From a virus, in IMG/VR virus record IMGVR_UViG_3300047478_000258, positions 1 to 64,000 of that record: DNA of 64,000 bases. One strand, 5' to 3'. Within the stretch, counting starts at the first letter, position 1. Each line of letters starts with the position of its first letter. Made by a program: the position numbers and the translations under genes. The notes below the pieces were generated by a model. That model saw only the letters and a list, made by a program, of their open reading frames with translations, was not told where the DNA came from and did no database searches. This document shows positions 1-64,000 of this stretch, piece after piece.

Positions 1-136
1 TGGGTAGATCCTTTTGGAGTGATTTTATGTCAGGATAGACATAACAATCATCTTCTGTATACTGCCTTCCTACTGCATTAAAGTGGAATTTTATCTGTGT
101 TATGTAACCATTGCCTACTGGATTAATGAGTATCAT
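1..136 (-). CDS. Hypothetical protein, truncated by the window edge
   Basis: Open for 45 codons from an ATG at 136 to the window edge, with an SD (GGAGG) at 143-147. The visible N-terminus, MILINPVGNGY, is followed by mixed polar and aromatic residues. No family recognised. It overlaps the stop of the upstream gene by 14 bp, so it is translationally coupled at the end of the leftward replication operon. The rest lies outside the window. Confidence 0.6.
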   Translation of the reverse strand, partial: MILINPVGNGYITQIKFHFNAVGRQYTEDDCYVYPDIKSLQKDLP

Positions 137-377
137 GATATTCCTCCGTATAAGAATATGCTGTGAATTTAAGTCCTAATGACTGTGTCATGTAGTTAAC
201 TGCCCTTATTGCCCCTCCTAATGTACTGTAAGACTTAGTCATCAGGAGATTAGCCCCATTCTTCTTACTAACTGCCCAGTAGATAATACCTCTATAAGTA
301 GACCCATCTTTGTTTATCTTTACTACACAGTTAGTAAAATACTTGCGTTCTTTACCCTTCATTGTCTGTGGACTCAT
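123..377 (-). CDS. Hypothetical protein, 84 aa
   Basis: Small basic, aromatic-rich soluble protein of unknown function. The ATG at 377 has a good SD (GAGGAGGG, about 5 nt upstream) inside the 3' end of the RecA-like gene, so the two overlap by 26 bp and are probably coupled. No membrane segment or Cys/His cluster. An in-frame Met at residue 6 is a weaker alternative start. Confidence 0.7.
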   Translation of the reverse strand: MSPQTMKGKERKYFTNCVVKINKDGSTYRGIIYWAVSKKNGANLLMTKSYSTLGGAIRAVNYMTQSLGLKFTAYSYTEEYHDTH

Positions 378-1419
378 TTTTACCCTCCTCTTCCAGCGTA
401 ATAGGCTTCTGCAGGCTTATGTCTAATACCTGCCTTTTTACTTCAGCTAACAGTTCTCTGTTCTTGAGTGCTTCATCTACTTCTGCCAGATTTTTGAAAA
501 CGTTTTCACCTATCTTCCAAGAAGAGCCAACTCTCTCTATAATACCTATCTTCTTTGCATACGCTGTAATCTGTTTCTTCTCAAGGAGCTCTCCTTTACT
601 GCCTTTACCCTCAAAATCACACATAAGGATCTCAAAAGTCCCTTCTGTCTTGTCCAGACCAAGCTTATTCTTCTCTATCTTGATCTTGTACTCATGAACT
701 ACAGGGATACCCTTAAGTTTAGTATTGCCTATATAGGAGAACTTAACATCCAACGTCCACATGAACTCTTTCATCTTTCCACCTGGCTTAATTACAGTAG
801 CTACAAACCCTCCTTTAGCCATAGATGCTATTGTCTGATTGATAATAAGCATAGTAAGTGGATTGTTTGTTTTTCTCCTAAGTCCTTGAGCTGGGATTAT
901 CTTCCTAAGTAACTTAACCACCAACTTAGGATGAAGTCCCATAGTATCCTCTTCTGCGTTCTTCTCTGATATACCAAGAGGAGTCATCATTGCTAATGAA
1001 TCCAATGCAATAAGACCTACATCCTCTGTATTGGCATAGTCCAAAGTGATATTAACTCCCTGCTCACCATAGTCAGGAACTACTACTATCAGTCTGTCCA
1101 GATCTTTTATAAAGGCAGATGCCCATTCTGGGTCAAAAGTAGCTTCATAATCGAATAGAACTGCCTTTTTATCTGGATTTGCTGCCAAGTAGTTGCCTAT
1201 AACTTTATACATGGTCCCTGATTTGAAGGAAGACTTTTCTCCATAGAACTCTGTTATTCTACCCTCTGGGATACCTCCTCTTGTGAGGATGTCAAACTCC
1301 AGTATCCCAGTAGGAATTCTTCTAACAGAGAACTTCTCCATCTGGTTACCCCTATGGATTATCTTGAGCTCTTTGTATTTCTTGGTTACGTCATCTGAAG
1401 TCTCTATTTCTTTAGTCAT
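352..1419 (-). CDS. RecA-type recombinase
   Basis: ATP-dependent DNA strand-exchange protein, 355 aa, close to bacterial RecA length. Seen: a Walker A equivalent at residues 60-67 (GEKSSFKS; the usual second glycine is Phe), catalytic Glu at about residue 92 in a segment matching RecA's FIDAEHALDP, and Walker B (LIALD) at 136-140. The lysine-rich C-terminal part continues the ATPase core and ends in an acidic tail, as in RecA. SD AGGAGA precedes the ATG. It would coat ssDNA in recombination-dependent replication and repair together with the UvsW-like helicase and ssDNA-binding protein nearby. A copy of the dispersed 14-bp palindrome lies in frame (ENVF) near the C-terminus. Confidence 0.88.
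   Translation of the reverse strand: MTKEIETSDDVTKKYKELKIIHRGNQMEKFSVRRIPTGILEFDILTRGGIPEGRITEFYGEKSSFKSGTMYKVIGNYLAANPDKKAVLFDYEATFDPEWASAFIKDLDRLIVVVPDYGEQGVNITLDYANTEDVGLIALDSLAMMTPLGISEKNAEEDTMGLHPKLVVKLLRKIIPAQGLRRKTNNPLTMLIINQTIASMAKGGFVATVIKPGGKMKEFMWTLDVKFSYIGNTKLKGIPVVHEYKIKIEKNKLGLDKTEGTFEILMCDFEGKGSKGELLEKKQITAYAKKIGIIERVGSSWKIGENVFKNLAEVDEALKNRELLAEVKRQVLDISLQKPITLEEEGKNESTDNEG
495..508. repeat. Dispersed palindrome copy 1 (coding, ENVF frame)
   Basis: Exact TGAAAACGTTTTCA inside the RecA-like gene; on the coding strand it encodes Glu-Asn-Val-Phe near the protein's C-terminus. Confidence 0.95.
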
Positions 1420-1591
1420 TTTTCTCCTTTCCTACGATTTCGTAACTCTTTCGTAGTACGACATCACTTACACTATGACTTGTACTACCACACTGAATCT
1501 GCCATCCATGACAGGTTTTCTTGGATACAATAGCTATTTTCCCATTGTGCTTATTCTTAAGCCTCATACCTCGTCTAAGCTGGTTAAGCAT
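1412..1591 (-). CDS. Small basic protein, 59 aa
   Basis: ATG at 1591 with SD GGGGG 4 nt upstream; the TAA stop at 1412-1414 overlaps the RecA-like start, so the pair is coupled. Sequence begins MLNQLRRGMRLKN and has two Cys (one in KTCHGW). The arrangement KNKHNGKIAIV recalls small beta-barrel proteins, but no family is claimed. Confidence 0.6.
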   Translation of the reverse strand: MLNQLRRGMRLKNKHNGKIAIVSKKTCHGWQIQCGSTSHSVSDVVLRKSYEIVGKEKND

Positions 1592-1599
1592 ACTTCCCC

Positions 1600-1827
1600 C
1601 TATATCAGGATGTCATCGTTTGAGTTCTTTTTCCCTTTAGAAATAACATCTTTCCCTGTGATACTGTCAATCCTCTTATCTACATACTTGATAAGATCTG
1701 TAGTTACCTTCTGGTATTCTTCATTCTCATTTATTTCTACCTCTACCATAAGGTCAAACCTCTCAGATTCAAAGTTGCCAGTATTGACTGTAACACCCTT
1801 CTTGTAGCTTACTTTCGTAACATTCAT
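1600..1827 (-). CDS. Conserved phage-type hypothetical protein, 75 aa
   Basis: SD AAAGGAGAG precedes ATG at 1827. The pattern 'VTVNTGNFES-x-R-F-D-x-x-VEVEINE' followed by a helix resembles small phage proteins often found beside recombination genes, but its biochemical role is not known to me. Lies between the UvsW-like helicase and a small basic gene in one leftward operon. Confidence 0.65.
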   Translation of the reverse strand: MNVTKVSYKKGVTVNTGNFESERFDLMVEVEINENEEYQKVTTDLIKYVDKRIDSITGKDVISKGKKNSNDDILI

Positions 1828-1828
1828 C

Positions 1829-3088
1829 TTATCTCTCCTTTATCTCATAGCCTTTTGAGAGGTAAAACCTCTTCCTTACTCCATACCAGCTGTTCATCAT
1901 AGTGCTTCTGGTATCTAAGATATCTACTACTAATGGTTCTTTAGCTGTAACACCTCTAAGAATACGTCCAGTAGCTTGTTCAACCTCTGCTCTAGGCGTA
2001 GCGAAGATGACCGTATCTCTATCAGGCAGATCAGCCCCAAGACCAGCACTGCCGTAAGTAGCAAGGATAATATCTCGTGTGTGACCACTTTTCTTCCCTC
2101 CTGTGAACCACCCTAAAGGAATAGTTCCTAATTGTTTTTTGATATAATTAAGCTGGTCTAACCTATCAGATAAGACAAGGATCTTCCTCCCTTTGCTATG
2201 GGCAGCTGTTATTGCCATTACTATCAGCTTATTGCGGGAGGGTCTAGTAGCTATATGAGTAGTATAAGCACCTATATTGAACTCACCACCAAATACATAT
2301 CTAGAGTGATTTCCGTCTAAGTCCTCATATTTCAGGACTAAAACTGTTGGTTTTATAGTCTGCACTATCCCAGTCTTGATTACTTCTCCTATATGAGCCT
2401 TAAAAATGGGCTCCATGCCATCTTTTCTCTTAGGAGTAGCAGATAGTCCCAGCCTATAGGCACTATTGAAAAGCTTGCCTGTTTCAGAAAAAGTAGGAGC
2501 TCCCAGCCTATGAACCTCATCCCAGATAACCAAGTCAAACGCATTATACATCCCACTTGGGTATTTACCCTTCTTAGACAGACTATGGATCATACCAATA
2601 GTTACTGGTCCTCTATAATCACACTGATTCTGGACAACAGTACCTATATTGTCATCAGTAAGATCTGAAAACGTTTTCAGACGTTCTCTCCACTGAGTCA
2701 TTAAGTGAGAAGTAGGGACTACAATGAGGGTCTTCAGACTCATCATCTGTATAATAGCTATTGCAATTACTGTCTTCCCTGTCCCAGTATCTGCCTTTAT
2801 AATCCCTCCATCTTTCACTTCAAAGTGTCTGAGGGTTCTATTAAAGACATTCCTCTGTTCAGGTCTAAGCTGGCAATTTAGGTTAAAGTTAATTAACTGG
2901 TGTGTATGCTGAGTTTCATGTGGTACACAACCACGTGGAACATTTATAGTTCCATCGGGTAACTCTTCGTATAATATGACTTTTTCTTCTGAATAGGTAT
3001 TTGTAAGAGTAAGTTTTCTCTTAATTTCTGCCTTTTCTGCTTCGCTTACCCTTAGCTGGATCATTGCCCCGATAGTTAAAACGGTCAT
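1829..3088 (-). CDS. Superfamily 2 DNA helicase, UvsW/XPB-like
   Basis: ATP-dependent DNA helicase, 419 aa. Motif I ADTGTGKT (99-106), motif II DEVH (190-193), motif III SAT (216-218) and motif VI QATGRILR (371-378) are all present in order, with an N-terminal substrate-binding region before motif I. In T4, UvsW remodels forks and recombination intermediates; the same role is inferred here from the adjacent RecA-like and ssDNA-binding genes. ATG at 3088 has SD GGAGAGG; an internal Met at residue 9 (3064) also has a possible SD (GGGG). The first 68 bp overlap the upstream small gene. A dispersed palindrome is in frame (KTFS) near residue 138. Confidence 0.88.
   Translation of the reverse strand: MTVLTIGAMIQLRVSEAEKAEIKRKLTLTNTYSEEKVILYEELPDGTINVPRGCVPHETQHTHQLINFNLNCQLRPEQRNVFNRTLRHFEVKDGGIIKADTGTGKTVIAIAIIQMMSLKTLIVVPTSHLMTQWRERLKTFSDLTDDNIGTVVQNQCDYRGPVTIGMIHSLSKKGKYPSGMYNAFDLVIWDEVHRLGAPTFSETGKLFNSAYRLGLSATPKRKDGMEPIFKAHIGEVIKTGIVQTIKPTVLVLKYEDLDGNHSRYVFGGEFNIGAYTTHIATRPSRNKLIVMAITAAHSKGRKILVLSDRLDQLNYIKKQLGTIPLGWFTGGKKSGHTRDIILATYGSAGLGADLPDRDTVIFATPRAEVEQATGRILRGVTAKEPLVVDILDTRSTMMNSWYGVRKRFYLSKGYEIKER
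2666..2679. repeat. Dispersed palindrome copy 2 (coding, KTFS frame)
   Basis: Exact TGAAAACGTTTTCA inside the UvsW-like helicase gene, encoding Lys-Thr-Phe-Ser between motifs I and II. Confidence 0.95.
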
Positions 3089-3248
3089 TTCCCTCTCCTT
3101 CTTTTAATCCTATTTGATCTCTAAACCAGGCGGTATGTTCCAAACTCTCTCTACCCATCTCTTCTTTATCTTCGTAGGAGGGGTCAAACTCTTTTACAGC
3201 CTTTACTCTGCCCATAGGGTCATAGTAAGTTACTTTTGTTTTAAACAT
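3021..3248 (-). CDS. Hypothetical charged protein, 75 aa
   Basis: Start set at 3248 (MFKTKVTYYD) by SD AAAGGAGAG; a longer in-frame extension to 3305 lacks an SD. Very charged, with a basic C-terminus (GKRSRKGRN). Overlaps the helicase start by 68 bp in another frame. No family recognised. Confidence 0.6.
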   Translation of the reverse strand: MFKTKVTYYDPMGRVKAVKEFDPSYEDKEEMGRESLEHTAWFRDQIGLKEGEGNDRFNYRGNDPAKGKRSRKGRN

Positions 3249-3336
3249 TCTCTCTCCTTTAAAATGAGGGGGGAAGGATCGGACTTGTTTCGAGCAAGTA
3301 ACCACCCTTACGGATATGGACTTCCCCCCTTTAGTT

Positions 3337-3486
3337 TTACTTGGTCTTATCAGCTACCATAACACTGAGCTGATTTACTTGAGATAATCCGTCTTCTTCA
3401 ATATACTCTTTCAGACAACTTTTTATTTCTGCAACCTTCAGATCTGTCTCTACTTCCATACTAATGAGCAATGTTCTTACTTTCAT
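3337..3486 (-). CDS. Small hypothetical protein, 49 aa
   Basis: ATG at 3486 with SD AAGGAGGAAAT. MKVRTLLISMEVETDLKV at the N-terminus, then an amphipathic helix: one strand plus one helix, no Cys. Fills the gap between two replication-operon genes. Function unknown. Confidence 0.55.
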   Translation of the reverse strand: MKVRTLLISMEVETDLKVAEIKSCLKEYIEEDGLSQVNQLSVMVADKTK

Positions 3487-3495
3487 ATTTCCTCC

Positions 3496-3684
3496 TTATT
3501 TTACAGTCATTGACATATTTTTTGCCTTTTCAGTTTCTATTTCCATTTGATAGGTAAACATTACTGACCTAAGACATTGATCGAATATAGCTGATGTCCC
3601 ATAAGTAGCTTCCTTCTTGGCTTGCTCTGGAAATTCTACAGACATTATCCTTTTTGCTTCTTTTACTATTTCTTGTGCTGTCAT
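3496..3684 (-). CDS. Small helical protein, 62 aa
   Basis: SD AAAGGAGAGGA upstream of ATG at 3684. Predicted all-helical, Met- and Lys/Glu-rich, no membrane segment. Immediately follows the ssDNA-binding protein gene in the leftward operon. Function unknown. Confidence 0.65.
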   Translation of the reverse strand: MTAQEIVKEAKRIMSVEFPEQAKKEATYGTSAIFDQCLRSVMFTYQMEIETEKAKNMSMTVK

Positions 3685-3697
3685 TCTGTCCTCTCCT

Positions 3698-4408
3698 TTA
3701 GAATAGATCTTCTATGTCTGTTATTTCTTTGTCTGCAGTTACTTCACCCTGCTGGGCTACTGCTTCTGCTTCTGCAGCATGGAATCCCTGGTTGCCCAGC
3801 TCTTCTGGAGTAGGAGGAGCAAGAATCTTGGTATAGTCGTATGGAACTGTATCAGGAAGCTTGGAAAGGTCTACATCTTCTTTAACAAGGTCATAGATCA
3901 TACCACAGTTAGGATTAGTAGACCCACTTCCTCTGGATACATCAAATGCCTTCCCTCTGAGAGAACCATACTTCTTTACAAGCTCTGCTACTCTCTTGAC
4001 TGTCTCCCCCTTGGCAGGGTAGAGCATCTTCTTGTTCTTTACTACAGTGCCATCCTTACGAGTAAAAGACCTTGTATCAATGACAGTGTAGTAAGCGGTA
4101 AAGACAGGGGATTTGTTGTCATCAGGAGCACTGTCACAGATAGCACAGACTCCGCCTCCATCTTTCTTCTTGGTGCAGGTGAAATAGTTACCAAACTTAC
4201 CAGCGAACTTCATGTTATGTTCCCTGATATACCTCTTTACCTCTCCCTTGGGGTCATCATCACAGAAGACGATAACAGATTTCTCATCGTTCTTGAGCCA
4301 AAATCTGGGAGCACTTCTCTCTTTCTTCATGCGGGAGACTACATCCAACTCATTCTTACGCTGCAGCCCCTCTTCTCCATCCAAAATCCAACTTGTGTCT
4401 TCAGCCAT
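3698..4408 (-). CDS. Single-stranded DNA-binding protein with acidic C-terminal tail
   Basis: Inferred ssDNA-binding replication protein, 236 aa. Start MAEDTSW at 4408 chosen because SD AAGGAG precedes it; the upstream extension overlaps a promoter. A Cys cluster (Cys78, Cys88, Cys91; His64 nearby) could bind zinc, as in T4 gp32, and the C-terminus (226-236, DKEITDIEDLF) is the acidic, Phe-ending tail typical of phage and bacterial SSBs, which contacts partner proteins. It lies directly downstream of a strong sigma70-like promoter and between primase and recombinase genes. Assignment rests on tail, metal-site pattern and position rather than a full-length match. Confidence 0.72.
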   Translation of the reverse strand: MAEDTSWILDGEEGLQRKNELDVVSRMKKERSAPRFWLKNDEKSVIVFCDDDPKGEVKRYIREHNMKFAGKFGNYFTCTKKKDGGGVCAICDSAPDDNKSPVFTAYYTVIDTRSFTRKDGTVVKNKKMLYPAKGETVKRVAELVKKYGSLRGKAFDVSRGSGSTNPNCGMIYDLVKEDVDLSKLPDTVPYDYTKILAPPTPEELGNQGFHAAEAEAVAQQGEVTADKEITDIEDLF

Positions 4409-4456
4409 TGCTTTTCTCCTTATCCTAAGATAATTTCCTACCCAAAGGTAGCCATG

Positions 4457-4476
4457 TTGTATCAACACTGATACAA
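4457..4476. promoter_or_regulatory. Putative operator: 8-bp inverted repeat at the transcription start
   Basis: TTGTATCA-acac-TGATACAA, perfect 8-bp arms with a 4-bp spacer. It abuts the -10 box of the leftward promoter and covers its expected start site, a classic repressor position. A related repeat with arms TTGTATAA/TTATACAA lies at 24962-24982. Confidence 0.6.
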
Positions 4477-4504
4477 TTCTACTTTACTTTCAAAGCTTTG
4501 TCAA
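4476..4504 (-). promoter_or_regulatory. Sigma70-like promoter for the ssDNA-binding/recombination operon
   Basis: On the minus strand: -35 TTGACA (4499-4504), 17-bp spacer, -10 TAGAAT (4476-4481). This is near consensus in one of the few real intergenic gaps of the left arm. Expected start near 4469, about 60 nt before the ATG of the ssDNA-binding protein. The -35 overlaps the primase stop codon. Confidence 0.72.
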
Positions 4505-5445
4505 CAACATTTTATCAATCCTCCTTTCGATATTTGCTGTATTTTCCCAGACTTTACAGCATCCCCTGGATCTTTACATCCAAAATAGTTAGGAATTCTG
4601 TATTGCAGAACGAGACCTTTCATCTTTCTTGTAAGAAGATCAGTCAACCCCTTACCTGCAGCATCATTGTCAAGGAAGTAAATGACAGTATGAGTCTGTT
4701 TTTGAAGTTCTGCAATCTGAGCTTTGGACACACCTACTCCCATGCAAGCCCAAACATTATTGAGAGGCTGATATTGCTTAAGGAGAATAGCATCTATCTC
4801 TCCCTCTACAATATAAAGAGGCTTACCTTCTACCATTTTCCAGTGCATCCCATACCAAATACCGTATTTTTTACCATCTGTAGGGCTTAAATCTGTATAA
4901 ATGAGGTATTTTGGGTTATCTTTTGGGTCAGTTGCCCTTCCTTTTACCCCAATTATGCTTCCTTCTTTGTTTCTTATAGGAATAACTACTCTATTTCTGA
5001 AGTGGTCATACCTTATATTCTCTGTATGAAGAGTTTCATTGGATACCCCTCTCCATGTTCCTTTAACTTTAGTCTCTGAGAATTTACTATTGAAAACGTT
5101 TTCATCTACTACTGGGATAGGCTCTAACTTGGGCATTTCTGTATACTGGTAATTAGATACTAAAGGCTTTTCCCTATGGTAAACAAACTCTCTTACTTCA
5201 GAGAAATCCCTATTTAGATCCAGAAAAAGGTTGGTAGGAAGGCTATTCAAAGTCCCTTTAGACCCACAGGAGAAGCAATTATAATAGCTGGGCTCTCCTG
5301 CTCTTATACCAAATGAGGGGTTATTATCTATTCCACTCTGATGTTTAGCCTCAAATGGGCAAGATCCTGTAACCCAATCGCCATGTTCTCTTACTTCACG
5401 GCAACCAAGTAGGGTCATCAGATGATACACTTCTGATTTGGTCAT
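4501..5445 (-). CDS. DNA primase (CHC2 zinc finger plus TOPRIM)
   Basis: Synthesises RNA primers at the fork. 314 aa, shorter than DnaG. The N-terminal zinc-finger ligands are visible (Cys29, His35, Cys57, Cys60), followed by a linker and a TOPRIM domain with EGE (213-215) and DND (258-260), the metal-binding acids. There is no fused helicase, unlike T7 gp4; a separate DnaB-type helicase is encoded at 6579-7859. SD GAGGAGGAGAG precedes ATG at 5445 inside the HU-like gene. Palindrome copy 3 encodes ENVF in the linker. The stop overlaps the -35 box of the next promoter. Confidence 0.88.
   Translation of the reverse strand: MTKSEVYHLMTLLGCREVREHGDWVTGSCPFEAKHQSGIDNNPSFGIRAGEPSYYNCFSCGSKGTLNSLPTNLFLDLNRDFSEVREFVYHREKPLVSNYQYTEMPKLEPIPVVDENVFNSKFSETKVKGTWRGVSNETLHTENIRYDHFRNRVVIPIRNKEGSIIGVKGRATDPKDNPKYLIYTDLSPTDGKKYGIWYGMHWKMVEGKPLYIVEGEIDAILLKQYQPLNNVWACMGVGVSKAQIAELQKQTHTVIYFLDNDAAGKGLTDLLTRKMKGLVLQYRIPNYFGCKDPGDAVKSGKIQQISKGGLIKCC
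5091..5104. repeat. Dispersed palindrome copy 3 (coding, ENVF frame)
   Basis: Exact TGAAAACGTTTTCA in the linker of the primase gene, read as Glu-Asn-Val-Phe. Confidence 0.95.
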
Positions 5446-5764
5446 CTCTCCTCCTCTTCTTCCTATCTCTAATGCAGCTGTCAGACGACTTAAATACTAT
5501 CTTTGAAGCTTTGACTTTGTTCCCAACTACTAAGGGGTTCTTTGATCTCCAGACTCTATACTCATAATTAACTGTTCTTAGAGTTCCAAGGAAGGGAATT
5601 TCTACTGTTTTACCTTCTCTTACTGCCTTTGCTATTAAATTTAGCAATGCATTTACTACTGCTACCGAATCTTTTTGCGTAATACTTGTCTTCTTCGCTA
5701 AGTCCTTGGATAACTGACTCCGAGAGTAGCGATTCTTTCTTGATTCCATAGTGCTTAAGGTCAT
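5396..5764 (-). CDS. HU/IHF-like DNA-bending protein
   Basis: Small histone-like protein, 122 aa. The body matches HU: a helical N-terminus (SRSQLSKDLAKKTSITQKD), helix 2 (NALLNLIAKAVREGKTVEI), the turn PFLGTL in place of GFGTF, a DNA-binding arm with NPLVVG near the usual NP, and a final strand/helix. A basic tail (DRKKRRRDDQ) follows. ATG 5764 has SD GGGGG about 11 nt away; Met at 5749 is an alternative. Its first 155 bp overlap the HTH gene upstream in another frame, and its end overlaps primase by 50 bp. Probably bends DNA in replication or packaging. Confidence 0.78.
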   Translation of the reverse strand: MTLSTMESRKNRYSRSQLSKDLAKKTSITQKDSVAVVNALLNLIAKAVREGKTVEIPFLGTLRTVNYEYRVWRSKNPLVVGNKVKASKIVFKSSDSCIRDRKKRRRDDQIRSVSSDDPTWLP

Positions 5765-6008
5765 GAGTACTTACACCCCCTTTTCTGACAGAAACTAAAA
5801 ATGCTACTTTTTCTCTATCATCGTAAACTTTCACATTATAAAGCCTTGTTGAGATTACTTTATGCACCTTAATATTTGCTTCTTTTAAGATCCTGTTGAT
5901 AGAAGAGATAGGCATCCCTAAAAACTTGCTTACCTCTTCTTTTTTAAACCCCATAATGCAATGCATACCCAAAACTACGACTTCGTCATGTGTAAAGTTT
6001 TGTTCCAT
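5610..6008 (-). CDS. Helix-turn-helix protein, 132 aa
   Basis: Start MEQNFTHDEV at 6008 is set by SD GGGGGG. Residues about 20-45 (KKEEVSKFLGMPISSINRIL) look like an HTH of the kind found in small phage regulators and terminase-like proteins. The C-terminal third overlaps the HU-like gene by up to 155 bp, unusually long for this genome. Possible transcriptional regulator or DNA-binding replication factor; no family fixed. Confidence 0.6.
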   Translation of the reverse strand: MEQNFTHDEVVVLGMHCIMGFKKEEVSKFLGMPISSINRILKEANIKVHKVISTRLYNVKVYDDREKVAFLVSVRKGGVSTHDLKHYGIKKESLLSESVIQGLSEEDKYYAKRFGSSSKCIAKFNSKGSKRR

Positions 6009-6063
6009 TAACCCCCCCATCCTGCTTCGCAGTCTGTGCGGAGAACAGCCCACAGAGAAGAAA

Positions 6064-6291
6064 TCATAATATAAGTCCTAATGCTTCTTCTTCTAAGTGT
6101 TCTTTATACTCTGTTACCTGCCCTGCCTTACCAAAGCACACAGCTGCTTGAAATCTTGCTCTATCAAATCTTGGGTTATCTCTCTCAAACTTCCTGATAC
6201 TATGCCAGCAAACTACACTATCATATCTTGCTCCTATTTCATTCAGATAATTTGCTTGGTAAACGTAGTCTTTCTTGCTATACTTTGGCAT
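6064..6291 (-). CDS. Hypothetical phage protein, 75 aa
   Basis: SD GAGGAGGAAGAG immediately follows a dispersed palindrome and precedes ATG at 6291. Aromatic- and Arg-rich; the segment around RYDSVVCWHSIRKFERDNP suggests a compact helical fold. C-terminus ends GLIL, one of several hydrophobic G-x-x-x termini in this genome. No function assigned. Confidence 0.65.
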   Translation of the reverse strand: MPKYSKKDYVYQANYLNEIGARYDSVVCWHSIRKFERDNPRFDRARFQAAVCFGKAGQVTEYKEHLEEEALGLIL

Positions 6292-6610
6292 TCTCTTCCT
6301 CCTCTGAAAACGTTTTCATCACTTCGGCTATTACATGGGGACAGCTCTCTTTGCCATACCCACAGTTCAGATCCATTAACTCCTCTCTGAGATCAGAAAC
6401 GCTAATGCCATTCCTGAGAGAGATGTTTATGAGCCTTGCAATAGCTTCGAGGTATATCTTATAGCACTGTGATGATTTCATGTCTATAAGAATCTCTCTG
6501 TATTTAGGGTCTTGGTTGATAGTTATATACAACTTTGCACCATTACCACATGGCAACTTGAAGTCTTTTGTTGTTCCACTAAGCACTTCTGGGCGTTTGC
6601 TCTTCTTCAT
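6278..6610 (-). CDS. TSCPD-domain protein, 110 aa
   Basis: Start MKKSKRPEV at 6610 chosen by SD GGAGG. Matches the TSCPD module found at the end of some ribonucleotide reductases and as free proteins: CGNGAKLYITIN, a block with SSQCYKIYLEAIARLI, LRNGISVSDLREEL, then CGYGKESCPHVIAE, where the final Cys-Pro gives the domain its name. Here it stands alone, between the replicative helicase and a small gene, with no reductase in this window. Role unknown; metal binding by the Cys residues is plausible. Confidence 0.65.
   Translation of the reverse strand: MKKSKRPEVLSGTTKDFKLPCGNGAKLYITINQDPKYREILIDMKSSQCYKIYLEAIARLINISLRNGISVSDLREELMDLNCGYGKESCPHVIAEVMKTFSEEEENAKV
6305..6318. repeat. Dispersed palindrome copy 4 (coding, KTFS frame; abuts next SD)
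   Basis: Exact TGAAAACGTTTTCA at the 3' end of the TSCPD gene (Lys-Thr-Phe-Ser) and directly 5' of the SD for the gene ending at 6064. Confidence 0.95.
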
Positions 6611-7859
6611 TTCTTTCCTCCAGATCACTAATATTGATATTTCTCTCATCACTTATAGAGATATTGTCATCAAATCCTTCGATTTCATGGAAGTCAGCAT
6701 TCCGCCAGTCCCACATAATGTTTGAATACCCACAAGCACCATTTCTGTTGGCTATAACTTCCAGTTTCTTCATATCAGGTCTACCAGGGATGTCAAATAA
6801 AGCTAAAACAGTAGATGCTATCTGTCCTATTGCATCGGAATGATGGATATCCTCCGTAGTCCCTTTACCCTTGGAGCCCTGCCTATTGAACTGGTAAGTC
6901 CCAACTATAGGAACATCGTGCTTGCCTGCTAAAATCTTGATTTGCGAGATAATCTCTGTAGCTTTCTCCCATACAGGCATCTTTAGTGAACCAGGGATTC
7001 TAAGAAGATAAGCTCCATCTATGAAGACTATGTCGGGTTTGTGTAGTTGAATTAAGAATCCTAAGTCACTTACCCCAGTCTTTAAGAACCCTTCTTGGAA
7101 GATATACTCGCTTTCCCTGGTTTTATCACTTACTAAGTCCTGCAGGTAAGATTGCTCTATATTGCAGATCTCGCCTTTAAATAAGTGATAGGATGGAATT
7201 CTGGATATTAATGACATGACTCTTGTGAAATACTCTTCCTTACCCATCTCCATAGACATGACCAATACCTTCTTACCTGCTCTGAAGGCTGCTTCAGCCA
7301 TATAAGCAAGGATCATAGTCTTGCCCATCTTCATCCTTGCTACCATGATATAGACGTTTTTCTTTACAAATCCATTAGTTAGGCTATTGATAGTAGGATA
7401 CCCAGTAGGAATTCCTATCAGTCCAGCTTCTCCTCTTCTTAGAAGAATAGTCCCAAACAGCTCCTCTAATGCCTCCCCTCTTGTAATAGTACTACTGCTT
7501 TCACTCATGAAATGAACCTCATGAGCCAGCTTGCTTATCTCTGCAGTAGCATTTGGGGTATCCCCTTTGAAGATAAACGCATTTATCTTGGAGATAGACC
7601 TCTCATATATGAGACTTAATCTCACTTTTGAGAACTCAGACTCCCAGAATTGAGATTCTCCTTCTGGAACATCCAGCTTAAATCTGGTAGCTACAAGACT
7701 GACAGGAGGAAGTTTACCCAGATCCCTGTAATACATCATACAGAATTCATAAGTTTCCTTTTCTGTTTCAGCATTCAGATAATTGGCATCTAAAGTGAGG
7801 AACTTTTCTGGTTTGTTTTCGATCAGATATGATAATATTAGATTATTTCCTACACTCAT
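6579..7859 (-). CDS. Replicative DNA helicase, DnaB-type (RecA fold)
   Basis: Hexameric 5'-3' fork helicase, 426 aa, close to DnaB length. The N-terminal helical domain is followed by the RecA-fold core with Walker A (ARMKMGKT, 174-181), Walker B (IVFID, 277-281) and a DnaB-like QFNRQGSKG segment. SD GGAGAGAG lies between ATG 7859 and a dispersed palindrome. It overlaps the TSCPD gene start by 32 bp and follows a gene that could encode its loader. It would work with the separate primase at 4501-5445. Confidence 0.87.
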   Translation of the reverse strand: MSVGNNLILSYLIENKPEKFLTLDANYLNAETEKETYEFCMMYYRDLGKLPPVSLVATRFKLDVPEGESQFWESEFSKVRLSLIYERSISKINAFIFKGDTPNATAEISKLAHEVHFMSESSSTITRGEALEELFGTILLRRGEAGLIGIPTGYPTINSLTNGFVKKNVYIMVARMKMGKTMILAYMAEAAFRAGKKVLVMSMEMGKEEYFTRVMSLISRIPSYHLFKGEICNIEQSYLQDLVSDKTRESEYIFQEGFLKTGVSDLGFLIQLHKPDIVFIDGAYLLRIPGSLKMPVWEKATEIISQIKILAGKHDVPIVGTYQFNRQGSKGKGTTEDIHHSDAIGQIASTVLALFDIPGRPDMKKLEVIANRNGACGYSNIMWDWRNADFHEIEGFDDNISISDERNINISDLEERNEEEQTPRSA

Positions 7860-7870
7860 GGTCTCTCTCC

Positions 7871-7884
7871 TGAAAACGTTTTCA
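7871..7884. repeat. Dispersed palindrome copy 5 (stop codon plus SD-adjacent)
   Basis: Exact TGAAAACGTTTTCA. On the minus strand its first three bases are the TGA stop of the 161-aa gene, and its end abuts the SD of the DnaB-type helicase gene. Confidence 0.95.
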
Positions 7885-8367
7885 TATTTTTACTCTTCGC
7901 ATACTCTCAGTTGGAGCAGGAATAGATAACTGTAATATCCCTCTGGAAAAATCAGATATAAGGTCTTTCCCATATACGTTTGTAAGACTCATATCACTTT
8001 GGGCTCCTATTACTACTTTGCACCCTGCTCTTACTAATTTATGAACTGTTGATTTAAGGAAGGATACTACAAATGGGTTGGACGGCATATCATAACAGGA
8101 AAAATATGTATTCTTCTGTGGGATTACTTTCTTTGTATCCACTATATCTGGGGTATACTCATAACAAAACCCAAATTTTAGTGCCAATTCTCCTACAAAT
8201 CTATCCTTTTCCAGATTATTTGGTCCCAATACTATCAAAATCTTTGCATTTTCCAGCAGACTTTCCAGCTTCACTACCTTTTCTTCCTCTGCCCAAGCTG
8301 ATAAGTCTGTCTCTACAACGCCTCTTGGATAACCGAACTTCTCCAGTATTCCCTGTACTTGTGTCAT
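7882..8367 (-). CDS. Unknown protein upstream of helicase; possible helicase loader
   Basis: 161 aa, SD AAAGGAGAG. Contains a degenerate P-loop-like stretch (ILIVLGPNNLEKDRF) followed by a Rossmann-like alternation of strands and helices, but no proper Walker A lysine-Ser/Thr pair. Position directly upstream of the DnaB-type helicase, in the same operon, suggests a loader or accessory factor; that is inference from context only. Its stop codon is contributed by a dispersed palindrome. Confidence 0.6.
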   Translation of the reverse strand: MTQVQGILEKFGYPRGVVETDLSAWAEEEKVVKLESLLENAKILIVLGPNNLEKDRFVGELALKFGFCYEYTPDIVDTKKVIPQKNTYFSCYDMPSNPFVVSFLKSTVHKLVRAGCKVVIGAQSDMSLTNVYGKDLISDFSRGILQLSIPAPTESMRRVKI

Positions 8368-8473
8368 TCTCTCTCCTTTCTGTATTTCTACTACATTTTA
8401 TACACGCTTTGCCATGACCACTATTGCATCTGGCTTCTCCCCATTCACATTTAGAGTTGTTCAATAGTATCAT
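8216..8473 (-). CDS. Possible small Cys-rich protein, doubtful
   Basis: ATG at 8473 has a good SD (AGGAGG, 9 nt away). The N-terminal 30 residues hold a Cys/His cluster (KCEWGEARCNSGHGKACIKC) resembling a zinc knuckle. The remainder, rich in Arg/Ser/Gly, overlaps the 161-aa gene by about 150 bp and looks like an out-of-frame shadow. Either a genuine overlapping gene or a chance reading frame. Confidence 0.3.
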   Translation of the reverse strand: MILLNNSKCEWGEARCNSGHGKACIKCSRNTERRENDTSTGNTGEVRLSKRRCRDRLISLGRGRKGSEAGKSAGKCKDFDSIGTK

Positions 8474-8801
8474 CTTCCCGTACCTCCTCTAAGTTAAACG
8501 ATTCTTTGTAAACTCTCGGAAATAAAGATAAATCAGGTATCTTCCTATTATGCATTTTTACATAGGAAAATGTCTGCCAACCTTGGATTACTCTCTCTAC
8601 CATAAGATGGATATCCAATCCGTTAGCTCTGCAGATCTTCTTTACTATTGCAATATCTTTAGAAGAGGGAGGAACCCACTTGGAATATCCATAGTCTTTA
8701 CAGAGCTCTATAAATTTGATAGCAATGGCATTTACTGTTACTACATCTGCTTTGATCTTACTGCGGTATAACCTTACTAAGTTATCTGGTATCACTTCCA
8801 T
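8451..8801 (-). CDS. Hypothetical protein, 116 aa
   Basis: SD AAGGAGGAGAG before ATG 8801. Predominantly helical and basic, with the end EEVREDDTIEQL acidic. Its place just upstream of helicase and loader candidates suggests a replication role, but no motif supports a specific function. Confidence 0.65.
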   Translation of the reverse strand: MEVIPDNLVRLYRSKIKADVVTVNAIAIKFIELCKDYGYSKWVPPSSKDIAIVKKICRANGLDIHLMVERVIQGWQTFSYVKMHNRKIPDLSLFPRVYKESFNLEEVREDDTIEQL

Positions 8802-8857
8802 CTCTCCTCCTTGACTTGTTAATAGTTAGTTGATAGTATACATATATCTCTCTCCTT

Positions 8858-8881
8858 GGGGGACTAAATTATCAGTCCCCC
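8858..8881. other. Intergenic hairpin
   Basis: GGGGGACT-aaattatc-AGTCCCCC, a perfect 8-bp stem in the 87-bp gap between two leftward genes. A T-run follows only in the plus direction. In the leftward mRNA it may stabilise a 3' end, attenuate, or be an RNase III-type processing site. Confidence 0.5.
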
Positions 8882-8888
8882 TCCCTTT

Positions 8889-9419
8889 TTAGACAATCAT
8901 TCCATCTGAAGAAGCCATAATAGCAGCATTCTTAGTCTTCTGGACATAATTATCTATTGTCTTCTGCAGTTCTGCACGTTTAGCTACCTCTTCTTTATAA
9001 TACACTTCCATCCTCATTACATGGACAGCACCAATAAGCTCAGTAGCAATAGCTTCAAACTCTATCTTACTCTTACAAGCAAGAAGCCTCTTCTTATTTT
9101 CCCTGCCAATATATGCACTATACTTATCATCTTCTATGCGGAAAGAATTTCTTTCAATAGTTGCATAGCGATTAAAATGCTTAATATCACTGTGACCCTT
9201 TAATACTTCACTGATGTAAAAATTAAGGTCTGCTATCTTGGAATTGATAGTAAGAAGAACCTCATCTGTAATAATGCTCTTAATACGCTCTTCTTCCTTC
9301 CTCTCTCTTTCTAACCTTACGTCTGGTAATTCCTCTTTGCTGTCCCAATGTCTTACATTGTTTCTTACATAAGCTCTGTGGATATCAATCCACTCTCTAT
9401 CTGGGTTAACTTTAGGCAT
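8889..9419 (-). CDS. Hypothetical protein, 176 aa
   Basis: SD AAAGGAGAG precedes ATG 9419. Strongly helical and charged, with likely coiled-coil segments (RLERERKEEERIKSI; the C-terminal 50 residues). Ends in DGMIV, resembling the short G-hydrophobic C-termini of several other proteins here. No enzyme motif seen. Confidence 0.65.
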   Translation of the reverse strand: MPKVNPDREWIDIHRAYVRNNVRHWDSKEELPDVRLERERKEEERIKSIITDEVLLTINSKIADLNFYISEVLKGHSDIKHFNRYATIERNSFRIEDDKYSAYIGRENKKRLLACKSKIEFEAIATELIGAVHVMRMEVYYKEEVAKRAELQKTIDNYVQKTKNAAIMASSDGMIV

Positions 9420-9458
9420 ATATCTCTCCTTTTTATTTTATTTACTGCCCCAAACTCC

Positions 9459-9472
9459 TGAAAACGTTTTCA
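9459..9472. repeat. Dispersed palindrome copy 6 (intergenic)
   Basis: Exact TGAAAACGTTTTCA in the 71-bp gap between two leftward genes, about 40 bp upstream of the next start codon. Confidence 0.95.
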
Positions 9473-9490
9473 GAAGCAAGGGGCAACAAA

Positions 9491-9706
9491 TCAAACAGCT
9501 TTCATTGCTATTGCTTTGATCTCTTCCAACTGCTCTGCAGTAAATAACTCATCATTTTCAACAGTTATCTCTGAAGACCATGAACCTGAGTTATCATCAT
9601 ACATATCAGATATGTTAACTTCTACCTCTGCTCCGTCTACTAGCAGGGCTACCCAATAGTAATTAGTAAGCCCTGTCTGTTGTACACAATCTACTACAAT
9701 ATTCAT
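9491..9706 (-). CDS. Small acidic protein, 71 aa
   Basis: SD AAGGAGGA upstream of ATG 9706. Acidic (VDGAEVEVNISDMYDD, VENDELFTAEQLEEI), predicted as strands then a helix; acidity and size recall DNA-mimic or decoy proteins, but nothing specific matches. Function unknown. Confidence 0.65.
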   Translation of the reverse strand: MNIVVDCVQQTGLTNYYWVALLVDGAEVEVNISDMYDDNSGSWSSEITVENDELFTAEQLEEIKAIAMKAV

Positions 9707-9716
9707 CTCATCCTCC

Positions 9717-9893
9717 TTATTTCCATATTAGATATAAACCTGATAAGAGAACTGCTAACAAGGAACAGAAGAAGATTACTAAAGCTACAGTGACAAGTTT
9801 AATATAGCTTTTAGCATCTGGGTGCAAAATTACAGGTAGTGACATTACTAAAAATATGAATGCTGTGATTATTATCTTGAATTCTATAATCAT
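9717..9893 (-). CDS. Two-helix membrane protein, 58 aa
   Basis: ATG 9893 with SD AAGGAGGATTGAG. Two hydrophobic segments (about residues 6-22 and 33-55) separated by a short polar loop (HPDAKSYIK). Unrelated in sequence to the holin candidate on the right arm. Possible host-takeover or exclusion membrane protein; inference only. Confidence 0.6.
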   Translation of the reverse strand: MIIEFKIIITAFIFLVMSLPVILHPDAKSYIKLVTVALVIFFCSLLAVLLSGLYLIWK

Positions 9894-9986
9894 CTCAATC
9901 CTCCTTTAGTTATTTACAGGGTGAGGCAGAGCGGGATACCAACATGCGTTTATGTATCCTTCCTTATGTTACCCTTCGGCACGTAG

Positions 9987-10163
9987 TTACTCTGCTTCTA
10001 ATATTTCTCCTAATTGTTTTTGATAATAATCTTCGTTGATAGACCATCCCCATCCTTTCATCATCATCAAAAGGCATTCTTTACATACTCTTGGGTCTGG
10101 TATGCCATCTTTAATGATAGATTGACATAATTCTTTATTCTCTCCACATCTTGCACAGGTCAT
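9987..10163 (-). CDS. Small zinc-ribbon-like protein, 58 aa
   Basis: ATG 10163, SD AAAGGAGA. Two CxxC pairs (CARC near the start, CKEC near residue 28) are spaced as in a zinc ribbon; the C-terminus is helical. It overlaps the next gene upstream by 29 bp. The 93 bp between this gene and 9893 show no gene or strong signal. Confidence 0.6.
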   Translation of the reverse strand: MTCARCGENKELCQSIIKDGIPDPRVCKECLLMMMKGWGWSINEDYYQKQLGEILEAE

Positions 10164-10482
10164 TTTTCTCCTTTATAATCCTTGCCAGTTCTGTAGAGAC
10201 AAGCAAGGGGATTTGGTCAGTGTTGTTCTTAAAAGTTATCTGATTACATATTAATAAATCTCCTACATCATCAAGTATTTTTTTAGCTATATCTCTTAAC
10301 CTTCCAAACTCTGACCATTGAGAGAAGTCGGGGTTTTGATTTGTAATACTTTCTACATTATCCCAATGAGTTTCTATTCCGCACTTATTGCAGATAGACC
10401 AATCATTCAGATTAACTTCATGCCAGCACCCGCCCTCTTCATCAAGAAGTATCTTTCCTATGCGTTCAAGTTCTGGTGTCAT
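10135..10482 (-). CDS. Hypothetical protein with CxxC/His cluster, 115 aa
   Basis: Start MTPELERIG at 10482, preceded by GGGGTG. Residues 18-40 contain Cys and His (GCWHEVNLNDWSICNKCG), possibly metal-binding; the rest is helical. The first codons (MTPELE) duplicate those of the neighbouring upstream gene (MLTPELE), also at the DNA level. Confidence 0.6.
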   Translation of the reverse strand: MTPELERIGKILLDEEGGCWHEVNLNDWSICNKCGIETHWDNVESITNQNPDFSQWSEFGRLRDIAKKILDDVGDLLICNQITFKNNTDQIPLLVSTELARIIKEKNDLCKMWRE

Positions 10483-10600
10483 GTATTTCACCCCATTTCT
10501 TTTCCACGTAATCCCATGCCCATGATTGAGCAGGAGGTAGTCTATGCAACTTACAATAATTCATCTTCCATAGCCATTTCTCAAGTTCTGGTGTCAACAT
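10466..10600 (-). CDS. Small protein, 44 aa
   Basis: ATG 10600, SD AAAGGAGGA. Trp-rich (WLWKMN, SWAWDYVEKKW). It overlaps the following gene by 17 bp, and its 5' end shares the stretch ACACCAGAACTTGA with that gene, hinting at a local duplication that created a new start. Confidence 0.5.
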   Translation of the reverse strand: MLTPELEKWLWKMNYCKLHRLPPAQSWAWDYVEKKWGEIHDTRT

Positions 10601-10731
10601 TAATCCTCCTTTCTCTTTTTCATGCTCATATCCTTGAAATACTCGGTATATAGCTTGAAATTAAGACCAAGAACTATCATGTTAGCGATAAGAAAAAGTA
10701 TATTAGATAGTATTTCCAATTCTCTTGTCAT
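10600..10731 (-). CDS. Single-pass membrane protein, 43 aa
   Basis: Start MTRELEILS at 10731, just after GGGATTGAG, a shortened form of the GGAGGATTGAG leader used nearby. One hydrophobic segment (residues about 8-24, ILFLIANMIVLGL) and a charged C-terminus ending KKRKED. The stop overlaps the next start by one base. Confidence 0.55.
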   Translation of the reverse strand: MTRELEILSNILFLIANMIVLGLNFKLYTEYFKDMSMKKRKED

Positions 10732-10976
10732 CTCAATCCCATGTTTCTTACTATTGCCTTGGCAATGGTGATTGGAATATCGCTTTGAATCTGAGCTTTT
10801 GGATTTTCTTTTTGCCATGCTTCAAACTCTGCATCACGACAGGCTTTTACTGGTCTAATTTTAACTCCATTTCTACGTTTAGTAGAAAGCGGGCAAATAA
10901 GCTTTCCATAAAGAACTCTACTTAAATCGCACTCCCAACATTCTTTATCAGGAACTTCTACTATTATCTTTCTCAT
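10728..10976 (-). CDS. Hypothetical protein with Cys motif, 82 aa
   Basis: Start MRKIIVEVPDKE at 10976 fixed by SD AAGGAGGAGGG. Cys residues at CWECD, LICPLS and ACRD could bind a metal; KRRNGVKIRPVKACRDAEFE recalls small phage zinc proteins. Overlaps the next gene by 4 bp (coupled). Confidence 0.6.
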   Translation of the reverse strand: MRKIIVEVPDKECWECDLSRVLYGKLICPLSTKRRNGVKIRPVKACRDAEFEAWQKENPKAQIQSDIPITIAKAIVRNMGLR

Positions 10977-11241
10977 ATCCCTCCTCCTTATTCCTTTTTC
11001 CCTTATGGACAATATAGACAGCTCCATCCTCATGCTTCATTACATATTCCTCTTTCCAAACATCAAGGCCATGGATGTCTGACATCTCTTTCCACCAGTC
11101 CTGTTCCTGTTTGATGAGTTCATTCTTTCTGTTCGTTGCGTAGTTGATAGCGATATTCAAAACTTCTTGAATAGCCCTCTTATCTCTGGCTAATTCATCC
11201 ATCCACTGAATCTGCTTTGCTGATAGTTTTATTCTTTCCAT
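10948..11241 (-). CDS. Hypothetical helical protein, 97 aa
   Basis: SD AAGGAGGATCAAG before ATG 11241. Long amphipathic helices (residues 1-50), then a short strand-rich part (GAVYIVHKGKR). Charged and soluble; function unknown. Confidence 0.6.
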   Translation of the reverse strand: MERIKLSAKQIQWMDELARDKRAIQEVLNIAINYATNRKNELIKQEQDWWKEMSDIHGLDVWKEEYVMKHEDGAVYIVHKGKRNKEEGYEKDNSRSS

Positions 11242-11253
11242 CTTGATCCTCCT

Positions 11254-11484
11254 TTATCCTACATACTTCAAGGCTACTATCCCTGCCAGACAGAAAATGC
11301 CAACAGCAATGGTATATAAAGCAATAATAATCTGTTGTACTTGTTCTTTTGTCATTTTACTCCTCCTAAGATCTTCAGGAAGCATGGTTACCTTATAATT
11401 ACACGACTTGCTATGACATAGTGGTAATATGTCTTGTTCTTCACCTGCTCCTGTTTGACCACATTTAGGGCATTTGTATCTCAT
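11254..11484 (-). CDS. Zinc ribbon fused to a membrane helix, 76 aa; second in-frame start
   Basis: ATG 11484 has SD GAGGAGGAG. Residues 1-30 form a zinc ribbon (CPKC, then CHSKSC); residues 50-72 are one membrane helix. Met44 (11355) is preceded by its own perfect SD (AGGAGGAGTAAA), so a 33-aa membrane peptide could be made separately from the same frame. This looks like two former genes joined by loss of a stop codon, or a deliberate dual-start gene. Confidence 0.6.
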   Translation of the reverse strand: MRYKCPKCGQTGAGEEQDILPLCHSKSCNYKVTMLPEDLRRSKMTKEQVQQIIIALYTIAVGIFCLAGIVALKYVG

Positions 11485-11485
11485 C

Positions 11486-11671
11486 TCACTCCTCCTCTTT
11501 TATATTACAAGGATTTCCACATTTGGAACACACATAATATTTAGTAGTATTGCCCTCAACTAATACTTTTACGTTGCAACAGGTAGATACTGTCATCTCA
11601 ATCCTCCCCAGTCCATCTACCTCTTCTATTTCATTGCAATTCTTGCAAATCTGCTGTCTTTCATCACTCAT
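11486..11671 (-). CDS. Double CxxC zinc protein, 61 aa; second in-frame start
   Basis: SD AAAGGAGGATTGAG before ATG 11671. Two Cys pairs (CKNC near residue 9; CSKC plus CNI near the C-terminus) and a CC at 31-32. Met26 (11596) has its own SD (GGGGAGGATTGAG), giving a possible 36-aa product in the same frame, the same dual-start arrangement as its neighbour. Function unknown. Confidence 0.58.
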   Translation of the reverse strand: MSDERQQICKNCNEIEEVDGLGRIEMTVSTCCNVKVLVEGNTTKYYVCSKCGNPCNIKEEE

Positions 11672-11699
11672 CTCAATCCTCCTTTATCCGGTTCATATG

Positions 11700-11870
11700 T
11701 CATCTCGAATATGCCTTTACTAGCTTGTAGCCCAATCTGTCTGCTACATACTGCAAATTGGCTACTTTCATTTTTGGCGTAGAATTATCAAGAGCATACA
11801 CCAAAACATACAATGCCTTTATGTCTGGGTCAGTTACCTTTTTGCCATTAGTGTTTATTTCTATTCTCAT
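11700..11870 (-). CDS. Small protein, 56 aa
   Basis: ATG 11870, SD AAAGGAGAAT. Begins MRIEINTNGKKVTDPD, an N-terminal hairpin, followed by two helices (IKALYVLVYALDN; MKVANLQYVADRLGYKLV). No motif recognised. Confidence 0.55.
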   Translation of the reverse strand: MRIEINTNGKKVTDPDIKALYVLVYALDNSTPKMKVANLQYVADRLGYKLVKAYSR

Positions 11871-11879
11871 ATTCTCCTT

Positions 11880-12446
11880 TCACTCCTCCCTTATCCTTAT
11901 TCCACATGTGCCACGTTTCAAGACCTCAGACTCCAACTTGTCCCACTTCTCTGCCTTCTCTTTCCATCCTCGCATCACATTGAGATGGTCTTCATAGTCG
12001 TCAGAGTCTATTCCTGTCAAACTATAAAAATCATCAAGGCTTGTGCAGTCATAAAGCGTTGCTTTTCTTTTCCACTCCATGACAGTATCAACCCCCAAAT
12101 TCATCGCCTGTATCGTTACTGCATCAGCTTGAATGTCATGGAGCTTCTTTTTGAGTTCTTTGTTTTCATGGAATAGCGTGTTGTTTTCCAATACTAAATT
12201 CAACCTTTCTTCTTTGAGTTTTTCTTTCTCTTTTTGGCACTCAACAAGATGTGTTGCATGGACATCACCCTGATAAATAGCAAGCTGTGCTACCTGAAAG
12301 TTCTTTTCAGCACCCCTGTTGGCCTGCCTGAGATAGTTTTTATACATCTTGAGCTTCTCTTTGAGTGTTTGAATAATCTTAATATCCTCCATGATGCAGG
12401 CTTCAAGGGAAGCGATCTTCATTGTTAACCGTTCAAGCTCACTCAT
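11880..12446 (-). CDS. Long coiled-coil protein, 188 aa
   Basis: Start MSELERLTM at 12446 (SD AAAGGAG). Residues about 1-115 have heptad-like Leu/Ile/Lys/Glu patterning (ECQKEKEKLKEERLNL and on), a strong coiled coil; the C-terminal 70 residues are mixed and end basic. Could be a scaffold or an inhibitor that oligomerises. Overlaps the next start by 4 bp. Confidence 0.62.
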   Translation of the reverse strand: MSELERLTMKIASLEACIMEDIKIIQTLKEKLKMYKNYLRQANRGAEKNFQVAQLAIYQGDVHATHLVECQKEKEKLKEERLNLVLENNTLFHENKELKKKLHDIQADAVTIQAMNLGVDTVMEWKRKATLYDCTSLDDFYSLTGIDSDDYEDHLNVMRGWKEKAEKWDKLESEVLKRGTCGIRIREE

Positions 12447-12559
12447 TTCACTCCTTTCCACAATGCAAAAAGTATGGCTGTTCCATAAAACATAGATACA
12501 ACTCCGATGAATTGAAAAAGTAATCCTACTATAAGTAGGGCGATACGTTCAGTGCTCAT
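12443..12559 (-). CDS. Small membrane protein, 38 aa
   Basis: Start MSTERIALL at 12559 set by SD AAGGAGGATTGAG; the longer frame to 12667 runs into the RNA-like element and is not supported. Almost wholly hydrophobic (residues 6-33), one or two membrane helices, C-terminus WKGVK. Confidence 0.55.
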   Translation of the reverse strand: MSTERIALLIVGLLFQFIGVVSMFYGTAILFALWKGVK

Positions 12560-12611
12560 CTCAATCCTCCTTAGTTTATCCTCAAGAGATAAACTCGCTA
12601 AACTTTGTATA

Positions 12612-12787
12612 ATTGCAGGGAGTCGGGAGTTTAGGTCACTCGATTTACCCAGCGTGTTGTAGTCCACTGGTATACCCTTAATGCTCCCTATCCCTGCTTC
12701 CCACGGCTCGGCTCTTTTCGCTCCCTTAACCGATAGTTGTAAGAAGACACCGTGGTTTCCACCTACTTCAATGCTTCGGTGGATTAC
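12612..12787 (-). ncRNA. Structured RNA-like element, copy A
   Basis: Non-coding gap of about 230 bp between two small genes. Minus strand, 5' to 3': a distal hairpin (GGTGG/CCACC, 12760-12783), CCACGGTGTC (12746-12755), AACTATCG (12731-12738), CCGAGCCGTGG with GAAGCAGGGA (12691-12711), and CCCGACTCCCTGCAAT (12612-12627). CCACGG pairs with CCGTGG, TCGG with CCGA inside it, and GCAGGGA with TCCCTGC. Copy B at 12967-13156 keeps the blocks and pairings while the distal hairpin differs in sequence, which supports selection on structure. No known family recognised. Confidence 0.6.
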
Positions 12788-12946
12788 TTATGACCAAACA
12801 GACAATTCAAAGCCTTTCTCCTTGTCATTCTCAATGGAAAACAGGGAGAAATCCTTTCCGTCTGTAAAGTTCTGAATCTCACAAAGACTCATCCTCCAGC
12901 CCTGACTATGTTTGTAAATTTTTAATAGATAAAATTCAAATTCCAT
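12788..12946 (-). CDS. Small protein between two RNA-like elements, 52 aa
   Basis: ATG 12946, SD AAAGGAGGAG. Begins MEFEFYLLKIYKHS; ends GFELSVWS. Mixed strand/helix, acidic middle. It is bracketed by the two structured elements, and its TAA stop lies in the GTCATAAGTA block that precedes copy A; the same block precedes copy B. Confidence 0.5.
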   Translation of the reverse strand: MEFEFYLLKIYKHSQGWRMSLCEIQNFTDGKDFSLFSIENDKEKGFELSVWS

Positions 12947-12966
12947 CTCACTCCTCCTTTTAGTTT

Positions 12967-13156
12967 ATTGCAGGGAGTCGGGGTAAGCGTTTTGGATTGC
13001 CTTTCAGCGTAACTTTCCATTTGCATCTCCCGAATTTCGTTCTCCCTGCTTCCCACGGCTCGGTAAGTTTCGCCACTATTGGCCCGATAGTCAAACAAAG
13101 GGACACCGTGGGTTTTTTGCGTGAGGGATGATCTACCCACAACACGCAAACTTCAC
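12967..13156 (-). ncRNA. Structured RNA-like element, copy B
   Basis: Second copy of the element. Conserved blocks: CCACGGTGTC (13102-13111), ACTATCGG (13084-13091), CCGAGCCGTGG with GAAGCAGGGA (13043-13063) and CCCGACTCCCTGCAAT (12967-12982). The distal hairpin here is TTGCGTG/CACGCAA (13117-13149), different in sequence from copy A but at the same place. It follows directly after the stop of the gene at 13157, as copy A follows the gene at 12788, so the layout is gene, element, gene, element, gene. Confidence 0.6.
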
Positions 13157-13339
13157 TTACTTATGACATTTTATACAGAAACTACTGGTAAAAAACCTAT
13201 TATGAGACTTATAAATTAGATCATCTTTGTCTGTCTGATTATGCTCATAATAAATAAAAAGACCAAGAATTCCTACCAATATTCCTGATAAGAATATAGA
13301 TAGGAAGAATATAGCTACTGAAAACGTTTTCAGTGCCAT
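13157..13339 (-). CDS. Membrane-anchored small protein, 60 aa
   Basis: ATG 13339 with a weak SD (AGGT). One hydrophobic segment (residues 8-30), then a charged part with a CIKCHK terminus. Codons 4-7 are a dispersed palindrome (KTFS). It overlaps the upstream gene by 10 bp. Function unknown. Confidence 0.55.
   Translation of the reverse strand: MALKTFSVAIFFLSIFLSGILVGILGLFIYYEHNQTDKDDLIYKSHNRFFTSSFCIKCHK
13319..13332. repeat. Dispersed palindrome copy 7 (stop codon of one gene, codons of the next)
   Basis: Exact TGAAAACGTTTTCA. On the minus strand its TGA terminates the 49-aa HTH-like gene while the same bases encode KTFS of the overlapping membrane protein gene. Confidence 0.95.
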
Positions 13340-13479
13340 GTGCTTTTACCTAAGATATAACGAAGGGTATTCATAGAGATTTGAACTATTCTGCAGAATT
13401 CTGTATCTGAGATAGGATCTCTTGCTTCTTTAGCTTTGTTATATCTCTTAAGTATGGAAGCCTTTAACTCTTCTGACAT
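13330..13479 (-). CDS. Small HTH-like protein, 49 aa
   Basis: ATG 13479, SD GAGGAG. Helical; residues 26-44 (DTEFCRIVQISMNTLRYIL) read as a possible HTH recognition unit following a basic first helix (KASILKRYNKAKEAR). Its stop codon is the TGA of a dispersed palindrome. A candidate regulator, unproven. Confidence 0.5.
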   Translation of the reverse strand: MSEELKASILKRYNKAKEARDPISDTEFCRIVQISMNTLRYILGKSTWH

Positions 13480-13499
13480 CTTAGCTCCTCTTCCCATAA

Positions 13500-13925
13500 C
13501 TAATTCCAGGATTGGGAAGGAGGAACATTGAGCTTCTCATCAAACTCAGCTTCCGCCTGTTTAGGGTCTTTAACTTCCCCTGTCTTGAGATTAAAGCCCT
13601 CTTCTTCAAGGACTTTCTCTATCTTGGTTATTACTCTCTTCATCCTTGGAGCTTCCTTAATGGCAGACTCAATATCTTCTTTTACTGCCTTAGTCATGCT
13701 ATCTCCTACCATCTTGGCGAAGTCTTCAATAGAAGTTTCTGGCTTCTTATCTTCTGTGTAGCCAGACATATAGGCAGCAGCAGTCATATTGATGAACTCT
13801 GAGCCTATTGCAGACCCAGCTTCTACTATTTTGCCCTCATGAAGAAGATTCATTACCTTATTGAACAGTTTCTGGTAATGAAGCTCCATCATCTTCAGAT
13901 AGTTTATATCTTTGGGATTAAACAT
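13500..13925 (-). CDS. Hypothetical helical protein, 141 aa
   Basis: SD AAAGGAGGA before ATG 13925. All-helical, with a middle segment (SIEDFAKMVGDSMTKAVKEDIESAIKE) likely to form a coiled coil. It overlaps the end of the AAA ATPase by 22 bp and may be its partner or substrate. No known motif. Confidence 0.62.
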   Translation of the reverse strand: MFNPKDINYLKMMELHYQKLFNKVMNLLHEGKIVEAGSAIGSEFINMTAAAYMSGYTEDKKPETSIEDFAKMVGDSMTKAVKEDIESAIKEAPRMKRVITKIEKVLEEEGFNLKTGEVKDPKQAEAEFDEKLNVPPSQSWN

Positions 13926-15550
13926 CTATCCTCCTTTGCCTTGGGCTTATCATCGGTTATAATAGAGTCCTCAGTCTGCTTATACCATGCAGGGTGATTA
14001 TTCTCTGTATAGTTAGCAATACGAGCTCTTCCCTTTGCCCATTGTCTGAGAGCTGTAATCTCCTTTTCTTTAGTCTTAGACAAAAGAGGCGTATTACTGA
14101 CCGCTTCCAGTATATGTTCTGTAGTATACTCTACCTTCTCAGGAAATGCCTTATACATGGCATCCTTGATAAAGCCTTCTATCTCAGCACCAGTGCAACC
14201 CTCAGTCTTCCTGACTATTGCAGCCAGATCAAACTTCTCTGGGTCTCTCTTAGTCTTCTTGATATGAATCTTGAGAATAGAGAGCCTTTCTTCATCTGTA
14301 GGAAGATCAAAGAACCACAGAGAATCTATCCTGCCTTTCCTCATTAACTCAGGAGGAAGCTTAGATATATCATTTGCAGTGAAGATGAAGAAGCTATCTG
14401 ACTTCTTCTCCTGCAGATACTCAAGCAATCTGCCCATAAGCCTTGAAGTAACACCAGCATCAGACTGACCAGAGCTCTCTGTTCCTGATAATGCCTTCTC
14501 TACCTCATCCACAAGGATAATGCATGGAGAAACACTATCAATCTGCTTAAAGAACATGGCAGTATTCTTCTCAGTCTCACCTACTAATGAACCAAACAGC
14601 TTGCCAATATCTGCTCTGAATAATGGGATACCAAAGATATTGGATAGAATCTTTGCAGTAAGAGACTTACCTGTTCCAGATATACCTGTAACAAGCATAC
14701 CTTTTGAGGATTTAAGACCATACTTCTTGGCTTCTTCCATATTATGATAGACATAAGCCAGATCATTGAGATACTGCTTAAGGTTCTCAATACCACCAAG
14801 ATCTTCTACTGTATACTCAGAAGGTTCATATTCAAGGAAACCCAGCTTCTTAACTGCCCTGGATTTCTCTTTCTGTATAACTTTAGGACTTATTTCTTTG
14901 CCCTTAGACTCTACTATTGCTACTCTGAAAGCATTCTCTGCCTCATACTTAGTCATACCAGAAGCAGCATCCACTATCTCTTTCTTCTCTTTAACAGACA
15001 GCTCCTTCTTCTTCTTTGCAAGAACAGAGGAGAACTTGTTCACTATTGTAAGAAGCTCCTCTTTATCAGGTAGAGCAAAGTCTACTGTCATGAACAGATG
15101 TGATATATCAACAGGAATACAGGAAGACATACCTACAAACAGGATATGCCTATGTGGAGCTCTCTCATGAGCAAACTTCTTGATATACTCATAGATCATG
15201 GGCTTCATCATCTGGTCATCCCAATGATGATAGAAGGAATCCATGACATAGATACAGGCAGGGCATTCCTTTCTATCCTTTTCGTCCAACAGAAATTGCA
15301 TAGCTTTAACTGGGTCTTCTGAACCTTTATATAGGCTCTTACCGCCATCCATCCAACCATCAATCGCATTCCATGTTCTGACATTATAGCCATAAGTCTT
15401 GAGGACTTCATTAGCATTGGAATCTTTAAGTTCCTTGTTCCAATCTGAAATGATAGCTACAACATCATCTATGACTCTTGCAGTTTCGACTGATGGTATT
15501 GCCATAACTGGGAATCCAGCTTTGATGTAGTTGACTAATTGTTCTTTCAT
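13904..15550 (-). CDS. AAA+ ATPase, Ycf46-like
   Basis: 548 aa. An N-terminal, Ycf46-type domain (residues 1-230) precedes a classic AAA core: Walker A GISGTGKS (289-296), a following pore-loop-like segment, Walker B CIILVDEVE (343-351), then sensor (FTANDISKLPPELMRKGR with arginine finger) and lid. The family is known from cyanobacteria/chloroplasts, plasmids and phages, often beside DUF1257 and DUF2997 genes, which also occur here (17266-17625 and 17072-17266). Biochemical role unsettled; protein or nucleoprotein remodelling is likely. SD GGAGAAGAG. Confidence 0.85.
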   Translation of the reverse strand: MKEQLVNYIKAGFPVMAIPSVETARVIDDVVAIISDWNKELKDSNANEVLKTYGYNVRTWNAIDGWMDGGKSLYKGSEDPVKAMQFLLDEKDRKECPACIYVMDSFYHHWDDQMMKPMIYEYIKKFAHERAPHRHILFVGMSSCIPVDISHLFMTVDFALPDKEELLTIVNKFSSVLAKKKKELSVKEKKEIVDAASGMTKYEAENAFRVAIVESKGKEISPKVIQKEKSRAVKKLGFLEYEPSEYTVEDLGGIENLKQYLNDLAYVYHNMEEAKKYGLKSSKGMLVTGISGTGKSLTAKILSNIFGIPLFRADIGKLFGSLVGETEKNTAMFFKQIDSVSPCIILVDEVEKALSGTESSGQSDAGVTSRLMGRLLEYLQEKKSDSFFIFTANDISKLPPELMRKGRIDSLWFFDLPTDEERLSILKIHIKKTKRDPEKFDLAAIVRKTEGCTGAEIEGFIKDAMYKAFPEKVEYTTEHILEAVSNTPLLSKTKEKEITALRQWAKGRARIANYTENNHPAWYKQTEDSIITDDKPKAKEDRCLIPKI

Positions 15551-15582
15551 CTCTTCTCCTTGACTATTAGGGTTTATACGAC

Positions 15583-15596
15583 TGAAAACGTTTTCA
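15583..15596. repeat. Dispersed palindrome copy 8 (stop codon of mazG-like gene)
   Basis: Exact TGAAAACGTTTTCA; on the minus strand its TGA is the stop of the MazG-like gene, in the 5' leader of the AAA ATPase gene. Confidence 0.95.
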
Positions 15597-15893
15597 GCTC
15601 TTTACAAATGTTCCATTTATAATCTGTCCCTTTCTGTTCTTAATAACTCTGAAAGCCTGCTGTAAACAGTATTCTATATCTACACCAGCAAGCTTACTAA
15701 GGATAATAAGGGTAACTGTGATATCTCCTATTGCATCTACTACTCCCAAAGTATCCTTGGTTGCTAATGCACTTGCCAACTCTCCTACTTCTTCTACTGT
15801 TTTAAGAAATTGCTTCTCAGGAGTTGATACTCCTTCTATGAATAAGCCTCTCTCTTCAGCCCAATTCTCTACATTCTCTATCAGTGTTTGCAT
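15594..15893 (-). CDS. MazG-like nucleotide pyrophosphohydrolase
   Basis: 99 aa, one MazG domain. Metal-binding acids visible: EEVGE (34-38) and D53/D57 in VVDAIGD, the ExxE..ExxD-type arrangement of all-alpha NTP pyrophosphatases. These enzymes hydrolyse (d)NTPs, and phage versions may also lower the host alarmone signal. The start at 15893 lies within the 3' end of an upstream Cys-rich gene (13-bp overlap); the stop is supplied by a dispersed palindrome. Confidence 0.8.
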   Translation of the reverse strand: MQTLIENVENWAEERGLFIEGVSTPEKQFLKTVEEVGELASALATKDTLGVVDAIGDITVTLIILSKLAGVDIEYCLQQAFRVIKNRKGQIINGTFVKS

Positions 15894-16054
15894 TCTACCT
15901 CCACATGGTCTATAAATCCTTGTTTATACATTACACAGCAGTCATCATTAGGTATATACCAAAAACATAACTGCAGACAGTTTCTACAACATAACCACTC
16001 AACCACAGGGACAGAAGCATCCGTTTTGGGCTTCAACTCTTGAGTCATTTCCAT
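15881..16054 (-). CDS. Cys-rich small protein, 57 aa
   Basis: ATG 16054, SD AAGGAG. Seven Cys, including CCRNC and a later CC pair, plus C-terminal VECKH; probably metal-binding. Overlaps the MazG-like start by 13 bp and the gene upstream by 56 bp. Unknown function. Confidence 0.52.
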   Translation of the reverse strand: MEMTQELKPKTDASVPVVEWLCCRNCLQLCFWYIPNDDCCVMYKQGFIDHVEVECKH

Positions 16055-16193
16055 CACACTCCTTGCCTAATTTATTGCACATAAGACAGCTTTCAAAGCC
16101 ATCTATCTTAGCTGACAACTTCATCAAGTCTATCTCCAGATCCAGCAAGCTCCCCTTCTCTGCATTCAGCATCGGTGCTTTCGGGTGTATCAT
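15999..16193 (-). CDS. Cys-rich small protein, 64 aa
   Basis: ATG 16193 with SD GGAGG. Helical N-terminal half, then Cys residues at CLMC, ECDG and CFCPCG near the C-terminus. Lies across the end of the 182-aa gene (86-bp overlap) in another frame. Alternative start Met8 (16172) lacks an SD. Confidence 0.5.
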   Translation of the reverse strand: MIHPKAPMLNAEKGSLLDLEIDLMKLSAKIDGFESCLMCNKLGKECDGNDSRVEAQNGCFCPCG

Positions 16194-16656
16194 CTCTATC
16201 CTCCACTGTTAGATTGTTATTAAGAACATCTGTTATGCTCTCTGCATACTTGGTAATAATAGGAGCACATAGACCCACTATCTTATTGCCTACTTTTACT
16301 ACTATTGCAGCAGCTTCCCTGGTATAAAACTGGCATTTAGGAAAGAGCTCTTTGAACAATAAGTAATACTCTTTCCTGATCTTTACATCACTATTGACAA
16401 ACCTAAATGTATCCACATGGCTATTACCTACCATATGACCAGATTCTACTACTTTAATAGACTTCTTAAGGTTTTCTGTATCACACCCTATAAGCTCATC
16501 TATTACAACTGGGCATTCTTCTGCAGGAACATCAATATCTGCCAACCAATCAGGCATACCACCATAGACCAAGAAGTATCTTGATCCCCAGCAGTTCTTG
16601 CCCTTAACTTTAGTGAAAACGTTTTCACCTACCTGAAACAGGTTCTTCCTTTCCAT
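16108..16656 (-). CDS. Hypothetical protein, 182 aa
   Basis: SD GGAGA before ATG 16656. Mixed alpha/beta with an acidic C-terminal tail. Codons 11-14 (ENVF) are a dispersed palindrome. No recognised domain; its cysteines (NCWG, EECP, GCDT, KCQF, LCAP) are not spaced as a zinc site. Confidence 0.62.
   Translation of the reverse strand: MERKNLFQVGENVFTKVKGKNCWGSRYFLVYGGMPDWLADIDVPAEECPVVIDELIGCDTENLKKSIKVVESGHMVGNSHVDTFRFVNSDVKIRKEYYLLFKELFPKCQFYTREAAAIVVKVGNKIVGLCAPIITKYAESITDVLNNNLTVEDRDDTPESTDAECREGELAGSGDRLDEVVS
16614..16627. repeat. Dispersed palindrome copy 9 (coding, ENVF frame)
   Basis: Exact TGAAAACGTTTTCA near the 5' end of the 182-aa gene, encoding Glu-Asn-Val-Phe. Confidence 0.95.
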
Positions 16657-16671
16657 TCTTAATCTCCTTTT

Positions 16672-16821
16672 CTATTCTTGTGGGGTCATTAGCCAAATAA
16701 ATCCTAACATAAATATTCCTGCTGGTAATGAGTTCATCCAAAAACCAAAACTTGTTGCTGTAATTATCCAAAATATAAATTTTAAATAGGCAATAGCCCC
16801 TCTTGCTACATCTGCATCCAT
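16672..16821 (-). CDS. Two-helix membrane protein, 49 aa
   Basis: ATG 16821, SD AAAGGAGAG. Hydrophobic segments at residues about 10-25 and 29-45. A longer frame across the same bases (to 16855) has no SD and atypical composition, so this one is preferred. Confidence 0.58.
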   Translation of the reverse strand: MDADVARGAIAYLKFIFWIITATSFGFWMNSLPAGIFMLGFIWLMTPQE

Positions 16822-16832
16822 ATTTCTCTCCT

Positions 16833-16991
16833 TTATTCACATTTAGATAGAACATACTTGCTTGAGTCTTTCTTTAAAAATGTATCATGACAGTTTGAAC
16901 ACCATATCTTTTCATCTATTTCACTTGATTGACCCTGCATGAGCCTGCATTTGGGGCAAAGCCATAAGACTAACAACGGTTTTTTGTCCAT
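16833..16991 (-). CDS. Zinc-ribbon protein, 52 aa
   Basis: ATG 16991, SD GGAGAG. CPKC and CSNC pairs 19 residues apart make a clear zinc ribbon, as in rubredoxin-like or transcription-factor knuckles. Function unknown. Confidence 0.6.
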   Translation of the reverse strand: MDKKPLLVLWLCPKCRLMQGQSSEIDEKIWCSNCHDTFLKKDSSKYVLSKCE

Positions 16992-17012
16992 ATTCACTCT
17001 CCTTTATTATTA

Positions 17013-17077
17013 AGATAACAGCATTATACGCACAAAATGACGCAATATACGCCATTTTGTGCGTAGTGTGCTTATCT
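17013..17077. other. Long hairpin downstream of an SD-driven gene pair
   Basis: Perfect 13-bp arms TACGCACAAAATG (17027-17039) and CATTTTGTGCGTA (17053-17065), extended by AGATAA/TTATCT outside. The outer arm reaches into the stop codon of the gene at 17072. There is no U-run, so it is not a standard intrinsic terminator; RNA processing or a protein site is more likely. Confidence 0.6.
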
Positions 17078-17266
17078 CTTAATACGCTGCACAGGAACTA
17101 CTCTGGCATATTCAGGCTTAACCTTGTCAGATACTTTTGACAAGCCAAGAAGGGAAGATAAGTCACTTACATCTATGACACACTTGCCTCCCTTATAGTT
17201 CATGGCTTCCATAGTGATATTGCCTGTCTCTTGGTCGATCTCTACTATCAGCTCAGGTGTATTCAT
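17072..17266 (-). CDS. DUF2997-like small protein, 64 aa
   Basis: The pattern LIVEIDQETGNITMEAMNYKG followed by KCVIDVSDLSSLLG matches the short DUF2997 fold (beta strands, then Gly-x-x-Cys and a helix ending in Leu-Gly). DUF2997 genes commonly sit with DUF1257 and a Ycf46-type ATPase, as here. The start overlaps the DUF1257-like gene's stop by one base, so they are coupled. Confidence 0.62.
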   Translation of the reverse strand: MNTPELIVEIDQETGNITMEAMNYKGGKCVIDVSDLSSLLGLSKVSDKVKPEYARVVPVQRIKR

Positions 17267-17625
17267 TATGCCACCCTCCTTAATGAGATTCTCATCTTGT
17301 TACCCACTACTTTCTTCTCATTGAGCTTGTATCTGCCTCTTGTCCTCTTCTCGATGAGCCTCTCAAAGTAAGTGGACATGACCTGACCATACTCTTTGCC
17401 ATCAATATGATCCATCATAACAGTAGTCTTGTCCTTACCCTTGATAAAGCCAATCTCTCTGTTTGAATTTCTGCACTTTATGACAAGATCACATACTTCC
17501 TTAGTCTTGTCATAATACATCTTTGCTGTTCTGTTCCTGTTAGTAGTATATCCCAGCTCAAAACAGGCATCTTCAAGGATATCAAAGTCAACTTCAGCTA
17601 AGTCTACGTTTCTTGTTACACTCAT
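17266..17625 (-). CDS. DUF1257-like protein (Ycf35 family), 119 aa
   Basis: Fits DUF1257: an N-terminal segment with LAEVDFDILEDACFELGYT, a middle nucleophile-free strand region (CDLVIKCRNSNREIGFIKG), a DHIDGKEYG segment, then a C-terminal helix with YFERLIEKRTRGRY. SD AGGAGGTAG before ATG 17625. Known partner genes DUF2997 and the Ycf46-like ATPase are nearby. Molecular function not established for the family. Confidence 0.6.
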   Translation of the reverse strand: MSVTRNVDLAEVDFDILEDACFELGYTTNRNRTAKMYYDKTKEVCDLVIKCRNSNREIGFIKGKDKTTVMMDHIDGKEYGQVMSTYFERLIEKRTRGRYKLNEKKVVGNKMRISLRRVA

Positions 17626-17627
17626 GA

Positions 17628-17903
17628 CTACCTCCTGTCTATGATTATACGATATTGATCTGGAGTGCTATGAAAGCTATATACCAGACCTTCCCCTTCT
17701 ATCTTAGTAAGAATACCTTCCATAACAAGTCCAAAAGGAGTAAGAACCTCTTTATCATCAAGTTTAACGTCAGTCTGAACATCCTGATATTCCTCACTGG
17801 TAATCCTTGTAGGATCATCTATATGCTTTCTTCCCCATCTTACATGGTAACCTTCATACCAGTTCTTTGTTCTCTTATACTTCTTTTTCTTAACTGTTGC
17901 CAT
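17628..17903 (-). CDS. Hypothetical basic protein, 91 aa
   Basis: Start MATVKKKKYK at 17903 set by SD AAAGGAGAAG. Lys-rich N-terminus, then strands. Ends in DRR two bases before the DUF1257-like gene; same operon. No family recognised. Confidence 0.6.
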   Translation of the reverse strand: MATVKKKKYKRTKNWYEGYHVRWGRKHIDDPTRITSEEYQDVQTDVKLDDKEVLTPFGLVMEGILTKIEGEGLVYSFHSTPDQYRIIIDRR

Positions 17904-17914
17904 TTCTTCTCCTT

Positions 17915-18133
17915 TTACCAATAAATAGTATCTTTAAGGGTTATTACGCAATTACTAAGGATAGGATCATTAATAATCTCTTCTACTTCACTTGGATGTA
18001 GAGTTTGGGATATTTGACCATTAGTGAATTCATAGCCACTTGGGTTACTTCCTATATAGGTTATGATTTCACCTAACTGGTAAGCATGGCTATATGTTCC
18101 TGGTGCTACTATTACTCTGAATTGTCTTGGCAT
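17915..18133 (-). CDS. Hypothetical beta-rich protein, 72 aa
   Basis: ATG 18133, weak SD (GGTGAT). Beta-rich with QLGEIITYIGSNPSGYEF; resembles a small SH3-like barrel, without proof. Lies 3 bp after the previous gene's stop. Confidence 0.55.
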   Translation of the reverse strand: MPRQFRVIVAPGTYSHAYQLGEIITYIGSNPSGYEFTNGQISQTLHPSEVEEIINDPILSNCVITLKDTIYW

Positions 18134-18136
18134 AAA

Positions 18137-18598
18137 TCACCATATCAGTCCAGCATTATGAGAATCCATCTTCTCTGTTACTGGAGGTCTAATGAGTTTA
18201 TACGTAATTCCCCCAAATGCAGCATGGTTTATGTCAGTAATTACATGAGCTCTTCCCTCAAATCTCCCAAATCCCTGATATCCTGTAAGAGATATCTCTT
18301 CTCTCATTGACCATACATCCAGTTCAATATTAGCCTCATTTGTTGCTCTTCCACCAACTGTATATATGAACCTGACTCTTAGTATAAATGGCTGCAGGAT
18401 CTTAACAGTACAATGAACAATCCTATTGCCATACTCTGTTGATTCTGGTTTAGTATACACATTTTTGGTAAAAGGATTTCTTTCTATACTAAAGAACTTA
18501 TTTGTAGGAGAGACAGCAAAGAAATAAGCTCTCAATGCCTGCCTGCCTGTTGTTCTCATCTCTCCATATTCTAGTGTTAGTATGTCATTTTCTGCCAT
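18137..18598 (-). CDS. Hypothetical beta-rich protein, 153 aa
   Basis: SD AAGGAG before ATG 18598. Strand-rich throughout, no Cys cluster or membrane segment. Adjacent to a helical 217-aa gene in the same operon. Unknown function. Confidence 0.62.
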   Translation of the reverse strand: MAENDILTLEYGEMRTTGRQALRAYFFAVSPTNKFFSIERNPFTKNVYTKPESTEYGNRIVHCTVKILQPFILRVRFIYTVGGRATNEANIELDVWSMREEISLTGYQGFGRFEGRAHVITDINHAAFGGITYKLIRPPVTEKMDSHNAGLIW

Positions 18599-18607
18599 CT
18601 CTACTCC

Positions 18608-19261
18608 TTAAGGAGAAGGAAGAATACCTTTATCCTTATTTTCATAGGTTGATAAAAAGTCCAGCATTATGAATTCCAGGCACTGCCCTGGTAATGCTGA
18701 ACCACCCAGCATGATTTGAGCCTCACGCATTGCATGATCGTATGACTGCTTCTGCTCATCTATCAGCTTAATAGTAATACTATGAGTAGTAACAGCTCTT
18801 CCACCTACTACATCTACTCTATTCTTGGCAACAATCTCTTTAAGTTCAGAGACTGTCTTGCTCTTAGCATCTGCAAGAATAAGATTGAGCTTATCAGATG
18901 TAATTCCATCTTCTGTAAGCAAAGGCATGACAGTCTTGAACTTAGTCCAATCAGTAATGCCCTCAATCTGCTCTGTTGTAATGCCCAAGCTAACAATAGT
19001 CTTACCTATTGCAACCTTATGACGCATATTACGATACTCTAAGCCAAGTTCCTCTTTGGCATAGTGCTCCATAGATTCATAATCATACTCTTCATAGAGC
19101 CTTCCTGACTCAATAAGATAGAGGTTCTTATATACGATAAACCAATTCTTATTGATAGACTCTATACAGTCTTTGGTTTCATCTCTGATATCCTTCTCTT
19201 CAGTCTTAAAGATTCTCTTTGTCGTTGCTGCCTGTATTGTTCCTTGTTGTAATCTAGCCAT
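18608..19261 (-). CDS. Hypothetical helical protein, 217 aa
   Basis: ATG 19261 overlaps the upstream stop; SD GGAGA is about 11 nt away. Largely helical: residues 20-90 include Tyr/Glu-rich helices (LYEEYDYESMEHYAKEELGL), then GITTEQIEGITDW and a C-terminal helical domain. The early part recalls plasmid/phage proteins that contain an HTH-like segment for chromosome or plasmid maintenance, but I could not confirm one. Confidence 0.6.
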   Translation of the reverse strand: MARLQQGTIQAATTKRIFKTEEKDIRDETKDCIESINKNWFIVYKNLYLIESGRLYEEYDYESMEHYAKEELGLEYRNMRHKVAIGKTIVSLGITTEQIEGITDWTKFKTVMPLLTEDGITSDKLNLILADAKSKTVSELKEIVAKNRVDVVGGRAVTTHSITIKLIDEQKQSYDHAMREAQIMLGGSALPGQCLEFIMLDFLSTYENKDKGILPSP

Positions 19262-19467
19262 TAGTCGTAGATCTCCTTTTTATGGATTGTTATTCCTTGT
19301 AAAGCAGCGAGAGTACTACCTGATACTATTGCCTCTTCCTTTGTATTGAACTTCTCATGGGATGTAATATCAACCTTATCCCATGCGTCAACTAGATCCC
19401 ATGACCAATCATAATAAACTTGGTCATCTTTTACTTTGGTATAACGATAAATCTCAAGAATTGCCAT
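19261..19467 (-). CDS. Hypothetical protein, 68 aa
   Basis: SD AAGGAGATAG before ATG 19467. Mixed strand/helix; acidic Trp-rich middle (YYDWSWDLVDAWDK). Coupled by overlap to the downstream gene. Unknown function. Confidence 0.62.
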   Translation of the reverse strand: MAILEIYRYTKVKDDQVYYDWSWDLVDAWDKVDITSHEKFNTKEEAIVSGSTLAALQGITIHKKEIYD

Positions 19468-19469
19468 AT

Positions 19470-19817
19470 CTATCTCCTTGCTTTGAAAGAATACTTCTTT
19501 GTAAAGACAGGTTCTTCTGAACAGATATCTATGAGTTCATCACCCATATATAACTTGCATCTCTCTTTTACTATTGTAATTACTGATAAGAATTGCGGGA
19601 GCTTCAGGTTATTATACACCTTTTCGGGGTTTAGTTTCACTGTTGCTACGTCAGAAATAGTAACTGCTCCATCATTTCCAACATGAGTTCCTGATGGAAG
19701 ATCCAACAGCTTCAGCTCCGCTAACTTTGCTTCCTTCTTTGCTCCCAGCTCTTTGATGGTCTTGTCCAGGACAAATAACTCATCAATCAAATAATCTAAC
19801 GGTAATTCTTTTCCCAT
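19470..19817 (-). CDS. Hypothetical protein, 115 aa
   Basis: SD AAAGGAGAG. N-terminal coiled-coil-like helix (LFVLDKTIKELGAKKEAKLAELKL), then a Gly-rich turn and strand-rich C-terminus. Same leftward operon; unknown function. Confidence 0.62.
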   Translation of the reverse strand: MGKELPLDYLIDELFVLDKTIKELGAKKEAKLAELKLLDLPSGTHVGNDGAVTISDVATVKLNPEKVYNNLKLPQFLSVITIVKERCKLYMGDELIDICSEEPVFTKKYSFKARR

Positions 19818-19834
19818 GATCTCTCTCCTTTGGT

Positions 19835-20071
19835 TTAGGTTAACATTGGTATCCCTTTTTCTCTGAATAACTGTAATGCTTCAGCTCGTATTATTGATGC
19901 TTTAATCTTGCTATAGTTATGCAAGAATAAGACTGCTACTTTTGTGTGTTCTGTTACTGGTAACTTTCTATCTAATACTCTATTTATCTCCCTAAGAGCT
20001 AGAAGATAGGTCGCTTCCAACGTTGCTTCTGCGTTTTCTTGAGTCGAACACTTTCTTGTTCTTTTTGCCAT
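19835..20071 (-). CDS. Hypothetical helical protein, 78 aa
   Basis: SD AAGGAGG before ATG 20071. Helical throughout (ATLEATYLLALREINRVL; VAVLFLHNYSKIKASIIRAEAL). Its 5' part overlaps the end of the zinc-finger gene by 80 bp in a different frame. Confidence 0.58.
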   Translation of the reverse strand: MAKRTRKCSTQENAEATLEATYLLALREINRVLDRKLPVTEHTKVAVLFLHNYSKIKASIIRAEALQLFREKGIPMLT

Positions 20072-20426
20072 TGAATACCTCCTTGGTTACTCGTTTAATG
20101 GTTCTTTTTAGTAATAAGATTTTTCTATACTTTCTTAGAATCTTATCAGTACTCATTTCTTTTGGTAAATCACCACTTTGTACATTAAAAGATAAAGCAA
20201 AAAATACTTTAGCCATAGATAAAACACATACTTTTCTATTTTTTTCATTATATTTTCGACTTGATTCTGAAAACACTTCTGTATTTTTCATAATCTTATA
20301 ATGGTTTTTTGAGTAGTTACGATGCCACTCTTTTTCGTACTTGCTACGACATGGAATACATCTTAATGTCTTACTTCGTTGTTCCTTATTAAACTCTGTA
20401 TTACAATCAATACATTTTACTATCAT
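19992..20426 (-). CDS. Basic protein with N-terminal zinc finger, 144 aa
   Basis: Start MIVKCIDC at 20426 chosen for SD GGAGGAGG, which directly follows a dispersed palindrome; an extension of 8 codons through the palindrome is possible but has no SD. CIDC and CIPC, 15 residues apart, form a likely zinc finger followed by a very basic helical body (KEWHRNYSKNHYKI; KILLLKRTIKRVTKEV). The pattern recalls the zinc-binding half of phage HNH or intron-associated proteins, but no HNH catalytic motif is visible. Confidence 0.58.
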   Translation of the reverse strand: MIVKCIDCNTEFNKEQRSKTLRCIPCRSKYEKEWHRNYSKNHYKIMKNTEVFSESSRKYNEKNRKVCVLSMAKVFFALSFNVQSGDLPKEMSTDKILRKYRKILLLKRTIKRVTKEVFNGKKNKKVFDSRKRRSNVGSDLSSSS

Positions 20427-20435
20427 ACCTCCTCC

Positions 20436-20449
20436 TGAAAACGTTTTCA
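20436..20449. repeat. Dispersed palindrome copy 10 (abuts SD)
   Basis: Exact TGAAAACGTTTTCA; on the minus strand it runs straight into the GGAGGAGG SD of the zinc-finger gene. Confidence 0.95.
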
Positions 20450-20453
20450 TTGT

Positions 20454-20747
20454 TTATACGATAATGCCAAGATATCCATCTTCATATATCTTGACTTCCA
20501 TTTCTGATACTCTCCATTGTTCCATTGTGAGAACAGTGATACCAAGATTAACATTCCTATAATAAGACTCATTTTCCGCCCACAAACCTCTGTAGTTTCC
20601 TAATCGTAAACAAAGATTAGGATACGATTTAAAAGTTAAAAAAGATTCAGTAGTAGATCCTTCCCAACCCTTTTCTTGGTAGTAAGTTATTACTTCCAAT
20701 CTCTCTTCTTCTGTTGTAACTCTTACTACTTCTGTTACCATTTTCAT
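20454..20747 (-). CDS. Hypothetical protein, 97 aa
   Basis: SD AAGGAG before ATG 20747. Alternating strands and helices; ends EDGYLGIIV, one of several similar G-hydrophobic C-termini. Nine bp separate it from the next gene upstream. Unknown function. Confidence 0.6.
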   Translation of the reverse strand: MKMVTEVVRVTTEEERLEVITYYQEKGWEGSTTESFLTFKSYPNLCLRLGNYRGLWAENESYYRNVNLGITVLTMEQWRVSEMEVKIYEDGYLGIIV

Positions 20748-20756
20748 AGTTGCTCC

Positions 20757-21053
20757 TTAGAAGACAATGCCAAAATTATGATCTGGCATTTTTGGTTTTT
20801 CAATAACAGGTTTATGTAACTCAAGGTAGGCTTCAAATGAAATAACAATATATTCTTCTTGTTGGAACCAACTTTCTGCACTATGAGACATATGATGCCC
20901 TAATTCGTTTCCTATTAAGAGAGTATCTCTTACTCCTTCAATAATTCTGCCACTTCTAACATATTCTGCTCTTTCACCCTCTATCTTACAAACTTCATCC
21001 CACTGATTTTGGGATCTTACTCTTACTGCTAATTTAGAAGGATATTCTTGCAT
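20757..21053 (-). CDS. Hypothetical protein, 98 aa; first gene of a leftward unit
   Basis: Start MQEYPSKL at 21053 (AAGGTG upstream). Ends KPKMPDHNFGIVF, strikingly like KPVLPDENMGMIF at the end of the 97-aa product of 25062-25355. The shared tail, similar size and first-gene position suggest distant paralogues, or a shared terminal signal. Faces a divergent plus-strand gene across 45 bp. Confidence 0.58.
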   Translation of the reverse strand: MQEYPSKLAVRVRSQNQWDEVCKIEGERAEYVRSGRIIEGVRDTLLIGNELGHHMSHSAESWFQQEEYIVISFEAYLELHKPVIEKPKMPDHNFGIVF

Positions 21054-21063
21054 AGCGTTCACC

Positions 21064-21092
21064 TTGACTTATTAGAGTTAATACTATATTCT
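21064..21092 (+). promoter_or_regulatory. Possible promoter for the lone rightward gene
   Basis: TTGACT (21064-21069), 17-bp spacer, TATTCT (21087-21092), with the ATG only 6 bp after the -10 and no SD, predicting a leaderless mRNA as at 25062. The -10 is weak, so this is tentative. Confidence 0.4.
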
Positions 21093-21098
21093 TCTTTT

Positions 21099-21632
21099 AT
21101 GGCTGATGTAGATATAGAACAGGTATATAAACTCACCTTAAAGAAGAACACCCCTGCTGAAATTGCATTGATTATGGGCTGCAGCGATACCCATGTACGT
21201 AATATAATAGATGAACACCTGCCTTTTCTTAAAGATTTAGATATCTATGAGAAGCATAAGACAGACATAATGAAGGGAGTTCAGAAAATGTCTCTGAATT
21301 ACCTTATAAAGAAGATGCCTAATGCCTCTTTCAAGGATCTAACATACTTCTTCGCTATTGTTGAAGATAAAATAAACCTTCGAGAAGGAAAATCAACCCA
21401 AAATATAGGAATTGGGCTGAATATACGTCTTGAAGACTTAGTTACCAAGAAAGAAAAGATGGAGAAAGAGCTACTTTCCAGTGGTATTGCACACAGCCAG
21501 TTGGCATATGAAATAACAAAGAAAGTAGCCCTTCCAGAGATTACCAATCTTCCCTTTTACGAATTAAGGGAGGGTAACTTGCCAAAATGCACTCCTGTTT
21601 CTTTAGAGCAGTTAATGTCTCCTCTCTTTTGA
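21099..21632 (+). CDS. HTH protein, 177 aa, isolated on the plus strand; terminase-small-like
   Basis: The only rightward gene in the left arm. Start MADVDIEQVY at 21099, without an SD. Residues about 15-40 (NTPAEIALIMGCSDTHVRNI) are a clear homeodomain-like HTH; the middle (SFKDLTYFFAIVEDKINLREGKST) resembles phage small terminase or related DNA-recognition proteins. It could be the packaging initiator, displaced from terL, or a regulator at a divergent promoter. Its last 92 bp overlap the convergent gene 21541-21750. Confidence 0.58.
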   Translation: MADVDIEQVYKLTLKKNTPAEIALIMGCSDTHVRNIIDEHLPFLKDLDIYEKHKTDIMKGVQKMSLNYLIKKMPNASFKDLTYFFAIVEDKINLREGKSTQNIGIGLNIRLEDLVTKKEKMEKELLSSGIAHSQLAYEITKKVALPEITNLPFYELREGNLPKCTPVSLEQLMSPLF

Positions 21633-21750
21633 CAACAGCTAAGTCCATAAGATATTCCATCTCATGGATTGCAGAATCTACTGATAAGCTTAGGTCTACT
21701 TCATCAAACCAAAAAATATGATTATCCTCTATCCTTTCGTGCTTACCCAT
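21541..21750 (-). CDS. Hypothetical protein, 69 aa
   Basis: Start MGKHERIEDN at 21750 set by SD GAGGAGGT. Helical and acidic. Tail-to-tail overlap of 92 bp with the plus-strand HTH gene, so one transcript could antagonise the other. Unknown function. Confidence 0.55.
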   Translation of the reverse strand: MGKHERIEDNHIFWFDEVDLSLSVDSAIHEMEYLMDLAVVKREETLTALKKQECILASYPPLIRKREDW

Positions 21751-21881
21751 TTTACCTCCTCTGGGATCATACCCAATTCTCTTACAGGAACAACACATTC
21801 TGCACAGTAATATACTTTTTCACAACCAAGCTTATAGAAATATACTGCGTCTTTTCCACACAAATGACATTTAGCAACCAC
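21729..21881 (-). CDS. Zinc-ribbon protein, 50 aa, GTG start
   Basis: GTG at 21881 with SD GGAGG. CHLC and CAEC pairs about 20 residues apart form a zinc ribbon of the rubredoxin-knuckle kind. Overlaps the following gene by 22 bp. Confidence 0.55.
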   Translation of the reverse strand: MVAKCHLCGKDAVYFYKLGCEKVYYCAECVVPVRELGMIPEEVKWVSTKG

Positions 21882-21895
21882 TATTGACCTCCTTC

Positions 21896-22117
21896 TTATT
21901 TGGGGTGTGAAAGAAAGTCTATTGATTCTTGCATATCAACAATATCTCTCTCAGACTCATATATAATTCTTGCTTGTTGGTCAATCACATTGCAAAGAGA
22001 ATCAATTACAGCCAGAATTCTGGCATCTGTCTTCGTGTAGTCTGATACTTCAGGTGGAATAGTAGAAATCATCTTCCGCACTTGTTCTGTTATCCTAATA
22101 TCTCTCTCATCTTTCAT
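21896..22117 (-). CDS. Hypothetical helical protein, 73 aa
   Basis: SD AAGGAGGATTGATATG. Helical and acidic, with coiled-coil potential (IDQQARIIYESERDIVDMQESI). No known match. Confidence 0.6.
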   Translation of the reverse strand: MKDERDIRITEQVRKMISTIPPEVSDYTKTDARILAVIDSLCNVIDQQARIIYESERDIVDMQESIDFLSHPK

Positions 22118-22118
22118 A

Positions 22119-22319
22119 TCAATCCTCCTTTCTGGTTATGCGTGATAAGTAGCCAAGATAGCACATTCTTATGTTTGTTCTTGAACAGTTATATTTGTTC
22201 ATTAAAAATGCATCTATCTCGTCAACATCATCGTCTTGGTGGTCATTGATATAGTCAATGATTTCTTTTCTTTCTGTGTCAGTCAGCTCCCTGCCATTTC
22301 TAATTAATCCCAGTCTCAC
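22119..22319 (-). CDS. Hypothetical protein, 66 aa, GTG start
   Basis: GTG at 22319 preceded by AAGGAGGTATAAG. Residues 12-50 (TDTERKEIIDYINDHQDDDVDEIDAFLMNKYNCSRTNI) read as helices of a small helical fold, perhaps an HTH. One base separates it from the next gene. Confidence 0.6.
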   Translation of the reverse strand: MRLGLIRNGRELTDTERKEIIDYINDHQDDDVDEIDAFLMNKYNCSRTNIRMCYLGYLSRITRKED

Positions 22320-22320
22320 C

Positions 22321-22494
22321 TTATACCTCCTTTTCTTCTATTTTTTCTATACCATCAATACAATCCCATATTGCCCATTCATCTTGGTCTTCTTCCCAGT
22401 CTTTTTTACAACTATCACTACAAAATTCTAAACCAGGAATTTTTAGTCCTTTTACATTCCTATAAACATATTGCTTACACCATTTACAATACAT
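22321..22494 (-). CDS. Small Cys-rich protein, 57 aa
   Basis: ATG 22494, SD AAAGGAAAGG. CKWC at the N-terminus and CSDSC near residue 25-29 give a zinc knuckle; the C-terminal half is strongly acidic (DWEEDQDEW and on). Unknown function. Confidence 0.55.
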   Translation of the reverse strand: MYCKWCKQYVYRNVKGLKIPGLEFCSDSCKKDWEEDQDEWAIWDCIDGIEKIEEKEV

Positions 22495-22538
22495 CTTTCC
22501 TTTTCCTTTAAAATTAAAGAGTTAATATAAGGGAAGGA

Positions 22539-22560
22539 GGCTAATAAGCTACTATTAGCC
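22539..22560. other. Intergenic hairpin
   Basis: GGCTAATA-agctac-TATTAGCC, 8-bp perfect stem in the 126-bp gap between 22494 and 22621. No U-run follows in the leftward direction. The rest of the gap shows no gene. Confidence 0.5.
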
Positions 22561-22620
22561 CCCTATACCTAAAATAGCTCACAACTACTTAAGAGTTATG
22601 AGTGTATATAAAACACGATA

Positions 22621-22677
22621 CTATCTCAGGAGAATTGCTATCCCTACAACTGCCAGGATAATAAGTTCTCCGAACAT
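22621..22677 (-). CDS. Micro-protein, 18 aa, single membrane helix
   Basis: ATG 22677 with a perfect SD (AAGGAGGAG, 4 nt away). The product is a short hydrophobic helix (ELIILAVVGIAILLR). The strong SD and clean stop argue for a real translated peptide, such as those that insert into the host membrane; homology cannot be judged at this length. Confidence 0.45.
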   Translation of the reverse strand: MFGELIILAVVGIAILLR

Positions 22678-22689
22678 GATCTCCTCCTT

Positions 22690-22809
22690 TTAGAATAGCC
22701 ATAATTGCTCAGGCTGCTCAATAGCATCCTGATACTGATCGAAGCTAATATACCCTTCTAAATGGAGGATGAAGGGATGCAGCTCATCTAAAGAGCCAAT
22801 ATGTTTCAT
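22690..22809 (-). CDS. Small protein, 39 aa
   Basis: ATG 22809, SD AAGGAGGAA. Sequence begins MKHIGSLDELHPF and ends EQLWLF. Coupled to the upstream gene by ATGA overlap. Unknown function. Confidence 0.5.
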   Translation of the reverse strand: MKHIGSLDELHPFILHLEGYISFDQYQDAIEQPEQLWLF

Positions 22810-22979
22810 AATTCCTCCTTCATAGACTTTTCAAAGCTATACCTTCCAAGTTCAGCTTTGAGTGCTTCTTCTGCCTCCTCCTTTCTATCAATTATAGGGG
22901 AATAATCCCCTTGCCAATGCCTACCTCTCTGGATATGCTTGATTGGATCTTGAGTTGCTTTGAGGGTTAGATATCTCAT
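22806..22979 (-). CDS. Small protein, 57 aa
   Basis: ATG 22979 with SD GAGGAGA. Basic N-terminal half and helical acidic C-terminal half (RKEEAEEALKAELGRY). Overlaps both neighbours. Confidence 0.52.
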   Translation of the reverse strand: MRYLTLKATQDPIKHIQRGRHWQGDYSPIIDRKEEAEEALKAELGRYSFEKSMKEEL

Positions 22980-23076
22980 TGTATCTCCTCATAACTGTTG
23001 ACCATTTAAGGTCTTTTAGGGTTTCTCTTAGCTCCCTGATAATAGTATCAAAGAACGCTCTCTCCTGAGCTGACAT
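22921..23076 (-). CDS. Small protein, 51 aa
   Basis: ATG 23076, SD AAGGAGGTG. N-terminal helix MSAQERAFFDTIIRELRETL, then a polar C-terminus overlapping the next gene by 59 bp. The overlapping tail is less convincing than the first 30 residues. Confidence 0.45.
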   Translation of the reverse strand: MSAQERAFFDTIIRELRETLKDLKWSTVMRRYNEISNPQSNSRSNQAYPER

Positions 23077-23081
23077 CTCTC

Positions 23082-23222
23082 TCACCTCCTTACATAATGC
23101 TTACATATCTCTCCTAAAAGGAGCTCGTCTATATCTAAATTCTTAAAGATATAGCAAACGGAGCGGTGGATACACTGGAAGCATGAGTCTGGATCTTTGG
23201 TAGGGCAATGATCTGGATGCAT
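23082..23222 (-). CDS. Small Cys/His protein, 46 aa
   Basis: ATG 23222, SD AAGGAGGTG. Cys and His at DHCPTKD, SCFQCIHRSVC and ICKHYV could bind zinc. The palindrome at 23246 sits in its 5' leader. Unknown function. Confidence 0.5.
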   Translation of the reverse strand: MHPDHCPTKDPDSCFQCIHRSVCYIFKNLDIDELLLGEICKHYVRR

Positions 23223-23245
23223 ATTTACACCTCCTTTTTACTTAA

Positions 23246-23259
23246 TGAAAACGTTTTCA
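23246..23259. repeat. Dispersed palindrome copy 11 (intergenic)
   Basis: Exact TGAAAACGTTTTCA; start-to-start distance of 105 bp to copy 12, the closest pair in the window. Confidence 0.95.
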
Positions 23260-23350
23260 GAGCTTTATCCACTCTGGGCAAGTTACTACATCCAGTGTAG
23301 TTTTAACCCCTGAGTGCTGCCAAGGCAAAAGGCCACAGGCTCCGCTTACC
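23260..23350. other. Structured non-coding stretch between paired palindromes
   Basis: Part of a 193-bp gene-free gap (23223-23415). On the minus strand it contains CAGAG/CTCTG and CTACA/TGTAG hairpins and GGCC/TTGGC stretches, with GC content above its surroundings; beyond copy 12, CCCAGA/TCTGGG forms a further stem (about 23370-23400). Not a tRNA. Possible cis-acting site or leader RNA. Confidence 0.4.
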
Positions 23351-23364
23351 TGAAAACGTTTTCA
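23351..23364. repeat. Dispersed palindrome copy 12 (intergenic)
   Basis: Exact TGAAAACGTTTTCA, partner of copy 11, in the same gene-free gap. Confidence 0.95.
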
Positions 23365-23415
23365 TTAAATAACCCAGATTCTGTTGCCAAGCTCTGGGTA
23401 AGCTCCGAATCTCAT

Positions 23416-23643
23416 TCATTTATAGGATATCCCACTCTTTTTGCAATTAGGAGTAAAGAAGAACCCATCACATGGACCTTTATCCCTATCGCAAAAGAGA
23501 TAAGAATGTGACTTGTTATACAAACCAAGATCACAATCTCCAAGAACAGGGCGTACCATTTTTCCCCCATTCTTGGTTTCTATCTCTTGATAAGAGTGTG
23601 GGCATCTTACATAATGTGTCTTAATCTCAATGACTAAGCTCAT
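23416..23643 (-). CDS. Small Cys-rich protein, 75 aa
   Basis: Start MSLVIEIKTHY at 23643 (SD GGAGAGG); a longer in-frame GTG start at 23688 sits almost on another SD (AAAGGAGGAG) and cannot be excluded. Cys at RCPHS, DCDL, LFCDRDKGPCDG and NCKKS suggest zinc binding. Unknown function. Confidence 0.55.
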   Translation of the reverse strand: MSLVIEIKTHYVRCPHSYQEIETKNGGKMVRPVLGDCDLGLYNKSHSYLFCDRDKGPCDGFFFTPNCKKSGISYK

Positions 23644-23704
23644 TCTGCTGCCCTCTCCTACTACATATGATCTATGCGTATTAATCACCTCCTCCTTTTA
23701 AGAG

Positions 23705-23878
23705 TTAATCTACAAGAATCCTCTCTTCTGAACCTATGTAGGTTATTACACAGGTGAGTCCTATCTGCTTTGCTCCATCCTCAAAGATCTCAGCATCTGG
23801 TAAAGTTTTAAAGAAAGCATACTTAGGAACTGAATCCTCTTCTAAATCATAAGTGTAAGCCTTCCATTGATATTCCAC
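23705..23878 (-). CDS. Hypothetical protein, 57 aa, GTG start
   Basis: GTG at 23878 with SD AAGGGGGAATTAAA. Beta-alpha-beta-like (YQWKAYTYDL; AEIFEDGAKQIG; TCVITYIGSEERILV). Unknown function. The 61-bp gap before 23643 holds nothing obvious. Confidence 0.55.
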   Translation of the reverse strand: MEYQWKAYTYDLEEDSVPKYAFFKTLPDAEIFEDGAKQIGLTCVITYIGSEERILVD

Positions 23879-23894
23879 TTTAATTCCCCCTTTT

Positions 23895-23990
23895 TTAAGC
23901 AAATAATACGATCATTACCATAACAAAGGTAATGAGAGCCCATACTCCAACAATAGTCTCCCAGATAAACTCCCTAATCTGTGTTTTCAT
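23895..23990 (-). CDS. Micro-protein, 31 aa, single membrane helix
   Basis: ATG 23990, SD AAAGGAGAAA. Polar start MKTQIREFIWE then a hydrophobic helix to the C-terminus. Next to another membrane protein gene; the pair could act together. Confidence 0.5.
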   Translation of the reverse strand: MKTQIREFIWETIVGVWALITFVMVMIVLFA

Positions 23991-24003
23991 TGTATTTCTC
24001 CTT

Positions 24004-24162
24004 TTAGCTCAGTTTCTTGATGATTATCCCTATTACATAGAAGATAACCATGGTTAATACAATAGGTAGTAAAGAGAGTGCCATGCTTACCATACATAGA
24101 AGCATAACTACAGCGAATACTCCTAAGAATATGTTGCCTATTACATCTTCGCAGAAACTCAT
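24004..24162 (-). CDS. Two-helix membrane protein, 52 aa
   Basis: ATG 24162; SD AAGGAGG lies 12 nt upstream. Hydrophobic segments cover residues 8-25 and 29-47. First gene downstream of the 65-bp dyad around palindrome copy 13. An overlapping longer frame (to 24193) was rejected as a shadow. Confidence 0.55.
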   Translation of the reverse strand: MSFCEDVIGNIFLGVFAVVMLLCMVSMALSLLPIVLTMVIFYVIGIIIKKLS

Positions 24163-24181
24163 GATTGAAATATCCTCCTTG

Positions 24182-24246
24182 TTTTGTATTCAAGTATAGA
24201 ACTATGAAGTGAAAACGTTTTCATCGTTCTATATTTAGATACAAAA
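24182..24246. promoter_or_regulatory. 65-bp dyad enclosing palindrome copy 13
   Basis: Outer arms of 21 bp (24182-24202 and 24226-24246) match as inverted repeats at 18 of 21 positions, reading GTTCTATA then ATACAAAA outward on each strand. Each arm carries a -10-like TATACT or TATATT. The 14-mer lies in the middle. The region 24247-24356 has no gene. Could be a divergent control site, replication or partition site, or a large hairpin. Confidence 0.55.
24210..24223. repeat. Dispersed palindrome copy 13 (within 65-bp dyad)
   Basis: Exact TGAAAACGTTTTCA in the gene-free gap between 24162 and 24400, flanked by inverted arms. Confidence 0.95.
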
Positions 24247-24356
24247 AATGGGATTCGCTATTGCTGATATAATATTAAAGAGGCAGAAGTCTTTGTATAT
24301 AGGTTCTTCTTTATAATAGATTTTGTTTATCCATTTTCTTTGTCTCTTGGATACAC

Positions 24357-24391
24357 AAAAAAAGGGTGAGAGGGGCTTTCGCCCCCCTCTC
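24357..24391 (-). terminator. Intrinsic terminator
   Basis: On the minus strand: GAGAGGGGGGC-gaaa-GCCCCTCTC, then ACCC and seven T. Strong stem, tetraloop and U-run directly after the 100-aa gene, giving that gene its own 3' end. Confidence 0.85.
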
Positions 24392-24399
24392 TTTCAATA

Positions 24400-24702
24400 C
24401 TACGAATCCCCAAGAAGCTCCTTAGCCGATGCGGAAGCCCGCATCTCTTCCCCTTTGGCCTTCCTGTTAGCAATAACCGTTTCCATATCCTTCTCAGGAC
24501 GGACACTGTGAAAGCTATCCTCTGTGAGATATGGACCAAACTTACCAGTTTTGAGACCAATCTGAAGAAAAACGTGTCCTGCACTCTTCGCTGCCTGGCA
24601 GATGCCCAACAGATAGTCAACACTAACAACGTTCCCCTGCACTACGTCTGACTTCGCAAATCCATTCCCAACAACTCTGAACTCAACATTCTTCTTTTCC
24701 AT
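24400..24702 (-). CDS. Hypothetical soluble protein, 100 aa, own terminator
   Basis: SD GGAGGTG before ATG 24702; a strong terminator lies 9 bp past the stop. Codon use (more C/G-ending codons) differs from neighbouring tiny genes, as for highly expressed genes. Sequence: strands at the N-terminus (VEFRVVGNGFAKSD), a helix with LLGICQAAKSAGHVFLQIG, and a basic helical end. Probably an abundant early product; no family recognised. Confidence 0.65.
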   Translation of the reverse strand: MEKKNVEFRVVGNGFAKSDVVQGNVVSVDYLLGICQAAKSAGHVFLQIGLKTGKFGPYLTEDSFHSVRPEKDMETVIANRKAKGEEMRASASAKELLGDS

Positions 24703-24715
24703 ACTACACCTCCAG

Positions 24716-24898
24716 TTAGATAAGACAGCACATAAGTCTGTCTTTCTTTATTATACAAGCACTTATGCACGGTGCGGGGCCGTAAGGCCCCGTGCCGATG
24801 CCAATATACCCAACGCCAATCAAACCCATACCTACCATCCGTAATCGGGTTCTAATAGCATAGTGCAACACCTCTAATAGATCGCTGTCCCTATACAT
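24716..24898 (-). CDS. Possible small protein, 60 aa
   Basis: ATG 24898 with weak SD (AGG) near the divergent control region. Gly/Ile/Pro-rich middle (GVGYIGIGTGPYGPAP), which lies on a G+C-rich inverted repeat (GGGGCC-gtaa-GGCCCC, about 24776-24790). Either a gene or the leader of the 100-aa gene with a stable hairpin. Confidence 0.35.
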   Translation of the reverse strand: MYRDSDLLEVLHYAIRTRLRMVGMGLIGVGYIGIGTGPYGPAPCISACIIKKDRLMCCLI

Positions 24899-24961
24899 AC
24901 CCAGCCTATTTTATACTTTACCTACTCATATGTGACCTAAAATATACTTTATCTAAAAATT

Positions 24962-24982
24962 TTGTATAAGAATTTTATACAA
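24962..24982. promoter_or_regulatory. Putative operator: TTGTATAA inverted repeat
   Basis: TTGTATAA-gaatt-TTATACAA, perfect 8-bp arms. Related to TTGTATCA-acac-TGATACAA at the leftward promoter near 4457, differing by one base per arm and one base of spacing. Suggests one regulator acting at both sites. Confidence 0.5.
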
Positions 24983-25013
24983 CTGCCTAATTACTCCCAT
25001 GTTTTTTAGGCAG
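24983..25013. promoter_or_regulatory. Putative operator 1: CTGCCTAA inverted repeat
   Basis: CTGCCTAA ... TTAGGCAG, perfect 8-bp arms 15 bp apart, just upstream of the rightward promoter; begins where the preceding repeat ends. Confidence 0.55.
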
Positions 25014-25027
25014 ATTTGAAATTCCTC

Positions 25028-25056
25028 TTGACTTTGCCTAATGAGAGTGCTATGAT
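25028..25056 (+). promoter_or_regulatory. Rightward sigma70-like promoter, leaderless mRNA predicted
   Basis: TTGACT (25028-25033), 17-bp spacer, TATGAT (25051-25056). The ATG of the first right-arm gene begins 6 bp after the -10, so transcription should start at or next to the initiation codon; there is no SD. Confidence 0.7.
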
Positions 25057-25062
25057 TAGGCA
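25035..25062. promoter_or_regulatory. Putative operator 2: TGCCTAAT inverted repeat over the promoter
   Basis: TGCCTAAT ... ATTAGGCA, perfect 8-bp arms 12 bp apart, covering the spacer, -10 and start codon. Same half-site (TGCCTAA) as operator 1; a repressor bound here would block the right-arm promoter. Confidence 0.6.
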
Positions 25063-25355
25063 TGGAAACAGAGAATATAGACATAGCTCAGTTCTATATA
25101 TCTATAAGGGTAGATGAGCATGATATTACATATAATAAAAGCATGATAACCCGCAGGCTTATGGATGAGATAGAGAAGGGGTTTATTCATGTATCTAATG
25201 TAGTTATGGAGAGAAGGCTAGATGAGAGTAGTTTTGCTTCTACATATACTGTATCTTTCAGAGGAGCCCGCAAACCGAAGGGGTATAACAACATATGGGA
25301 GCATAATATGATAAAGCCAGTCTTACCAGATGAGAACATGGGGATGATATTCTAA
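25062..25355 (+). CDS. Hypothetical protein, 97 aa; first right-arm gene
   Basis: ATG placed by the promoter (leaderless). Mixed alpha/beta. The C-terminus KPVLPDENMGMIF closely resembles KPKMPDHNFGIVF of the 98-aa gene at 20757-21053, also first in its unit. Given its place under two TGCCTAA operators it could be the autoregulator, but no HTH is evident. Confidence 0.65.
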   Translation: METENIDIAQFYISIRVDEHDITYNKSMITRRLMDEIEKGFIHVSNVVMERRLDESSFASTYTVSFRGARKPKGYNNIWEHNMIKPVLPDENMGMIF

Positions 25356-25365
25356 AGGAGGAGAT

Positions 25366-25623
25366 ATGCTGTTAGAGAATAGGATAAACCAGGTAGGAGA
25401 TGTATATGTATATTTATCAAGGAAATACCCAGATTTTCCCAGAAGGGTCTCTTTCAACGAGTTTTGGTGTCTTATCTATGATGGATTTCTTGAGACTCAT
25501 ACTATGCACAGCACTAAGATAATGTCTACAGAGTTTAAAGAAGCAGCTGATATTCTTGGGTTATCAGTAGCCTACCCCTATTTTGGTAGGATATCTTTTG
25601 AGAATCTGCAGATGGAGGTGTAA
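25366..25623 (+). CDS. Hypothetical protein, 85 aa
   Basis: SD AAAGGAGGAG before ATG 25366. Alpha/beta, aromatic-rich (FNEFWCLIYDGF). Ends one base before the next start. No known family. Confidence 0.62.
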   Translation: MLLENRINQVGDVYVYLSRKYPDFPRRVSFNEFWCLIYDGFLETHTMHSTKIMSTEFKEAADILGLSVAYPYFGRISFENLQMEV

Positions 25624-25624
25624 A

Positions 25625-26089
25625 ATGCCAGAAGAAGAGAGTCTAGATAATATAACTTTTACAGTAACATCAGATAACACTATTTCCCCTGACTCTTATA
25701 CTGTTATTCCTAACAGACTGGAAAACCAGTATACTCATGCTCCTAATACTGCTACAGGAGTAGCCCAGCAGCAGTGGTTGTCTCCTCCTACTAGTAATGT
25801 ATATGGTTACCCAGGACATGTTATTTATAATCCTTTGGGTACTCAGCCTATTATTCAATATCCAAGTCAAAATCCTTTCAACCAGAATGCAAGGGAACTG
25901 CAGGATAGGTATAACCAGTCTATGCAGAGACAGATGAATAATATGATTCCTGGATATGATGAAGCAGTAAGAAGAGCTGTTCAGGAACTTTCAGATACCA
26001 TAGAGGATAATCTTGTTCAGGAGTATATGGAGCAGGACAGACTTGCAAAGAAGGCAATGCCAAATGACGGATTCAATATCATCTATTAA
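25625..26089 (+). CDS. Hypothetical Pro/Gln/Asn-rich protein, 154 aa
   Basis: Start MPEEESLDN at 25625 (SD GGAGGTG). N-terminal 100 residues are low-complexity (Pro, Gln, Asn, Tyr), the rest helical; ends PNDGFNIIY, another hydrophobic C-terminus. Possibly a minor virion or head-assembly protein because it lies upstream of terminase. The end overlaps the LacI-type HTH gene by 26 bp. Confidence 0.6.
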   Translation: MPEEESLDNITFTVTSDNTISPDSYTVIPNRLENQYTHAPNTATGVAQQQWLSPPTSNVYGYPGHVIYNPLGTQPIIQYPSQNPFNQNARELQDRYNQSMQRQMNNMIPGYDEAVRRAVQELSDTIEDNLVQEYMEQDRLAKKAMPNDGFNIIY

Positions 26090-26261
26090 ATACAGGTTAC
26101 CTATCACTTTGGAAGACGTAGCCAAAGAAGCTGGGGTTACCATGCATATGATCTATTCAGATATAAAGAGGGGAAAGTTGACAAAGGAGAAGCTATCCTC
26201 TATAGTTGATTATGTAAATAACCATAAGCAGCAGTTACAGCAGAAATCTTTCAACATATAG
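26064..26261 (+). CDS. Stand-alone LacI-type HTH DNA-binding protein, 65 aa
   Basis: Start MTDSISSIKY at 26064. Residues 14-38 (ITLEDVAKEAGVT, then MHMIYSDIKRGK) match the LacI-family headpiece, whose hallmark is T-x-x-DVA-x-x-AGVS followed by the recognition helix; LTKEKLSSIVDYVNNH corresponds to helix 3. The protein ends there: no hinge helix and no ligand-binding domain (LacI proteins are about 330-360 aa). The recognition helix departs from the usual TVSR. LacI proteins bind palindromes with a central CG, the form of the 23-copy 14-mer; copy 14 lies 220 bp downstream. Binding to it is inference. Confidence 0.72.
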   Translation: MTDSISSIKYRLPITLEDVAKEAGVTMHMIYSDIKRGKLTKEKLSSIVDYVNNHKQQLQQKSFNI

Positions 26262-26271
26262 GAGGGAGTAT

Positions 26272-26418
26272 ATGCCTGCAGTCAAAAAGGGAGAGAAGAG
26301 AAACGACTATGTCAGTAGATGTATTCCCACTGTTATGAAAGAAGGAAAAGATCAGAAAGCAGCAGTTGGTAAATGTGAAGGTATGTTTACCAATAAGTAT
26401 GGTCAGAAAAAGAAATAA
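26272..26418 (+). CDS. Small basic protein, 48 aa
   Basis: SD GGAGGGAG before ATG 26272. KKGEKRNDYVSRCIPTVMKEG and KCEGMF fit a short motif (SRC...AV..C) found in phage proteins near head genes (known from memory, not verified). Basic C-terminus. Could bind DNA or accompany the portal or head. Confidence 0.55.
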   Translation: MPAVKKGEKRNDYVSRCIPTVMKEGKDQKAAVGKCEGMFTNKYGQKKK

Positions 26419-26432
26419 AGGAGGTGATCTAA

Positions 26433-26483
26433 ATGGCTTGTGCTCCTAAGAAGAAGGGTGGAAAGAAACCCCCTAAGTGTTAG
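26433..26483 (+). CDS. Micro-protein, 16 aa, basic
   Basis: ATG 26433 after SD AAGGAGGTGAT; MACAPKKKGGKKPPKC then TAG, immediately followed by palindrome copy 14. Two Cys and eight Lys. The SD argues for translation. Confidence 0.4.
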   Translation: MACAPKKKGGKKPPKC

Positions 26484-26497
26484 TGAAAACGTTTTCA
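26484..26497. repeat. Dispersed palindrome copy 14 (between stop and promoter-like box)
   Basis: Exact TGAAAACGTTTTCA directly after a TAG stop and 13 bp before TATAAT, so it occupies the -35 region of a possible promoter for the Acb2-like gene. Confidence 0.95.
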
Positions 26498-26510
26498 GCT
26501 GTACACTCTG

Positions 26511-26516
26511 TATAAT
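26511..26516 (+). promoter_or_regulatory. Possible -10 box for the Acb2-like gene
   Basis: Perfect TATAAT, 15 bp before the ATG at 26531. No -35 hexamer; the dispersed palindrome occupies that position, so a DNA-binding protein there could activate or block. Confidence 0.4.
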
Positions 26517-26530
26517 AATAAGGAGAGAAG

Positions 26531-26746
26531 ATGGAATTAATTGATTACCCAGTAGAGAACAATTTTAAGTATCATGCTCCAAAAGGAGATCAGCCAGAGA
26601 AGTATGTAGCACTCAGGGAAAAAGCTAAAGAGCTTGCCTATTTGATTATAGAAAAATGCCCTCCTAGCAGGGAAAGATCTGTAGCTTTAACTAATCTAGA
26701 AGACTCTGTTATGTGGGCAAACGCTTCCATAGCAAGAAATGAGTAA
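26531..26746 (+). CDS. acb2: Acb2-like anti-CBASS protein (cyclic nucleotide sponge)
   Basis: 71 aa. The sequence carries the family pattern: FKYHAPKGDQPEKY, ALREKAKELAYLIIEKCPPSRERS, then ALTNLEDSVMWANASIARNE at the C-terminus. Acb2 proteins of T4-like and many other phages (DUF7681-type, 'Acb2/Tad1 hairpin') form compact hexamers that bind cyclic di- and trinucleotides made by CBASS enzymes, so the defence effector is not activated. Length and both helices fit. SD AAGGAGAG. It sits early in the right arm, next to the LacI-type gene and before packaging genes. Confidence 0.85.
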   Translation: MELIDYPVENNFKYHAPKGDQPEKYVALREKAKELAYLIIEKCPPSRERSVALTNLEDSVMWANASIARNE

Positions 26747-26760
26747 AAAAGGAGAGTAAA

Positions 26761-26913
26761 ATGGCATTCCCACCGAAGAAAGCAGCACCAACAAAGAAAG
26801 CAGCACTCCCTGGAACAGCACCTTTCGCAGCTCCACAGATGGGAAAGTTTCCTCCAGTACCAGCAGGAACAGGTATGCCTGCTAAGAAACCATTTCCTTC
26901 AAAGAAAAAGTGA
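26761..26913 (+). CDS. Low-complexity Lys/Pro/Ala-rich protein, 50 aa
   Basis: SD AAGGAGAG before ATG 26761. Alternating PKKAA, TKKAA and PAKK blocks; histone-tail-like composition suggests DNA binding or packaging. Its TGA is immediately followed by the TTG start of terminase. Confidence 0.55.
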   Translation: MAFPPKKAAPTKKAALPGTAPFAAPQMGKFPPVPAGTGMPAKKPFPSKKK

Positions 26914-28713
26914 TTGGCTAAATCTCTCGGCAAGAAAGTAACGATTAAGTCTGCACAGGATCAGAATACTCCTCCAACCCCTAATGATCCTGTGCAGGCT
27001 GCCGCACTGTCTAACTTCATTGTCAACTCTATGGTTGACTTTAACCTCTTCTCCTCCAGATTCCTCAAGATACAGACTAAGATAGGTGAGCTCAAGGACT
27101 TTGAGATCAATGAAGTTCAGGCTCTGATAGAACAGATCATTACAGAGATAAGAGAGAAGAAGAGACTCGTAAGACTGGTTATTCTTAAGTCACGTAGAAA
27201 AGGTATCTCTACATGGGTATCTGGGAGATTCTTCTGGAAGACTATTACCAAGAAGAACCACTACTCCATGATAGTTACCCATGAGCCAGAGGCTACTGAC
27301 TTTATCTTCAAGATGCACAAGAGATTCCTAGACCATCTCCCTGAGATACTCAAGCCCTCAGAGAGATACAATAATAAAAGAATGCTTGAGTTCAACGACC
27401 AGAATGGTACTGGTCTGGATTCTTCAGTTAAAGTTGGGACAGCAGGGAAGGAAGACTTTGGATCTGGACAGCTTATACATGACTTACATTTATCTGAGTT
27501 AGCCAAGTATCCTTCATATACCTGTACTCCTCTCCTGCTGTCTCTCTTTCAGTGTGTACCTGAGCACCCAGATACAGAGATAATTATAGAGTCTACTGCC
27601 AAAGGAATAGGTGGTGAGTTCTATGACAGATACTGGAGTTCAAGATATCGCTATGAATTCTACCTCGATCCAGAGGGAAATCCTACTTACAGGGAGACTA
27701 TCAATGAGGATTCTTCAGAAGACAATGAGTTTTCATCTCTATTCATACCTTGGTTTGTTTTTAAAGAATACCAACAAGAGCCTAAAGGAACGCTTACATA
27801 TACTGATGAAGAGCTGGAGCTCATCAAAAACCACCATGTAACAGACAGGCAGTTAGCTTGGAGGCGTTGGTGCATAGTAAATAAATGTAATGAAGATGTA
27901 TCTTTGTTTAATCAGGAATACCCAGCTACTGCTATGGAAGCATTTATCTCTTCCTCTGATAATATCTTTGATATCAGATTACTGCAGGAGAAGATAAAAG
28001 TTGCTCCAGCACCTAAAGCTATATACTCTGTAAATACAGTGACAGGAATTTTGGTAGCAGATCCTAAAGGGAAGTTAAAAGTCTGGGATGAACCTAAACC
28101 CTCCAGACAGTACATGGTATCTGGAGATCCTGCAGAAGGTATTGTAGGAAAGGACTTCTCTTCTTTAGATGTAGTAGATGTCCTAACAGGTAAACAGGTA
28201 GCTCACTACCATGCAACTGTTCCTCCTGACCTTTTTGGGTTTATCTCCTTACAGATAGCAAGAAGATATAATAATGCCCAGATAGTAATAGAGAGAAACA
28301 ACCATGGTCTTACAGTAATAGATAAGATTATTGATTTGGGGTATACCAACCTATATGCTGAGATGGTTATTGAACCTCCTGCAAGACCAAGAAAAAGATA
28401 TGGCTGGCTTACCTCTAAAGTATCCAAGCCAAGGATAATAGATAATCTCATTGCTGAGTTCAGAGAGAACTTGGATGGGATAGTATGCAAGGAAACTTTG
28501 GAAGAGATGCTCTTCTTTAAACAGCATGAAGACATGACTCTGGGAGCAGAGGAAGGTCACAAGGATGACAGAGTGATTTCTATAGCAATCGCTAAGTATG
28601 TCATAACCAAGTTACCTGTCACGAAAAACAGAGTTAGAATTGCTTTAAATGCTGCCAACTCCTATACTACTCAAAGAAAACAACAGGGAGTAAGTTCTGC
28701 GTCATGGACATGA
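26914..28713 (+). CDS. terL: Terminase large subunit
   Basis: DNA-packaging motor, 599 aa. ATPase: Walker A-like SRRKGIST (93-100), Walker B with LHLSE (191-195; catalytic Glu), IIESTAKG motif III. Nuclease: Asp405 (GDPAEG), with D551/D552 in a KDDR motif and the usual intervening acids. Start is TTG at 26914, without a convincing SD; the next Met is far inside. The usual partner, portal, follows 13 bp after. No small subunit sits directly upstream; the HTH gene at 21099 is a candidate. Confidence 0.88.
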   Translation: MAKSLGKKVTIKSAQDQNTPPTPNDPVQAAALSNFIVNSMVDFNLFSSRFLKIQTKIGELKDFEINEVQALIEQIITEIREKKRLVRLVILKSRRKGISTWVSGRFFWKTITKKNHYSMIVTHEPEATDFIFKMHKRFLDHLPEILKPSERYNNKRMLEFNDQNGTGLDSSVKVGTAGKEDFGSGQLIHDLHLSELAKYPSYTCTPLLLSLFQCVPEHPDTEIIIESTAKGIGGEFYDRYWSSRYRYEFYLDPEGNPTYRETINEDSSEDNEFSSLFIPWFVFKEYQQEPKGTLTYTDEELELIKNHHVTDRQLAWRRWCIVNKCNEDVSLFNQEYPATAMEAFISSSDNIFDIRLLQEKIKVAPAPKAIYSVNTVTGILVADPKGKLKVWDEPKPSRQYMVSGDPAEGIVGKDFSSLDVVDVLTGKQVAHYHATVPPDLFGFISLQIARRYNNAQIVIERNNHGLTVIDKIIDLGYTNLYAEMVIEPPARPRKRYGWLTSKVSKPRIIDNLIAEFRENLDGIVCKETLEEMLFFKQHEDMTLGAEEGHKDDRVISIAIAKYVITKLPVTKNRVRIALNAANSYTTQRKQQGVSSASWT

Positions 28714-28726
28714 GGAGGATACTTAA

Positions 28727-30829
28727 TTGGTACAATTTATTAACAACGAGCAGTTGGATCAGGAACAAGCTATAACGGACCAAGAACTTGCACCACCAGC
28801 CCCTGAGTTCAGCACATCGGACTTAGCAAATTATGTAAGAAAGAATTGGTCTCAAGCTTATCAACACGCCTCTACAGTTCAAACCCGCTTACTTGCAAAC
28901 CTAAGAAACTTCAACTCAATATATGAACCAGCTAAACTTGCAGAGATACGCAAGATGGTGGGCTCTGAAGTATTTATTCCTCTTACTGCAACGAAAGTAA
29001 ATGCAGCTGTTGCATGGCTAATGGATATCTACTTCAATCCTGCAGGAGATAAACCGTGGGATTTGGATTCCACCCCTATCCCTGAACTGCCACTCTCTAC
29101 AGAAGAAGAGATACGTGGGGAAGTTCTAAACGAAGTAATGCAGGTAGTAGTTCAGTATGCACGGATGACCCAGCAAGATCCCCTTCAGTTAATGAACAAA
29201 TACAAGCCCCAGATTCTGGATAGAGTATTTTTTAAACTCAGGGAAGTATCCCAGGATGCTATAGAAGATCTGAAAAGAGCTATAGACGACCAGCTTACAG
29301 AAGGTGGTTTCTACCCTGAGCTTAAAAGATGCATTATGGATGTTGTTATCTATGAATTCTCCTGCCTGAAGGGTCCAATTTACAGAAAAGAGAAGTATTT
29401 CAAAAGAATCCTCAACCCTATGACTGGTACATACTCCAATTCTATAGAAGAGAAGACAAAACCAGTATATGAAAGACGCTCCCCTTTCAATATATTCATT
29501 GAACCAGGGTCAGAGCACGTAAATAATGGGTATGTTTTCGACCTTTTATCCTATAAACTGAAAGATTTATACGATATGATAGGTCTTGAAGGGTTCAAAG
29601 AAGAGGAAATAAGGGAAGTAATACAGAGATATAAAGATGGTAGACTCACAGAATGGACGAATTCCCTCACAGATATTAAGAATGAGAAGTCAAGAAGCAC
29701 TCTTTCCACCTATGAACCCAAAGATACAGTAGATATTCTTGAGTTTTGGGGCTCTATAAATGGTCAATACCTGCTGGATTGGGGTATGACTGAGTTTGAT
29801 ATAGAAGATCCTGACAAATACTATGATGTTTGTGTCTGGTTGGTAGGTGAAGTAGTCATAAAAGCCATGTTAAACCCCGATCCTATGGGAAGAAAGCCCT
29901 TCCATATCACCTCATACATCAAGAATAACGATGCTGTTGTAGGTGGGAAGGGTTTATCTACTCTTTTAGAGGCTTTTCAGCTAATTTGTAACGCAATAGC
30001 AAGAGCAATCGTCAATAATGCTGCTATTTCCTCTGGTCCACTCGTAGAATACAACGAAGATAGAATGGCTCCTGGCTATGACCCTGTTTTATACCCTTGG
30101 AAGACCTTTCCATCCACTGGTGGAGCTATGTCTGATTCCCCTGCAGTCAGATTTTATCAGGCACAGCCTGTTTCAGAGCAATTACTCAGAGTTTATGACT
30201 ATTTCTCCAAATTAGCTGACCAATATTCAATCCCTTCCTATGCTCATGGTGATACCAAGGTAGGAGGTGGAGGTGATACAGCTTCTGGTCTCTCCATGCT
30301 CATGAATTCTGCAGATAGAGTTATCAAAAATGTAGTAAAGAACTTTGATGAGCTGATTGCTTCTGGAATAGAGCTTCTTTACCTTTATAATATGTCTTTC
30401 AATGAAGAGGCTTTTGATTATATAGGTGATGTAAGGATAGTTGCCCGTGGATCTGCAGCTCTTTTACAGAAAGAACAACAGCAGGTTCGTAGAACTGAGT
30501 TCCTGCAGATGACAAATAACCCTGTTGATCTGCAGATTTTGGGACAAGAAGTACGGAGAGAACTCTTACTTGAAGTTGCGAATTCACTGAATCTTGAGTC
30601 TGTAACCAAGAAGTTCCCTATAGTAGATGAGATAGATGAACTTAAACTTGAGATTGAAAAGATCATGGTAAATGCTCAGGCTCAGATAGCAAGCCAGCAG
30701 AATGCAGCAGGGGGTCCACCTCCTAAAGGACCACAGACATTAGATCAAGCTGGTAATCCTGCTTCTGGTCAAGAAACCAGATTAGTTACCCAAGAACAAG
30801 CTCCTCAGCAGAGGGCAGAGATAGCATGA
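28727..30829 (+). CDS. Portal protein
   Basis: 700 aa; the dodecameric head vertex channel and docking site for terminase. Recognised by position after terminase, length in the range of podovirus portals, and content: an N-terminal helical region, a wing/stem region with repeated acidic helices, a segment (GDTASGLSMLM) typical of podovirus portals, and a C-terminal helical, Gln-rich tail. Start TTG at 28727 with SD GGAGGA. The last four bases overlap the next gene. Confidence 0.82.
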   Translation: MVQFINNEQLDQEQAITDQELAPPAPEFSTSDLANYVRKNWSQAYQHASTVQTRLLANLRNFNSIYEPAKLAEIRKMVGSEVFIPLTATKVNAAVAWLMDIYFNPAGDKPWDLDSTPIPELPLSTEEEIRGEVLNEVMQVVVQYARMTQQDPLQLMNKYKPQILDRVFFKLREVSQDAIEDLKRAIDDQLTEGGFYPELKRCIMDVVIYEFSCLKGPIYRKEKYFKRILNPMTGTYSNSIEEKTKPVYERRSPFNIFIEPGSEHVNNGYVFDLLSYKLKDLYDMIGLEGFKEEEIREVIQRYKDGRLTEWTNSLTDIKNEKSRSTLSTYEPKDTVDILEFWGSINGQYLLDWGMTEFDIEDPDKYYDVCVWLVGEVVIKAMLNPDPMGRKPFHITSYIKNNDAVVGGKGLSTLLEAFQLICNAIARAIVNNAAISSGPLVEYNEDRMAPGYDPVLYPWKTFPSTGGAMSDSPAVRFYQAQPVSEQLLRVYDYFSKLADQYSIPSYAHGDTKVGGGGDTASGLSMLMNSADRVIKNVVKNFDELIASGIELLYLYNMSFNEEAFDYIGDVRIVARGSAALLQKEQQQVRRTEFLQMTNNPVDLQILGQEVRRELLLEVANSLNLESVTKKFPIVDEIDELKLEIEKIMVNAQAQIASQQNAAGGPPPKGPQTLDQAGNPASGQETRLVTQEQAPQQRAEIA

Positions 30830-31083
30830 AGCAGCCATCTAAAGATGTACTGGAATCAATAGCAAATCTCAAAGCTCTCCAATTACCTGACTTTGATAAG
30901 TTATATAGTTGGGTAGTAGACAGCTACAATGACATAGAGAAAATTACTTTAGAGACCCCAAAAGCTGAAAACGTTTTCACTCACTGGGTAGCCCTCGGTA
31001 ATCTTCAAGTTCTCAAGACAATTCTTGACACGATAGATGGAGTAGAAGACAAGCTCATGAGATTAAAAGTAGGTAATAGATAA
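30826..31083 (+). CDS. Hypothetical protein, 85 aa
   Basis: Starts within the portal stop (ATGA overlap). Helical; possible head-completion or assembly factor by position. Codons for ENVF are palindrome copy 15. Confidence 0.62.
   Translation: MKQPSKDVLESIANLKALQLPDFDKLYSWVVDSYNDIEKITLETPKAENVFTHWVALGNLQVLKTILDTIDGVEDKLMRLKVGNR
30966..30979. repeat. Dispersed palindrome copy 15 (coding, ENVF frame)
   Basis: Exact TGAAAACGTTTTCA inside the 85-aa gene after portal, encoding Glu-Asn-Val-Phe. Confidence 0.95.
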
Positions 31084-31238
31084 TGATAGATTACAACGAA
31101 TTCTTTATCTGGGCTTACCAAATGATAAAAACAAAATGGTGTGCTGATAAGAAATGTAAAGAGCATCTTAAATATGATGGACCAACAGCCTTCAATGAAG
31201 ACTGCCAAAATTGCTTTAATAGGAGGAAAGAATCATGA
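31083..31238 (+). CDS. Small Cys-rich protein, 51 aa
   Basis: Coupled to its neighbour by a one-base overlap (no separate SD). Cys at WCADKKC and DCQNC suggest a zinc site. Ends overlapping the secreted FN3 protein gene by 4 bp. Confidence 0.55.
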   Translation: MIDYNEFFIWAYQMIKTKWCADKKCKEHLKYDGPTAFNEDCQNCFNRRKES

Positions 31239-31606
31239 AGTACTTTTTACTCGTAGTCTTAATCGCACTTATCGTTACAACAGTATGGGATGGAAATGCT
31301 GAAGCTGCTTCAGTACCTCTCACATGGGATGCTCCTATTACTAATGCAGATGGGACACCTATTACCAATTTTGTTGGTGGATACAGAATCTACCGTGGAA
31401 CAGTAACTGGAACTTATACCACAAACACAACATTTACTAATCCAGCAGCTACAGTAACCACTAACGTAACAGGACTTACTAATGGAACTCTTTACTTCTT
31501 TGTAGTAACAGCTGTCAATACCTTTGGTAATGAGAGTGGATATAGTAATGAAGTATCAAAGGTGGCAGTTGAAGCTACTCCAGGTAAGGCAACAAATTTA
31601 AGATGA
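31235..31606 (+). CDS. Secreted fibronectin type III domain protein, 123 aa
   Basis: Signal peptide (MKYFLLVVLIALIVTTVWDGNAEA) with probable cleavage after Ala-Glu-Ala; one FN3 domain follows (VPLTWDAP, a GYRIYRGTVTGTY strand, GLTNGTLYFFVVTAVN, NESGYSN). SD AGGAGG. In phages, FN3 modules usually bind sugars or surfaces on virions; a cleavable signal peptide is unusual for a virion part and suggests export to the periplasm or host surface. Confidence 0.7.
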   Translation: MKYFLLVVLIALIVTTVWDGNAEAASVPLTWDAPITNADGTPITNFVGGYRIYRGTVTGTYTTNTTFTNPAATVTTNVTGLTNGTLYFFVVTAVNTFGNESGYSNEVSKVAVEATPGKATNLR

Positions 31607-31935
31607 GAACCCTCATAATCTTCCTTCTATTAACAGGATCTGCATTTGCAGCTGATCTTAACTGGCTCTGTGATCCACCAACTACCAATGACGATGGTCG
31701 TCCTCTTACAGATACTCCACTGACATTTGAGTGGACTTATGAACAGACAGGAGATAAGAAACCTACATTTCGCACTACCACTACCTGTGCATTAACAGTG
31801 ACTGGAGCTAAAGGTGGTGCTCAAGTCTGTGCAAATGTTGTCGTTGTAAATGCACTGGGGAGTAAGAGTGTATCAGCTGGTCAGCTTTGTAAGAAGGTAA
31901 CAAAATCCACCCCAAGTAAAGCTACTTGGAAATAA
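31603..31935 (+). CDS. Secreted Ig/FN3-like protein, 110 aa
   Basis: Signal peptide (MRTLIIFLLLTGSAFA), then a beta-sandwich-like region with Trp and Cys residues that could form a disulfide in the periplasm. Overlaps the preceding secreted protein gene by 4 bp, so the two are co-expressed. Function may be surface modification or exclusion of other phages; inference. Confidence 0.65.
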   Translation: MRTLIIFLLLTGSAFAADLNWLCDPPTTNDDGRPLTDTPLTFEWTYEQTGDKKPTFRTTTTCALTVTGAKGGAQVCANVVVVNALGSKSVSAGQLCKKVTKSTPSKATWK

Positions 31936-31944
31936 GGAGGAATC

Positions 31945-32076
31945 ATGTTTATTTTAGGATTTATCTTAGGTCTTGCTGTAGGTGGTGGGGTAATGGCATT
32001 TGTCTATTACAAGAATAAAACCAAGATGGATGCTCTTGTAGAAGACCTTCTTGCTAAGGCTAATTCAAAAGAATGA
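31945..32076 (+). CDS. Membrane protein, 43 aa
   Basis: SD GGAGGAA. Gly-rich membrane helix (residues 2-20), then a charged helix. Overlaps the endolysin start (ATGA). Possible holin partner or small antiholin. Confidence 0.58.
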   Translation: MFILGFILGLAVGGGVMAFVYYKNKTKMDALVEDLLAKANSKE

Positions 32077-32510
32077 AAACTAATGAAGCTGGGCAGAGAT
32101 TGATTAAAGAATTTGAAGGGCTATCCCTTAAAGCATACCTCTGTCCAGCTAACGTATTAACAATAGGGTATGGGCATACTGGACCCGATGTAACTCCTGG
32201 TCTTGAGATTACAATGTCAGATGCTGACTATTTACTGAGGAAAGACTTAGAGGAGTTTGAAAATGTCGTGGAGAACGAAGTATTGGTTCCGCTTACTGAT
32301 AATCAGTTTGCTGCCCTTGTCTCTTTTACTTATAATGTTGGCAGTGATGCACTACATAAATCTACTCTTCTACGCCTTCTAAATAGTGGAGATTATGTGG
32401 GTGCTTCTGGACAGTTTATCCGCTGGGATAAAGTAAATGGTAAGCCTCTTAATGGGCTTAGAAGACGAAGAATTAAGGAAACAGAACTTTTCCTAGAGGG
32501 GATACTATAA
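32073..32510 (+). CDS. Endolysin, GH24 lysozyme (T4/RrrD type)
   Basis: Peptidoglycan muramidase, 145 aa. Catalytic triad of the GH24 family is visible: Glu15, Cys24 and Thr30 in FEGLSLKAYLCPANVLTIGYGHT-type context (E-8 residues-C-5 residues-T; the Cys replaces Asp, as in many endolysins). No signal peptide, so export depends on a holin. Overlaps its neighbours at both ends, defining the lysis cassette. Confidence 0.88.
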   Translation: MKTNEAGQRLIKEFEGLSLKAYLCPANVLTIGYGHTGPDVTPGLEITMSDADYLLRKDLEEFENVVENEVLVPLTDNQFAALVSFTYNVGSDALHKSTLLRLLNSGDYVGASGQFIRWDKVNGKPLNGLRRRRIKETELFLEGIL

Positions 32511-32821
32511 TGTTATCAATCTTAAAAGTTCCTTATGAGAGGAAAGCAGATAGCTCTGAGGATATAGTTAGCCTAAGAAGACTGATTGCTTTCATTGCCC
32601 TTGTAGCCATGACCATTGCATTTATCGCTATGGGACTTGGTAGATTAATGACTTGGCAGTTGATGATAGCCTATCCATTTGGTCTTCTTATGGTTAGAAT
32701 GATCTTCTACAAAATAGAGATGACTTCTGAAGTTGTAGTAAAAGTAATTAATGCATGGAGGGGAGTCCCTCAGACTGTAATACCAACTCAAGTAATAACT
32801 CCTCCTACGGGTGGAGTTTAA
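32510..32821 (+). CDS. Holin candidate, two membrane segments, 103 aa
   Basis: Starts one base within the endolysin stop. Two hydrophobic segments (about residues 24-43 and 48-68), then a soluble C-terminal tail. Directly next to the endolysin, a typical place for a holin that times lysis. Confidence 0.65.
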   Translation: MLSILKVPYERKADSSEDIVSLRRLIAFIALVAMTIAFIAMGLGRLMTWQLMIAYPFGLLMVRMIFYKIEMTSEVVVKVINAWRGVPQTVIPTQVITPPTGGV

Positions 32822-33207
32822 TGGCGACTTCTGAGTGGTTATCACATGACAGTATGGTTGGTATCGTTATCTCTTTTGTTACTCTAAGCCTTGCAGCACT
32901 TGGATGGTTTGCAAAGAAGTGGGTAGTTAAGGTTGAAGAAGATATTAAGTTAAGGGTAACAAAAGATATTTGTGAAAGTGAACATACTAAGCAGGAAGAA
33001 TTAGGATCAAAGGAAGAGAAGATACGTAAAGAACGTAGGGAGACTGATAGAGAAAAAATGGAAGAGTTTATTCTTGGAGTAAAAGAACAGAGAGCAATAA
33101 ATAAAAAACTTATTGATGATTTGTCTACAGATCTTAGGCAACTTGAAAAGAGGTTTAATGACCATATGGATGCCGTTAGAGATATGTTGATGAAGGATTG
33201 CCAATGA
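32821..33207 (+). CDS. Membrane-anchored coiled-coil protein, 128 aa
   Basis: Start MATSEWLSHD at 32821 (TAATG overlap with holin). One N-terminal membrane helix (about residues 14-33) and a long charged coiled coil. Possible second holin or lysis regulator. Confidence 0.6.
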   Translation: MATSEWLSHDSMVGIVISFVTLSLAALGWFAKKWVVKVEEDIKLRVTKDICESEHTKQEELGSKEEKIRKERRETDREKMEEFILGVKEQRAINKKLIDDLSTDLRQLEKRFNDHMDAVRDMLMKDCQ

Positions 33208-33674
33208 GAGAATATATGAAAGAGCATCCAATGAAAATAGCCTTCTTATTCTACTGGATACTTGTTTTCATTTTAGTCTATTTTTTAATAGTAGCATTTT
33301 ATCCTTTCAAGATATTTGAAATGGTAGAACCTATTACAATTATAGAACCAGCATATGCTGGTGAAGTAGCTTTCTATAAAGTTCATTATAAGAAGTATAG
33401 ACAGGTTTCTGCAAGAGTAAGTAAGCAGTTAGTGAATGGTGTGAATATTGCTTTTGCTGAAGTAGTGGTTAATGCTCCAGTAGGTGAGAATGATTTAGGA
33501 GGATACTTACCTATTCCTGAATATGCAAAACCAGGAACACATACACTGATTTGGACAGTGACATATGTTATGCACTTTCCTTTCTATGATAGGGATATAG
33601 AGTATAGACATGAAAGCAAACCTTTTACGATATTACCATCAAGGAGGCCAAATGCTCGGTTTACTGTTAAATAA
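33204..33674 (+). CDS. Membrane-anchored protein with periplasmic beta domain, 156 aa
   Basis: ATG 33204 overlaps the previous stop. One N-terminal membrane helix (about residues 11-33), then a beta-rich domain outside the membrane (YLPIPEYAKPGTHTLIWT). No catalytic motif seen. Located in the lysis cassette. Confidence 0.6.
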   Translation: MREYMKEHPMKIAFLFYWILVFILVYFLIVAFYPFKIFEMVEPITIIEPAYAGEVAFYKVHYKKYRQVSARVSKQLVNGVNIAFAEVVVNAPVGENDLGGYLPIPEYAKPGTHTLIWTVTYVMHFPFYDRDIEYRHESKPFTILPSRRPNARFTVK

Positions 33675-34020
33675 ATGGGTCTGGATTGCATTAGTCATAG
33701 GTGGTCTTATGACTACTATATGGATACAGGGTATTAGAGTAAAGAGTGCTAAGGCTGAAGTAGCTAAACTTTCTGTTGCAGTGGAGGCACTTCAAAATGC
33801 TAATGAAAGTAACATGACTACTATAGGAGAACTTAAGAATGAGAGTGAAAAACTTATGAAGTCCTATGAATCCAGACTTAAACAGAAAGATAAATCTATT
33901 CAAGATGCAATAAGAATTTGTAATCTATCTCCTGTTGGATTAGGGAAAGGAGGAACTAATGCGTCACCTACTGATGATCCTGTTTTGCTTGAGCTTAATC
34001 AGTTGTTCCCTGGCAACTAA
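33652..34020 (+). CDS. Inner-membrane spanin (Rz-like), 122 aa
   Basis: Start MLGLLLNKW at 33652 (SD AAGGAGG). One membrane helix (residues 7-24), then a long coiled coil (SAKAEVAKLSVAVEAL... and on). It overlaps the lipoprotein gene in another frame, as Rz and Rz1 do. Together they fuse inner and outer membranes in the last step of Gram-negative lysis. Confidence 0.75.
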   Translation: MLGLLLNKWVWIALVIGGLMTTIWIQGIRVKSAKAEVAKLSVAVEALQNANESNMTTIGELKNESEKLMKSYESRLKQKDKSIQDAIRICNLSPVGLGKGGTNASPTDDPVLLELNQLFPGN

Positions 34021-34213
34021 GACAGTATATGTTCCTTGTATAGTTCCAGAGACTCCTCCTGTTCCACAGATGTATGTAGCTCAGTGGGTTAATTTAGATG
34101 GAAGATATTGTTTCGCAGATACAGAGAGCTTCAAGGCTCTCATTACCAACATAAAAGAGATGAGAAGATATCAGGATGAGATGAGAACTATCCTTGAGAA
34201 CCTTAAAAAGTGA
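33959..34213 (+). CDS. Outer-membrane spanin lipoprotein (Rz1-like), 84 aa
   Basis: SD AAAGGAGG before ATG 33959. Signal peptide with lipobox (LISC, Cys16) marks it as a lipoprotein; Pro-rich segment after it (PCIVPETPPVPQ) is typical of Rz1. It overlaps the inner spanin by 62 bp in a different frame. The TGA stop is supplied by palindrome copy 16. Requires a Gram-negative host with an outer membrane. Confidence 0.78.
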   Translation: MRHLLMILFCLSLISCSLATKTVYVPCIVPETPPVPQMYVAQWVNLDGRYCFADTESFKALITNIKEMRRYQDEMRTILENLKK

Positions 34214-34224
34214 AAACGTTTTCA
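34211..34224. repeat. Dispersed palindrome copy 16 (stop codon, near SD)
   Basis: Exact TGAAAACGTTTTCA; its TGA terminates the lipoprotein gene and its end is 5 bp before the SD of the tail-fibre-like gene. Confidence 0.95.
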
Positions 34225-34238
34225 GATAGGAGTTATTA

Positions 34239-36383
34239 ATGGCTACTATTACACATAAAAAAGTAAATGAAACTCCAGATGATTTAACCCTACTCCCGTT
34301 AGAAAACTGGGTTTTCCCTTCTGATTGGAATGACCCTCACGATATTACTCTTGGGGCAGACGAGAACTTTCTGACAGATGCACAGGTATCTGCTTTACAT
34401 ACTCAGGGAACTGATGCTGGATTAGATACAGGTGGAGGTCATGCTGTAACTGCAGAAACTATAGTACATCATATAGCAGAAACTACAACAGCTCATGGTG
34501 GGATACCTTCTATAGCTGGTCTACTTGATGAAACAGCTCATGATATTTTGGATCATACAGGCCTTACTGGGGTTATCGCTTATACCCATCCTACAGGAGC
34601 AGGAAATCTTCATGTTCCTACTTCAGTAACCACTACAGATACAGGAAAGGTTCTTACAGCAGGAGCTACAGCTGGTGATCTGAGTTGGGTAAGTGCTGGT
34701 GGTCATACACAAGGTACTGATACTGGGTTAGACACTGGAGGGAGCCATGCTGTTACAGCTGAAACTATTGTTCACCATATAGCAGAAACTAGCTCTGCTC
34801 ACGGTGGAATCCCATCTATTGCTGGGTTACTTGATGAGTCAGCACATGATGGACTTGACCACACTGGTCTTACAGGTGTTCCTGCTGCTTACACTCATCC
34901 AACAGGGACAGGCAATCTTCATGTTCCTACATTTACAAATACTGTAGATACAGGAAAAGTATTAACTGCTGGAGCTACAAATACTGATCTATCTTGGGTA
35001 GCTCTTGCAGCTGGTCATACCCAAGGAACTGATACAGGTCTTGATACTGGTGGTGGTCATGCAGTTACTGCCGAGACAATAGTGCATCATATAGATAATG
35101 TAACTACTGCTCATAACATGGATGATTATCTTGAAGGTAAGAAGGATAAGCATGGCTGGAATATTCATCCTCCAGTTAAGACTGAACTCAGTATAGCCAA
35201 GCCTGTAGCAAATTGGATCTTTACTCTTGATTGTGGTGCTTCATTTGAATACTATGTTAATGGAGTAGAGGTTATAGTTACAGGAACTAAGACCTACGAT
35301 CTTGGAACTACTCCAACTGCTAATACTGCCTTACACTACCTATTCTTTGATGATGTTACAGGAACTATTAAACATAGAGAAACAGCATGGAACTTATACA
35401 CAGAAGTTCCTATATGCACCTGTTTCTTTAACGGAACTACTTGGGCAATAACAGAAGAGAGGCATTATGCAATTAGAGATAGAAGCTGGCATCTCTGGGC
35501 ACATCAGACTATAGGATCAAGACTCGGTAGTTTGACTGACTTCGCCATGACTCTCCCATCTATTGCTACTCCTAATGATATTAATATAGCAGGTGGAACT
35601 CTTTATGATGAAGACTTAGAGAATACTCCAAGTGCATCTACGGGAGTAAGACTTTGGTATAAGACTGCTGTAGATTCATGGAGTTTTGTGGATTCTACAA
35701 CTACTCCTTATGAAACTACAGTTAAATTTACCAATGATGCTTATACTCAAACAGATGTAGGAGCTGCTAAGTTTATTAATCAGTGGTGGTATGCTACTCC
35801 TGATATTGATTATCCTATATATGTTTTTAGAGAAAAAGTTACAGCTGAATATAATACAGTAGCACTTGCAAGAGCAGTAACTCCTCCATCCCTTGCATCT
35901 CTTGGATTTACTGGTAGTGCAGAAGTTAAGTTACTCTATAGGTTAATCTGGAAGGGTGATGATACTCTTCAGGAAATAACTGACTATAGGGCATCTTCTC
36001 CTATAGCTGGTGGTGCTACTGGAACCTCAAGTGCAGCAGCTACTTCATATTCTCCAACTGCTCCTGAGACAGTTGTTACAGTTCAAGGTGCATTAGATAA
36101 CAGACCTAACTACAATGTCCTTGGAGCATTATCTACAGGGTTCTTAAAAGTAGCTACAACTACAGGTGCTCTGACTTCTGATACTACAGTATATGCTCCA
36201 TTAGCTTCTCCTGTTCATACAGGAGTAGTTGAAACACCAGCTATTAAAATAACAACTGGAGCAGGTTTAGCTAAGATATTAACATCAGATGCTGATGGAG
36301 ATGCAACGTGGGAAACTCCTGCAGTAGCAGCACCATCTACAGGATCAACATTATATGTCTATAACTTCAATGGAGGCTATTAA
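34239..36383 (+). CDS. Tail fibre or appendage protein with tandem repeats, 714 aa
   Basis: SD AGGAG. Three tandem repeats of about 103 aa begin at residues 54, 156 and 260 (each with HTQGTD, TGG-x-HAVTAETIVHHI, THPTG-x-GNLHVPT, KVLTAGAT), then a beta-rich receptor-binding-like region and a C-terminal Ala/Thr-rich part. The repeats give length to a fibre; copies 1 and 2 are complete, copy 3 is cut short. The repeats diverge in codon use (as expected for old duplications). Confidence 0.75.
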   Translation: MATITHKKVNETPDDLTLLPLENWVFPSDWNDPHDITLGADENFLTDAQVSALHTQGTDAGLDTGGGHAVTAETIVHHIAETTTAHGGIPSIAGLLDETAHDILDHTGLTGVIAYTHPTGAGNLHVPTSVTTTDTGKVLTAGATAGDLSWVSAGGHTQGTDTGLDTGGSHAVTAETIVHHIAETSSAHGGIPSIAGLLDESAHDGLDHTGLTGVPAAYTHPTGTGNLHVPTFTNTVDTGKVLTAGATNTDLSWVALAAGHTQGTDTGLDTGGGHAVTAETIVHHIDNVTTAHNMDDYLEGKKDKHGWNIHPPVKTELSIAKPVANWIFTLDCGASFEYYVNGVEVIVTGTKTYDLGTTPTANTALHYLFFDDVTGTIKHRETAWNLYTEVPICTCFFNGTTWAITEERHYAIRDRSWHLWAHQTIGSRLGSLTDFAMTLPSIATPNDINIAGGTLYDEDLENTPSASTGVRLWYKTAVDSWSFVDSTTTPYETTVKFTNDAYTQTDVGAAKFINQWWYATPDIDYPIYVFREKVTAEYNTVALARAVTPPSLASLGFTGSAEVKLLYRLIWKGDDTLQEITDYRASSPIAGGATGTSSAAATSYSPTAPETVVTVQGALDNRPNYNVLGALSTGFLKVATTTGALTSDTTVYAPLASPVHTGVVETPAIKITTGAGLAKILTSDADGDATWETPAVAAPSTGSTLYVYNFNGGY

Positions 36384-36385
36384 TT

Positions 36386-36841
36386 ATGGCAACTAACACA
36401 ACACCTGTATTTCCACTTACTCCTTATATAGCTATTGCAGATCTTTCTGCAGCTTCAGCGGCAACATCAAGAGTTCCGACTGCGACTGCAAGTATGACAG
36501 CTTCTGCTGTATATGGTATTGCACTTGGAACAGCAGCTCCTACAGCAGGTAGAAGGATTGATAAGATAGTAGTGAAAGGATGTGCAACAGCTATTAATGG
36601 AGCAACTACAGCTGGGACAGTTATTATCTGGCTGGATAACGCCACAACATCCTTTCCTATCTGTGAAATCTTAACTCCTGTAGTTACTCCATCAGCTTCA
36701 GTAGCGAGTATAGAAGTTGAGAGGACATTTACAGACTTTGTAATCCCAAGTGGGTATAAACTTTGGGCATCTACAACTATAGCAGGTGCATCTGCAGCTC
36801 ATGCACTTACTGTATATGCCTTCTGTGGCAACTTCGAGTAA
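36386..36841 (+). CDS. Structural protein, 151 aa
   Basis: Starts 2 bp after the fibre gene. Ala/Thr-rich beta protein without Cys clusters; composition like other virion proteins here. Probably a fibre or head-surface component. Confidence 0.6.
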   Translation: MATNTTPVFPLTPYIAIADLSAASAATSRVPTATASMTASAVYGIALGTAAPTAGRRIDKIVVKGCATAINGATTAGTVIIWLDNATTSFPICEILTPVVTPSASVASIEVERTFTDFVIPSGYKLWASTTIAGASAAHALTVYAFCGNFE

Positions 36842-36850
36842 GGAGATACT

Positions 36851-37246
36851 ATGTTTAATACTTTTCCAAAAAGACCTGTATTAGTATTAAGTCTTTATAG
36901 ATCTTTAGACTTAGGAGTAGTAACTGGAGTATATACAGCTGACTTTAATAAGTCCTTATTCATAAAGGTAACTACTGGGGCAGCTGCAGCTACAGTTAAT
37001 ATTCCTGATTGGAAAGGTGATGGAATTGTAAGTGCTTGGCTCTATATAACTCAAGGAGCAACTGCAAGAATACAGACTTTAGGAGCAGCAACTACAGGTA
37101 TGAATAATATTATATCTTCTGGTGGGCTTATGTCAGCTGGTGATGCTCTTCCTAATAGTGGATTAGGAACAGTTGATGCTTTTGAATTTACTTGGACTGG
37201 AACAAAGTGGTTTCCTACTAATGCTTTGTTCGACATAAAGGCATAG
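36851..37246 (+). CDS. Structural protein, 131 aa
   Basis: SD AAGGAGAT. Beta-rich with Gly/Thr; TWTGTKWFPTNALFDI at the end recalls fibre-tip modules. Probably a receptor-binding or fibre subunit by position. Confidence 0.6.
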   Translation: MFNTFPKRPVLVLSLYRSLDLGVVTGVYTADFNKSLFIKVTTGAAAATVNIPDWKGDGIVSAWLYITQGATARIQTLGAATTGMNNIISSGGLMSAGDALPNSGLGTVDAFEFTWTGTKWFPTNALFDIKA

Positions 37247-37247
37247 T

Positions 37248-37928
37248 ATGATTTGGCATCCTAATTTAGTATTTTGGTTAAGAGGTGAAAGTAGTCTTAC
37301 TGATTCCAAAGCAGGATTAGTTGGTACTACTAGAGGAACTGGTGCAGTAGCCTATGACACAGGAATATTTGGTGCAGGAATAAAGTTTAATGGTACTAAC
37401 TGGTTTAATTATGCTTCAAGTAAAACTACCCTTGATTTTACACAGAAAACAGGAATTGGCACAATTTCATTTTTTAGGAAATCTGCTGTGCAGACTGCGT
37501 CATATGGTGGTTATACTTTTTCAACTACTAAAGATGGTGGAACTTATGGATTCTGGATTTGTCAGTATCCTGGTGCTTATCTTATGATGTTCATTCTCCA
37601 AGGTGCAGGAACAAGATTAATTTATAATGAGGTTACTATTGATAATAATGTATGGACTCATTGTGCTTGGTCTTTCAATAAGGCTGCGGATGTATGTGTA
37701 GGATATAAAAATGGGATTGCGTATAATTCAGGTTCAATGTCGGCATGGAGTACTACAGCGAATACATCTCAGTATGAACTTACTTCTGGAAATAATCCAG
37801 ACCAGAATAATTATGAACGAGTGGTAAATAATTCAATGATAGATGACATTAGAGTTTATAATATAGCTCTTCCAGCATCTGATATTATAAGACTATCAAG
37901 AGGATTTGATCCCCTAACGAGAAGTTAA
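37248..37928 (+). CDS. LamG-like (concanavalin-fold) domain protein, 226 aa
   Basis: Starts one base after the preceding stop. Pattern LVFWLRGES, GIFGAGIKFNGTNW, TISFFRK, WTHCAWSFNK, MIDDIRVYNIALP fits LamG/jelly-roll domains (Laminin_G_3 type). Such modules bind sugars in fibre tips, so host recognition is likely. Confidence 0.72.
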   Translation: MIWHPNLVFWLRGESSLTDSKAGLVGTTRGTGAVAYDTGIFGAGIKFNGTNWFNYASSKTTLDFTQKTGIGTISFFRKSAVQTASYGGYTFSTTKDGGTYGFWICQYPGAYLMMFILQGAGTRLIYNEVTIDNNVWTHCAWSFNKAADVCVGYKNGIAYNSGSMSAWSTTANTSQYELTSGNNPDQNNYERVVNNSMIDDIRVYNIALPASDIIRLSRGFDPLTRS

Positions 37929-37941
37929 AGGAGGAAGTAAA

Positions 37942-38172
37942 ATGAGCTTTCAGCCTAATACTTTTCAGCATAATGCATTCCAGACTGGGTTAAACCTTAT
38001 TCTTAGGGGGACAAGGGAATTCTTCCTTACTATAAAAAGAAGTATGTCTGATGTTTTATCTATAGAGAATACTTTCTCTGGGACTGTTTCTATTAATCGT
38101 AGTATGTTTAGCATACTTCCAATAATAAGGACAGTTTCAGATATCCTTACCATAAAAAGGAGTAACAAATGA
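37942..38172 (+). CDS. Small structural protein, 76 aa
   Basis: SD AAAGGAGG. Short repeats (SxxxILxIxRxxS pattern) with beta propensity; unknown. Four-base overlap with the next gene. Confidence 0.55.
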   Translation: MSFQPNTFQHNAFQTGLNLILRGTREFFLTIKRSMSDVLSIENTFSGTVSINRSMFSILPIIRTVSDILTIKRSNK

Positions 38173-38522
38173 CTAAAGACCCTATTTTCGTAAATGATTG
38201 GGGGCATCTCTTAAAAGTAACTATAGAGGAGAATGGAGATATAGTTGATGTAAGTACAGCTACTGCTAAAGTAATTATTCTTAAAAGTCCCTCTGGTGTA
38301 TCTAAAACACGCACTGCCAGCTTTTTCACCAATGGAGTAGATGGGATTATTACTTATAGAACTATAGATACAACTCCTGCAGTAGTGGGACCACCAGCGG
38401 TAGCTGAAATTCCTGCTGATCTGGATGAAGTAGGAGAGTGGGAGATTCAAGGTAAAGTTACTTTTTCTACAGGTAAGTTTCATACCTCAAGAGGAAAGTT
38501 TACTGTTTACAGTCATAACTAG
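38169..38522 (+). CDS. Beta-sandwich structural protein, 117 aa
   Basis: FVNDWGHLLKVTIEENGDIVDVSTAT then a strand-rich body resembles BppU/baseplate N-terminal sandwich modules and phage domains of that sort. Function: fibre attachment or appendage, by context. Confidence 0.6.
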   Translation: MTKDPIFVNDWGHLLKVTIEENGDIVDVSTATAKVIILKSPSGVSKTRTASFFTNGVDGIITYRTIDTTPAVVGPPAVAEIPADLDEVGEWEIQGKVTFSTGKFHTSRGKFTVYSHN

Positions 38523-38600
38523 ATTTGACTAAAGATCTTTGAAAATATAGGCTTTATATAGAAGGATACTTGCAGAGCAAGCCCTTCGTTCACTGTTTGT

Positions 38601-38620
38601 ATACAGTGAAAACGTTTTCA
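38601..38620. promoter_or_regulatory. Gap with small inverted repeats before scaffold gene
   Basis: The 136-bp gap (38523-38658) holds CACTGT-ttgtat-ACAGTG (38591-38608, overlapping palindrome copy 17) and CTTGC-aga-GCAAG. No clear promoter; TTGACT at 38525 lacks a well-spaced -10. Confidence 0.35.
38607..38620. repeat. Dispersed palindrome copy 17 (intergenic)
   Basis: Exact TGAAAACGTTTTCA in the 136-bp gap before the scaffold gene, overlapping the right arm of another inverted repeat. Confidence 0.95.
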
Positions 38621-38658
38621 GACATATGGACACTCGTAATGAGCCCATAGGAGGTTAG

Positions 38659-39597
38659 ATGTCGATACCAAAAGCAGTAGAAGAACAAGAGAGAATAGCA
38701 GAGGAAATGATGAAAAATTTCCAAGCTGGAGACTTACAACCAGGAGCAGCAGATACGGAAACCCCGCCTGTAGAAGAGATTCCTGCTGAAGAGCCCAGTC
38801 CTACAGAAGTACAACCTTCACCAGATCGTACTGAAACCCTTGAATATTGGAGGCAAAGAGCCTCTACTATAGAGGGAAAGTACAATGCAGAAACAGTAAG
38901 AGCACTTAATGAGCTTTCAAACTACAGAGGAGAGAATGCTGAACTTAAAACTCAGATTCTTGAACTCAAATCCCAAATGATAGCCTTCCAGAATACACTC
39001 CCCAAACAGGAAACTCCTAAGAGCCCTGATTTAGAGTGGATGGAAGAACAATCTGCTTCTTTTATACCAGGTGTCAAATCTCTAATTGATATGGAATTAG
39101 AGAAGAGGATGCTTGAGATAGATAAGAAGATAGGGACTGTAGCAGAAAGAGCCCAGAAAGCAGAGGCTAACACCTTTTTCACAGATCTTTCAGGAAAAGT
39201 ATCTGACTGGAAAGTTATCAATGACAATAAAGAGTTCATTGATTGGCTTTCCCAGAGAGATAAATACTCTGCAAGACCCAAGTTAGACCTCCTTAGAGAT
39301 GCTGTTTCTCGTCAGGATTTGGAAACAACAGCTTCCTTCTTCACGGACTGGAAGGAATCCCTCGGAAAACAGGCTCAAGATACGGGTAAACCTAAACCCA
39401 ATATTGATAAGTTTGCATCTCCATCAAAACCAACAGGAGGAGCTGCTAAACCTAAAGAGACAGATCCTGTTTCCAGAGATTTCATCAAGAAATTCTACGA
39501 AGATTCTACCAAAGGTAAGTATCGTGGAAGAGAAGAAGAGGCTAAAAAGATAGAAGAAAGCATCAATTTAGCCCTCTCTGAGGGTAAAATCTATTAA
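38659..39597 (+). CDS. Scaffolding protein candidate, 312 aa
   Basis: SD AGGAGG. Acidic Pro-rich N-terminus, helical/coiled-coil middle (about residues 90-220), Pro/Lys-rich linker and basic, helical C-terminus: the usual design of scaffolds, placed just before the capsid gene. Ends LSEGKIY. Confidence 0.72.
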   Translation: MSIPKAVEEQERIAEEMMKNFQAGDLQPGAADTETPPVEEIPAEEPSPTEVQPSPDRTETLEYWRQRASTIEGKYNAETVRALNELSNYRGENAELKTQILELKSQMIAFQNTLPKQETPKSPDLEWMEEQSASFIPGVKSLIDMELEKRMLEIDKKIGTVAERAQKAEANTFFTDLSGKVSDWKVINDNKEFIDWLSQRDKYSARPKLDLLRDAVSRQDLETTASFFTDWKESLGKQAQDTGKPKPNIDKFASPSKPTGGAAKPKETDPVSRDFIKKFYEDSTKGKYRGREEEAKKIEESINLALSEGKIY

Positions 39598-39612
39598 CAG
39601 GAGGATTCACAA

Positions 39613-40551
39613 ATGGCATTTCCAAGAGTAGGTGGGCATCCAGATTATACAGGTTCAGGAGCTAGTAGGTTTATTCCTGAAATATGGTCAGGGAAACTAA
39701 ATAAGAAGTTCTACGCAACTTCAGTTGTTCCTTCACTTTGCAACACAGACTATGAGGGTGAGATTAAGGCTCATGGTGATAAAGTCATCATCCGTCAGAT
39801 TCCTACCCTTAACATCCGTACCTACAATAAAGGTATGGCTCTTAACTATGAACGCCCTGAGAGCACAACTGTTGAGCTCTTGATTGACAAGGGCAAGTAC
39901 TTCGCTTTCACCATTGACCATGTTGACAAGTTCCAGTCTGACCTGTCTCTCATGGATATGTGGTCAAGTGATGCTGCAGAGCAGATGAAGATCAGTGTTG
40001 ATACTGATGTTCTTGCAGACCTCATTGATGATGGTCACGCAAGCAACCTCGGTGCAACTGCTGGTGCAATCTCTGCTAATATCAACCTTGGTACTTTTGC
40101 AGGAAGCTCTGTCCCTATCTCCAAGATAAACATCGTTGATAACCTTGTAGGTCTTGGTCAGGTTCTTGATGAGCAGAACGTTCCTGAGAATGACCGCTGG
40201 GTTGTTATCCCTGCATGGGCAGCAACCAGGATCAAGACATCTGATCTTAAAGATGCCTCCCTCTCTGGTGACGGAACTTCAATGCTCCGTAATGGTAGGA
40301 TTGGAAGGATTGACAGGTTCACCCTGTACAGCTCCAACCTCCTGTATACTGCCAATGATGGCAATGCTGTAAAGAGCTGGGGTATTCTCTTTGGTCAGAA
40401 GACTGCTCTCACATGGGCTTCTCAGATTACAGAGACAGAGACCCTCAAGGCTGAGTCAACTTTTGGTGACCTTGTCCGTGGATTGAATGTCTACGGTTAC
40501 AAAGTTATCAAGCCTGAATCTCTCGGTATGTTGGTAGGTAGCCCTGCCTAA
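39613..40551 (+). CDS. Major capsid protein
   Basis: 312 aa. SD AGGAGGA. Segments typical of coat proteins in P22/N4-like podoviruses: an N-terminal region with EIWSGKLNKKFYATSVVP, KAHGDKVIIRQIPTLNIRTYNKG, and a C-terminal RGLNVYGYKVIKPESL strand before the end. Codon choice (more C-ending codons, e.g. AAC, GAC, CGC) fits the most highly expressed gene. HK97 fold is inferred. Confidence 0.8.
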   Translation: MAFPRVGGHPDYTGSGASRFIPEIWSGKLNKKFYATSVVPSLCNTDYEGEIKAHGDKVIIRQIPTLNIRTYNKGMALNYERPESTTVELLIDKGKYFAFTIDHVDKFQSDLSLMDMWSSDAAEQMKISVDTDVLADLIDDGHASNLGATAGAISANINLGTFAGSSVPISKINIVDNLVGLGQVLDEQNVPENDRWVVIPAWAATRIKTSDLKDASLSGDGTSMLRNGRIGRIDRFTLYSSNLLYTANDGNAVKSWGILFGQKTALTWASQITETETLKAESTFGDLVRGLNVYGYKVIKPESLGMLVGSPA

Positions 40552-40760
40552 TGTTTTTAACAAGGCAGGATAGAGAAAGAGCTCTATTAATAGATAAAGC
40601 GTTGGTTGATTGGGTATCTGAGTTTAAGGTATCCAATTACCAAAAGCCTCTTACTTCTACTATAGAGTTACTCTCTGGTTTAAGTAATGTAACAAAACAA
40701 GAGTTGCAAGACTCTAAAAATCGTATTAAGGAGGATGTAAAATGGCAGATATTGATGTAA
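40551..40760 (+). CDS. Hypothetical helical protein, 69 aa
   Basis: One-base overlap with the capsid stop. Helical and charged; ends inside the next gene. Might aid capsid assembly, unknown. Confidence 0.58.
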   Translation: MFLTRQDRERALLIDKALVDWVSEFKVSNYQKPLTSTIELLSGLSNVTKQELQDSKNRIKEDVKWQILM

Positions 40761-41191
40761 CTGGAAGTGGTCCTCTGTTAGGGACACCTAATTGGGATGG
40801 GCAGGGAAAAGTTTATGTTCTTGCAGCTACTATTGACCTTACTGGGGATGTACTTGTTGAAAACGATGTTTATCAGTGCTTGGCTGTTCCTGCTGATACC
40901 CTAGTAATGAATGTTAAAGTGGAGATACTCACTCCTGCTGTAGGTACTACTCTCACAATGGACGTAGGTGATGGTAGTGGGGTAGATAGCTGGGATGCAA
41001 ACGTAGATGGCAAGGCAGTAGCAGGAACGTTTACTCACTCTGTAGTTGGTACAGATGCTTATGCAGCTGCTGCAGCTCAGGGTAAGTTCTACGATGCTGC
41101 TGATTCCATTGATATTGTAATGGACGTAGCAACTTCTATTACAGCTGGTCCTAAGTTCCGTATTTCAGCTCTCTGTGTAGATTACAATTAG
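40742..41191 (+). CDS. Head decoration or structural protein, 149 aa
   Basis: SD AAGGAGGATG. Beta-rich, Gly/Thr/Val/Asp-rich with acidic loops (MDVGDGSGVDSWDANVDG); typical of capsid-surface decoration proteins. Next to the capsid gene. Confidence 0.6.
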   Translation: MADIDVTGSGPLLGTPNWDGQGKVYVLAATIDLTGDVLVENDVYQCLAVPADTLVMNVKVEILTPAVGTTLTMDVGDGSGVDSWDANVDGKAVAGTFTHSVVGTDAYAAAAAQGKFYDAADSIDIVMDVATSITAGPKFRISALCVDYN

Positions 41192-41202
41192 TAGTAAAGG
41201 CA

Positions 41203-41231
41203 GAGGGGGTCAGGGCGTTGACCCGATTCCC
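41203..41231 (+). terminator. Hairpin, possible weak terminator
   Basis: AGGGGG ... CCCCCT enclosing GGGTCA-gggcgt-TGACCC in the 71-bp gap before 41263; no U-run, so processing or partial termination. Confidence 0.4.
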
Positions 41232-41262
41232 CCTCACCTAGTTCTTTGAAGGAGGACAAACT

Positions 41263-41916
41263 ATGTCCAGATATGCAGAGTTTTCATGTGATAAGTTAAT
41301 TCTTGGTGGAGCTACCCATTCTGCTAAAATAGCAGGGTCAGGATCTACAAGTATTAAAACAGAATTAGGAACTACAGCAGGAAACGCTGTTGGCTACTTC
41401 TTAAATACCACTCATACTACAGGAGATATGAGAGGAGAATATCTTCGTCTTTACTTCTCTGGTACAGGTGGTTCTGGTGAAGCTTTTAGAGCTATGTCTA
41501 CTATTAACAATAAAACAGTTGCTACTGGTGGAACTGTTAATGGTGCTCATATTTCAATAGGAACAGCTGGAGCATCAGCTGCTGTTTCAGGTGCTGCTAA
41601 TGCCTTGAGATGTACTTTTGGAATTGCTGCTGCTTCTACTACTCTTGGTGGAACCTGTTCAGTTATCCAAGTAGATACAGACATGGATACTGCCGTAACT
41701 GTACCTACAAACTTTGCTTTCATCAGGTTTACTAACACTGGAGTAAAATACCCGAAGGCTCTATTTAGAGTTCCAAATGTTGCAGCTGAGGCAACAGGTC
41801 TTTTCTGTGCTCATGTAACAGATGCTATGACACATTCTCTTCGTATTGTAAGTGAAGCAGGGACTGCTTACCATATTATGTGCACTACTACTGTTACCAA
41901 TAGGACTGTATCATAA
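41263..41916 (+). CDS. Structural protein, 217 aa
   Basis: SD AAGGAGG. Thr/Ala/Gly-rich beta protein, probably a head or neck component. No known domain recognised. One-base overlap with the next gene. Confidence 0.6.
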   Translation: MSRYAEFSCDKLILGGATHSAKIAGSGSTSIKTELGTTAGNAVGYFLNTTHTTGDMRGEYLRLYFSGTGGSGEAFRAMSTINNKTVATGGTVNGAHISIGTAGASAAVSGAANALRCTFGIAAASTTLGGTCSVIQVDTDMDTAVTVPTNFAFIRFTNTGVKYPKALFRVPNVAAEATGLFCAHVTDAMTHSLRIVSEAGTAYHIMCTTTVTNRTVS

Positions 41917-42104
41917 TGGATCTGAAAAAGGAGAAAGAGAGTCTTATAAGCCAAAGGGATAATGCCTTTGCTGTCTACCAGCAGACTATAGGAGCAATAG
42001 CTCTTATAGATGCTCTCTTAGCAGAAGAAACACCTTCTGTAACTGAAAAGGAATTTAAAGAACTGGTAGGAGCTAAAGAAGTAGAGTTTATCCCTGTAGA
42101 GTAG
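41916..42104 (+). CDS. Small coiled-coil protein, 62 aa
   Basis: MDLKKEKESLISQRDNAFAVYQQTIGA... a helix with coiled-coil potential. Coupled to the previous gene by overlap. Head-associated by context. Confidence 0.58.
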   Translation: MDLKKEKESLISQRDNAFAVYQQTIGAIALIDALLAEETPSVTEKEFKELVGAKEVEFIPVE

Positions 42105-42110
42105 TAAATA

Positions 42111-42132
42111 GAGGGGGCGTAAAAACCCCCTC
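42111..42132 (+). terminator. Hairpin, possible weak terminator
   Basis: GAGGGGG-cgtaaaaa-CCCCCTC followed by TTAAATTATCTTAAG; strong 7-bp stem, poor U-run. Lies in the 55-bp gap before 42160. Confidence 0.45.
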
Positions 42133-42159
42133 TTAAATTATCTTAAGAAGGGGGAACAA

Positions 42160-42477
42160 ATGCAAAGAATTAAGAATAAGTATCTTTTTACAGATACTGT
42201 GCAACATTTACACTCTACTCTTATGGAGAATGGCTTTGTAAGGAGTATTGTATACATCCTTCCTAACCTAACTACAGCAGTATCTGGTGTTCTTACTGTC
42301 TATGACGAGGATGGTAACTTGATTTATACCTCTGGGACTATAAATGAGAATACTTCCACTCTAGTATCAAGTTTAGCTATCCCAATAGGGGTTAATTATA
42401 CAACTACTTTTACTCTGAATGCAGCATCAGGAGCATCAGATACAGTTACTATCAATATGTATGTAGAACAGGTCTGA
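42160..42477 (+). CDS. Structural protein, 105 aa
   Basis: SD AAGGGGG before ATG 42160. Beta-rich (GVLTVYDEDGNLIYTSGTI), fold like virion beta-sandwich modules. TGA stop is palindrome copy 18. Confidence 0.6.
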   Translation: MQRIKNKYLFTDTVQHLHSTLMENGFVRSIVYILPNLTTAVSGVLTVYDEDGNLIYTSGTINENTSTLVSSLAIPIGVNYTTTFTLNAASGASDTVTINMYVEQV

Positions 42478-42488
42478 AAACGTTTTCA
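42475..42488. repeat. Dispersed palindrome copy 18 (stop codon, near SD)
   Basis: Exact TGAAAACGTTTTCA; its TGA terminates the 105-aa gene, and the SD of the adaptor gene begins 4 bp later. Confidence 0.95.
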
Positions 42489-42502
42489 CATAGGAGACAT
42501 GA

Positions 42503-43174
42503 ATGACTCTTGATGAACTTATTAATTCTGCAAGAAGCATATTGGATGATGAAGTAGGAGAAGATTCAGAGAATCTATGGTCTGACATAGAGCTCACAGA
42601 GTATATAAATGACGCTATTTATAACCTCTGCAGGAGAACTCACAGGCTTATAGTAGACTCAACAACTGCTGCTATCTGCCAGATTGCTGTAGTAGCAGGA
42701 ACTAATCTTTATACTCTTAGCCCCAGAATCCTTGAGATTCAGAAAGCAAGACTTCCTTCTACAACTAATTATGTAAGACCCGTGGCTCTTAATATCTTGG
42801 ATCAGAGACAGGGTTGGGAAGTTACTACAGGAACTCCTACTTACTATTGTTTGGATTACCAGACTGGGAGTATCATGCTTTACCCTATTCCTATAGTAAC
42901 AGAGACAATGTATCTTACTGTCTATAGATTACCTGTTACAGATCTGGTTTATACAACTGCAACAGCATCTCCTGAGATTCCTGTTCAATACCATCAAGAC
43001 CTACTTCCTTGGGTTTATTACAAAGCTTACACCAAAAATGATGTAGAAACTGCTAATAAACTTAAGTCTGCAGAGTGGAAGCAGATAGCAGATGTCCAGT
43101 ATGACAAGATCTATAGGGAATATCTCAGGAAAGTTCCTTCTCAGCCCTGCGGGACTATGTATGGTGCTCTTTAA
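42503..43174 (+). CDS. Head-tail adaptor protein, 223 aa
   Basis: SD TAGGAGA. N-terminal helix MTLDELINSARSILDDEVGED, WSDIELTEYINDAIYNLCRRTH, a middle strand region with TPTYYCLDYQTGSIMLYP, then helices (YKAYTKNDVETANKLKSAEWK): the typical layout of podovirus adaptors (gp4-like/gp6-like) sitting below portal. Confidence 0.72.
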   Translation: MTLDELINSARSILDDEVGEDSENLWSDIELTEYINDAIYNLCRRTHRLIVDSTTAAICQIAVVAGTNLYTLSPRILEIQKARLPSTTNYVRPVALNILDQRQGWEVTTGTPTYYCLDYQTGSIMLYPIPIVTETMYLTVYRLPVTDLVYTTATASPEIPVQYHQDLLPWVYYKAYTKNDVETANKLKSAEWKQIADVQYDKIYREYLRKVPSQPCGTMYGAL

Positions 43175-44076
43175 TGGCACAACCATTATCAGTAACTTAT
43201 AAGGGTTTTAAGGGCATAAATAATATAGACAGTTCCCATAGACTATCTATATTGAAGGGAAATGCTACTTACCTGAAAGATGCTGTTAACTGCAATATAG
43301 ATAAGACAGGAGCTATTGAGACAAGAGAAGGGACTACCCAGATATGGAACCACTCTACTCATAGTCTCTATACAAATGGAATACAGACTCTTGGAGTAGT
43401 TGCTGATAACTTATCTATTATAGATCCATCAGCTGGGTGGTCTCATGAGACTATCTATTCAGGTGTAGGAGATTCCCAATGGTATTATGTTTCTATAGGA
43501 GATACAATATATGCTTCCAATGGAACTCTTATAGGGTATGTAACTACTTTTTGGCATAATTTCCCTACTTCTACCCAACTATACAAGAAGACATTTCCTG
43601 CTTGTACTAACCTGGAATACTATAAATCAAGGATGTATGGCTCTATAGATAATTTAGTTATTTTTTCTGATCCAATGTGGTTTATCTCTATAGATGAGAG
43701 AAATGATAAATCATATGTTCAGAGACCCTCTACTATTACTATGATTAAGGCAGTAGATGACGGACTTTGGGTAAGTGACCAACACAATATCTTGTTCTTT
43801 AAAGGGAACTCTCCTACTGAATTTACTATGGAGTATGCAAAACCATATGGGATTATTCCTGGTACTAGCAGTACTCTTCCCGCCTCTGTAGTAATAGATA
43901 AAGAGCTATGGCATACTCCTGTTATAGCTACTACTAGCGAGGGAGTAGTAATTATGGGTGATGGAGGTAAAATTAAGAATCTGACAGAGGGAACTTACAG
44001 TATTCCACCAATTAGTAAAGGAGTCTCTTGTATAACTAGAGGCAGGATTAACCAATACGTTTCAATAGTTAAATAA
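43174..44076 (+). CDS. Tail tube/stopper-like protein, 300 aa
   Basis: One-base overlap with the adaptor. KGFKGINNIDSSHRL, a propeller-like repeat of strands (DGLWVSDQHNILFFKGNSP) and KGVSCITRG at the C-terminus resemble the P22 gp10/T7 gp12 type tail proteins that plug the portal. Supports a short-tailed phage. Confidence 0.65.
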   Translation: MAQPLSVTYKGFKGINNIDSSHRLSILKGNATYLKDAVNCNIDKTGAIETREGTTQIWNHSTHSLYTNGIQTLGVVADNLSIIDPSAGWSHETIYSGVGDSQWYYVSIGDTIYASNGTLIGYVTTFWHNFPTSTQLYKKTFPACTNLEYYKSRMYGSIDNLVIFSDPMWFISIDERNDKSYVQRPSTITMIKAVDDGLWVSDQHNILFFKGNSPTEFTMEYAKPYGIIPGTSSTLPASVVIDKELWHTPVIATTSEGVVIMGDGGKIKNLTEGTYSIPPISKGVSCITRGRINQYVSIVK

Positions 44077-44090
44077 AAGGAGGAAGCAAA

Positions 44091-44885
44091 ATGGCAATGT
44101 GGTCAACAGCTTTACGGAATTACACAAATCATCAGGGTAGTGTGAAGAATGCTCTGGCAGGTGGTAAGTTCTGCCTGTATCAGGGAACTATTCCAACAAG
44201 TGCAGATAATGCAATCGTTGGAACACTCCTAACTACCTGCACAACTGGAAGTGCAACTCTTACTCCTGCAGTAGCTCCAAGATGGACTATCGTAGGTGAT
44301 GCAGATGGAACAGGTATTGTAACTATCAATGCTCTTGCTATCCATGCAGGAACAGTAGCAGCAACTGGAACAACTGCTGGAACTCTTACAGCCATTGCAA
44401 ATGCAATTAATGCTTACAATGGTCCGATTCCTTTCAGAGCATGGTCAAGTGGGACTACTCTCTATATTGAAGGTCCAGCTGAGTTACTTCCTGTAGCTAC
44501 TACAAACGCATGGGCTATTGCAGAGAGTGGGACTATGACTATCACTTCTGCCAATACTGCTGCAGCAGCTACTGCTGGATCAAGGGCAGGTGTGGCAAGT
44601 ATCAATGGTCTTCAGTTTACTGGTTCAACTGCAGGTGTTCTTTCAACTGCAGGTGTATGGAGTGGGACTAATGCAGCTACAGGAACTGCAAACTTCTTCG
44701 TATACTATGCTAATCCTACTGATGATAGTGGTGTGGCAGATGCAACTCCTTATCATTGCAGAAGGATTATAGGTAGTTGTGGGACATATACTGGAGTAGA
44801 TTATCTCATGAAATCTACATCTCTTGTAGCAGCTGCAACTCATACAGTTGACACTTCTACTCTTACAATGGATGAGACTGAATAA
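44091..44885 (+). CDS. Structural protein, Ala/Thr-rich, 264 aa
   Basis: SD AAGGAGG. Beta-rich, repetitive Ala/Thr/Gly. Likely tail or appendage subunit. No domain recognised; the region is richer in GC than neighbours. Confidence 0.58.
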   Translation: MAMWSTALRNYTNHQGSVKNALAGGKFCLYQGTIPTSADNAIVGTLLTTCTTGSATLTPAVAPRWTIVGDADGTGIVTINALAIHAGTVAATGTTAGTLTAIANAINAYNGPIPFRAWSSGTTLYIEGPAELLPVATTNAWAIAESGTMTITSANTAAAATAGSRAGVASINGLQFTGSTAGVLSTAGVWSGTNAATGTANFFVYYANPTDDSGVADATPYHCRRIIGSCGTYTGVDYLMKSTSLVAAATHTVDTSTLTMDETE

Positions 44886-44887
44886 TC

Positions 44888-45085
44888 ATGGATACTACAA
44901 CAAACTTTGCTCTCAATAAACCTATATATGGAGAACTTGCGAGTATATGGACAGCAGGACTTAATACAAATGCTGATACCATAGATACCTATTTGGCTAT
45001 GATTCCTATTGTTCACTTTGGAAGTGTGCAGATAGGAATGGCTACTAACATAGGCAATACCATTCTAACACCTGTAGTTTACTAA
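44888..45085 (+). CDS. Tail-fibre-associated small protein, 65 aa
   Basis: FALNKPIYGELASIWTAGLNTNADTID matches the short 'NKP-x-x-G-x-x-x-x-W' motif common at the start of phage fibre proteins. Spacing 2 bp after the previous stop. Probably attaches fibres. Confidence 0.62.
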   Translation: MDTTTNFALNKPIYGELASIWTAGLNTNADTIDTYLAMIPIVHFGSVQIGMATNIGNTILTPVVY

Positions 45086-45097
45086 AGGAGATAAACT

Positions 45098-45487
45098 ATG
45101 TATGAGCTTAAAGAGTATGCAATAGCAAGAGTTGCAAGTTTGACTATTGACTTTACCAGTGTAGCTGCACAGACCCTCTATACTGTTCCGACTGGTAAGT
45201 CATTTATTCCTTGCCTTGTAGTGATTAGAAATGCTTCTGGTAACTTCAATGATGTAGTTTGCACCTTTGGAGTATCTACAGCAAAGACTGATTTCAGACC
45301 TGCAACTACATTATCAGGCATTAGTGGAACGACTAAAGCTGTTGTTCTTTACCCTAACTATAATGCCACTCCTGCAGCTGGTAGTGGTCTTATTACTGTT
45401 ATGGCAGCTGGAGCATTATTCCAGATTGATATAACAACTGGTGAAGCTATGACAGGCATAGTAGACGTATTCGGATACCTTTACTAA
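45098..45487 (+). CDS. Structural protein, 129 aa
   Basis: SD AAAGGAGAT. Beta-rich with Thr/Ala/Val; TLYTVPTGKSFIPCLVVI resembles virion attachment modules. Ends directly at the next start. Confidence 0.58.
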   Translation: MYELKEYAIARVASLTIDFTSVAAQTLYTVPTGKSFIPCLVVIRNASGNFNDVVCTFGVSTAKTDFRPATTLSGISGTTKAVVLYPNYNATPAAGSGLITVMAAGALFQIDITTGEAMTGIVDVFGYLY

Positions 45488-47296
45488 ATGGCAATTCAGT
45501 TCCGTTACAGTGGAGATAGGGATAAGGCACAGAGCCTTGTCCCTTTTGCTGTTCGGAACTTTCTTGCTGGGTTCAAACAGAGGATGGGTTTCCAGAAGTT
45601 AAAGCAGAATAAAGAAACCTATATGGATACTGAAGGTAATATTATCCAGATAACTGCTCAGAATATAACTGGAGAGAATTATCAGGTAAGTATATTTTGT
45701 CCTATAGTATCTGGTGGTATTACTTTAATTCCTAAAGTTCTTGAACCTTACATCTTAATTCTTACAACAGTATCTAATGGGTGGGAACAATACTCAACTT
45801 TAGATGGTGCTGGGAATAGTATTTATAAGTCTTACTTCTATACCTTTAAAGAGAAAGAATCTAAGATAGAAATAGTTAGAACTAAAGACTATGATATTAA
45901 TTATGCTTGTGGTCTTAATCTATCTATTCAAACAGGAACTCCTAAAGCATCTGAAGGTAATTGGTATGATGATAGTTATGTTGAAGCTGCTCCTGGAATA
46001 TATTCAGTTGTAGCAGATAACTGGTTTCCTTATGAAGAAGAGATAGGAGCTATTGACTGGCGTAGATATATGAACAGTCAAGGCACAGCTCCTGATTGGA
46101 ACTTAAAATGGGGTGACTATACTTACGGTAGTGAGAGAACAGGATTTGCTCAATTAATAGAAGGTGCTGATAGATCACAATATTATCCTAAAAGTTCTTT
46201 AATTAAAACACCTCATAGCCGTCATGCCTTTATTCTGCAAGATAAGAAGGTATATGCAAGATGGTTTTCTATAGGTAGGAGTAGATATGAAGCTGCTCCA
46301 GAATACCCATTAAACTTTACTTATGATACAGGTATAATTCAAAATTTCTGTGGAAGACTTGAGTATATCAGTCCAGCAAGAGATGGATTATTTGAGTGGT
46401 ATATAGAATCTGCATTACTGGCAGAAGATGGAGTAAATGATGGAGAGCGTATTAGGTCTTCTGAAACATGGAAAGATTTACATCCAGATATCTGCGACTG
46501 GACTTATCATGTTCCTATTGTTGCAGTAAGTCCAGAAGCTGCTTTAATAAGAAAAGTTGTGGGTGATGGAGATCAGTCAAGATGGCCTTGTGGAGATATG
46601 AATGTTAAAGAAGAACTCTTCCTCGGTAATTTAACTATTGATACTGCAGAGTATGATAGTAATACTGAATTTACTATAGGAACATTAACAGCTGATAAAA
46701 CAGTCTTAGCATTAGGATATGATTCTTGTACTTTAACTCTTTCAGGATATACTTGTCCTGAACTTTTAATAGGATGGGCAATTACTTTCCCGCCTGTAGT
46801 CCCAGGTTATGTGCATCTTGAAAGAATGGGTGATACTTGTACTTTATGGGCTGTTGGAACAGGATGTTTAGAAATAGTTGTAACTGCATCCTGTGGTGGT
46901 TGTGGTGATGTATCCCAAGTAATTACCATTGATCCTATTGGATGGTGTATACAAGGACAGTCAGTAGTTGTATCTACCTCAGATCCAGTATATGGCTGTT
47001 CTATTTGGGGTGGCCCTTTAATAGATCAGGTATTTGCTCCTCATGGAGCTACTCAATTAGATTGGCCTGCTTTAACTGTAGGAAACTGCACAGCAGGTTG
47101 GTATTATATCTTAAGTAATGCAGGATGCTGGGATCATTATTTAACTAAAACATGGAGAGTTGATATAGGAGGTGGATGTGCTGCTCCTCCTGATGGAGAT
47201 GATTTAGGAATTGGTAAAGGAACACAAATATATACTTGTTATCGAGCATCTTGCACTCATATAGGAGCTGCATGTGATGGAAGTTGGGGAATATGA
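45488..47296 (+). CDS. Large tail protein, 602 aa
   Basis: Starts at the base after the preceding stop. First 400 residues have a mixed alpha/beta fold with many aromatic residues; the C-terminal 200 are Cys- and Gly-rich (CGGCGD, TCP, GCWDH) with repeat-like Ig strands, unusual for a phage tail and possibly disulfide or metal stabilised. Overlaps the next gene by 13 bp. Function unknown; receptor-binding is possible. Confidence 0.6.
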   Translation: MAIQFRYSGDRDKAQSLVPFAVRNFLAGFKQRMGFQKLKQNKETYMDTEGNIIQITAQNITGENYQVSIFCPIVSGGITLIPKVLEPYILILTTVSNGWEQYSTLDGAGNSIYKSYFYTFKEKESKIEIVRTKDYDINYACGLNLSIQTGTPKASEGNWYDDSYVEAAPGIYSVVADNWFPYEEEIGAIDWRRYMNSQGTAPDWNLKWGDYTYGSERTGFAQLIEGADRSQYYPKSSLIKTPHSRHAFILQDKKVYARWFSIGRSRYEAAPEYPLNFTYDTGIIQNFCGRLEYISPARDGLFEWYIESALLAEDGVNDGERIRSSETWKDLHPDICDWTYHVPIVAVSPEAALIRKVVGDGDQSRWPCGDMNVKEELFLGNLTIDTAEYDSNTEFTIGTLTADKTVLALGYDSCTLTLSGYTCPELLIGWAITFPPVVPGYVHLERMGDTCTLWAVGTGCLEIVVTASCGGCGDVSQVITIDPIGWCIQGQSVVVSTSDPVYGCSIWGGPLIDQVFAPHGATQLDWPALTVGNCTAGWYYILSNAGCWDHYLTKTWRVDIGGGCAAPPDGDDLGIGKGTQIYTCYRASCTHIGAACDGSWGI

Positions 47297-47730
47297 AAAT
47301 AACTAAAGAAGTGCAATACTCAAGACCAATTTTAGATATAGCTACCTACTTATCTAAACAGCAGCCTCTTGCTGCAATAGAAGGAATCAAAGCTTTCTTA
47401 CTTGGTGATGTTACTTCCTTACTATCTAAAATTAAGTGGGCTAAGTCTACTACCAGACCATTTGGTGTTCCTACATTAATTATAGATAATGAGTATTGGT
47501 ATCCTACAGAACCATATGATGTATCTCCTATATTGGAGGATACGTTAGTAAATAAGAAATGTTCTCTTTGTAATAACTATATGACTGCTTATGAAGTAAT
47601 GATAACTTGTCCGAAAGCTAATCCTAATGGATGGAAGTCGAGACTTGAGTGTTCTAACTTAGAGTGCCTTCATGAGGAGTATTACACTAAGTATAGAAAA
47701 GAACTCATTGATGAATATGGAAAACTATAA
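47284..47730 (+). CDS. Hypothetical protein, 148 aa
   Basis: Helical N-terminal half, then CSLCNNYMTAYE and SNLECLHEEYY, Cys residues that may bind zinc. One-base overlap with the next gene. Unknown tail-region function. Confidence 0.58.
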   Translation: MGNMKITKEVQYSRPILDIATYLSKQQPLAAIEGIKAFLLGDVTSLLSKIKWAKSTTRPFGVPTLIIDNEYWYPTEPYDVSPILEDTLVNKKCSLCNNYMTAYEVMITCPKANPNGWKSRLECSNLECLHEEYYTKYRKELIDEYGKL

Positions 47731-48206
47731 TGTCATTTACAGCAAGTGGAACAGGAAGGATAAGGGTAATAGGGTTTGATAACTATGATGGTGAAAATAA
47801 CTTTATTGTCGCTTGGAAGAAGAATACATATAAAGATGATGGAACAGTTGATAGTATTGAAACTAAACTTACTTATAGGATTACAACAACTGATGCAGAA
47901 GGTAATTCAGAAACTAAGGAGACCACAACTACTCTTCCAGAGGACACCTATAATTTCTCTTGTGCTATTACTTATCCCTACATGGTTTATACTTATAGTG
48001 ATGGCAGTAGGACTATTGGAACTATTGAAAATAGAACACTTGTTGTTATCAATGTTAAAACAGGTGCAACTGGAACATTTGAGAATGAGCAGTTATTAAT
48101 GACTACAAATGATCAGCCTGATTTAACATATGAAGGTTATGAAAGATATAGAACTCTTGTAGCTTGTGGTATAAAGGAAGGTGATATAGATGGCTTGGAA
48201 CGGTAG
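47730..48206 (+). CDS. Hypothetical beta-rich protein, 158 aa
   Basis: Strand-rich with KNTYKDDGTVDSIETKLTYRITTTD; likely a virion beta-sandwich. Overlaps the following gene by 17 bp. Confidence 0.58.
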   Translation: MSFTASGTGRIRVIGFDNYDGENNFIVAWKKNTYKDDGTVDSIETKLTYRITTTDAEGNSETKETTTTLPEDTYNFSCAITYPYMVYTYSDGSRTIGTIENRTLVVINVKTGATGTFENEQLLMTTNDQPDLTYEGYERYRTLVACGIKEGDIDGLER

Positions 48207-49197
48207 TTTAGAAGACTGGGGCAGGAATGCTTGGGGACTTGAAGGAGTAGAAGAAAACTACTTTAACTTAACTATTCCTAAGCGTAGAGTATCCTTTGTT
48301 ACAGAAACATCTTCTGGAGTATTTAACTTAAAGAAGCCAAAGATAGTTTTCAATATTAACCATGCCAGTAGCTTTAATTTAACAATTCCTCATAGGGTTT
48401 TTGCACTTACAGATGCCTCTAATGGTGTTTTCAATCTGTCTATTCCCAAGAGAGTCTTCTCACTACAACAGGCAGGTCTTCTCAATGGCACTTTTGGTCT
48501 TACTATACCTAAGAGAAGGATTAGATTAGTAGAAGGAATCCCTAATAGTGGAGTATTTAACCTTACTATTCCTCACAGGATCTTCGAGTTTAGTGGAGCA
48601 AGTAGCACAAGTGGAGTCTTTACTATTCATGTTCCTAAAAGAAGGTTCAACCTTACTGATAGAGCAACTGCAGGAACTGGTGGTATTACTGAATCTACTC
48701 CAGACTGGACTCCTGATTTCTATACAGATACCCTTACATTGGTTATGAATACAGATACTTTGGATAGCCCAGTGACCTATAGCAACTGGGACTGGAATAG
48801 CATAATACAGATCAATGGTATAACATATGTATGTGATTCTACAGGATTATACCAAGTTGGAGGGACTTTGGATAAGGGAACTACCCATATCTCCTCTTAC
48901 TTTGTGATTCCTGACACAGATTTGGGATCTCCAAGTCTAAAAACTGTAACAGATATCTATTTAGGAGTAAAGGGAGGACCAGTAGGAGTGAAAACATTCC
49001 ATGATGAAACCTATAGTCTTCCTGACTCAGCCTTTAGTACCTCTGGGGAGATCAAAACCAAGAGACTATCATTTAGTAAGGGTATGAAACAGAGATACTG
49101 GGGAGTAAGAGTAGAGAATGTAGATGGTAGTGACTTTAAAATAGACTCTTTAGAACTATCTGGTAACTCTTTTATCAGAAAGATTAACCAGAGATAG
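48190..49197 (+). CDS. Fibre-like protein with FNLTIPKR repeats, 335 aa
   Basis: SD AAGGAAGG. First 150 residues contain about seven tandem repeats of roughly 25 aa built on FNLTIP(K/H)RxF/V (variants FNLTIPHRIF, FNLSIPKRVF, FTIHVPKRRF); the rest is a globular C-terminal domain. The repeats suggest a beta-solenoid or stalk, the C-terminus a receptor-binding head. Confidence 0.65.
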   Translation: MAWNGSLEDWGRNAWGLEGVEENYFNLTIPKRRVSFVTETSSGVFNLKKPKIVFNINHASSFNLTIPHRVFALTDASNGVFNLSIPKRVFSLQQAGLLNGTFGLTIPKRRIRLVEGIPNSGVFNLTIPHRIFEFSGASSTSGVFTIHVPKRRFNLTDRATAGTGGITESTPDWTPDFYTDTLTLVMNTDTLDSPVTYSNWDWNSIIQINGITYVCDSTGLYQVGGTLDKGTTHISSYFVIPDTDLGSPSLKTVTDIYLGVKGGPVGVKTFHDETYSLPDSAFSTSGEIKTKRLSFSKGMKQRYWGVRVENVDGSDFKIDSLELSGNSFIRKINQR

Positions 49198-49206
49198 GAG
49201 ACAATT

Positions 49207-50499
49207 ATGGGTACTTTTCCACATGAGATAGTTCCTTCAACCCCTCATTTAACAGGGTATGCTACAGATCCTGCTCCTTTCGTTGCAGCGAAAGCCCTTG
49301 AGAACACTGCCTTCGCTACTGATGCAGTAGCTATAGCTAACCAGTTTCTTTTGGATTGGTTGGCTTATCTTAAGACAATAACTGCTTTGGATACTACTAT
49401 TACAGTTGATCCAATCAATACAACAGTAATAGTAGACCCGATTGATACTACTATTACTCCTACAGATATCAATACAGATATAGGTATTGACCCTTTAGAG
49501 CTCATTGCAAAGATGCCTATTAGCCCCATTAAAGACTCAGATTATAACATTACTATCCCAGATGAGCTCCTCTGGATGTTCCAGAACGATAAGTTCTCAA
49601 GTACTCTTTTGGAGCAGATTAAAATCAGTCTTAACTATATTATCCTAAATGGTATCTCTATCCTTCCTAAACTTGAAACTGCTATCTATGATAGGGAAAC
49701 TGAAAGAAATACTCTTGCCAATAATGATGCTAAGGAAAAAATAGCAGATGAGTGGGCTAAGAGAGGATTTGAACTCCCTGGGGTTGGATTATTTAACATG
49801 ATGTCTCAGGTAGATATTGAATACCAGAACAAAAGACTGGATAAGGCAAGAGCTGTCGTGGAAGAGATGAGGAAGATGGAACTTCAGATGGAGCAGTTTG
49901 CCCTTGAAAATGGCAATAAGACAGTAGCTGTAGACCATGAAACTCACAAAGCTTATTATGATAGAAGCCTTGAAGCCAATAAAGCGATAGTTAACTATGG
50001 ACTTGCCATAGCAGAAACACAGGTTAAGGTTCTTGTAGCAAAGGTGCAAGCTTGGGGAGAGGATATCAAAGCTTATGCAACACAGGCAGATATCTATAAG
50101 ACTGCAGCTAACATTGCTTCTACCGAAATTGAGTCAGAAGTTAAAGTATATACTGCAAATATGCAGGGAGAGATAGCGGAAATCAACGGGAATGTAGAGG
50201 AAGGTAAGCTAAAAGTAATGGGCAGGACTGCTGAACTTGATGCTAAGGTTAAAGACCAGGCTGAGAGAGTTACTGCTCAAATAGCTGAACTTGATGCACA
50301 GACTAAGTGGCTTGCCATGAAGTATGGCTATGATACAGATTACTTCAAGGTTCTCTCTGGTATTGAATCACAGATAGCTGCAAGTGCTCTTTCCGCTTTC
50401 CATGCAAGTGCTGCACTTTCATCTTCTTCCAGCTTTGGTATTAGTAATCAGCTTCAAGTTAGTGAGAACTTTAATCACAGCCAGACAGTGAGCACTTAA
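49207..50499 (+). CDS. Helical/coiled-coil tail or internal virion protein, 430 aa
   Basis: SD GGAGAC. Residues 55-95 have short repeats (TITVDPINTT, VIVDPIDTT); residues 180-400 are long helices with Glu/Lys/Ala, consistent with a coiled coil; ends Ser-rich. Ejection or internal-core protein is likely, by size, composition and place before the giant protein. Confidence 0.62.
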   Translation: MGTFPHEIVPSTPHLTGYATDPAPFVAAKALENTAFATDAVAIANQFLLDWLAYLKTITALDTTITVDPINTTVIVDPIDTTITPTDINTDIGIDPLELIAKMPISPIKDSDYNITIPDELLWMFQNDKFSSTLLEQIKISLNYIILNGISILPKLETAIYDRETERNTLANNDAKEKIADEWAKRGFELPGVGLFNMMSQVDIEYQNKRLDKARAVVEEMRKMELQMEQFALENGNKTVAVDHETHKAYYDRSLEANKAIVNYGLAIAETQVKVLVAKVQAWGEDIKAYATQADIYKTAANIASTEIESEVKVYTANMQGEIAEINGNVEEGKLKVMGRTAELDAKVKDQAERVTAQIAELDAQTKWLAMKYGYDTDYFKVLSGIESQIAASALSAFHASAALSSSSSFGISNQLQVSENFNHSQTVST

Positions 50500-50513
50500 T
50501 GAAAACGTTTTCA
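50500..50513. repeat. Dispersed palindrome copy 19 (after stop, abuts SD)
   Basis: Exact TGAAAACGTTTTCA immediately after a TAA stop and directly before GGAGG, the SD of the next gene. Confidence 0.95.
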
Positions 50514-50525
50514 GGAGGTAGATAG

Positions 50526-51101
50526 ATGGGATTAGGCAATAGTGGGTGGGAGAGCCCAGAACAAGCTGATTATAATGCTACCTCTGGGATTTTAACTAAT
50601 AATGACAGAGCATTAGCTCCCACTTCAGCTATCCCTACTACTGAAGCTACTCCTCCTATATACAGAAATAGTGCATTAGGAGGAACTTTAAATGGAGCTA
50701 TTCCTCCATTAGCACAAGATCCAAATAGTACAGGGAATACTCCCCCAGGAGATACAAGATCCTCTGCAATTTCCCCTACTACTCAAACTTCTTTTACTGA
50801 TTCTGACCTATCTAAGTATGGAGATAAACCAGTAGAGGATACTGATCCTAATGCAAGAAACTGGGTTGGACCCTCTGGTAATGATGTATGGAAAGGATCT
50901 ACGGCTGCTATCCCTACTGCTACCCCGCAGTTTATGGCTAATAATTTTAGCAATACTACTACAGCTACTGTTCCTAATAACTTTAATCCAGTAACAGCTC
51001 CTGATTTAGCTAAGGCAGAAGATACCAGAGTAGGCTATATGGGTAATTTATTAAGCCAACTTAGAAAAAATGTTTTAAATAAAGAGTATAAAGTAAAGTG
51101 A
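50526..51101 (+). CDS. Low-complexity protein, 191 aa
   Basis: SD GGAGGTAGATAG. Rich in Pro/Thr/Ala/Asn/Ser with little predicted structure (residues 1-140), helical end. TGA stop is palindrome copy 20. Possibly an internal or linker virion protein. Confidence 0.58.
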   Translation: MGLGNSGWESPEQADYNATSGILTNNDRALAPTSAIPTTEATPPIYRNSALGGTLNGAIPPLAQDPNSTGNTPPGDTRSSAISPTTQTSFTDSDLSKYGDKPVEDTDPNARNWVGPSGNDVWKGSTAAIPTATPQFMANNFSNTTTATVPNNFNPVTAPDLAKAEDTRVGYMGNLLSQLRKNVLNKEYKVK

Positions 51102-51112
51102 AAACGTTTTCA
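51099..51112. repeat. Dispersed palindrome copy 20 (stop codon, abuts SD)
   Basis: Exact TGAAAACGTTTTCA; the TGA stops the 191-aa gene, and GAAGGAG of the next SD follows at once. Confidence 0.95.
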
Positions 51113-51126
51113 GAAGGAGTAATAAA

Positions 51127-53112
51127 ATGCCACCTATTAAATACAATTTAGAGAATGACCCTGCTTACAAACAGAGAGTAGCCAACCAAGCTATTAATAG
51201 AGAACAAATGGCTGCTAACTATGATAAGTTTGCAGCAGAAAAGAGAGGAGTAGCTAATCAACCTTCTGGTATTGACCCTGCTAAAACTGAATTTGATACT
51301 CATAGTAAGTATATAAAAGAGCAAAGAGCTGGAGTAGCAGCAGAAAGACAAGCTATTGCTACTAGGAGAAATTCTCCTGCTGGCAATATACCTCCTGATT
51401 ACAAAAGCACTTGGGCAACTGAAGTAGGTCTGGAGAAAGAAGGAAATAGATTAAAGAAGGCATCTTCTTTTACAGAGAATATTGGTAAGGGTATTGAGAA
51501 TAGGAATAAACCTATAGTAGAAGGTCTTAGAAATTCTCCTAAACAGGCAGCTCCCCCTACTCAAGCAATACCTCAAAAATGGCAAGGACCAGTAAAATAT
51601 AATCCAAATGATGTTATGCAAGGACCAGTAAAATCTACTCAATGGCAAGGTCCAATAAAATATAAATCAGGAGAAAGACTGGGACCTAGATTAGCAGACA
51701 AATTTTCTGCTTCAAATCCTGTAAGTGCAGTAAGTGAAGCACCCACAGGATTTGGTGACTTACCTGGGAAAGCTCAGAAATCTATTCCTATGGGAGAAAA
51801 GATTGCAAGAGGTGTAAAAACTGCTTGGAATAGCCCTGTTGCACAAGGAGTTAGAAAAGTAGCTGGCCCTTTAGGGGTAGCAATGACTGGAGCAGATATA
51901 TTAACTGAAGGGGTAGTTCCTATTGGTGGGGCTATGTCTGACGCAGCATATGCAGGTCCACAGGCTATAAACTCTACCCAACCTGGTTCTACAATGGGGG
52001 TCTTTAGAGCTCCAAGAGGAGCATCTCAGGCTCAGACTCTTATCCCTCAAGGTGGTTATAGAGATAATACTGCAGATATACCTAACCAAGCTATACAGAC
52101 AGGAGTAAGTCATGGTCAAGTTCCTCCTACAGGATTACCTCCTACAACTCCTCCTCCAGGAGCTCCTCTTCCTGCTGGAGTTGTGCCTGGTTCTGCTGCT
52201 GCTGCAGCAGCGGCTGCTACTCCACAGAGTAACCCTAATGTGCTGGATCAGTCAAATCCAAATAGTAGTACTTCTGGGTTTGAAAGGGGAAACCCTGCTC
52301 ATAATTCTGTTCTTAACCAAAGAGCAGATATGCAGAGGAGTGCCATACAAGATGAAGTAGCAGGAAGACCTTCTTACTACCAACCTTCTATGGGATCTAA
52401 TATAGATTCTACTTTCCAGGACAACGCTAACAGAGCTATGAATATGCGTCTTAATCTCATGTCAGATCTGCAGAGCAGACTTACAGGATTTCAGGATAAA
52501 CAAAGTAAGGATGATTTTGGAGCAGGTATGGGAGGTGCTTTTGCAAGAGGAGCTAACAGAAGAGCTATTGATAACATCCTTGGCTCTTTAGGTCAGATGC
52601 AGAATATAGGGCAGGAGTTGGAAGCAGGACAGAGAAATGCCATAACAGAACAAAGTAACTTTGCTAATCAGTCTGATGCACAGAATAGAACAGGTATTAT
52701 GGGTGGGGAACTTGCTCTTAGAGGGCAGAAGCAGGCATTTGAACAGGGTCCTGAATTTGCTGAAAAGCAAAGAGTAGCAGACCAGAATTCTGCTATTAAC
52801 ATGGAGCATTATAGATCAGCTTCTGAAGATAGAAAACTTGGATATGCTAATGCTGCAGCTATGAGACAAGATGCTTTAGATTCTGCAGAATCTAGAAAAG
52901 CAAGTGATAACGCTCTTAAAGAGATAACTCTTGATAAGGATAATCAGTTAAGGAAGTTCATAGCTGCCAGAAAATTGAAGCCTGGAACTCCCGAAGCTGA
53001 CGGTGAAATTGCTAAGTTTGCTCAAGACTATGAAGATTCTATTTATCAAAAACATTTAGGAAGAGTAAAAACCCTTAAGGGAACAGGAAATAAATCTGCT
53101 GGGGAACAATAA
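51127..53112 (+). CDS. Internal virion protein candidate, 661 aa
   Basis: SD AAGGAG. Highly charged and disordered-looking: Gln/Lys/Ala-rich stretches with WQGPxKY repeats (about residues 155-180), a Pro-rich block (PPTGLPPTTPPPGAPLP), an Ala run, and helical, Gln-rich C-terminal 200 residues. Such proteins are packed inside the capsid and ejected. Its stop touches the start of the giant ORF. Confidence 0.6.
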   Translation: MPPIKYNLENDPAYKQRVANQAINREQMAANYDKFAAEKRGVANQPSGIDPAKTEFDTHSKYIKEQRAGVAAERQAIATRRNSPAGNIPPDYKSTWATEVGLEKEGNRLKKASSFTENIGKGIENRNKPIVEGLRNSPKQAAPPTQAIPQKWQGPVKYNPNDVMQGPVKSTQWQGPIKYKSGERLGPRLADKFSASNPVSAVSEAPTGFGDLPGKAQKSIPMGEKIARGVKTAWNSPVAQGVRKVAGPLGVAMTGADILTEGVVPIGGAMSDAAYAGPQAINSTQPGSTMGVFRAPRGASQAQTLIPQGGYRDNTADIPNQAIQTGVSHGQVPPTGLPPTTPPPGAPLPAGVVPGSAAAAAAAATPQSNPNVLDQSNPNSSTSGFERGNPAHNSVLNQRADMQRSAIQDEVAGRPSYYQPSMGSNIDSTFQDNANRAMNMRLNLMSDLQSRLTGFQDKQSKDDFGAGMGGAFARGANRRAIDNILGSLGQMQNIGQELEAGQRNAITEQSNFANQSDAQNRTGIMGGELALRGQKQAFEQGPEFAEKQRVADQNSAINMEHYRSASEDRKLGYANAAAMRQDALDSAESRKASDNALKEITLDKDNQLRKFIAARKLKPGTPEADGEIAKFAQDYEDSIYQKHLGRVKTLKGTGNKSAGEQ

Positions 53113-56100
53113 ATGTATAGTATAGAGAAAGCAAGAGCAGCTGGGGAAAGTGATGACTACATAGCTAACTATCTTATAGAAAAGAATAAGATAGATCCAA
53201 CTTCTTTACAAGGTATACCACAAGAGAAACTTCTAGACCATCTTGTAGGGGAAGATTCCCGTATTAACTATCCTATGAATGGTGCTCAGGCTATTAATAC
53301 CAGACTTGAGCAGAAGAATCAGGAACTATACCCTGAAAAGTATACTGCTATTCCAGTTCCTTTTCAGGATACTCCTATTATGATGCCCAAGACTGAGGCT
53401 CAGAATGCTGAGTATGCTAAACAGAAAGCACTATATGATAAGTCTCCTAATATGCCAGGAATTGGTGGTGCTTTATGGGAAGCAGGAGCACAACCTATTA
53501 AGGGTGCTCTTAACTTACCAAAAAGACTTGTAGGGTCTAATCTTGAAGCAGCAGGAACTGCTATTGGTGGAGATACTGCAGTAGGTGGATTCTTACAAGA
53601 AGCTGGGAAAGCATGGTCTGGATTCTCTGATAAAGCCCAGGAATTTGCTCCTCCTTCACAGCAGAGTTTGGAGAGTCCTATTCGTAATACTCTTATTGGA
53701 GGAGTACAGTCTGCCTCTGAAATTCTACTTTCAGGACTTATACCTGGTGGAGCAATAGCTTATGGTGCTGGTATAGGATCAGAAGCTGGGTTAGGTCTCT
53801 ATAAAGATATGGTAGCCAAAGGGAAGAGTCATGAAGAAGCCCTTTCTTATGGTGTTATTAATGGTGGAGTTCAGGGAGTATTAGAAACCTATCTGAATAA
53901 GATGACATTAGGACTGGCAAAACCTCTTACTGGACTGATAGGTAAAGCTATAGTTAATGAAGGGGAACAGGCTCTTAAGAGTACTGCCAAAGAACTTATT
54001 GGAGTTTATGGCTTTAAACAATTCTTCAAGAACATTGGCAAGATGGCTATGTGGGAAGGTACTGAGGAAGTAGCACAGCAGGGAACTGAGGATATCCTTA
54101 GAAAGATAGGTATGGATGAAACTAAGACTCCAGAAGCCTATGCTCAGGATTATGCTTTGCAGTTTCTTGGTGGTGCTTTTGCTGGGTTACTTATAGGTCA
54201 TGCTTCTCAGGGTATGAACATGGTAGCTATGAAACCCTATATAGATGCCCTGCAGAATCCTGCTACAGGACAGGATGTTAGGCTATCTGCCAAGGATGCT
54301 ATTACTCAACTGCTTACTCCTCAGAGCTTGGAAGCTGCCAAAGCTTGGGATACTTTAGCTACAAGAGCTGTTATAGCAGGAGATCCTATTCCTGTAGATA
54401 CCCAGTTTGCTGCTTTTATCAATGTATACAACAATAATAGAACTACTGCTTCTGTGAATATGCTTAATCCAGAGACCCCAAGGAAGCCTCTTGGTACTCC
54501 TCCAGTAGCTGCTCCTACTCCTGCAACTCCTCCAACAGGGAATCCTCCTATTGATTTACTATCTCCTGAAGTAGCAAGGAGTAAGCAGGTAGCAGAAGGA
54601 AGAGTATTAGCTGCAGAAGAGCAGATTATGAATACCTCTGATGAAGCAAAGATAGCAGAGTTACAGAATCTGCAGGAACAAGTTGGTCAACAGCAGGTTG
54701 CTTTAGAGGAATCTGAGAAGCCTATGGCTCTTAGCAAGACTGCCTTTACCTCTAAAATAGCAGAGAGGAAAGCAAAATTGGAGTTGAAAGCTAAGGATAA
54801 AACTATAACTCCTGCTGAAAAAGGTATGCTCAATGACATGAATAGATTGTCTACAGAAGACCTTGCTAAAGCATACAATATAGAACTTTCTACTCCTACT
54901 GTTCTTAAGCCTGTAGATATGACTAACCAGAAAATAGTAGAAAGAGAGCAGGCTATTCTTGCAGAACAGCAAAAAACAGAAACACCCTTACCTGTTCAGG
55001 AGCAAGCTCCCGAACAAAAACAGCCTACAGAAAGAGAAACTCTTATCACTGGGTTAGAGAAAATGAGTGCAGAGATAGAAGCAAAAGAGGGAAGGGCAGC
55101 AGCTTCAAGTGCTGTTTTATCTTCAAAAGAGTTCCAGCGTCTTAAACAGATAGAGAAAGAAGAAGAAGTGAAAACGTTTTCACCTGAGAGACAGCAGATA
55201 ATAGCAGTAGCTTCTAAGATGCCAGAAGAGAGAGTGCGTACAGAGATAGCAAAAGAAAAGGCAAACCTTACAGTATTGCAAGATGCTATCTCTAAATACC
55301 CAAAAGAAGACCCCAATATTGCTCCTCTCCAAAAGGAAATGGAATTAGTCCAGCATACTATTAAAGCGTATGAGGATAGACTAAACTCTCTTTCTTGGGA
55401 TAGCCACCTTGAAGCTGTTACTACTCCTGCTACTGAACCAAAAGTACAGGTAAAACAGATCACAGAGAGACTGAAAGTTCTCAATGTTGCTATGGAGAAT
55501 ACTTCAGATAAAGAGAAAATAAGTTCCATCCGTGTGCAGATTAAGAGAGAAGCAGACAAGTTAAAGGATCTTGACCCTGATAGATATGCAAAGATAGAAG
55601 CCAATATGAACCTCATTGATAAGATGGGGGAGCTTAAAAGTGTAAGTGTTTTCAAATCAGATAAAACAACAACTACAGAACACCCTACTATTGGTAGGTT
55701 TCTTAATGATATATCAAGAAATTCTGATAGTGTAGCAATGAAGCAATTATCAACTTACTTGCTTAAAAAGATAGAGTCCCAACCCTCTAAGCTTAATATG
55801 AAGATAGTCCATTCTTCTGTACTTGAGCATGAACCTACCAAGAGAAATATAGAAGGTAAGGGGTCTGGTGCTTATTACCACTATGATTCTGATGAGATAA
55901 GAATCCTTAGAGGCTCTATTGCTCCTCGTGAGTATAATACTGCAGTTTTACATGAGGTAGTTCACGCTCTTACATCTAAGAAAATAAGAGCTCATATGAG
56001 TGTAGAGTCAAAATACTATAATAAGATTTTCTACACTATAACTAAAGCTGCAAGTGAAGAGATGAAGATAACTCATGCCTATGCTTTCAGCAATCCCAGA

Positions 56101-59100
56101 GAATTTCTGGCTATGATATTTACAGACTCTCAGCTTATTCAGGATCTTGAGAAATTAAAGATAGATATAAGTTGGATAAAAGAGGCTAGTCCAAATATAC
56201 ATACAGCATGGGAAGCTATACTTGATGTCTTTAAGAAGATACTCGGTATGGATGTAGCCAAAGACAGTGCTCTTGGTCATTCTCTTAAAGCTCTTGATTC
56301 CCTCTTGAAAGAGGGAGCTAAGTTACAGGAGAAGCAGAAGGGTACAGATGAGATGTTCAATCCCTTCAATGAACCTACTGAAGAGAAAGAAACTACTGAA
56401 GATGTTACTGCTCTCTTTGATATCCCTTGGGATGATCTTACTACTGCTCAAAGAGATATCTTAGCAGATATTACTGATATTGATACTCTTGCTAAGTTCC
56501 CTCTCTCCCATCTTACTGCTAACCAGACTGGTATTATCTGGAACAAGATGGATACTACTGATGAGTTTCCTAGTGAGAGTAAAGCAACAGTAAAAGTAGG
56601 ACCAATGGCTGAGATTAAGACCCTTCATAATGCAGGTAAGGGTGTCTATACCATGAGGGTATATGATGACAGCTTTAAGAAGCTGGATAAAGATCACCAC
56701 TTTGGCAACCCTTTTGGGGTTACTGGAGTAACTACCTCTTCTTCTGTTCCTAATGCTGGTACTATAAAAGAAGTAAGCCAGAGGTATTATGACTGGTTAT
56801 CAGGAAAAGCTGATAAGAATATAGAACCAGATAGAAGAGTTTGGATTAATAAAGTTATAGATATGGGCTTACTTGATGGAAAGAATCTCCTTTACTTCCA
56901 GCAGACTGAAATTAATCATGCTAAGATGCTGGCTAAGTATATAAATGAGAGAAGTATTAAAGAAACTCTTGCTCCTTGGGAAGAGCAGAAAAAAGAAGTG
57001 AAAACGTTTTCAGATATCGTTGCAGGTACTCATAGGAATGTTAAGATTATAGAGTCTCCTATAACAGCTTCTATGGCTGCTCTACTCCCAGATGCCAGAT
57101 TTGGTTACTGGGCTAAAGATGGGGATTCTCCTATAACTCTGCCTACTTATGAAGAAATGAATAAGAAGACTAAGAAAATGGAGATAAAGCTTAAAGGATG
57201 GGAAACTCCAAGAATAGCTTCAAATGCCATCTCCCTTCCCATTAAAAAATCAATGGGCTCTTTCTATACTGATGCTGAATTCTTAGGATCTAATAAACCT
57301 GAGAGCACATATAAGAAAGTAGTAATGGAAGAGACTACAGTAAAGGGAGTTACAAGAGCTAAGGTAACCAATATAGTCTCCCCAAAAACTTCTAATATAA
57401 GGATAAAACTGGACCAGCAGTTTGATACTCTTGAATCCTATGCCAGATCTGGTATAAGAGTAGTTCTTAGTGCACTGGATTTGACGGAAATATCTGCTCA
57501 TTCCCCAGCTTTGGCTTCTTATCTGAAAGAAAGAGTAGCTAAGTTAGGTGCTATTAAGACTAATGAACAGAGCAAGAGGGATGTAGAAGTAGTAAAGAAG
57601 ACTACTGTTCCTGCTGCTTCTCAAATATTGGATAAGAGAACAAAATATAAGGGCAACATCTCCAGGGAAAATCTCAAGAAGATGCAGGAAACTACTATCA
57701 AGCTGATAGCAGATATAAAAGAGGGCTTTACTCCTGAACGGGTAGCTGAACTAAAAACTTTCCATAAGATGAAAGAGAAGGATCAGGTAAAGTACTTAAG
57801 AGAACTGAACAAGGAGACCAGAAACCAGATTACAGAAAGGATAGACCTAACCAATCTCTATGCAGATACTATCCTGAGATTTGGGATAAAGGAAGGTAAG
57901 ATATATAAGAGCTCTCTTCCTTATAAAATAAGTGCCAGGATAGTTGCAGCATACAATGATTACCATGCTGACCTTGATAGTATTCCTTCTATGCTTAGGT
58001 CTATTGCAGTCAGCAATAATGAGTATGGAAAACACTATATCCCTACAGCTACAGGAGTTAGCACTTTCATAGAGAAGACAACTCCATTGATAGACCAAAT
58101 ATTCTCCAGTAAACATTGGGATACTACTACTGCCAAGACTGCTTCCCTTATGGCAATAGAGTCTTACTTTGAAGGAAACCCTATGTCTTATGAGGACATA
58201 GTAGCGAAGATAACTAAATATGGAACTGAGTTCTCTACTATGTCCAGAAATCTTTGGAATGACCCAGAGTTTCAGAATGTCTTTTCTTTCCAAGGATATG
58301 ACGTTCCTGTTCCTCCTTGGACTATGGATTCTGAAAATTTACTCCTATCTTTTGATAAGTTTGTTACCCATATGGTAGATAAGTATGGGTTAGATCCTGC
58401 AGATGTAGTTAATTCCAATAAAATGCTGGAGTTATTCTTCGGAGGGTTCATTCATAATAGAGTAAAAGAGGAATGGAAGGATTCTAAAGGGAAGAAACAC
58501 ACTGTATATCATGACCAATCTATCATAAAAGAGGACATAGTAACAGAAGAAGTAGCCCATATTAATGAACTGGAGTGGGTTAGATATACATTGAATAGGA
58601 CTACTCCCATAATGACATGGAAAGGTGGAGAAATTAAGGAGAACTTCAAAGAGCTGGAGAACCTTCCTATTAACTTTGCACTGGGCTTAAGAGCCATGAT
58701 TATATCAAGAATCAACCAGGCTAATAAAATAGATGACTCTTTATTTGAGTTCAAAGAGACAAGGGATCTAAAGAGTAAAGCTAGAGTATTAGATAAGGAT
58801 GACCAGTTAGTACCCAAATATGACAAGAGAGGTGCTATTGATGAGAAAAATATCCTCTGGGTTGAGCCAGAAACAGAGAAGGATAAGATAAATACGTCAA
58901 AGTACGCTGCCTATATCATGAAGCAGTTAGAAAAGACTGGAGATTGGCTATCTTTTGAGGACTCATTAGGTGCAGTTTCTATCCAGGACTACCCTCTTAT
59001 TATTGATTACATAACAAAGAATAATCCTGATCTCCTTCATTCTATCCTTGGTAGTGATAAACTTATCTATCCCAGAGTATCTTTTGGTAAAGGGGAAAAA

Positions 59101-62100
59101 GGAAAGATAGAGACTCCTTATGACTTTAAACTGTGGCAGAACTCTGAGACATTAAGAAGCAACTTCAATTACCTTGTTGCTAATCTCCCTGAGTTTGTAA
59201 GGGATGGCTATACAATAGATATAGCATATTACGCTAATAAGGGTTACTTGAATGGTAGAGAGACTGTTGCTGTTAAAGATTTGGGAACTGTTCTTTTTAT
59301 AAAACAAAGAGGTATAACTGTTCATACTATGCCTATGCCTTCAGATGGTAAGTATGATATTAAAATGATGGTTCAACAACTGACTTCTTTCATGAAGAAT
59401 ATGCATTATATGACATCAGAAGAGGCTATTGACATCCATCTTCCTTCTATACCCAATAGGAGGGACGATAGACCAAGTACACTTCCTAAAGTCTTTTTTA
59501 AGAAGGATCTTTCAAAGTCAGAAGATGATTATACTGCTCCTTATAGCTATATTAATGATACAGAACTCTCTCACTTATATGATGCTTTGTTTAGTGGAGG
59601 GATTAAAGCAGAGTCATTATCAGATGAGGAACTCCAAGATCATATAACCAGAATGAGAAGTGTATTAAAAGAAGACGTAATTTCTCAGAGAGAACTCTGG
59701 AGTAGGATAGATAAGTTAAAAGAAGCATTAGAGCAGGATAATTTAACTACTCAGGAGAAAGACCGCATTAACTCTTTGATTAAAGAGAATGAAAGTAAAG
59801 TTGAACTTTATTCTGGAGATCTTAAAGAGACTTATAACAGTCTTTTTAATGAGATAATGAAGATTAGAAGTGCCAAGTTTGAGTATAACTATGAGTCTTT
59901 TGCCTATATGGAGAAGATAGATAATGTAATGAACTATCTTAATGTCATAGAAAGGGAAAAGGCTAGATTTCTTACAGATGAGACTACCCAGAATGTATCT
60001 GATTTTGTTAAGGCTAATAAGGCAGTAGCTGTCAGTACCCAAGTAGGTCATTCTAAGAAGAATAAGGTATTAACTACAGATCAGTCTTTGTTCCAGGCTG
60101 CTATTAATAACCTGCAACTTCTGCAGAATCTAAAGAAACCTACTGCATTAGAGGTATTCAACACTATTGTAGAGAAGGGTAAGTGGGTAGTTGAAACAAA
60201 GATAGATGGAATACAGCAGACTCTATCTATGACTAACACACTTGCAGAAGCTGCTTATGGAGAAGGGGATAAGACCATCTTAGTAGGAGCAAAGGGACTC
60301 TTCCATGACAGACCTGATATTGTCTATGCTCTTAATGAACTCAGCAGAATAGAAGCAGAGGCTCTTACTGTCTATGGTATAGATGCCCAGTTAAGCCAGC
60401 CTGGAATAGACAGGTATATAGACAGGACAATGGGTAAGTATATTAAGAGAAGTCTAGGTAGTGACGTAGTTAGGTGGAAATCTCCTGAAAACGTTTTCAG
60501 AATAAACTCTCTTTATGGCAGGATTTATAGAGATCCTCTATCCAAGCATAGTATTAATAATGAGAGGGAAGTACTGGCTATGGCTATCTTGGCTACTATG
60601 AGAGAGAATGGCAATGAGAAAGCTACTTTAGCTGAAGCTATGGACTTGGCTTCTCTATATCAGGAAACTATCAGAGAAATAAGTAAGTCTACTCAAGGAC
60701 CCGCTAATAAGTATATCATCTTTAACTTGGCTCTCAGGAAGTTCAATGAGGCTAAAGCTAATCCTCATGGAGTAGAATCTGCTGTTGTAGATAACTTAAA
60801 TACCATAAGGAAAGAGTTGTCTGACCCTACATATAACCAGGAAGCAGTAAAACAGCTTGCTGATTACTATAAGAGGACTCTCTCTAAAGAGTTGGGTATT
60901 TTAAGAATGAATGAGATTGTTCTTAAAAGCCTTACCCAGGATAACTTATACACCAAGGATATCTGGAATGCTGTAAAGACAGTAGACTCCCAAAAGTTTC
61001 TTACTGATATGGATAGGTATGCTACTGCAGATAAAGCTGTTCTTCCTAAAGAAGTAGCAGATAAGTTAGATTTAGACACTCTTTTCTTGGCTACTTCTAA
61101 TGCTATTTTAGAACATATGCCTAAGTATAATACTCTCTACCTTGATTCTAAAGAAAAAGAGTATACTTACAGAGCTGCTGCTGAGTTCGTAAGTAAGGCT
61201 GATAGTCTTGGGGCAATAAAGAAAGAGATTACAAATGCATTGCTTAATGTTGATGCTATTATTGCTAGAAAGACAGGTACTAAGAAAGACTTACAGAAAG
61301 CAGCTGTTGGGATGGTATATGCAGAAGCTCTTATGTCTGGTCAGATCTTCAGATTTGGAATGGCTAAAGAGACTGTTGATACTCTTATGACTTTTACTGA
61401 CCCTATCTATGAAGAACTCAGTAAGGTAGACCCTGCTTTATATAGAGGAGAACCTTCCAAATTAAGAGCAGATATAGACATGAAGACTCTTTCTCTGCCA
61501 TATACAGCTCTTTTAGACTTGTATGATTTTATACAACAGGGTTCTTTGTTCAAAGGAGTCCTTCTCAGACCTATTGATAAGATAGATTTTAAAGCTAGAA
61601 ATATGTCCAAGGTCTACGATATGGCTATGGATATGTCCAAGTACGATGCTAATAATCTTACTCCTTACCATTATTTAGTAGCTGCAGTGGAAGCTGCTTA
61701 TCAGAAGAATAAAGATCAGTTCAGAGCTAACATGAGAGGTCTTATTCCTGTTATTGATTATATAGGTCAGGATTTAAGGGATAAGTCTTTCATGAGAAAG
61801 AGGAAGCCTCGGAAGGATATTACAGGAAATGACCCTGCTGTTACTAAGAAACACAAGATAGATACTGGTAAGCTAAAGGATAGTCTTCCTTATCTGACTA
61901 AGCAACAGCCTATTTTCAATCCTACTCTTATCCAGAATGAGGATGGAAGTTGGACATTTGAAACAGAGGAAGAACCAGGGGAATTACATAGAATTATTAG
62001 TCCTGAGACTCTTTACTATGATGAATTTATGGGTATGGATACTGAGTATCCTAATGTAGTTGGAACTAGTCAGCATATTAAAGATAGAGTTCTAAGTATA

Positions 62101-64000
62101 TGGACATCTATAAGAGAAGCAGCAAGAGTAAGAAGTAAAAGTGAAGGAGTTACCAGTTTTGATGCTTTACTTGATACTTATATAGGAACTACTGAGTATA
62201 CTTCTGCCCAGTTAGCTCATACTGTTACAAATATGCAGGATAAGTTAGCGAGAATAGCCAAAGACTGGCCTGCATTCAAGAAGATCTTTGATTTTGCAGG
62301 GTTACAAGGTAAGTATCTATTTGGGAATGAAGCTAAAAAGTTAGATCATATCCTCTATATCTACTATGATCTATTTAGAGAAGCTTCTCTTAATAACAAG
62401 TTAACAAAATCAACTGACTTGTACAAGAAGCATATTGCTGACTTCAATGCTGGTCGTATTACAGGAGGGGAGCATGGAAATGCTTACCTTGATAAAAATA
62501 GAATATGGCTTCTTACCCAAGCTATCACTCTTGCAGAGAAGTTATCTACTCCTCAGTATGCTAATGAAGCTAAGGTTATTAATGATCTCTTTAATGAAGT
62601 TCAGCATGAGTATAAAAGATTATGGGACTTAGCTAATGAAGCTGGAATTATAACCAAGTTCATTACCCATTATCAGAGCAGGAGAACTGGAGAAGTAGCA
62701 AAAGGTATGAATGGCAACTATGCATTCAAGCAGGATACTACCCACTCCTTACAAAGAGAGTTCAAGGATATAGTGGAAGTATGGAGAAACAATAGAGATA
62801 TCTCTATTACTGGTATGACCTCCAACCTTTCTGACTATGGGAAGGATATCCTTTCAACTATCAGTAGCACTAACCTTATACAGAAAGGGTTAGGAATAAC
62901 TACCAGATATATAGATGAGCAGGAAAACCCTGTAATCTATAAGTTAGTTGAAGGAATTAATGGAGCTATCCGTAAACTCCCTGTATTTACTTACAAACTC
63001 AACCAGAAGGATGAGGATAACAGGAACTATGTAGATTTAGAGCATCCTAATGCTACTGTTTTTGTTCTTCGTCATGTACTGACTGCAGACCAGACAGCTC
63101 TTACAGAAGAACAGCTTAATGAGATGAATATGGTCCAGGTAATAGATAAAGAAACAAATATTAAGAAGGTCTATGACATTGTTAAGGTAAAGGCACACCC
63201 AGACATAGCTACTAGGCTGAATAACCTTATGTCTAAATCAGACCTTATGAAGTTCTCTACTGTCCAAAAAACGGTGCACTATAACTCTGCTATAAAAAGG
63301 ACTATATTACAAGGTGACTTCTTCCACCACTTTGCCTTTATGAGGCAGTTCTTCTTCGGAACCCCTTATAATGAAGAGTTAGCTAAATCATTAGGAGTAG
63401 CAGGAACTGGGTTACTCAACCCAAGTAGTATCTATAAGAGAGGTCTTGCTCTATACAGTCAAGCACTAAAAGACCCTAAAGATCCTACTATCCTTGCTTC
63501 TTTAGCTCCTACTGAAGTGCAGATAGTAAACATATTAAGGAATCTGATACATAGTGGCATCTCTTTTAATACTGCCCCTGACTGGGATGAGATGATGGAG
63601 TCCAAAGAAGGGAGAAAGAAGTTAGTTAATCTCTTAGTTAAGAAGGGAGTAGTAGCTAACTTTGCAGAAGGTTATACCTACATGATGGAAAATATGGAGA
63701 GCTTCCTCTTCAAAGAGTTTGGAACAGGTCTTAAGATAATCTCTGCTCTTGCTGTCTATATGGATATACAGAACAAGATAAAGAAGAATAAGTGGGAATT
63801 CAAGATATCCCCTTCTTTACTGTCTGAGATTAATGCTCTCCCTGAGACTGAAAGAGCAGCTAAGTTACAGGAAATACAGGACAGTGAAGTATATAAGGCA
63901 GTAGCAGAGTATACAAACATTAACTTTGGGGGACTTAACAAGAACAGATATAAGTCTTCTGATAGCAGAATGGCACAGTTCTGGTTCTCTCCTACTGTTA
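53113..64000 (+). CDS. Giant polyvalent virion protein, partial (>3,629 codons)
   Basis: Reading frame open from ATG 53113 to the end of the window; no stop seen. N-terminal 370 residues are rich in Gly/Ala with hydrophobic helices; a Pro/Ala linker follows (about 470-500), then coiled coils. A zinc-metallopeptidase signature lies at 947-951 (HEVVH) with a possible third ligand Glu997 in NPREF, resembling the peptidase domains of phage polyvalent proteins. The rest is helical/globular without a motif I can name. Single long proteins of this size are injected with DNA in several podoviruses and jumbo phages and carry host-targeting domains. Three palindromes lie in frame (codons 686, 1296 and 2459). 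Confidence 0.8.
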   Translation, partial: MYSIEKARAAGESDDYIANYLIEKNKIDPTSLQGIPQEKLLDHLVGEDSRINYPMNGAQAINTRLEQKNQELYPEKYTAIPVPFQDTPIMMPKTEAQNAEYAKQKALYDKSPNMPGIGGALWEAGAQPIKGALNLPKRLVGSNLEAAGTAIGGDTAVGGFLQEAGKAWSGFSDKAQEFAPPSQQSLESPIRNTLIGGVQSASEILLSGLIPGGAIAYGAGIGSEAGLGLYKDMVAKGKSHEEALSYGVINGGVQGVLETYLNKMTLGLAKPLTGLIGKAIVNEGEQALKSTAKELIGVYGFKQFFKNIGKMAMWEGTEEVAQQGTEDILRKIGMDETKTPEAYAQDYALQFLGGAFAGLLIGHASQGMNMVAMKPYIDALQNPATGQDVRLSAKDAITQLLTPQSLEAAKAWDTLATRAVIAGDPIPVDTQFAAFINVYNNNRTTASVNMLNPETPRKPLGTPPVAAPTPATPPTGNPPIDLLSPEVARSKQVAEGRVLAAEEQIMNTSDEAKIAELQNLQEQVGQQQVALEESEKPMALSKTAFTSKIAERKAKLELKAKDKTITPAEKGMLNDMNRLSTEDLAKAYNIELSTPTVLKPVDMTNQKIVEREQAILAEQQKTETPLPVQEQAPEQKQPTERETLITGLEKMSAEIEAKEGRAAASSAVLSSKEFQRLKQIEKEEEVKTFSPERQQIIAVASKMPEERVRTEIAKEKANLTVLQDAISKYPKEDPNIAPLQKEMELVQHTIKAYEDRLNSLSWDSHLEAVTTPATEPKVQVKQITERLKVLNVAMENTSDKEKISSIRVQIKREADKLKDLDPDRYAKIEANMNLIDKMGELKSVSVFKSDKTTTTEHPTIGRFLNDISRNSDSVAMKQLSTYLLKKIESQPSKLNMKIVHSSVLEHEPTKRNIEGKGSGAYYHYDSDEIRILRGSIAPREYNTAVLHEVVHALTSKKIRAHMSVESKYYNKIFYTITKAASEEMKITHAYAFSNPREFLAMIFTDSQLIQDLEKLKIDISWIKEASPNIHTAWEAILDVFKKILGMDVAKDSALGHSLKALDSLLKEGAKLQEKQKGTDEMFNPFNEPTEEKETTEDVTALFDIPWDDLTTAQRDILADITDIDTLAKFPLSHLTANQTGIIWNKMDTTDEFPSESKATVKVGPMAEIKTLHNAGKGVYTMRVYDDSFKKLDKDHHFGNPFGVTGVTTSSSVPNAGTIKEVSQRYYDWLSGKADKNIEPDRRVWINKVIDMGLLDGKNLLYFQQTEINHAKMLAKYINERSIKETLAPWEEQKKEVKTFSDIVAGTHRNVKIIESPITASMAALLPDARFGYWAKDGDSPITLPTYEEMNKKTKKMEIKLKGWETPRIASNAISLPIKKSMGSFYTDAEFLGSNKPESTYKKVVMEETTVKGVTRAKVTNIVSPKTSNIRIKLDQQFDTLESYARSGIRVVLSALDLTEISAHSPALASYLKERVAKLGAIKTNEQSKRDVEVVKKTTVPAASQILDKRTKYKGNISRENLKKMQETTIKLIADIKEGFTPERVAELKTFHKMKEKDQVKYLRELNKETRNQITERIDLTNLYADTILRFGIKEGKIYKSSLPYKISARIVAAYNDYHADLDSIPSMLRSIAVSNNEYGKHYIPTATGVSTFIEKTTPLIDQIFSSKHWDTTTAKTASLMAIESYFEGNPMSYEDIVAKITKYGTEFSTMSRNLWNDPEFQNVFSFQGYDVPVPPWTMDSENLLLSFDKFVTHMVDKYGLDPADVVNSNKMLELFFGGFIHNRVKEEWKDSKGKKHTVYHDQSIIKEDIVTEEVAHINELEWVRYTLNRTTPIMTWKGGEIKENFKELENLPINFALGLRAMIISRINQANKIDDSLFEFKETRDLKSKARVLDKDDQLVPKYDKRGAIDEKNILWVEPETEKDKINTSKYAAYIMKQLEKTGDWLSFEDSLGAVSIQDYPLIIDYITKNNPDLLHSILGSDKLIYPRVSFGKGEKGKIETPYDFKLWQNSETLRSNFNYLVANLPEFVRDGYTIDIAYYANKGYLNGRETVAVKDLGTVLFIKQRGITVHTMPMPSDGKYDIKMMVQQLTSFMKNMHYMTSEEAIDIHLPSIPNRRDDRPSTLPKVFFKKDLSKSEDDYTAPYSYINDTELSHLYDALFSGGIKAESLSDEELQDHITRMRSVLKEDVISQRELWSRIDKLKEALEQDNLTTQEKDRINSLIKENESKVELYSGDLKETYNSLFNEIMKIRSAKFEYNYESFAYMEKIDNVMNYLNVIEREKARFLTDETTQNVSDFVKANKAVAVSTQVGHSKKNKVLTTDQSLFQAAINNLQLLQNLKKPTALEVFNTIVEKGKWVVETKIDGIQQTLSMTNTLAEAAYGEGDKTILVGAKGLFHDRPDIVYALNELSRIEAEALTVYGIDAQLSQPGIDRYIDRTMGKYIKRSLGSDVVRWKSPENVFRINSLYGRIYRDPLSKHSINNEREVLAMAILATMRENGNEKATLAEAMDLASLYQETIREISKSTQGPANKYIIFNLALRKFNEAKANPHGVESAVVDNLNTIRKELSDPTYNQEAVKQLADYYKRTLSKELGILRMNEIVLKSLTQDNLYTKDIWNAVKTVDSQKFLTDMDRYATADKAVLPKEVADKLDLDTLFLATSNAILEHMPKYNTLYLDSKEKEYTYRAAAEFVSKADSLGAIKKEITNALLNVDAIIARKTGTKKDLQKAAVGMVYAEALMSGQIFRFGMAKETVDTLMTFTDPIYEELSKVDPALYRGEPSKLRADIDMKTLSLPYTALLDLYDFIQQGSLFKGVLLRPIDKIDFKARNMSKVYDMAMDMSKYDANNLTPYHYLVAAVEAAYQKNKDQFRANMRGLIPVIDYIGQDLRDKSFMRKRKPRKDITGNDPAVTKKHKIDTGKLKDSLPYLTKQQPIFNPTLIQNEDGSWTFETEEEPGELHRIISPETLYYDEFMGMDTEYPNVVGTSQHIKDRVLSIWTSIREAARVRSKSEGVTSFDALLDTYIGTTEYTSAQLAHTVTNMQDKLARIAKDWPAFKKIFDFAGLQGKYLFGNEAKKLDHILYIYYDLFREASLNNKLTKSTDLYKKHIADFNAGRITGGEHGNAYLDKNRIWLLTQAITLAEKLSTPQYANEAKVINDLFNEVQHEYKRLWDLANEAGIITKFITHYQSRRTGEVAKGMNGNYAFKQDTTHSLQREFKDIVEVWRNNRDISITGMTSNLSDYGKDILSTISSTNLIQKGLGITTRYIDEQENPVIYKLVEGINGAIRKLPVFTYKLNQKDEDNRNYVDLEHPNATVFVLRHVLTADQTALTEEQLNEMNMVQVIDKETNIKKVYDIVKVKAHPDIATRLNNLMSKSDLMKFSTVQKTVHYNSAIKRTILQGDFFHHFAFMRQFFFGTPYNEELAKSLGVAGTGLLNPSSIYKRGLALYSQALKDPKDPTILASLAPTEVQIVNILRNLIHSGISFNTAPDWDEMMESKEGRKKLVNLLVKKGVVANFAEGYTYMMENMESFLFKEFGTGLKIISALAVYMDIQNKIKKNKWEFKISPSLLSEINALPETERAAKLQEIQDSEVYKAVAEYTNINFGGLNKNRYKSSDSRMAQFWFSPTV
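55169..55182. repeat. Dispersed palindrome copy 21 (coding, KTFS frame)
   Basis: Exact TGAAAACGTTTTCA inside the giant ORF, giving Glu-Val-Lys-Thr-Phe-Ser. Confidence 0.95.
56999..57012. repeat. Dispersed palindrome copy 22 (coding, KTFS frame)
   Basis: Exact TGAAAACGTTTTCA inside the giant ORF, again read as Val-Lys-Thr-Phe-Ser. Confidence 0.95.
60486..60499. repeat. Dispersed palindrome copy 23 (coding, ENVF frame)
   Basis: Exact TGAAAACGTTTTCA inside the giant ORF, here read as Pro-Glu-Asn-Val-Phe; last copy seen in the window. Confidence 0.95.

What the first reader, a model, noticed from the sequence alone, without database searches (positions are those of the whole stretch)
12612..13156. 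Duplicated structured RNA-like element of unknown family
Two elements of about 180-190 bp share five conserved blocks in the same order (CCACGGTGTC, ACTATCGG, CCGAGCCGTGG, GAAGCAGGGA, CCCGACTCCCTGC) with base-pairing partners, whereas a distal hairpin differs in sequence but not in position. They alternate with tiny genes. I do not recognise a known riboswitch, ribozyme or intron; a transposon-associated guide-like RNA or phage sRNA is possible.
Basis: partly seen in the sequence, partly recalled or inferred. Interest (0 to 1): 0.8.

Follow-up and report, generated by a model that had tools for sequence, protein, structure and literature searches.

The report
New pseudoknotted RNA family in phages
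A small, tightly folded RNA that matches no known RNA family is carried, usually once or twice, by many unrelated bacterial viruses, where it sits between tiny genes or beside transfer-RNA genes; it may be a self-cutting RNA, but that has not been tested.

Summary
Both window copies (minus strand, cores 12698-12758 and 13050-13114) belong to a structured RNA family with no Rfam match. I collected 71 clear members: 73 viral contigs, some near-duplicates, plus the window record and two bacterial-genome contigs. Architecture: P1 (variable, covarying) - UGU - P3 5' strand - loop - AnYAUCGG - loop - P3 3' strand - YGARAA - CCGAG - P1'. P3 crosses P2, making a pseudoknot; its second pair is C-G 49, U-A 10, A-U 4 of 65. 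Inner P1 pairs are 311 Watson-Crick, 9 G-U and 10 mismatched of 330.

Members lie in the gap after a stop codon, before a ribosome site, next to tRNAs (6 of 72; 0.4 expected), or before closed tRNA-like or hairpin domains. Downstream genes vary, so a gene-specific riboswitch is unlikely. The profile fits published criteria for self-cleaving ribozyme candidates. I commit to a cis boundary element that cuts its transcript (about 0.4); a protein-bound leader or stabiliser is nearly as likely. The RNA family is solid; the chemistry is untested.

The parts
13050..13114 (-). Copy B, family core: P1 13112-13106 with 13058-13052; UGU 13105-13103; P3 13102-13101 with 13074-13073; ACUAUCGG 13091-13084; P2 13086-13084 with 13063-13061; GCGAAA 13073-13068; AG 13060-13059
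   Evidence: R1 match 55.1 bits, E 1.5e-10 (the window copies are in the model's seed); covariation; coordinates of sub-features read
12698..12758 (-). Copy A, family core: P1 12755-12750 with 12706-12701; UGU 12749-12747; P3 12746-12742 with 12725-12721; ACUAUCGG 12737-12730; P2 12732-12730 with 12711-12709; GCGAAA 12721-12716; AG 12708-12707
   Evidence: R1 match 51.6 bits, E 9.6e-10 (in the model's seed); covariation; coordinates of sub-features read
12970..13049 (-). 3' domain of copy B closed by GCAGGGAG/CUCCCUGC; lineage-specific, not part of the family core
   Evidence: sequence; other members have different 3' domains or none
12615..12697 (-). 3' domain of copy A closed by GCAGGGA/UCCCUGC, with a distal hairpin differing from that of copy B
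   Evidence: sequence
13157..13339 (-). 60-aa ORF upstream of copy B, unknown function
   Evidence: no PHROG match
12788..12946 (-). 52-aa ORF between the copies, with a Shine-Dalgarno-like GGAGG before its ATG, unknown function
   Evidence: no PHROG match
12443..12559 (-). 38-aa hydrophobic ORF after copy A, with a Shine-Dalgarno-like GGAGG before its ATG
   Evidence: no PHROG match

Best explanation
SHOWN: the copies are members of a phage-borne RNA family that matches nothing in Rfam, 57-102 nt, with a covarying closing stem P1, an invariant CGG/CCG stem P2 and a covarying pseudoknot helix P3 around an almost invariant unpaired core (UGU, AnYAU, YGARAA, AG). INFERRED: it is a cis-acting boundary module in phage transcripts, at the joint between co-transcribed units (mRNA/mRNA, tRNA/tRNA, or either with a tRNA-like RNA). 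Its most likely way of working is to cut its own strand inside the conserved core, that is, to be a small self-cleaving ribozyme, so that the downstream mRNA or small RNA is released with a defined 5' end. The confidence given is for the cutting mechanism; confidence that this is a real structured RNA family is about 0.97.
For: Structure: on 66 members 87.5% of cells pair against 63.2% in shuffles, covariation score 0.554 against 0.130 (0 of 500 shuffles reach it) and 0.07-0.18 with partners slid; P3 runs are longer than in any of 2000 shuffles. Ribozyme-like profile: conserved unpaired positions, pseudoknot, mostly 57-85 nt, covariation are the criteria that PMC10085705 states for ribozyme candidates, and that paper recalls that bacterial ribozymes are enriched near Mu-like phage genes and near each other. 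Almost only viral: 73 viral contigs against 2 genome contigs confirmed from 73 pattern hits in 84,980 species genomes. Gene-agnostic: downstream proteins include RecA-like, PD-(D/E)XK, ResIII, HHH and peptide deformylase. Boundary position: 27 of 72 start within about 20 nt of an upstream same-strand ORF end; 6 of 72 lie within about 20 nt of a tRNA against 0.4 expected. Paired copies occur in the window, L131, L287, L293 and weakly L145.
Against: No cleavage data. In L279 (and perhaps L095) the module sits inside a tRNA-like RNA, where cutting would break the molecule. The one circular permutation tested was not found (0 of 26 loci), although hammerhead and twister have permuted forms. No other small self-cleaving ribozyme was found by Rfam in 34 member loci. 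26 of 72 are followed by a Shine-Dalgarno-like start with an ORF of at least 30 codons within 75 nt, which also suits a translational leader. The same paper saw no cleavage for ten candidates with such a profile.
Confidence: 0.4

Rival explanations
1. Protein- or ligand-bound cis element: the folded core is bound by a host or phage factor and protects the RNA end, tunes translation of the next gene or guides a nuclease, without cutting itself.
For: Position between stop codon and Shine-Dalgarno-like start in many members; embedding in tRNA-like RNAs as a module (L279); invariant core as in binding sites; several downstream genes are recombination proteins (L129, L315, L279, L323).
Against: No constant gene follows; the same core also abuts tRNAs on either side, which a translational operator would not explain.
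Confidence: 0.32
2. Processive antitermination RNA of the HK022 put type: the nascent RNA binds RNA polymerase and lets it read through terminators or untranslated tRNA stretches.
For: Size, phage restriction, one or two copies per record and gene-agnostic placement before untranslated structured RNAs fit; the comparison with put is recalled.
Against: Many copies lie in mid-operon just after a stop codon and not behind a promoter; no promoter-like site by the simple scan at 12400-13600; put RNAs are recalled as two plain hairpins, not a pseudoknot.
Confidence: 0.12
3. Part of a trans-acting phage small RNA: core plus 3' domain form one stable RNA, for instance a tRNA mimic or decoy, like T4 rnaC/rnaD.
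For: Closed 3' domains follow within 12 nt with stems of at least 9 bp in 11 of 69 against 4.1% in controls (tRNA acceptor stems included); tRNA-like RNAs with odd anticodon regions in L159, L221, L282, L291, L279.
Against: Many members have only a ribosome site and an ORF behind them; 3' domains are not conserved between lineages.
Confidence: 0.1
4. DNA-level element (recombination or attachment site such as integron attC, or origin hairpin).
For: Duplicated, hairpin-like, between tiny genes.
Against: Same strand as the upstream ORF in 60 of 70; 9 of the 19 non-Watson-Crick cells in the inner five P1 pairs are G-U; a covarying pseudoknot; usually one copy per record; attC-type core motifs together in only 2 of 66 members.
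Confidence: 0.03
5. Transposon-associated guide RNA (TnpB/IscB type).
For: Only that it is a structured RNA in intergenic DNA.
Against: No such nuclease among the window proteins scanned or the ten downstream proteins scanned; no Rfam match to such RNAs.
Confidence: 0.02

Closest known systems
Small self-cleaving ribozymes (hammerhead, twister, pistol, hatchet, twister-sister)
   Same: Size, pseudoknot (in some classes), conserved core, phage and metagenome occurrence without a fixed gene partner (PMC10085705)
   Different: No Rfam match; no CUGAnGA in 66 of 66 members; different order of blocks; cleavage untested
GOLLD and ROOL RNAs
   Same: Phage RNAs of unknown function, often near tRNA islands (PMC12286853, passages)
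   Different: Those are hundreds of nucleotides long; no Rfam match in the window or in 34 member loci
T4 stable RNAs rnaC and rnaD (species 1 and 2)
   Same: Stable phage RNAs inside a tRNA cluster; the 3' end of rnaC has a T-arm-like hairpin
   Different: No R1 match beyond chance level in the 4.5-kb T4 stretch with filters off, none in the whole T4 record at E<=1
HK022 put antitermination RNA (recalled)
   Same: Small phage cis RNA, one or two copies, not tied to a gene family
   Different: Recalled as two simple hairpins near early promoters; here a pseudoknot in mid-operon and in tRNA arrays

Membership tests
Any Rfam 15 family | Covariance-model score at or above the curated gathering score | tested here: not met
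   0 matches in the window; at E<=10 only three sub-threshold matches in the element region, none sensible; in six short member loci one unrelated microRNA-family match at E<=3
Hammerhead ribozyme, any block order | CUGAnGA core block (stated in PMC10085705) | tested here: not met
   0 of 66 members
Small self-cleaving ribozyme, as a functional kind | Site-specific self-cleavage giving 2',3'-cyclic phosphate and 5'-OH | not testable with these tools
   needs in vitro transcription
Small self-cleaving ribozyme, as a functional kind | Candidate profile: conserved positions, pseudoknot or junction, about 50-80 nt, covariation (PMC10085705) | tested here: met
   57-102 nt, pseudoknot, covariation; a profile, not proof
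Small self-cleaving ribozyme, as a functional kind | Circularly permuted natural forms (known for hammerhead and twister; not required) | tested here: inconclusive
   one permutation and one core variant searched, 0 of 26 loci fit
Gene-specific riboswitch | Consistent downstream gene or pathway | tested here: not met
   downstream genes vary and some copies abut tRNAs
Integron attC | GTTRRRY and RYYYAAC core sites (recalled) | tested here: not met
   both motifs together in 2 of 66 members
tRNA intron | Removal restores a canonical tRNA across the joint | tested here: not met
   6 of 69 element sites gave a spanning ARAGORN call, all with a tRNA already called beside the element
HK022 put antitermination RNA | Suppresses downstream terminators in cis | not testable with these tools
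   needs a reporter assay

The most novel reading that the evidence does not exclude
A new class of self-cleaving ribozyme, defined by a P1-enclosed pseudoknot with the core UGU / AnYAUCGG / YGARAA / CCGAG, that bacteriophages use as RNA punctuation to separate mRNAs, tRNAs and tRNA-like RNAs from one long transcript without a protein nuclease.
Probability: 0.35. Interest if true: 0.9.

Novelty: categorically new. Interest (0 to 1): 0.76.

Why it matters
It adds an RNA fold with no match in Rfam 15, present in many unrelated phages, with a sharply defined core that can be tested in one gel. If it cuts itself, it is a new ribozyme class and an answer to how phages separate closely packed tRNAs and tiny genes. 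If it does not, it is a widespread cis-regulatory or RNA-protecting module of phages. 'Categorically new' refers to the RNA family: no known family matches it in Rfam 15, and I found no description in the open papers searched. Whether its mechanism is a known kind is undecided, and most subscription papers and all preprints were not searchable.

Tried and rejected
Led nowhere: the exact 21-nt core in viral contigs (0); blastn of the region against phages (only chance 38-nt matches) and of copy A against plasmids (none); relatives through the neighbouring AAA+ protein (none confirmed). Eleven named phage records (T4 and ten others picked through protein or locus similarity) were searched with the model: 1 of 11 had a match at E<=1, Mycobacterium phage Bora at 17.1 bits, E 0.13, which I take as chance. 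So I have no cultured phage that carries the family; INPHARED as a whole was not searched with the model.

Rejected: hammerhead, known riboswitch families, GOLLD/ROOL (Rfam); attC; an intron whose removal restores a canonical tRNA (deleting the element with shifted ends and re-running ARAGORN gave a spanning call at 6 of 69 sites, all next to a tRNA already called beside the element). Rows dropped: from the 126 regex hits, those without a UGU-like start or with fewer than 4 P1 pairs (one exception, L132, kept), those cut at a contig end and exact duplicates, leaving 40; from the context set of 72 the duplicate L294 and the weak L292. L145's second copy (19.4 bits) is in the context set of 72 but not among the 66 aligned. 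R1 was run on 267 fetched loci, not on L111-L121, not on 23 of the 73 genome loci and not on the new loci. Model matches with E between 0.01 and 1 were not counted as members. Bias: all search patterns fixed part of the core, so its invariance is partly built in; searches are the scans that freed P2 and AnYAUCGG respectively, each while fixing other blocks.

Full report
THE OBSERVATION. The window is 64 kb of a 70,565-base virus record. It has phage replication genes on the minus strand (RecA-like, ResIII helicase, Toprim primase, DnaB, AAA+) and a capsid protein on the plus strand; a terminase-like protein (tblastn to annotated phage terminases) is also on the plus strand. The two elements lie on the minus strand between tiny ORFs. 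ARAGORN finds no tRNA in the window, and Rfam has no match.

FROM TWO COPIES TO A FAMILY. DNA similarity searches found nothing. A tighter pattern gave 46 viral and 73 genome loci. Filtering for the closing stem left 40 distinct sequences, whose alignment shows the anatomy at once. A covariance model R1 (P1 and P2 only) then found members in the fetched loci: 52 matches down to 33.7 bits in 100 loci, 1 at E<1e-3 in 100 other loci fetched by the loose pattern, 22 at E<1e-3 in 30 loci and 5 at E<1e-3 in 37 loci. Leaving out near-duplicates this gives 71 clear members: 66 in alignment A3 and the 5. In the 49 virus records behind the first loci, 46 have one match and three (the window's record, L131's, and L145's with a weak second one) have two. 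The later loci L287 and L293 also have two each.

ANATOMY. P1: the inner five pairs are 311 Watson-Crick, 9 G-U and 10 mismatched of 330 cells; the four variable inner pairs each occur in at least four pair types. Then UGU, then a C that opens P3. P3's 3' strand lies inside the loop of P2, so P3 and P2 form a pseudoknot. At P3's second pair C-G, U-A and A-U swap with 2 exceptions in 65, and the mean run of pairs (3.28) is longer than in any of 2000 shuffles (mean 2.09, largest 2.48). P2 is CGG/CCG in every member; a scan that allowed other letters there (SSG) and did not ask for CCGAG returned 23 loci, 21 known and 2 new, all with CGG and CCGAGC. A scan that left AnYAUCGG free returned 59 loci, of which 27 are members (22 known with ACUAUCGG; 5 new with AUUAUCGG, AAUAUCGG in three, or ACCAUCGG), so AUCGG is the fixed part. 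Whole-structure controls: 87.5% of cells paired against 63.2% shuffled; no shuffle of 500 reaches the covariation score. The tool warns that related sequences can exceed shuffles without structure; the slid-partner control and the swapped pair types of P3 answer this in part. Two other measures, the numbers of pairs with changes on both sides and of pair types, do not exceed shuffles, as expected for strongly variable columns. The outer P1 pairs are weak (30 of 66 unpaired at the outermost), and the fourth P2 pair is poorly aligned. Internal hairpins can be inserted in the first loop (L135, 102 nt).

WHERE IT LIVES. Almost only in viruses: 73 viral contigs against two bacterial-genome contigs (L208 in an Anaerolineaceae MAG, L221 in a Saprospiraceae MAG) out of 73 pattern hits in 84,980 species genomes; 23 of these 73 were judged by the stem test only. 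Of 72 sites examined, 60 of the 70 with an upstream ORF share its strand and 51 of the 69 with a downstream ORF share its strand (ORFs called mechanically, and 33 sites overlap some ORF of at least 50 aa, many on the other strand). In 27 of 72 a same-strand ORF ends within about 20 nt upstream. In 26 of 72 a Shine-Dalgarno-like start with an ORF of at least 30 codons follows within 75 nt. Six of 72 lie within about 20 nt of an ARAGORN tRNA on the same strand against 0.4 expected (the looser rule gives 7). Other members precede tRNA-like RNAs that ARAGORN does not accept (L159, L221, L282, L291) or closed hairpin domains (window A and B, L134, L153, L135, L208, L320, L146, L132, L126). Closing stems of at least 9 bp starting within 12 nt occur in 11 of 69 against 4.1% at control positions, and of at least 8 bp in 19 of 69 against 11.8%, tRNA acceptor stems included. 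In L279 the element sits within the D-loop region of a tRNA-Leu-like RNA whose acceptor (GGGUGGA/UCCACCC) and T-arm are intact (read by eye). Downstream proteins are mixed: RecA-like L129 and L315, PD-(D/E)XK L279 and L323, one just below the Pfam cut-off (L134), ResIII L123, HHH L320, peptide deformylase L148, no match for L298 and L299 (10 scanned).

HOW IT MOST LIKELY WORKS. A strongly folded module with a fixed core, in the gaps between transcribed units of any kind and in no constant relation to one gene, points to an act on the RNA itself. Self-cleavage is the best single guess. The published criteria for ribozyme candidates (conserved positions, pseudoknot or junction, about 50-80 nt, covariation) are met by most members, and bacterial ribozymes are known to cluster near phage genes and each other (PMC10085705). 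The same paper tested ten other candidates and saw no cleavage, so the prior from such a profile is modest. The tRNA-like case L279 and the leader-like positions keep a bound, non-cutting module nearly as likely. The one circular permutation tested gave nothing.

KNOWN OR NEW. No Rfam family fits. Text searches for the core sequence returned papers that, by title and abstract start, are unrelated (20 of 32 listed). Searches for new phage ribozymes or tRNA-associated phage RNAs listed nothing that by title or abstract start describes it. Of these papers I saw sections and passages of PMC10085705 and passages of PMC12286853 and PMC8040213 only; the rest as search listings. The library lacks preprints and most subscription papers, so an existing description elsewhere is possible.

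Noticed in passing
L148:4936-5200 (-): A viral contig carries an RNase P RNA (RF00010, 113.9 bits against a gathering score of 100, about 265 nt) on the same strand as several tRNAs and the new RNA element.
   Followed up: no
L159, L221, L279, L282, L291, just downstream of or around the element: tRNA-like RNAs with acceptor, D- and T-arm-like parts but odd anticodon regions (for example a 6-nt loop in L282, about 60 nt in place of the anticodon arm in L159); ARAGORN does not call them. Possible tRNA mimics or decayed tRNAs.
   Followed up: partly
L134, L153, L135, L208, L320, 0-7 nt after the element: Closed 3' domains of about 85-110 nt that share the stem UGCCAGC(UA)/(UA)GCUGGCA or a near variant; perhaps a second conserved module of this RNA in some lineages.
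   Followed up: partly
L276, downstream of its element: A truncated second copy: the 5' part of an element like that of L145 (same metagenome) followed by unrelated sequence, which may show loss of one of two tandem copies.
   Followed up: no
L158 and L160: Variant elements with UGGCC that lie within long same-strand ORFs by the mechanical ORF call; in L158 the flanks extend P1.
   Followed up: no
L131 and named phages Tunturi_3 and Tunturi_4: L131 shares a stretch with the RF-1-domain release-factor genes of two Tunturiibacter phages; neither phage record has a model match.
   Followed up: partly
window 15594-15893 (-): MazG-like pyrophosphatase (PHROG 1992, E 5.5e-32) in the same minus-strand region as the elements.
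   Followed up: no
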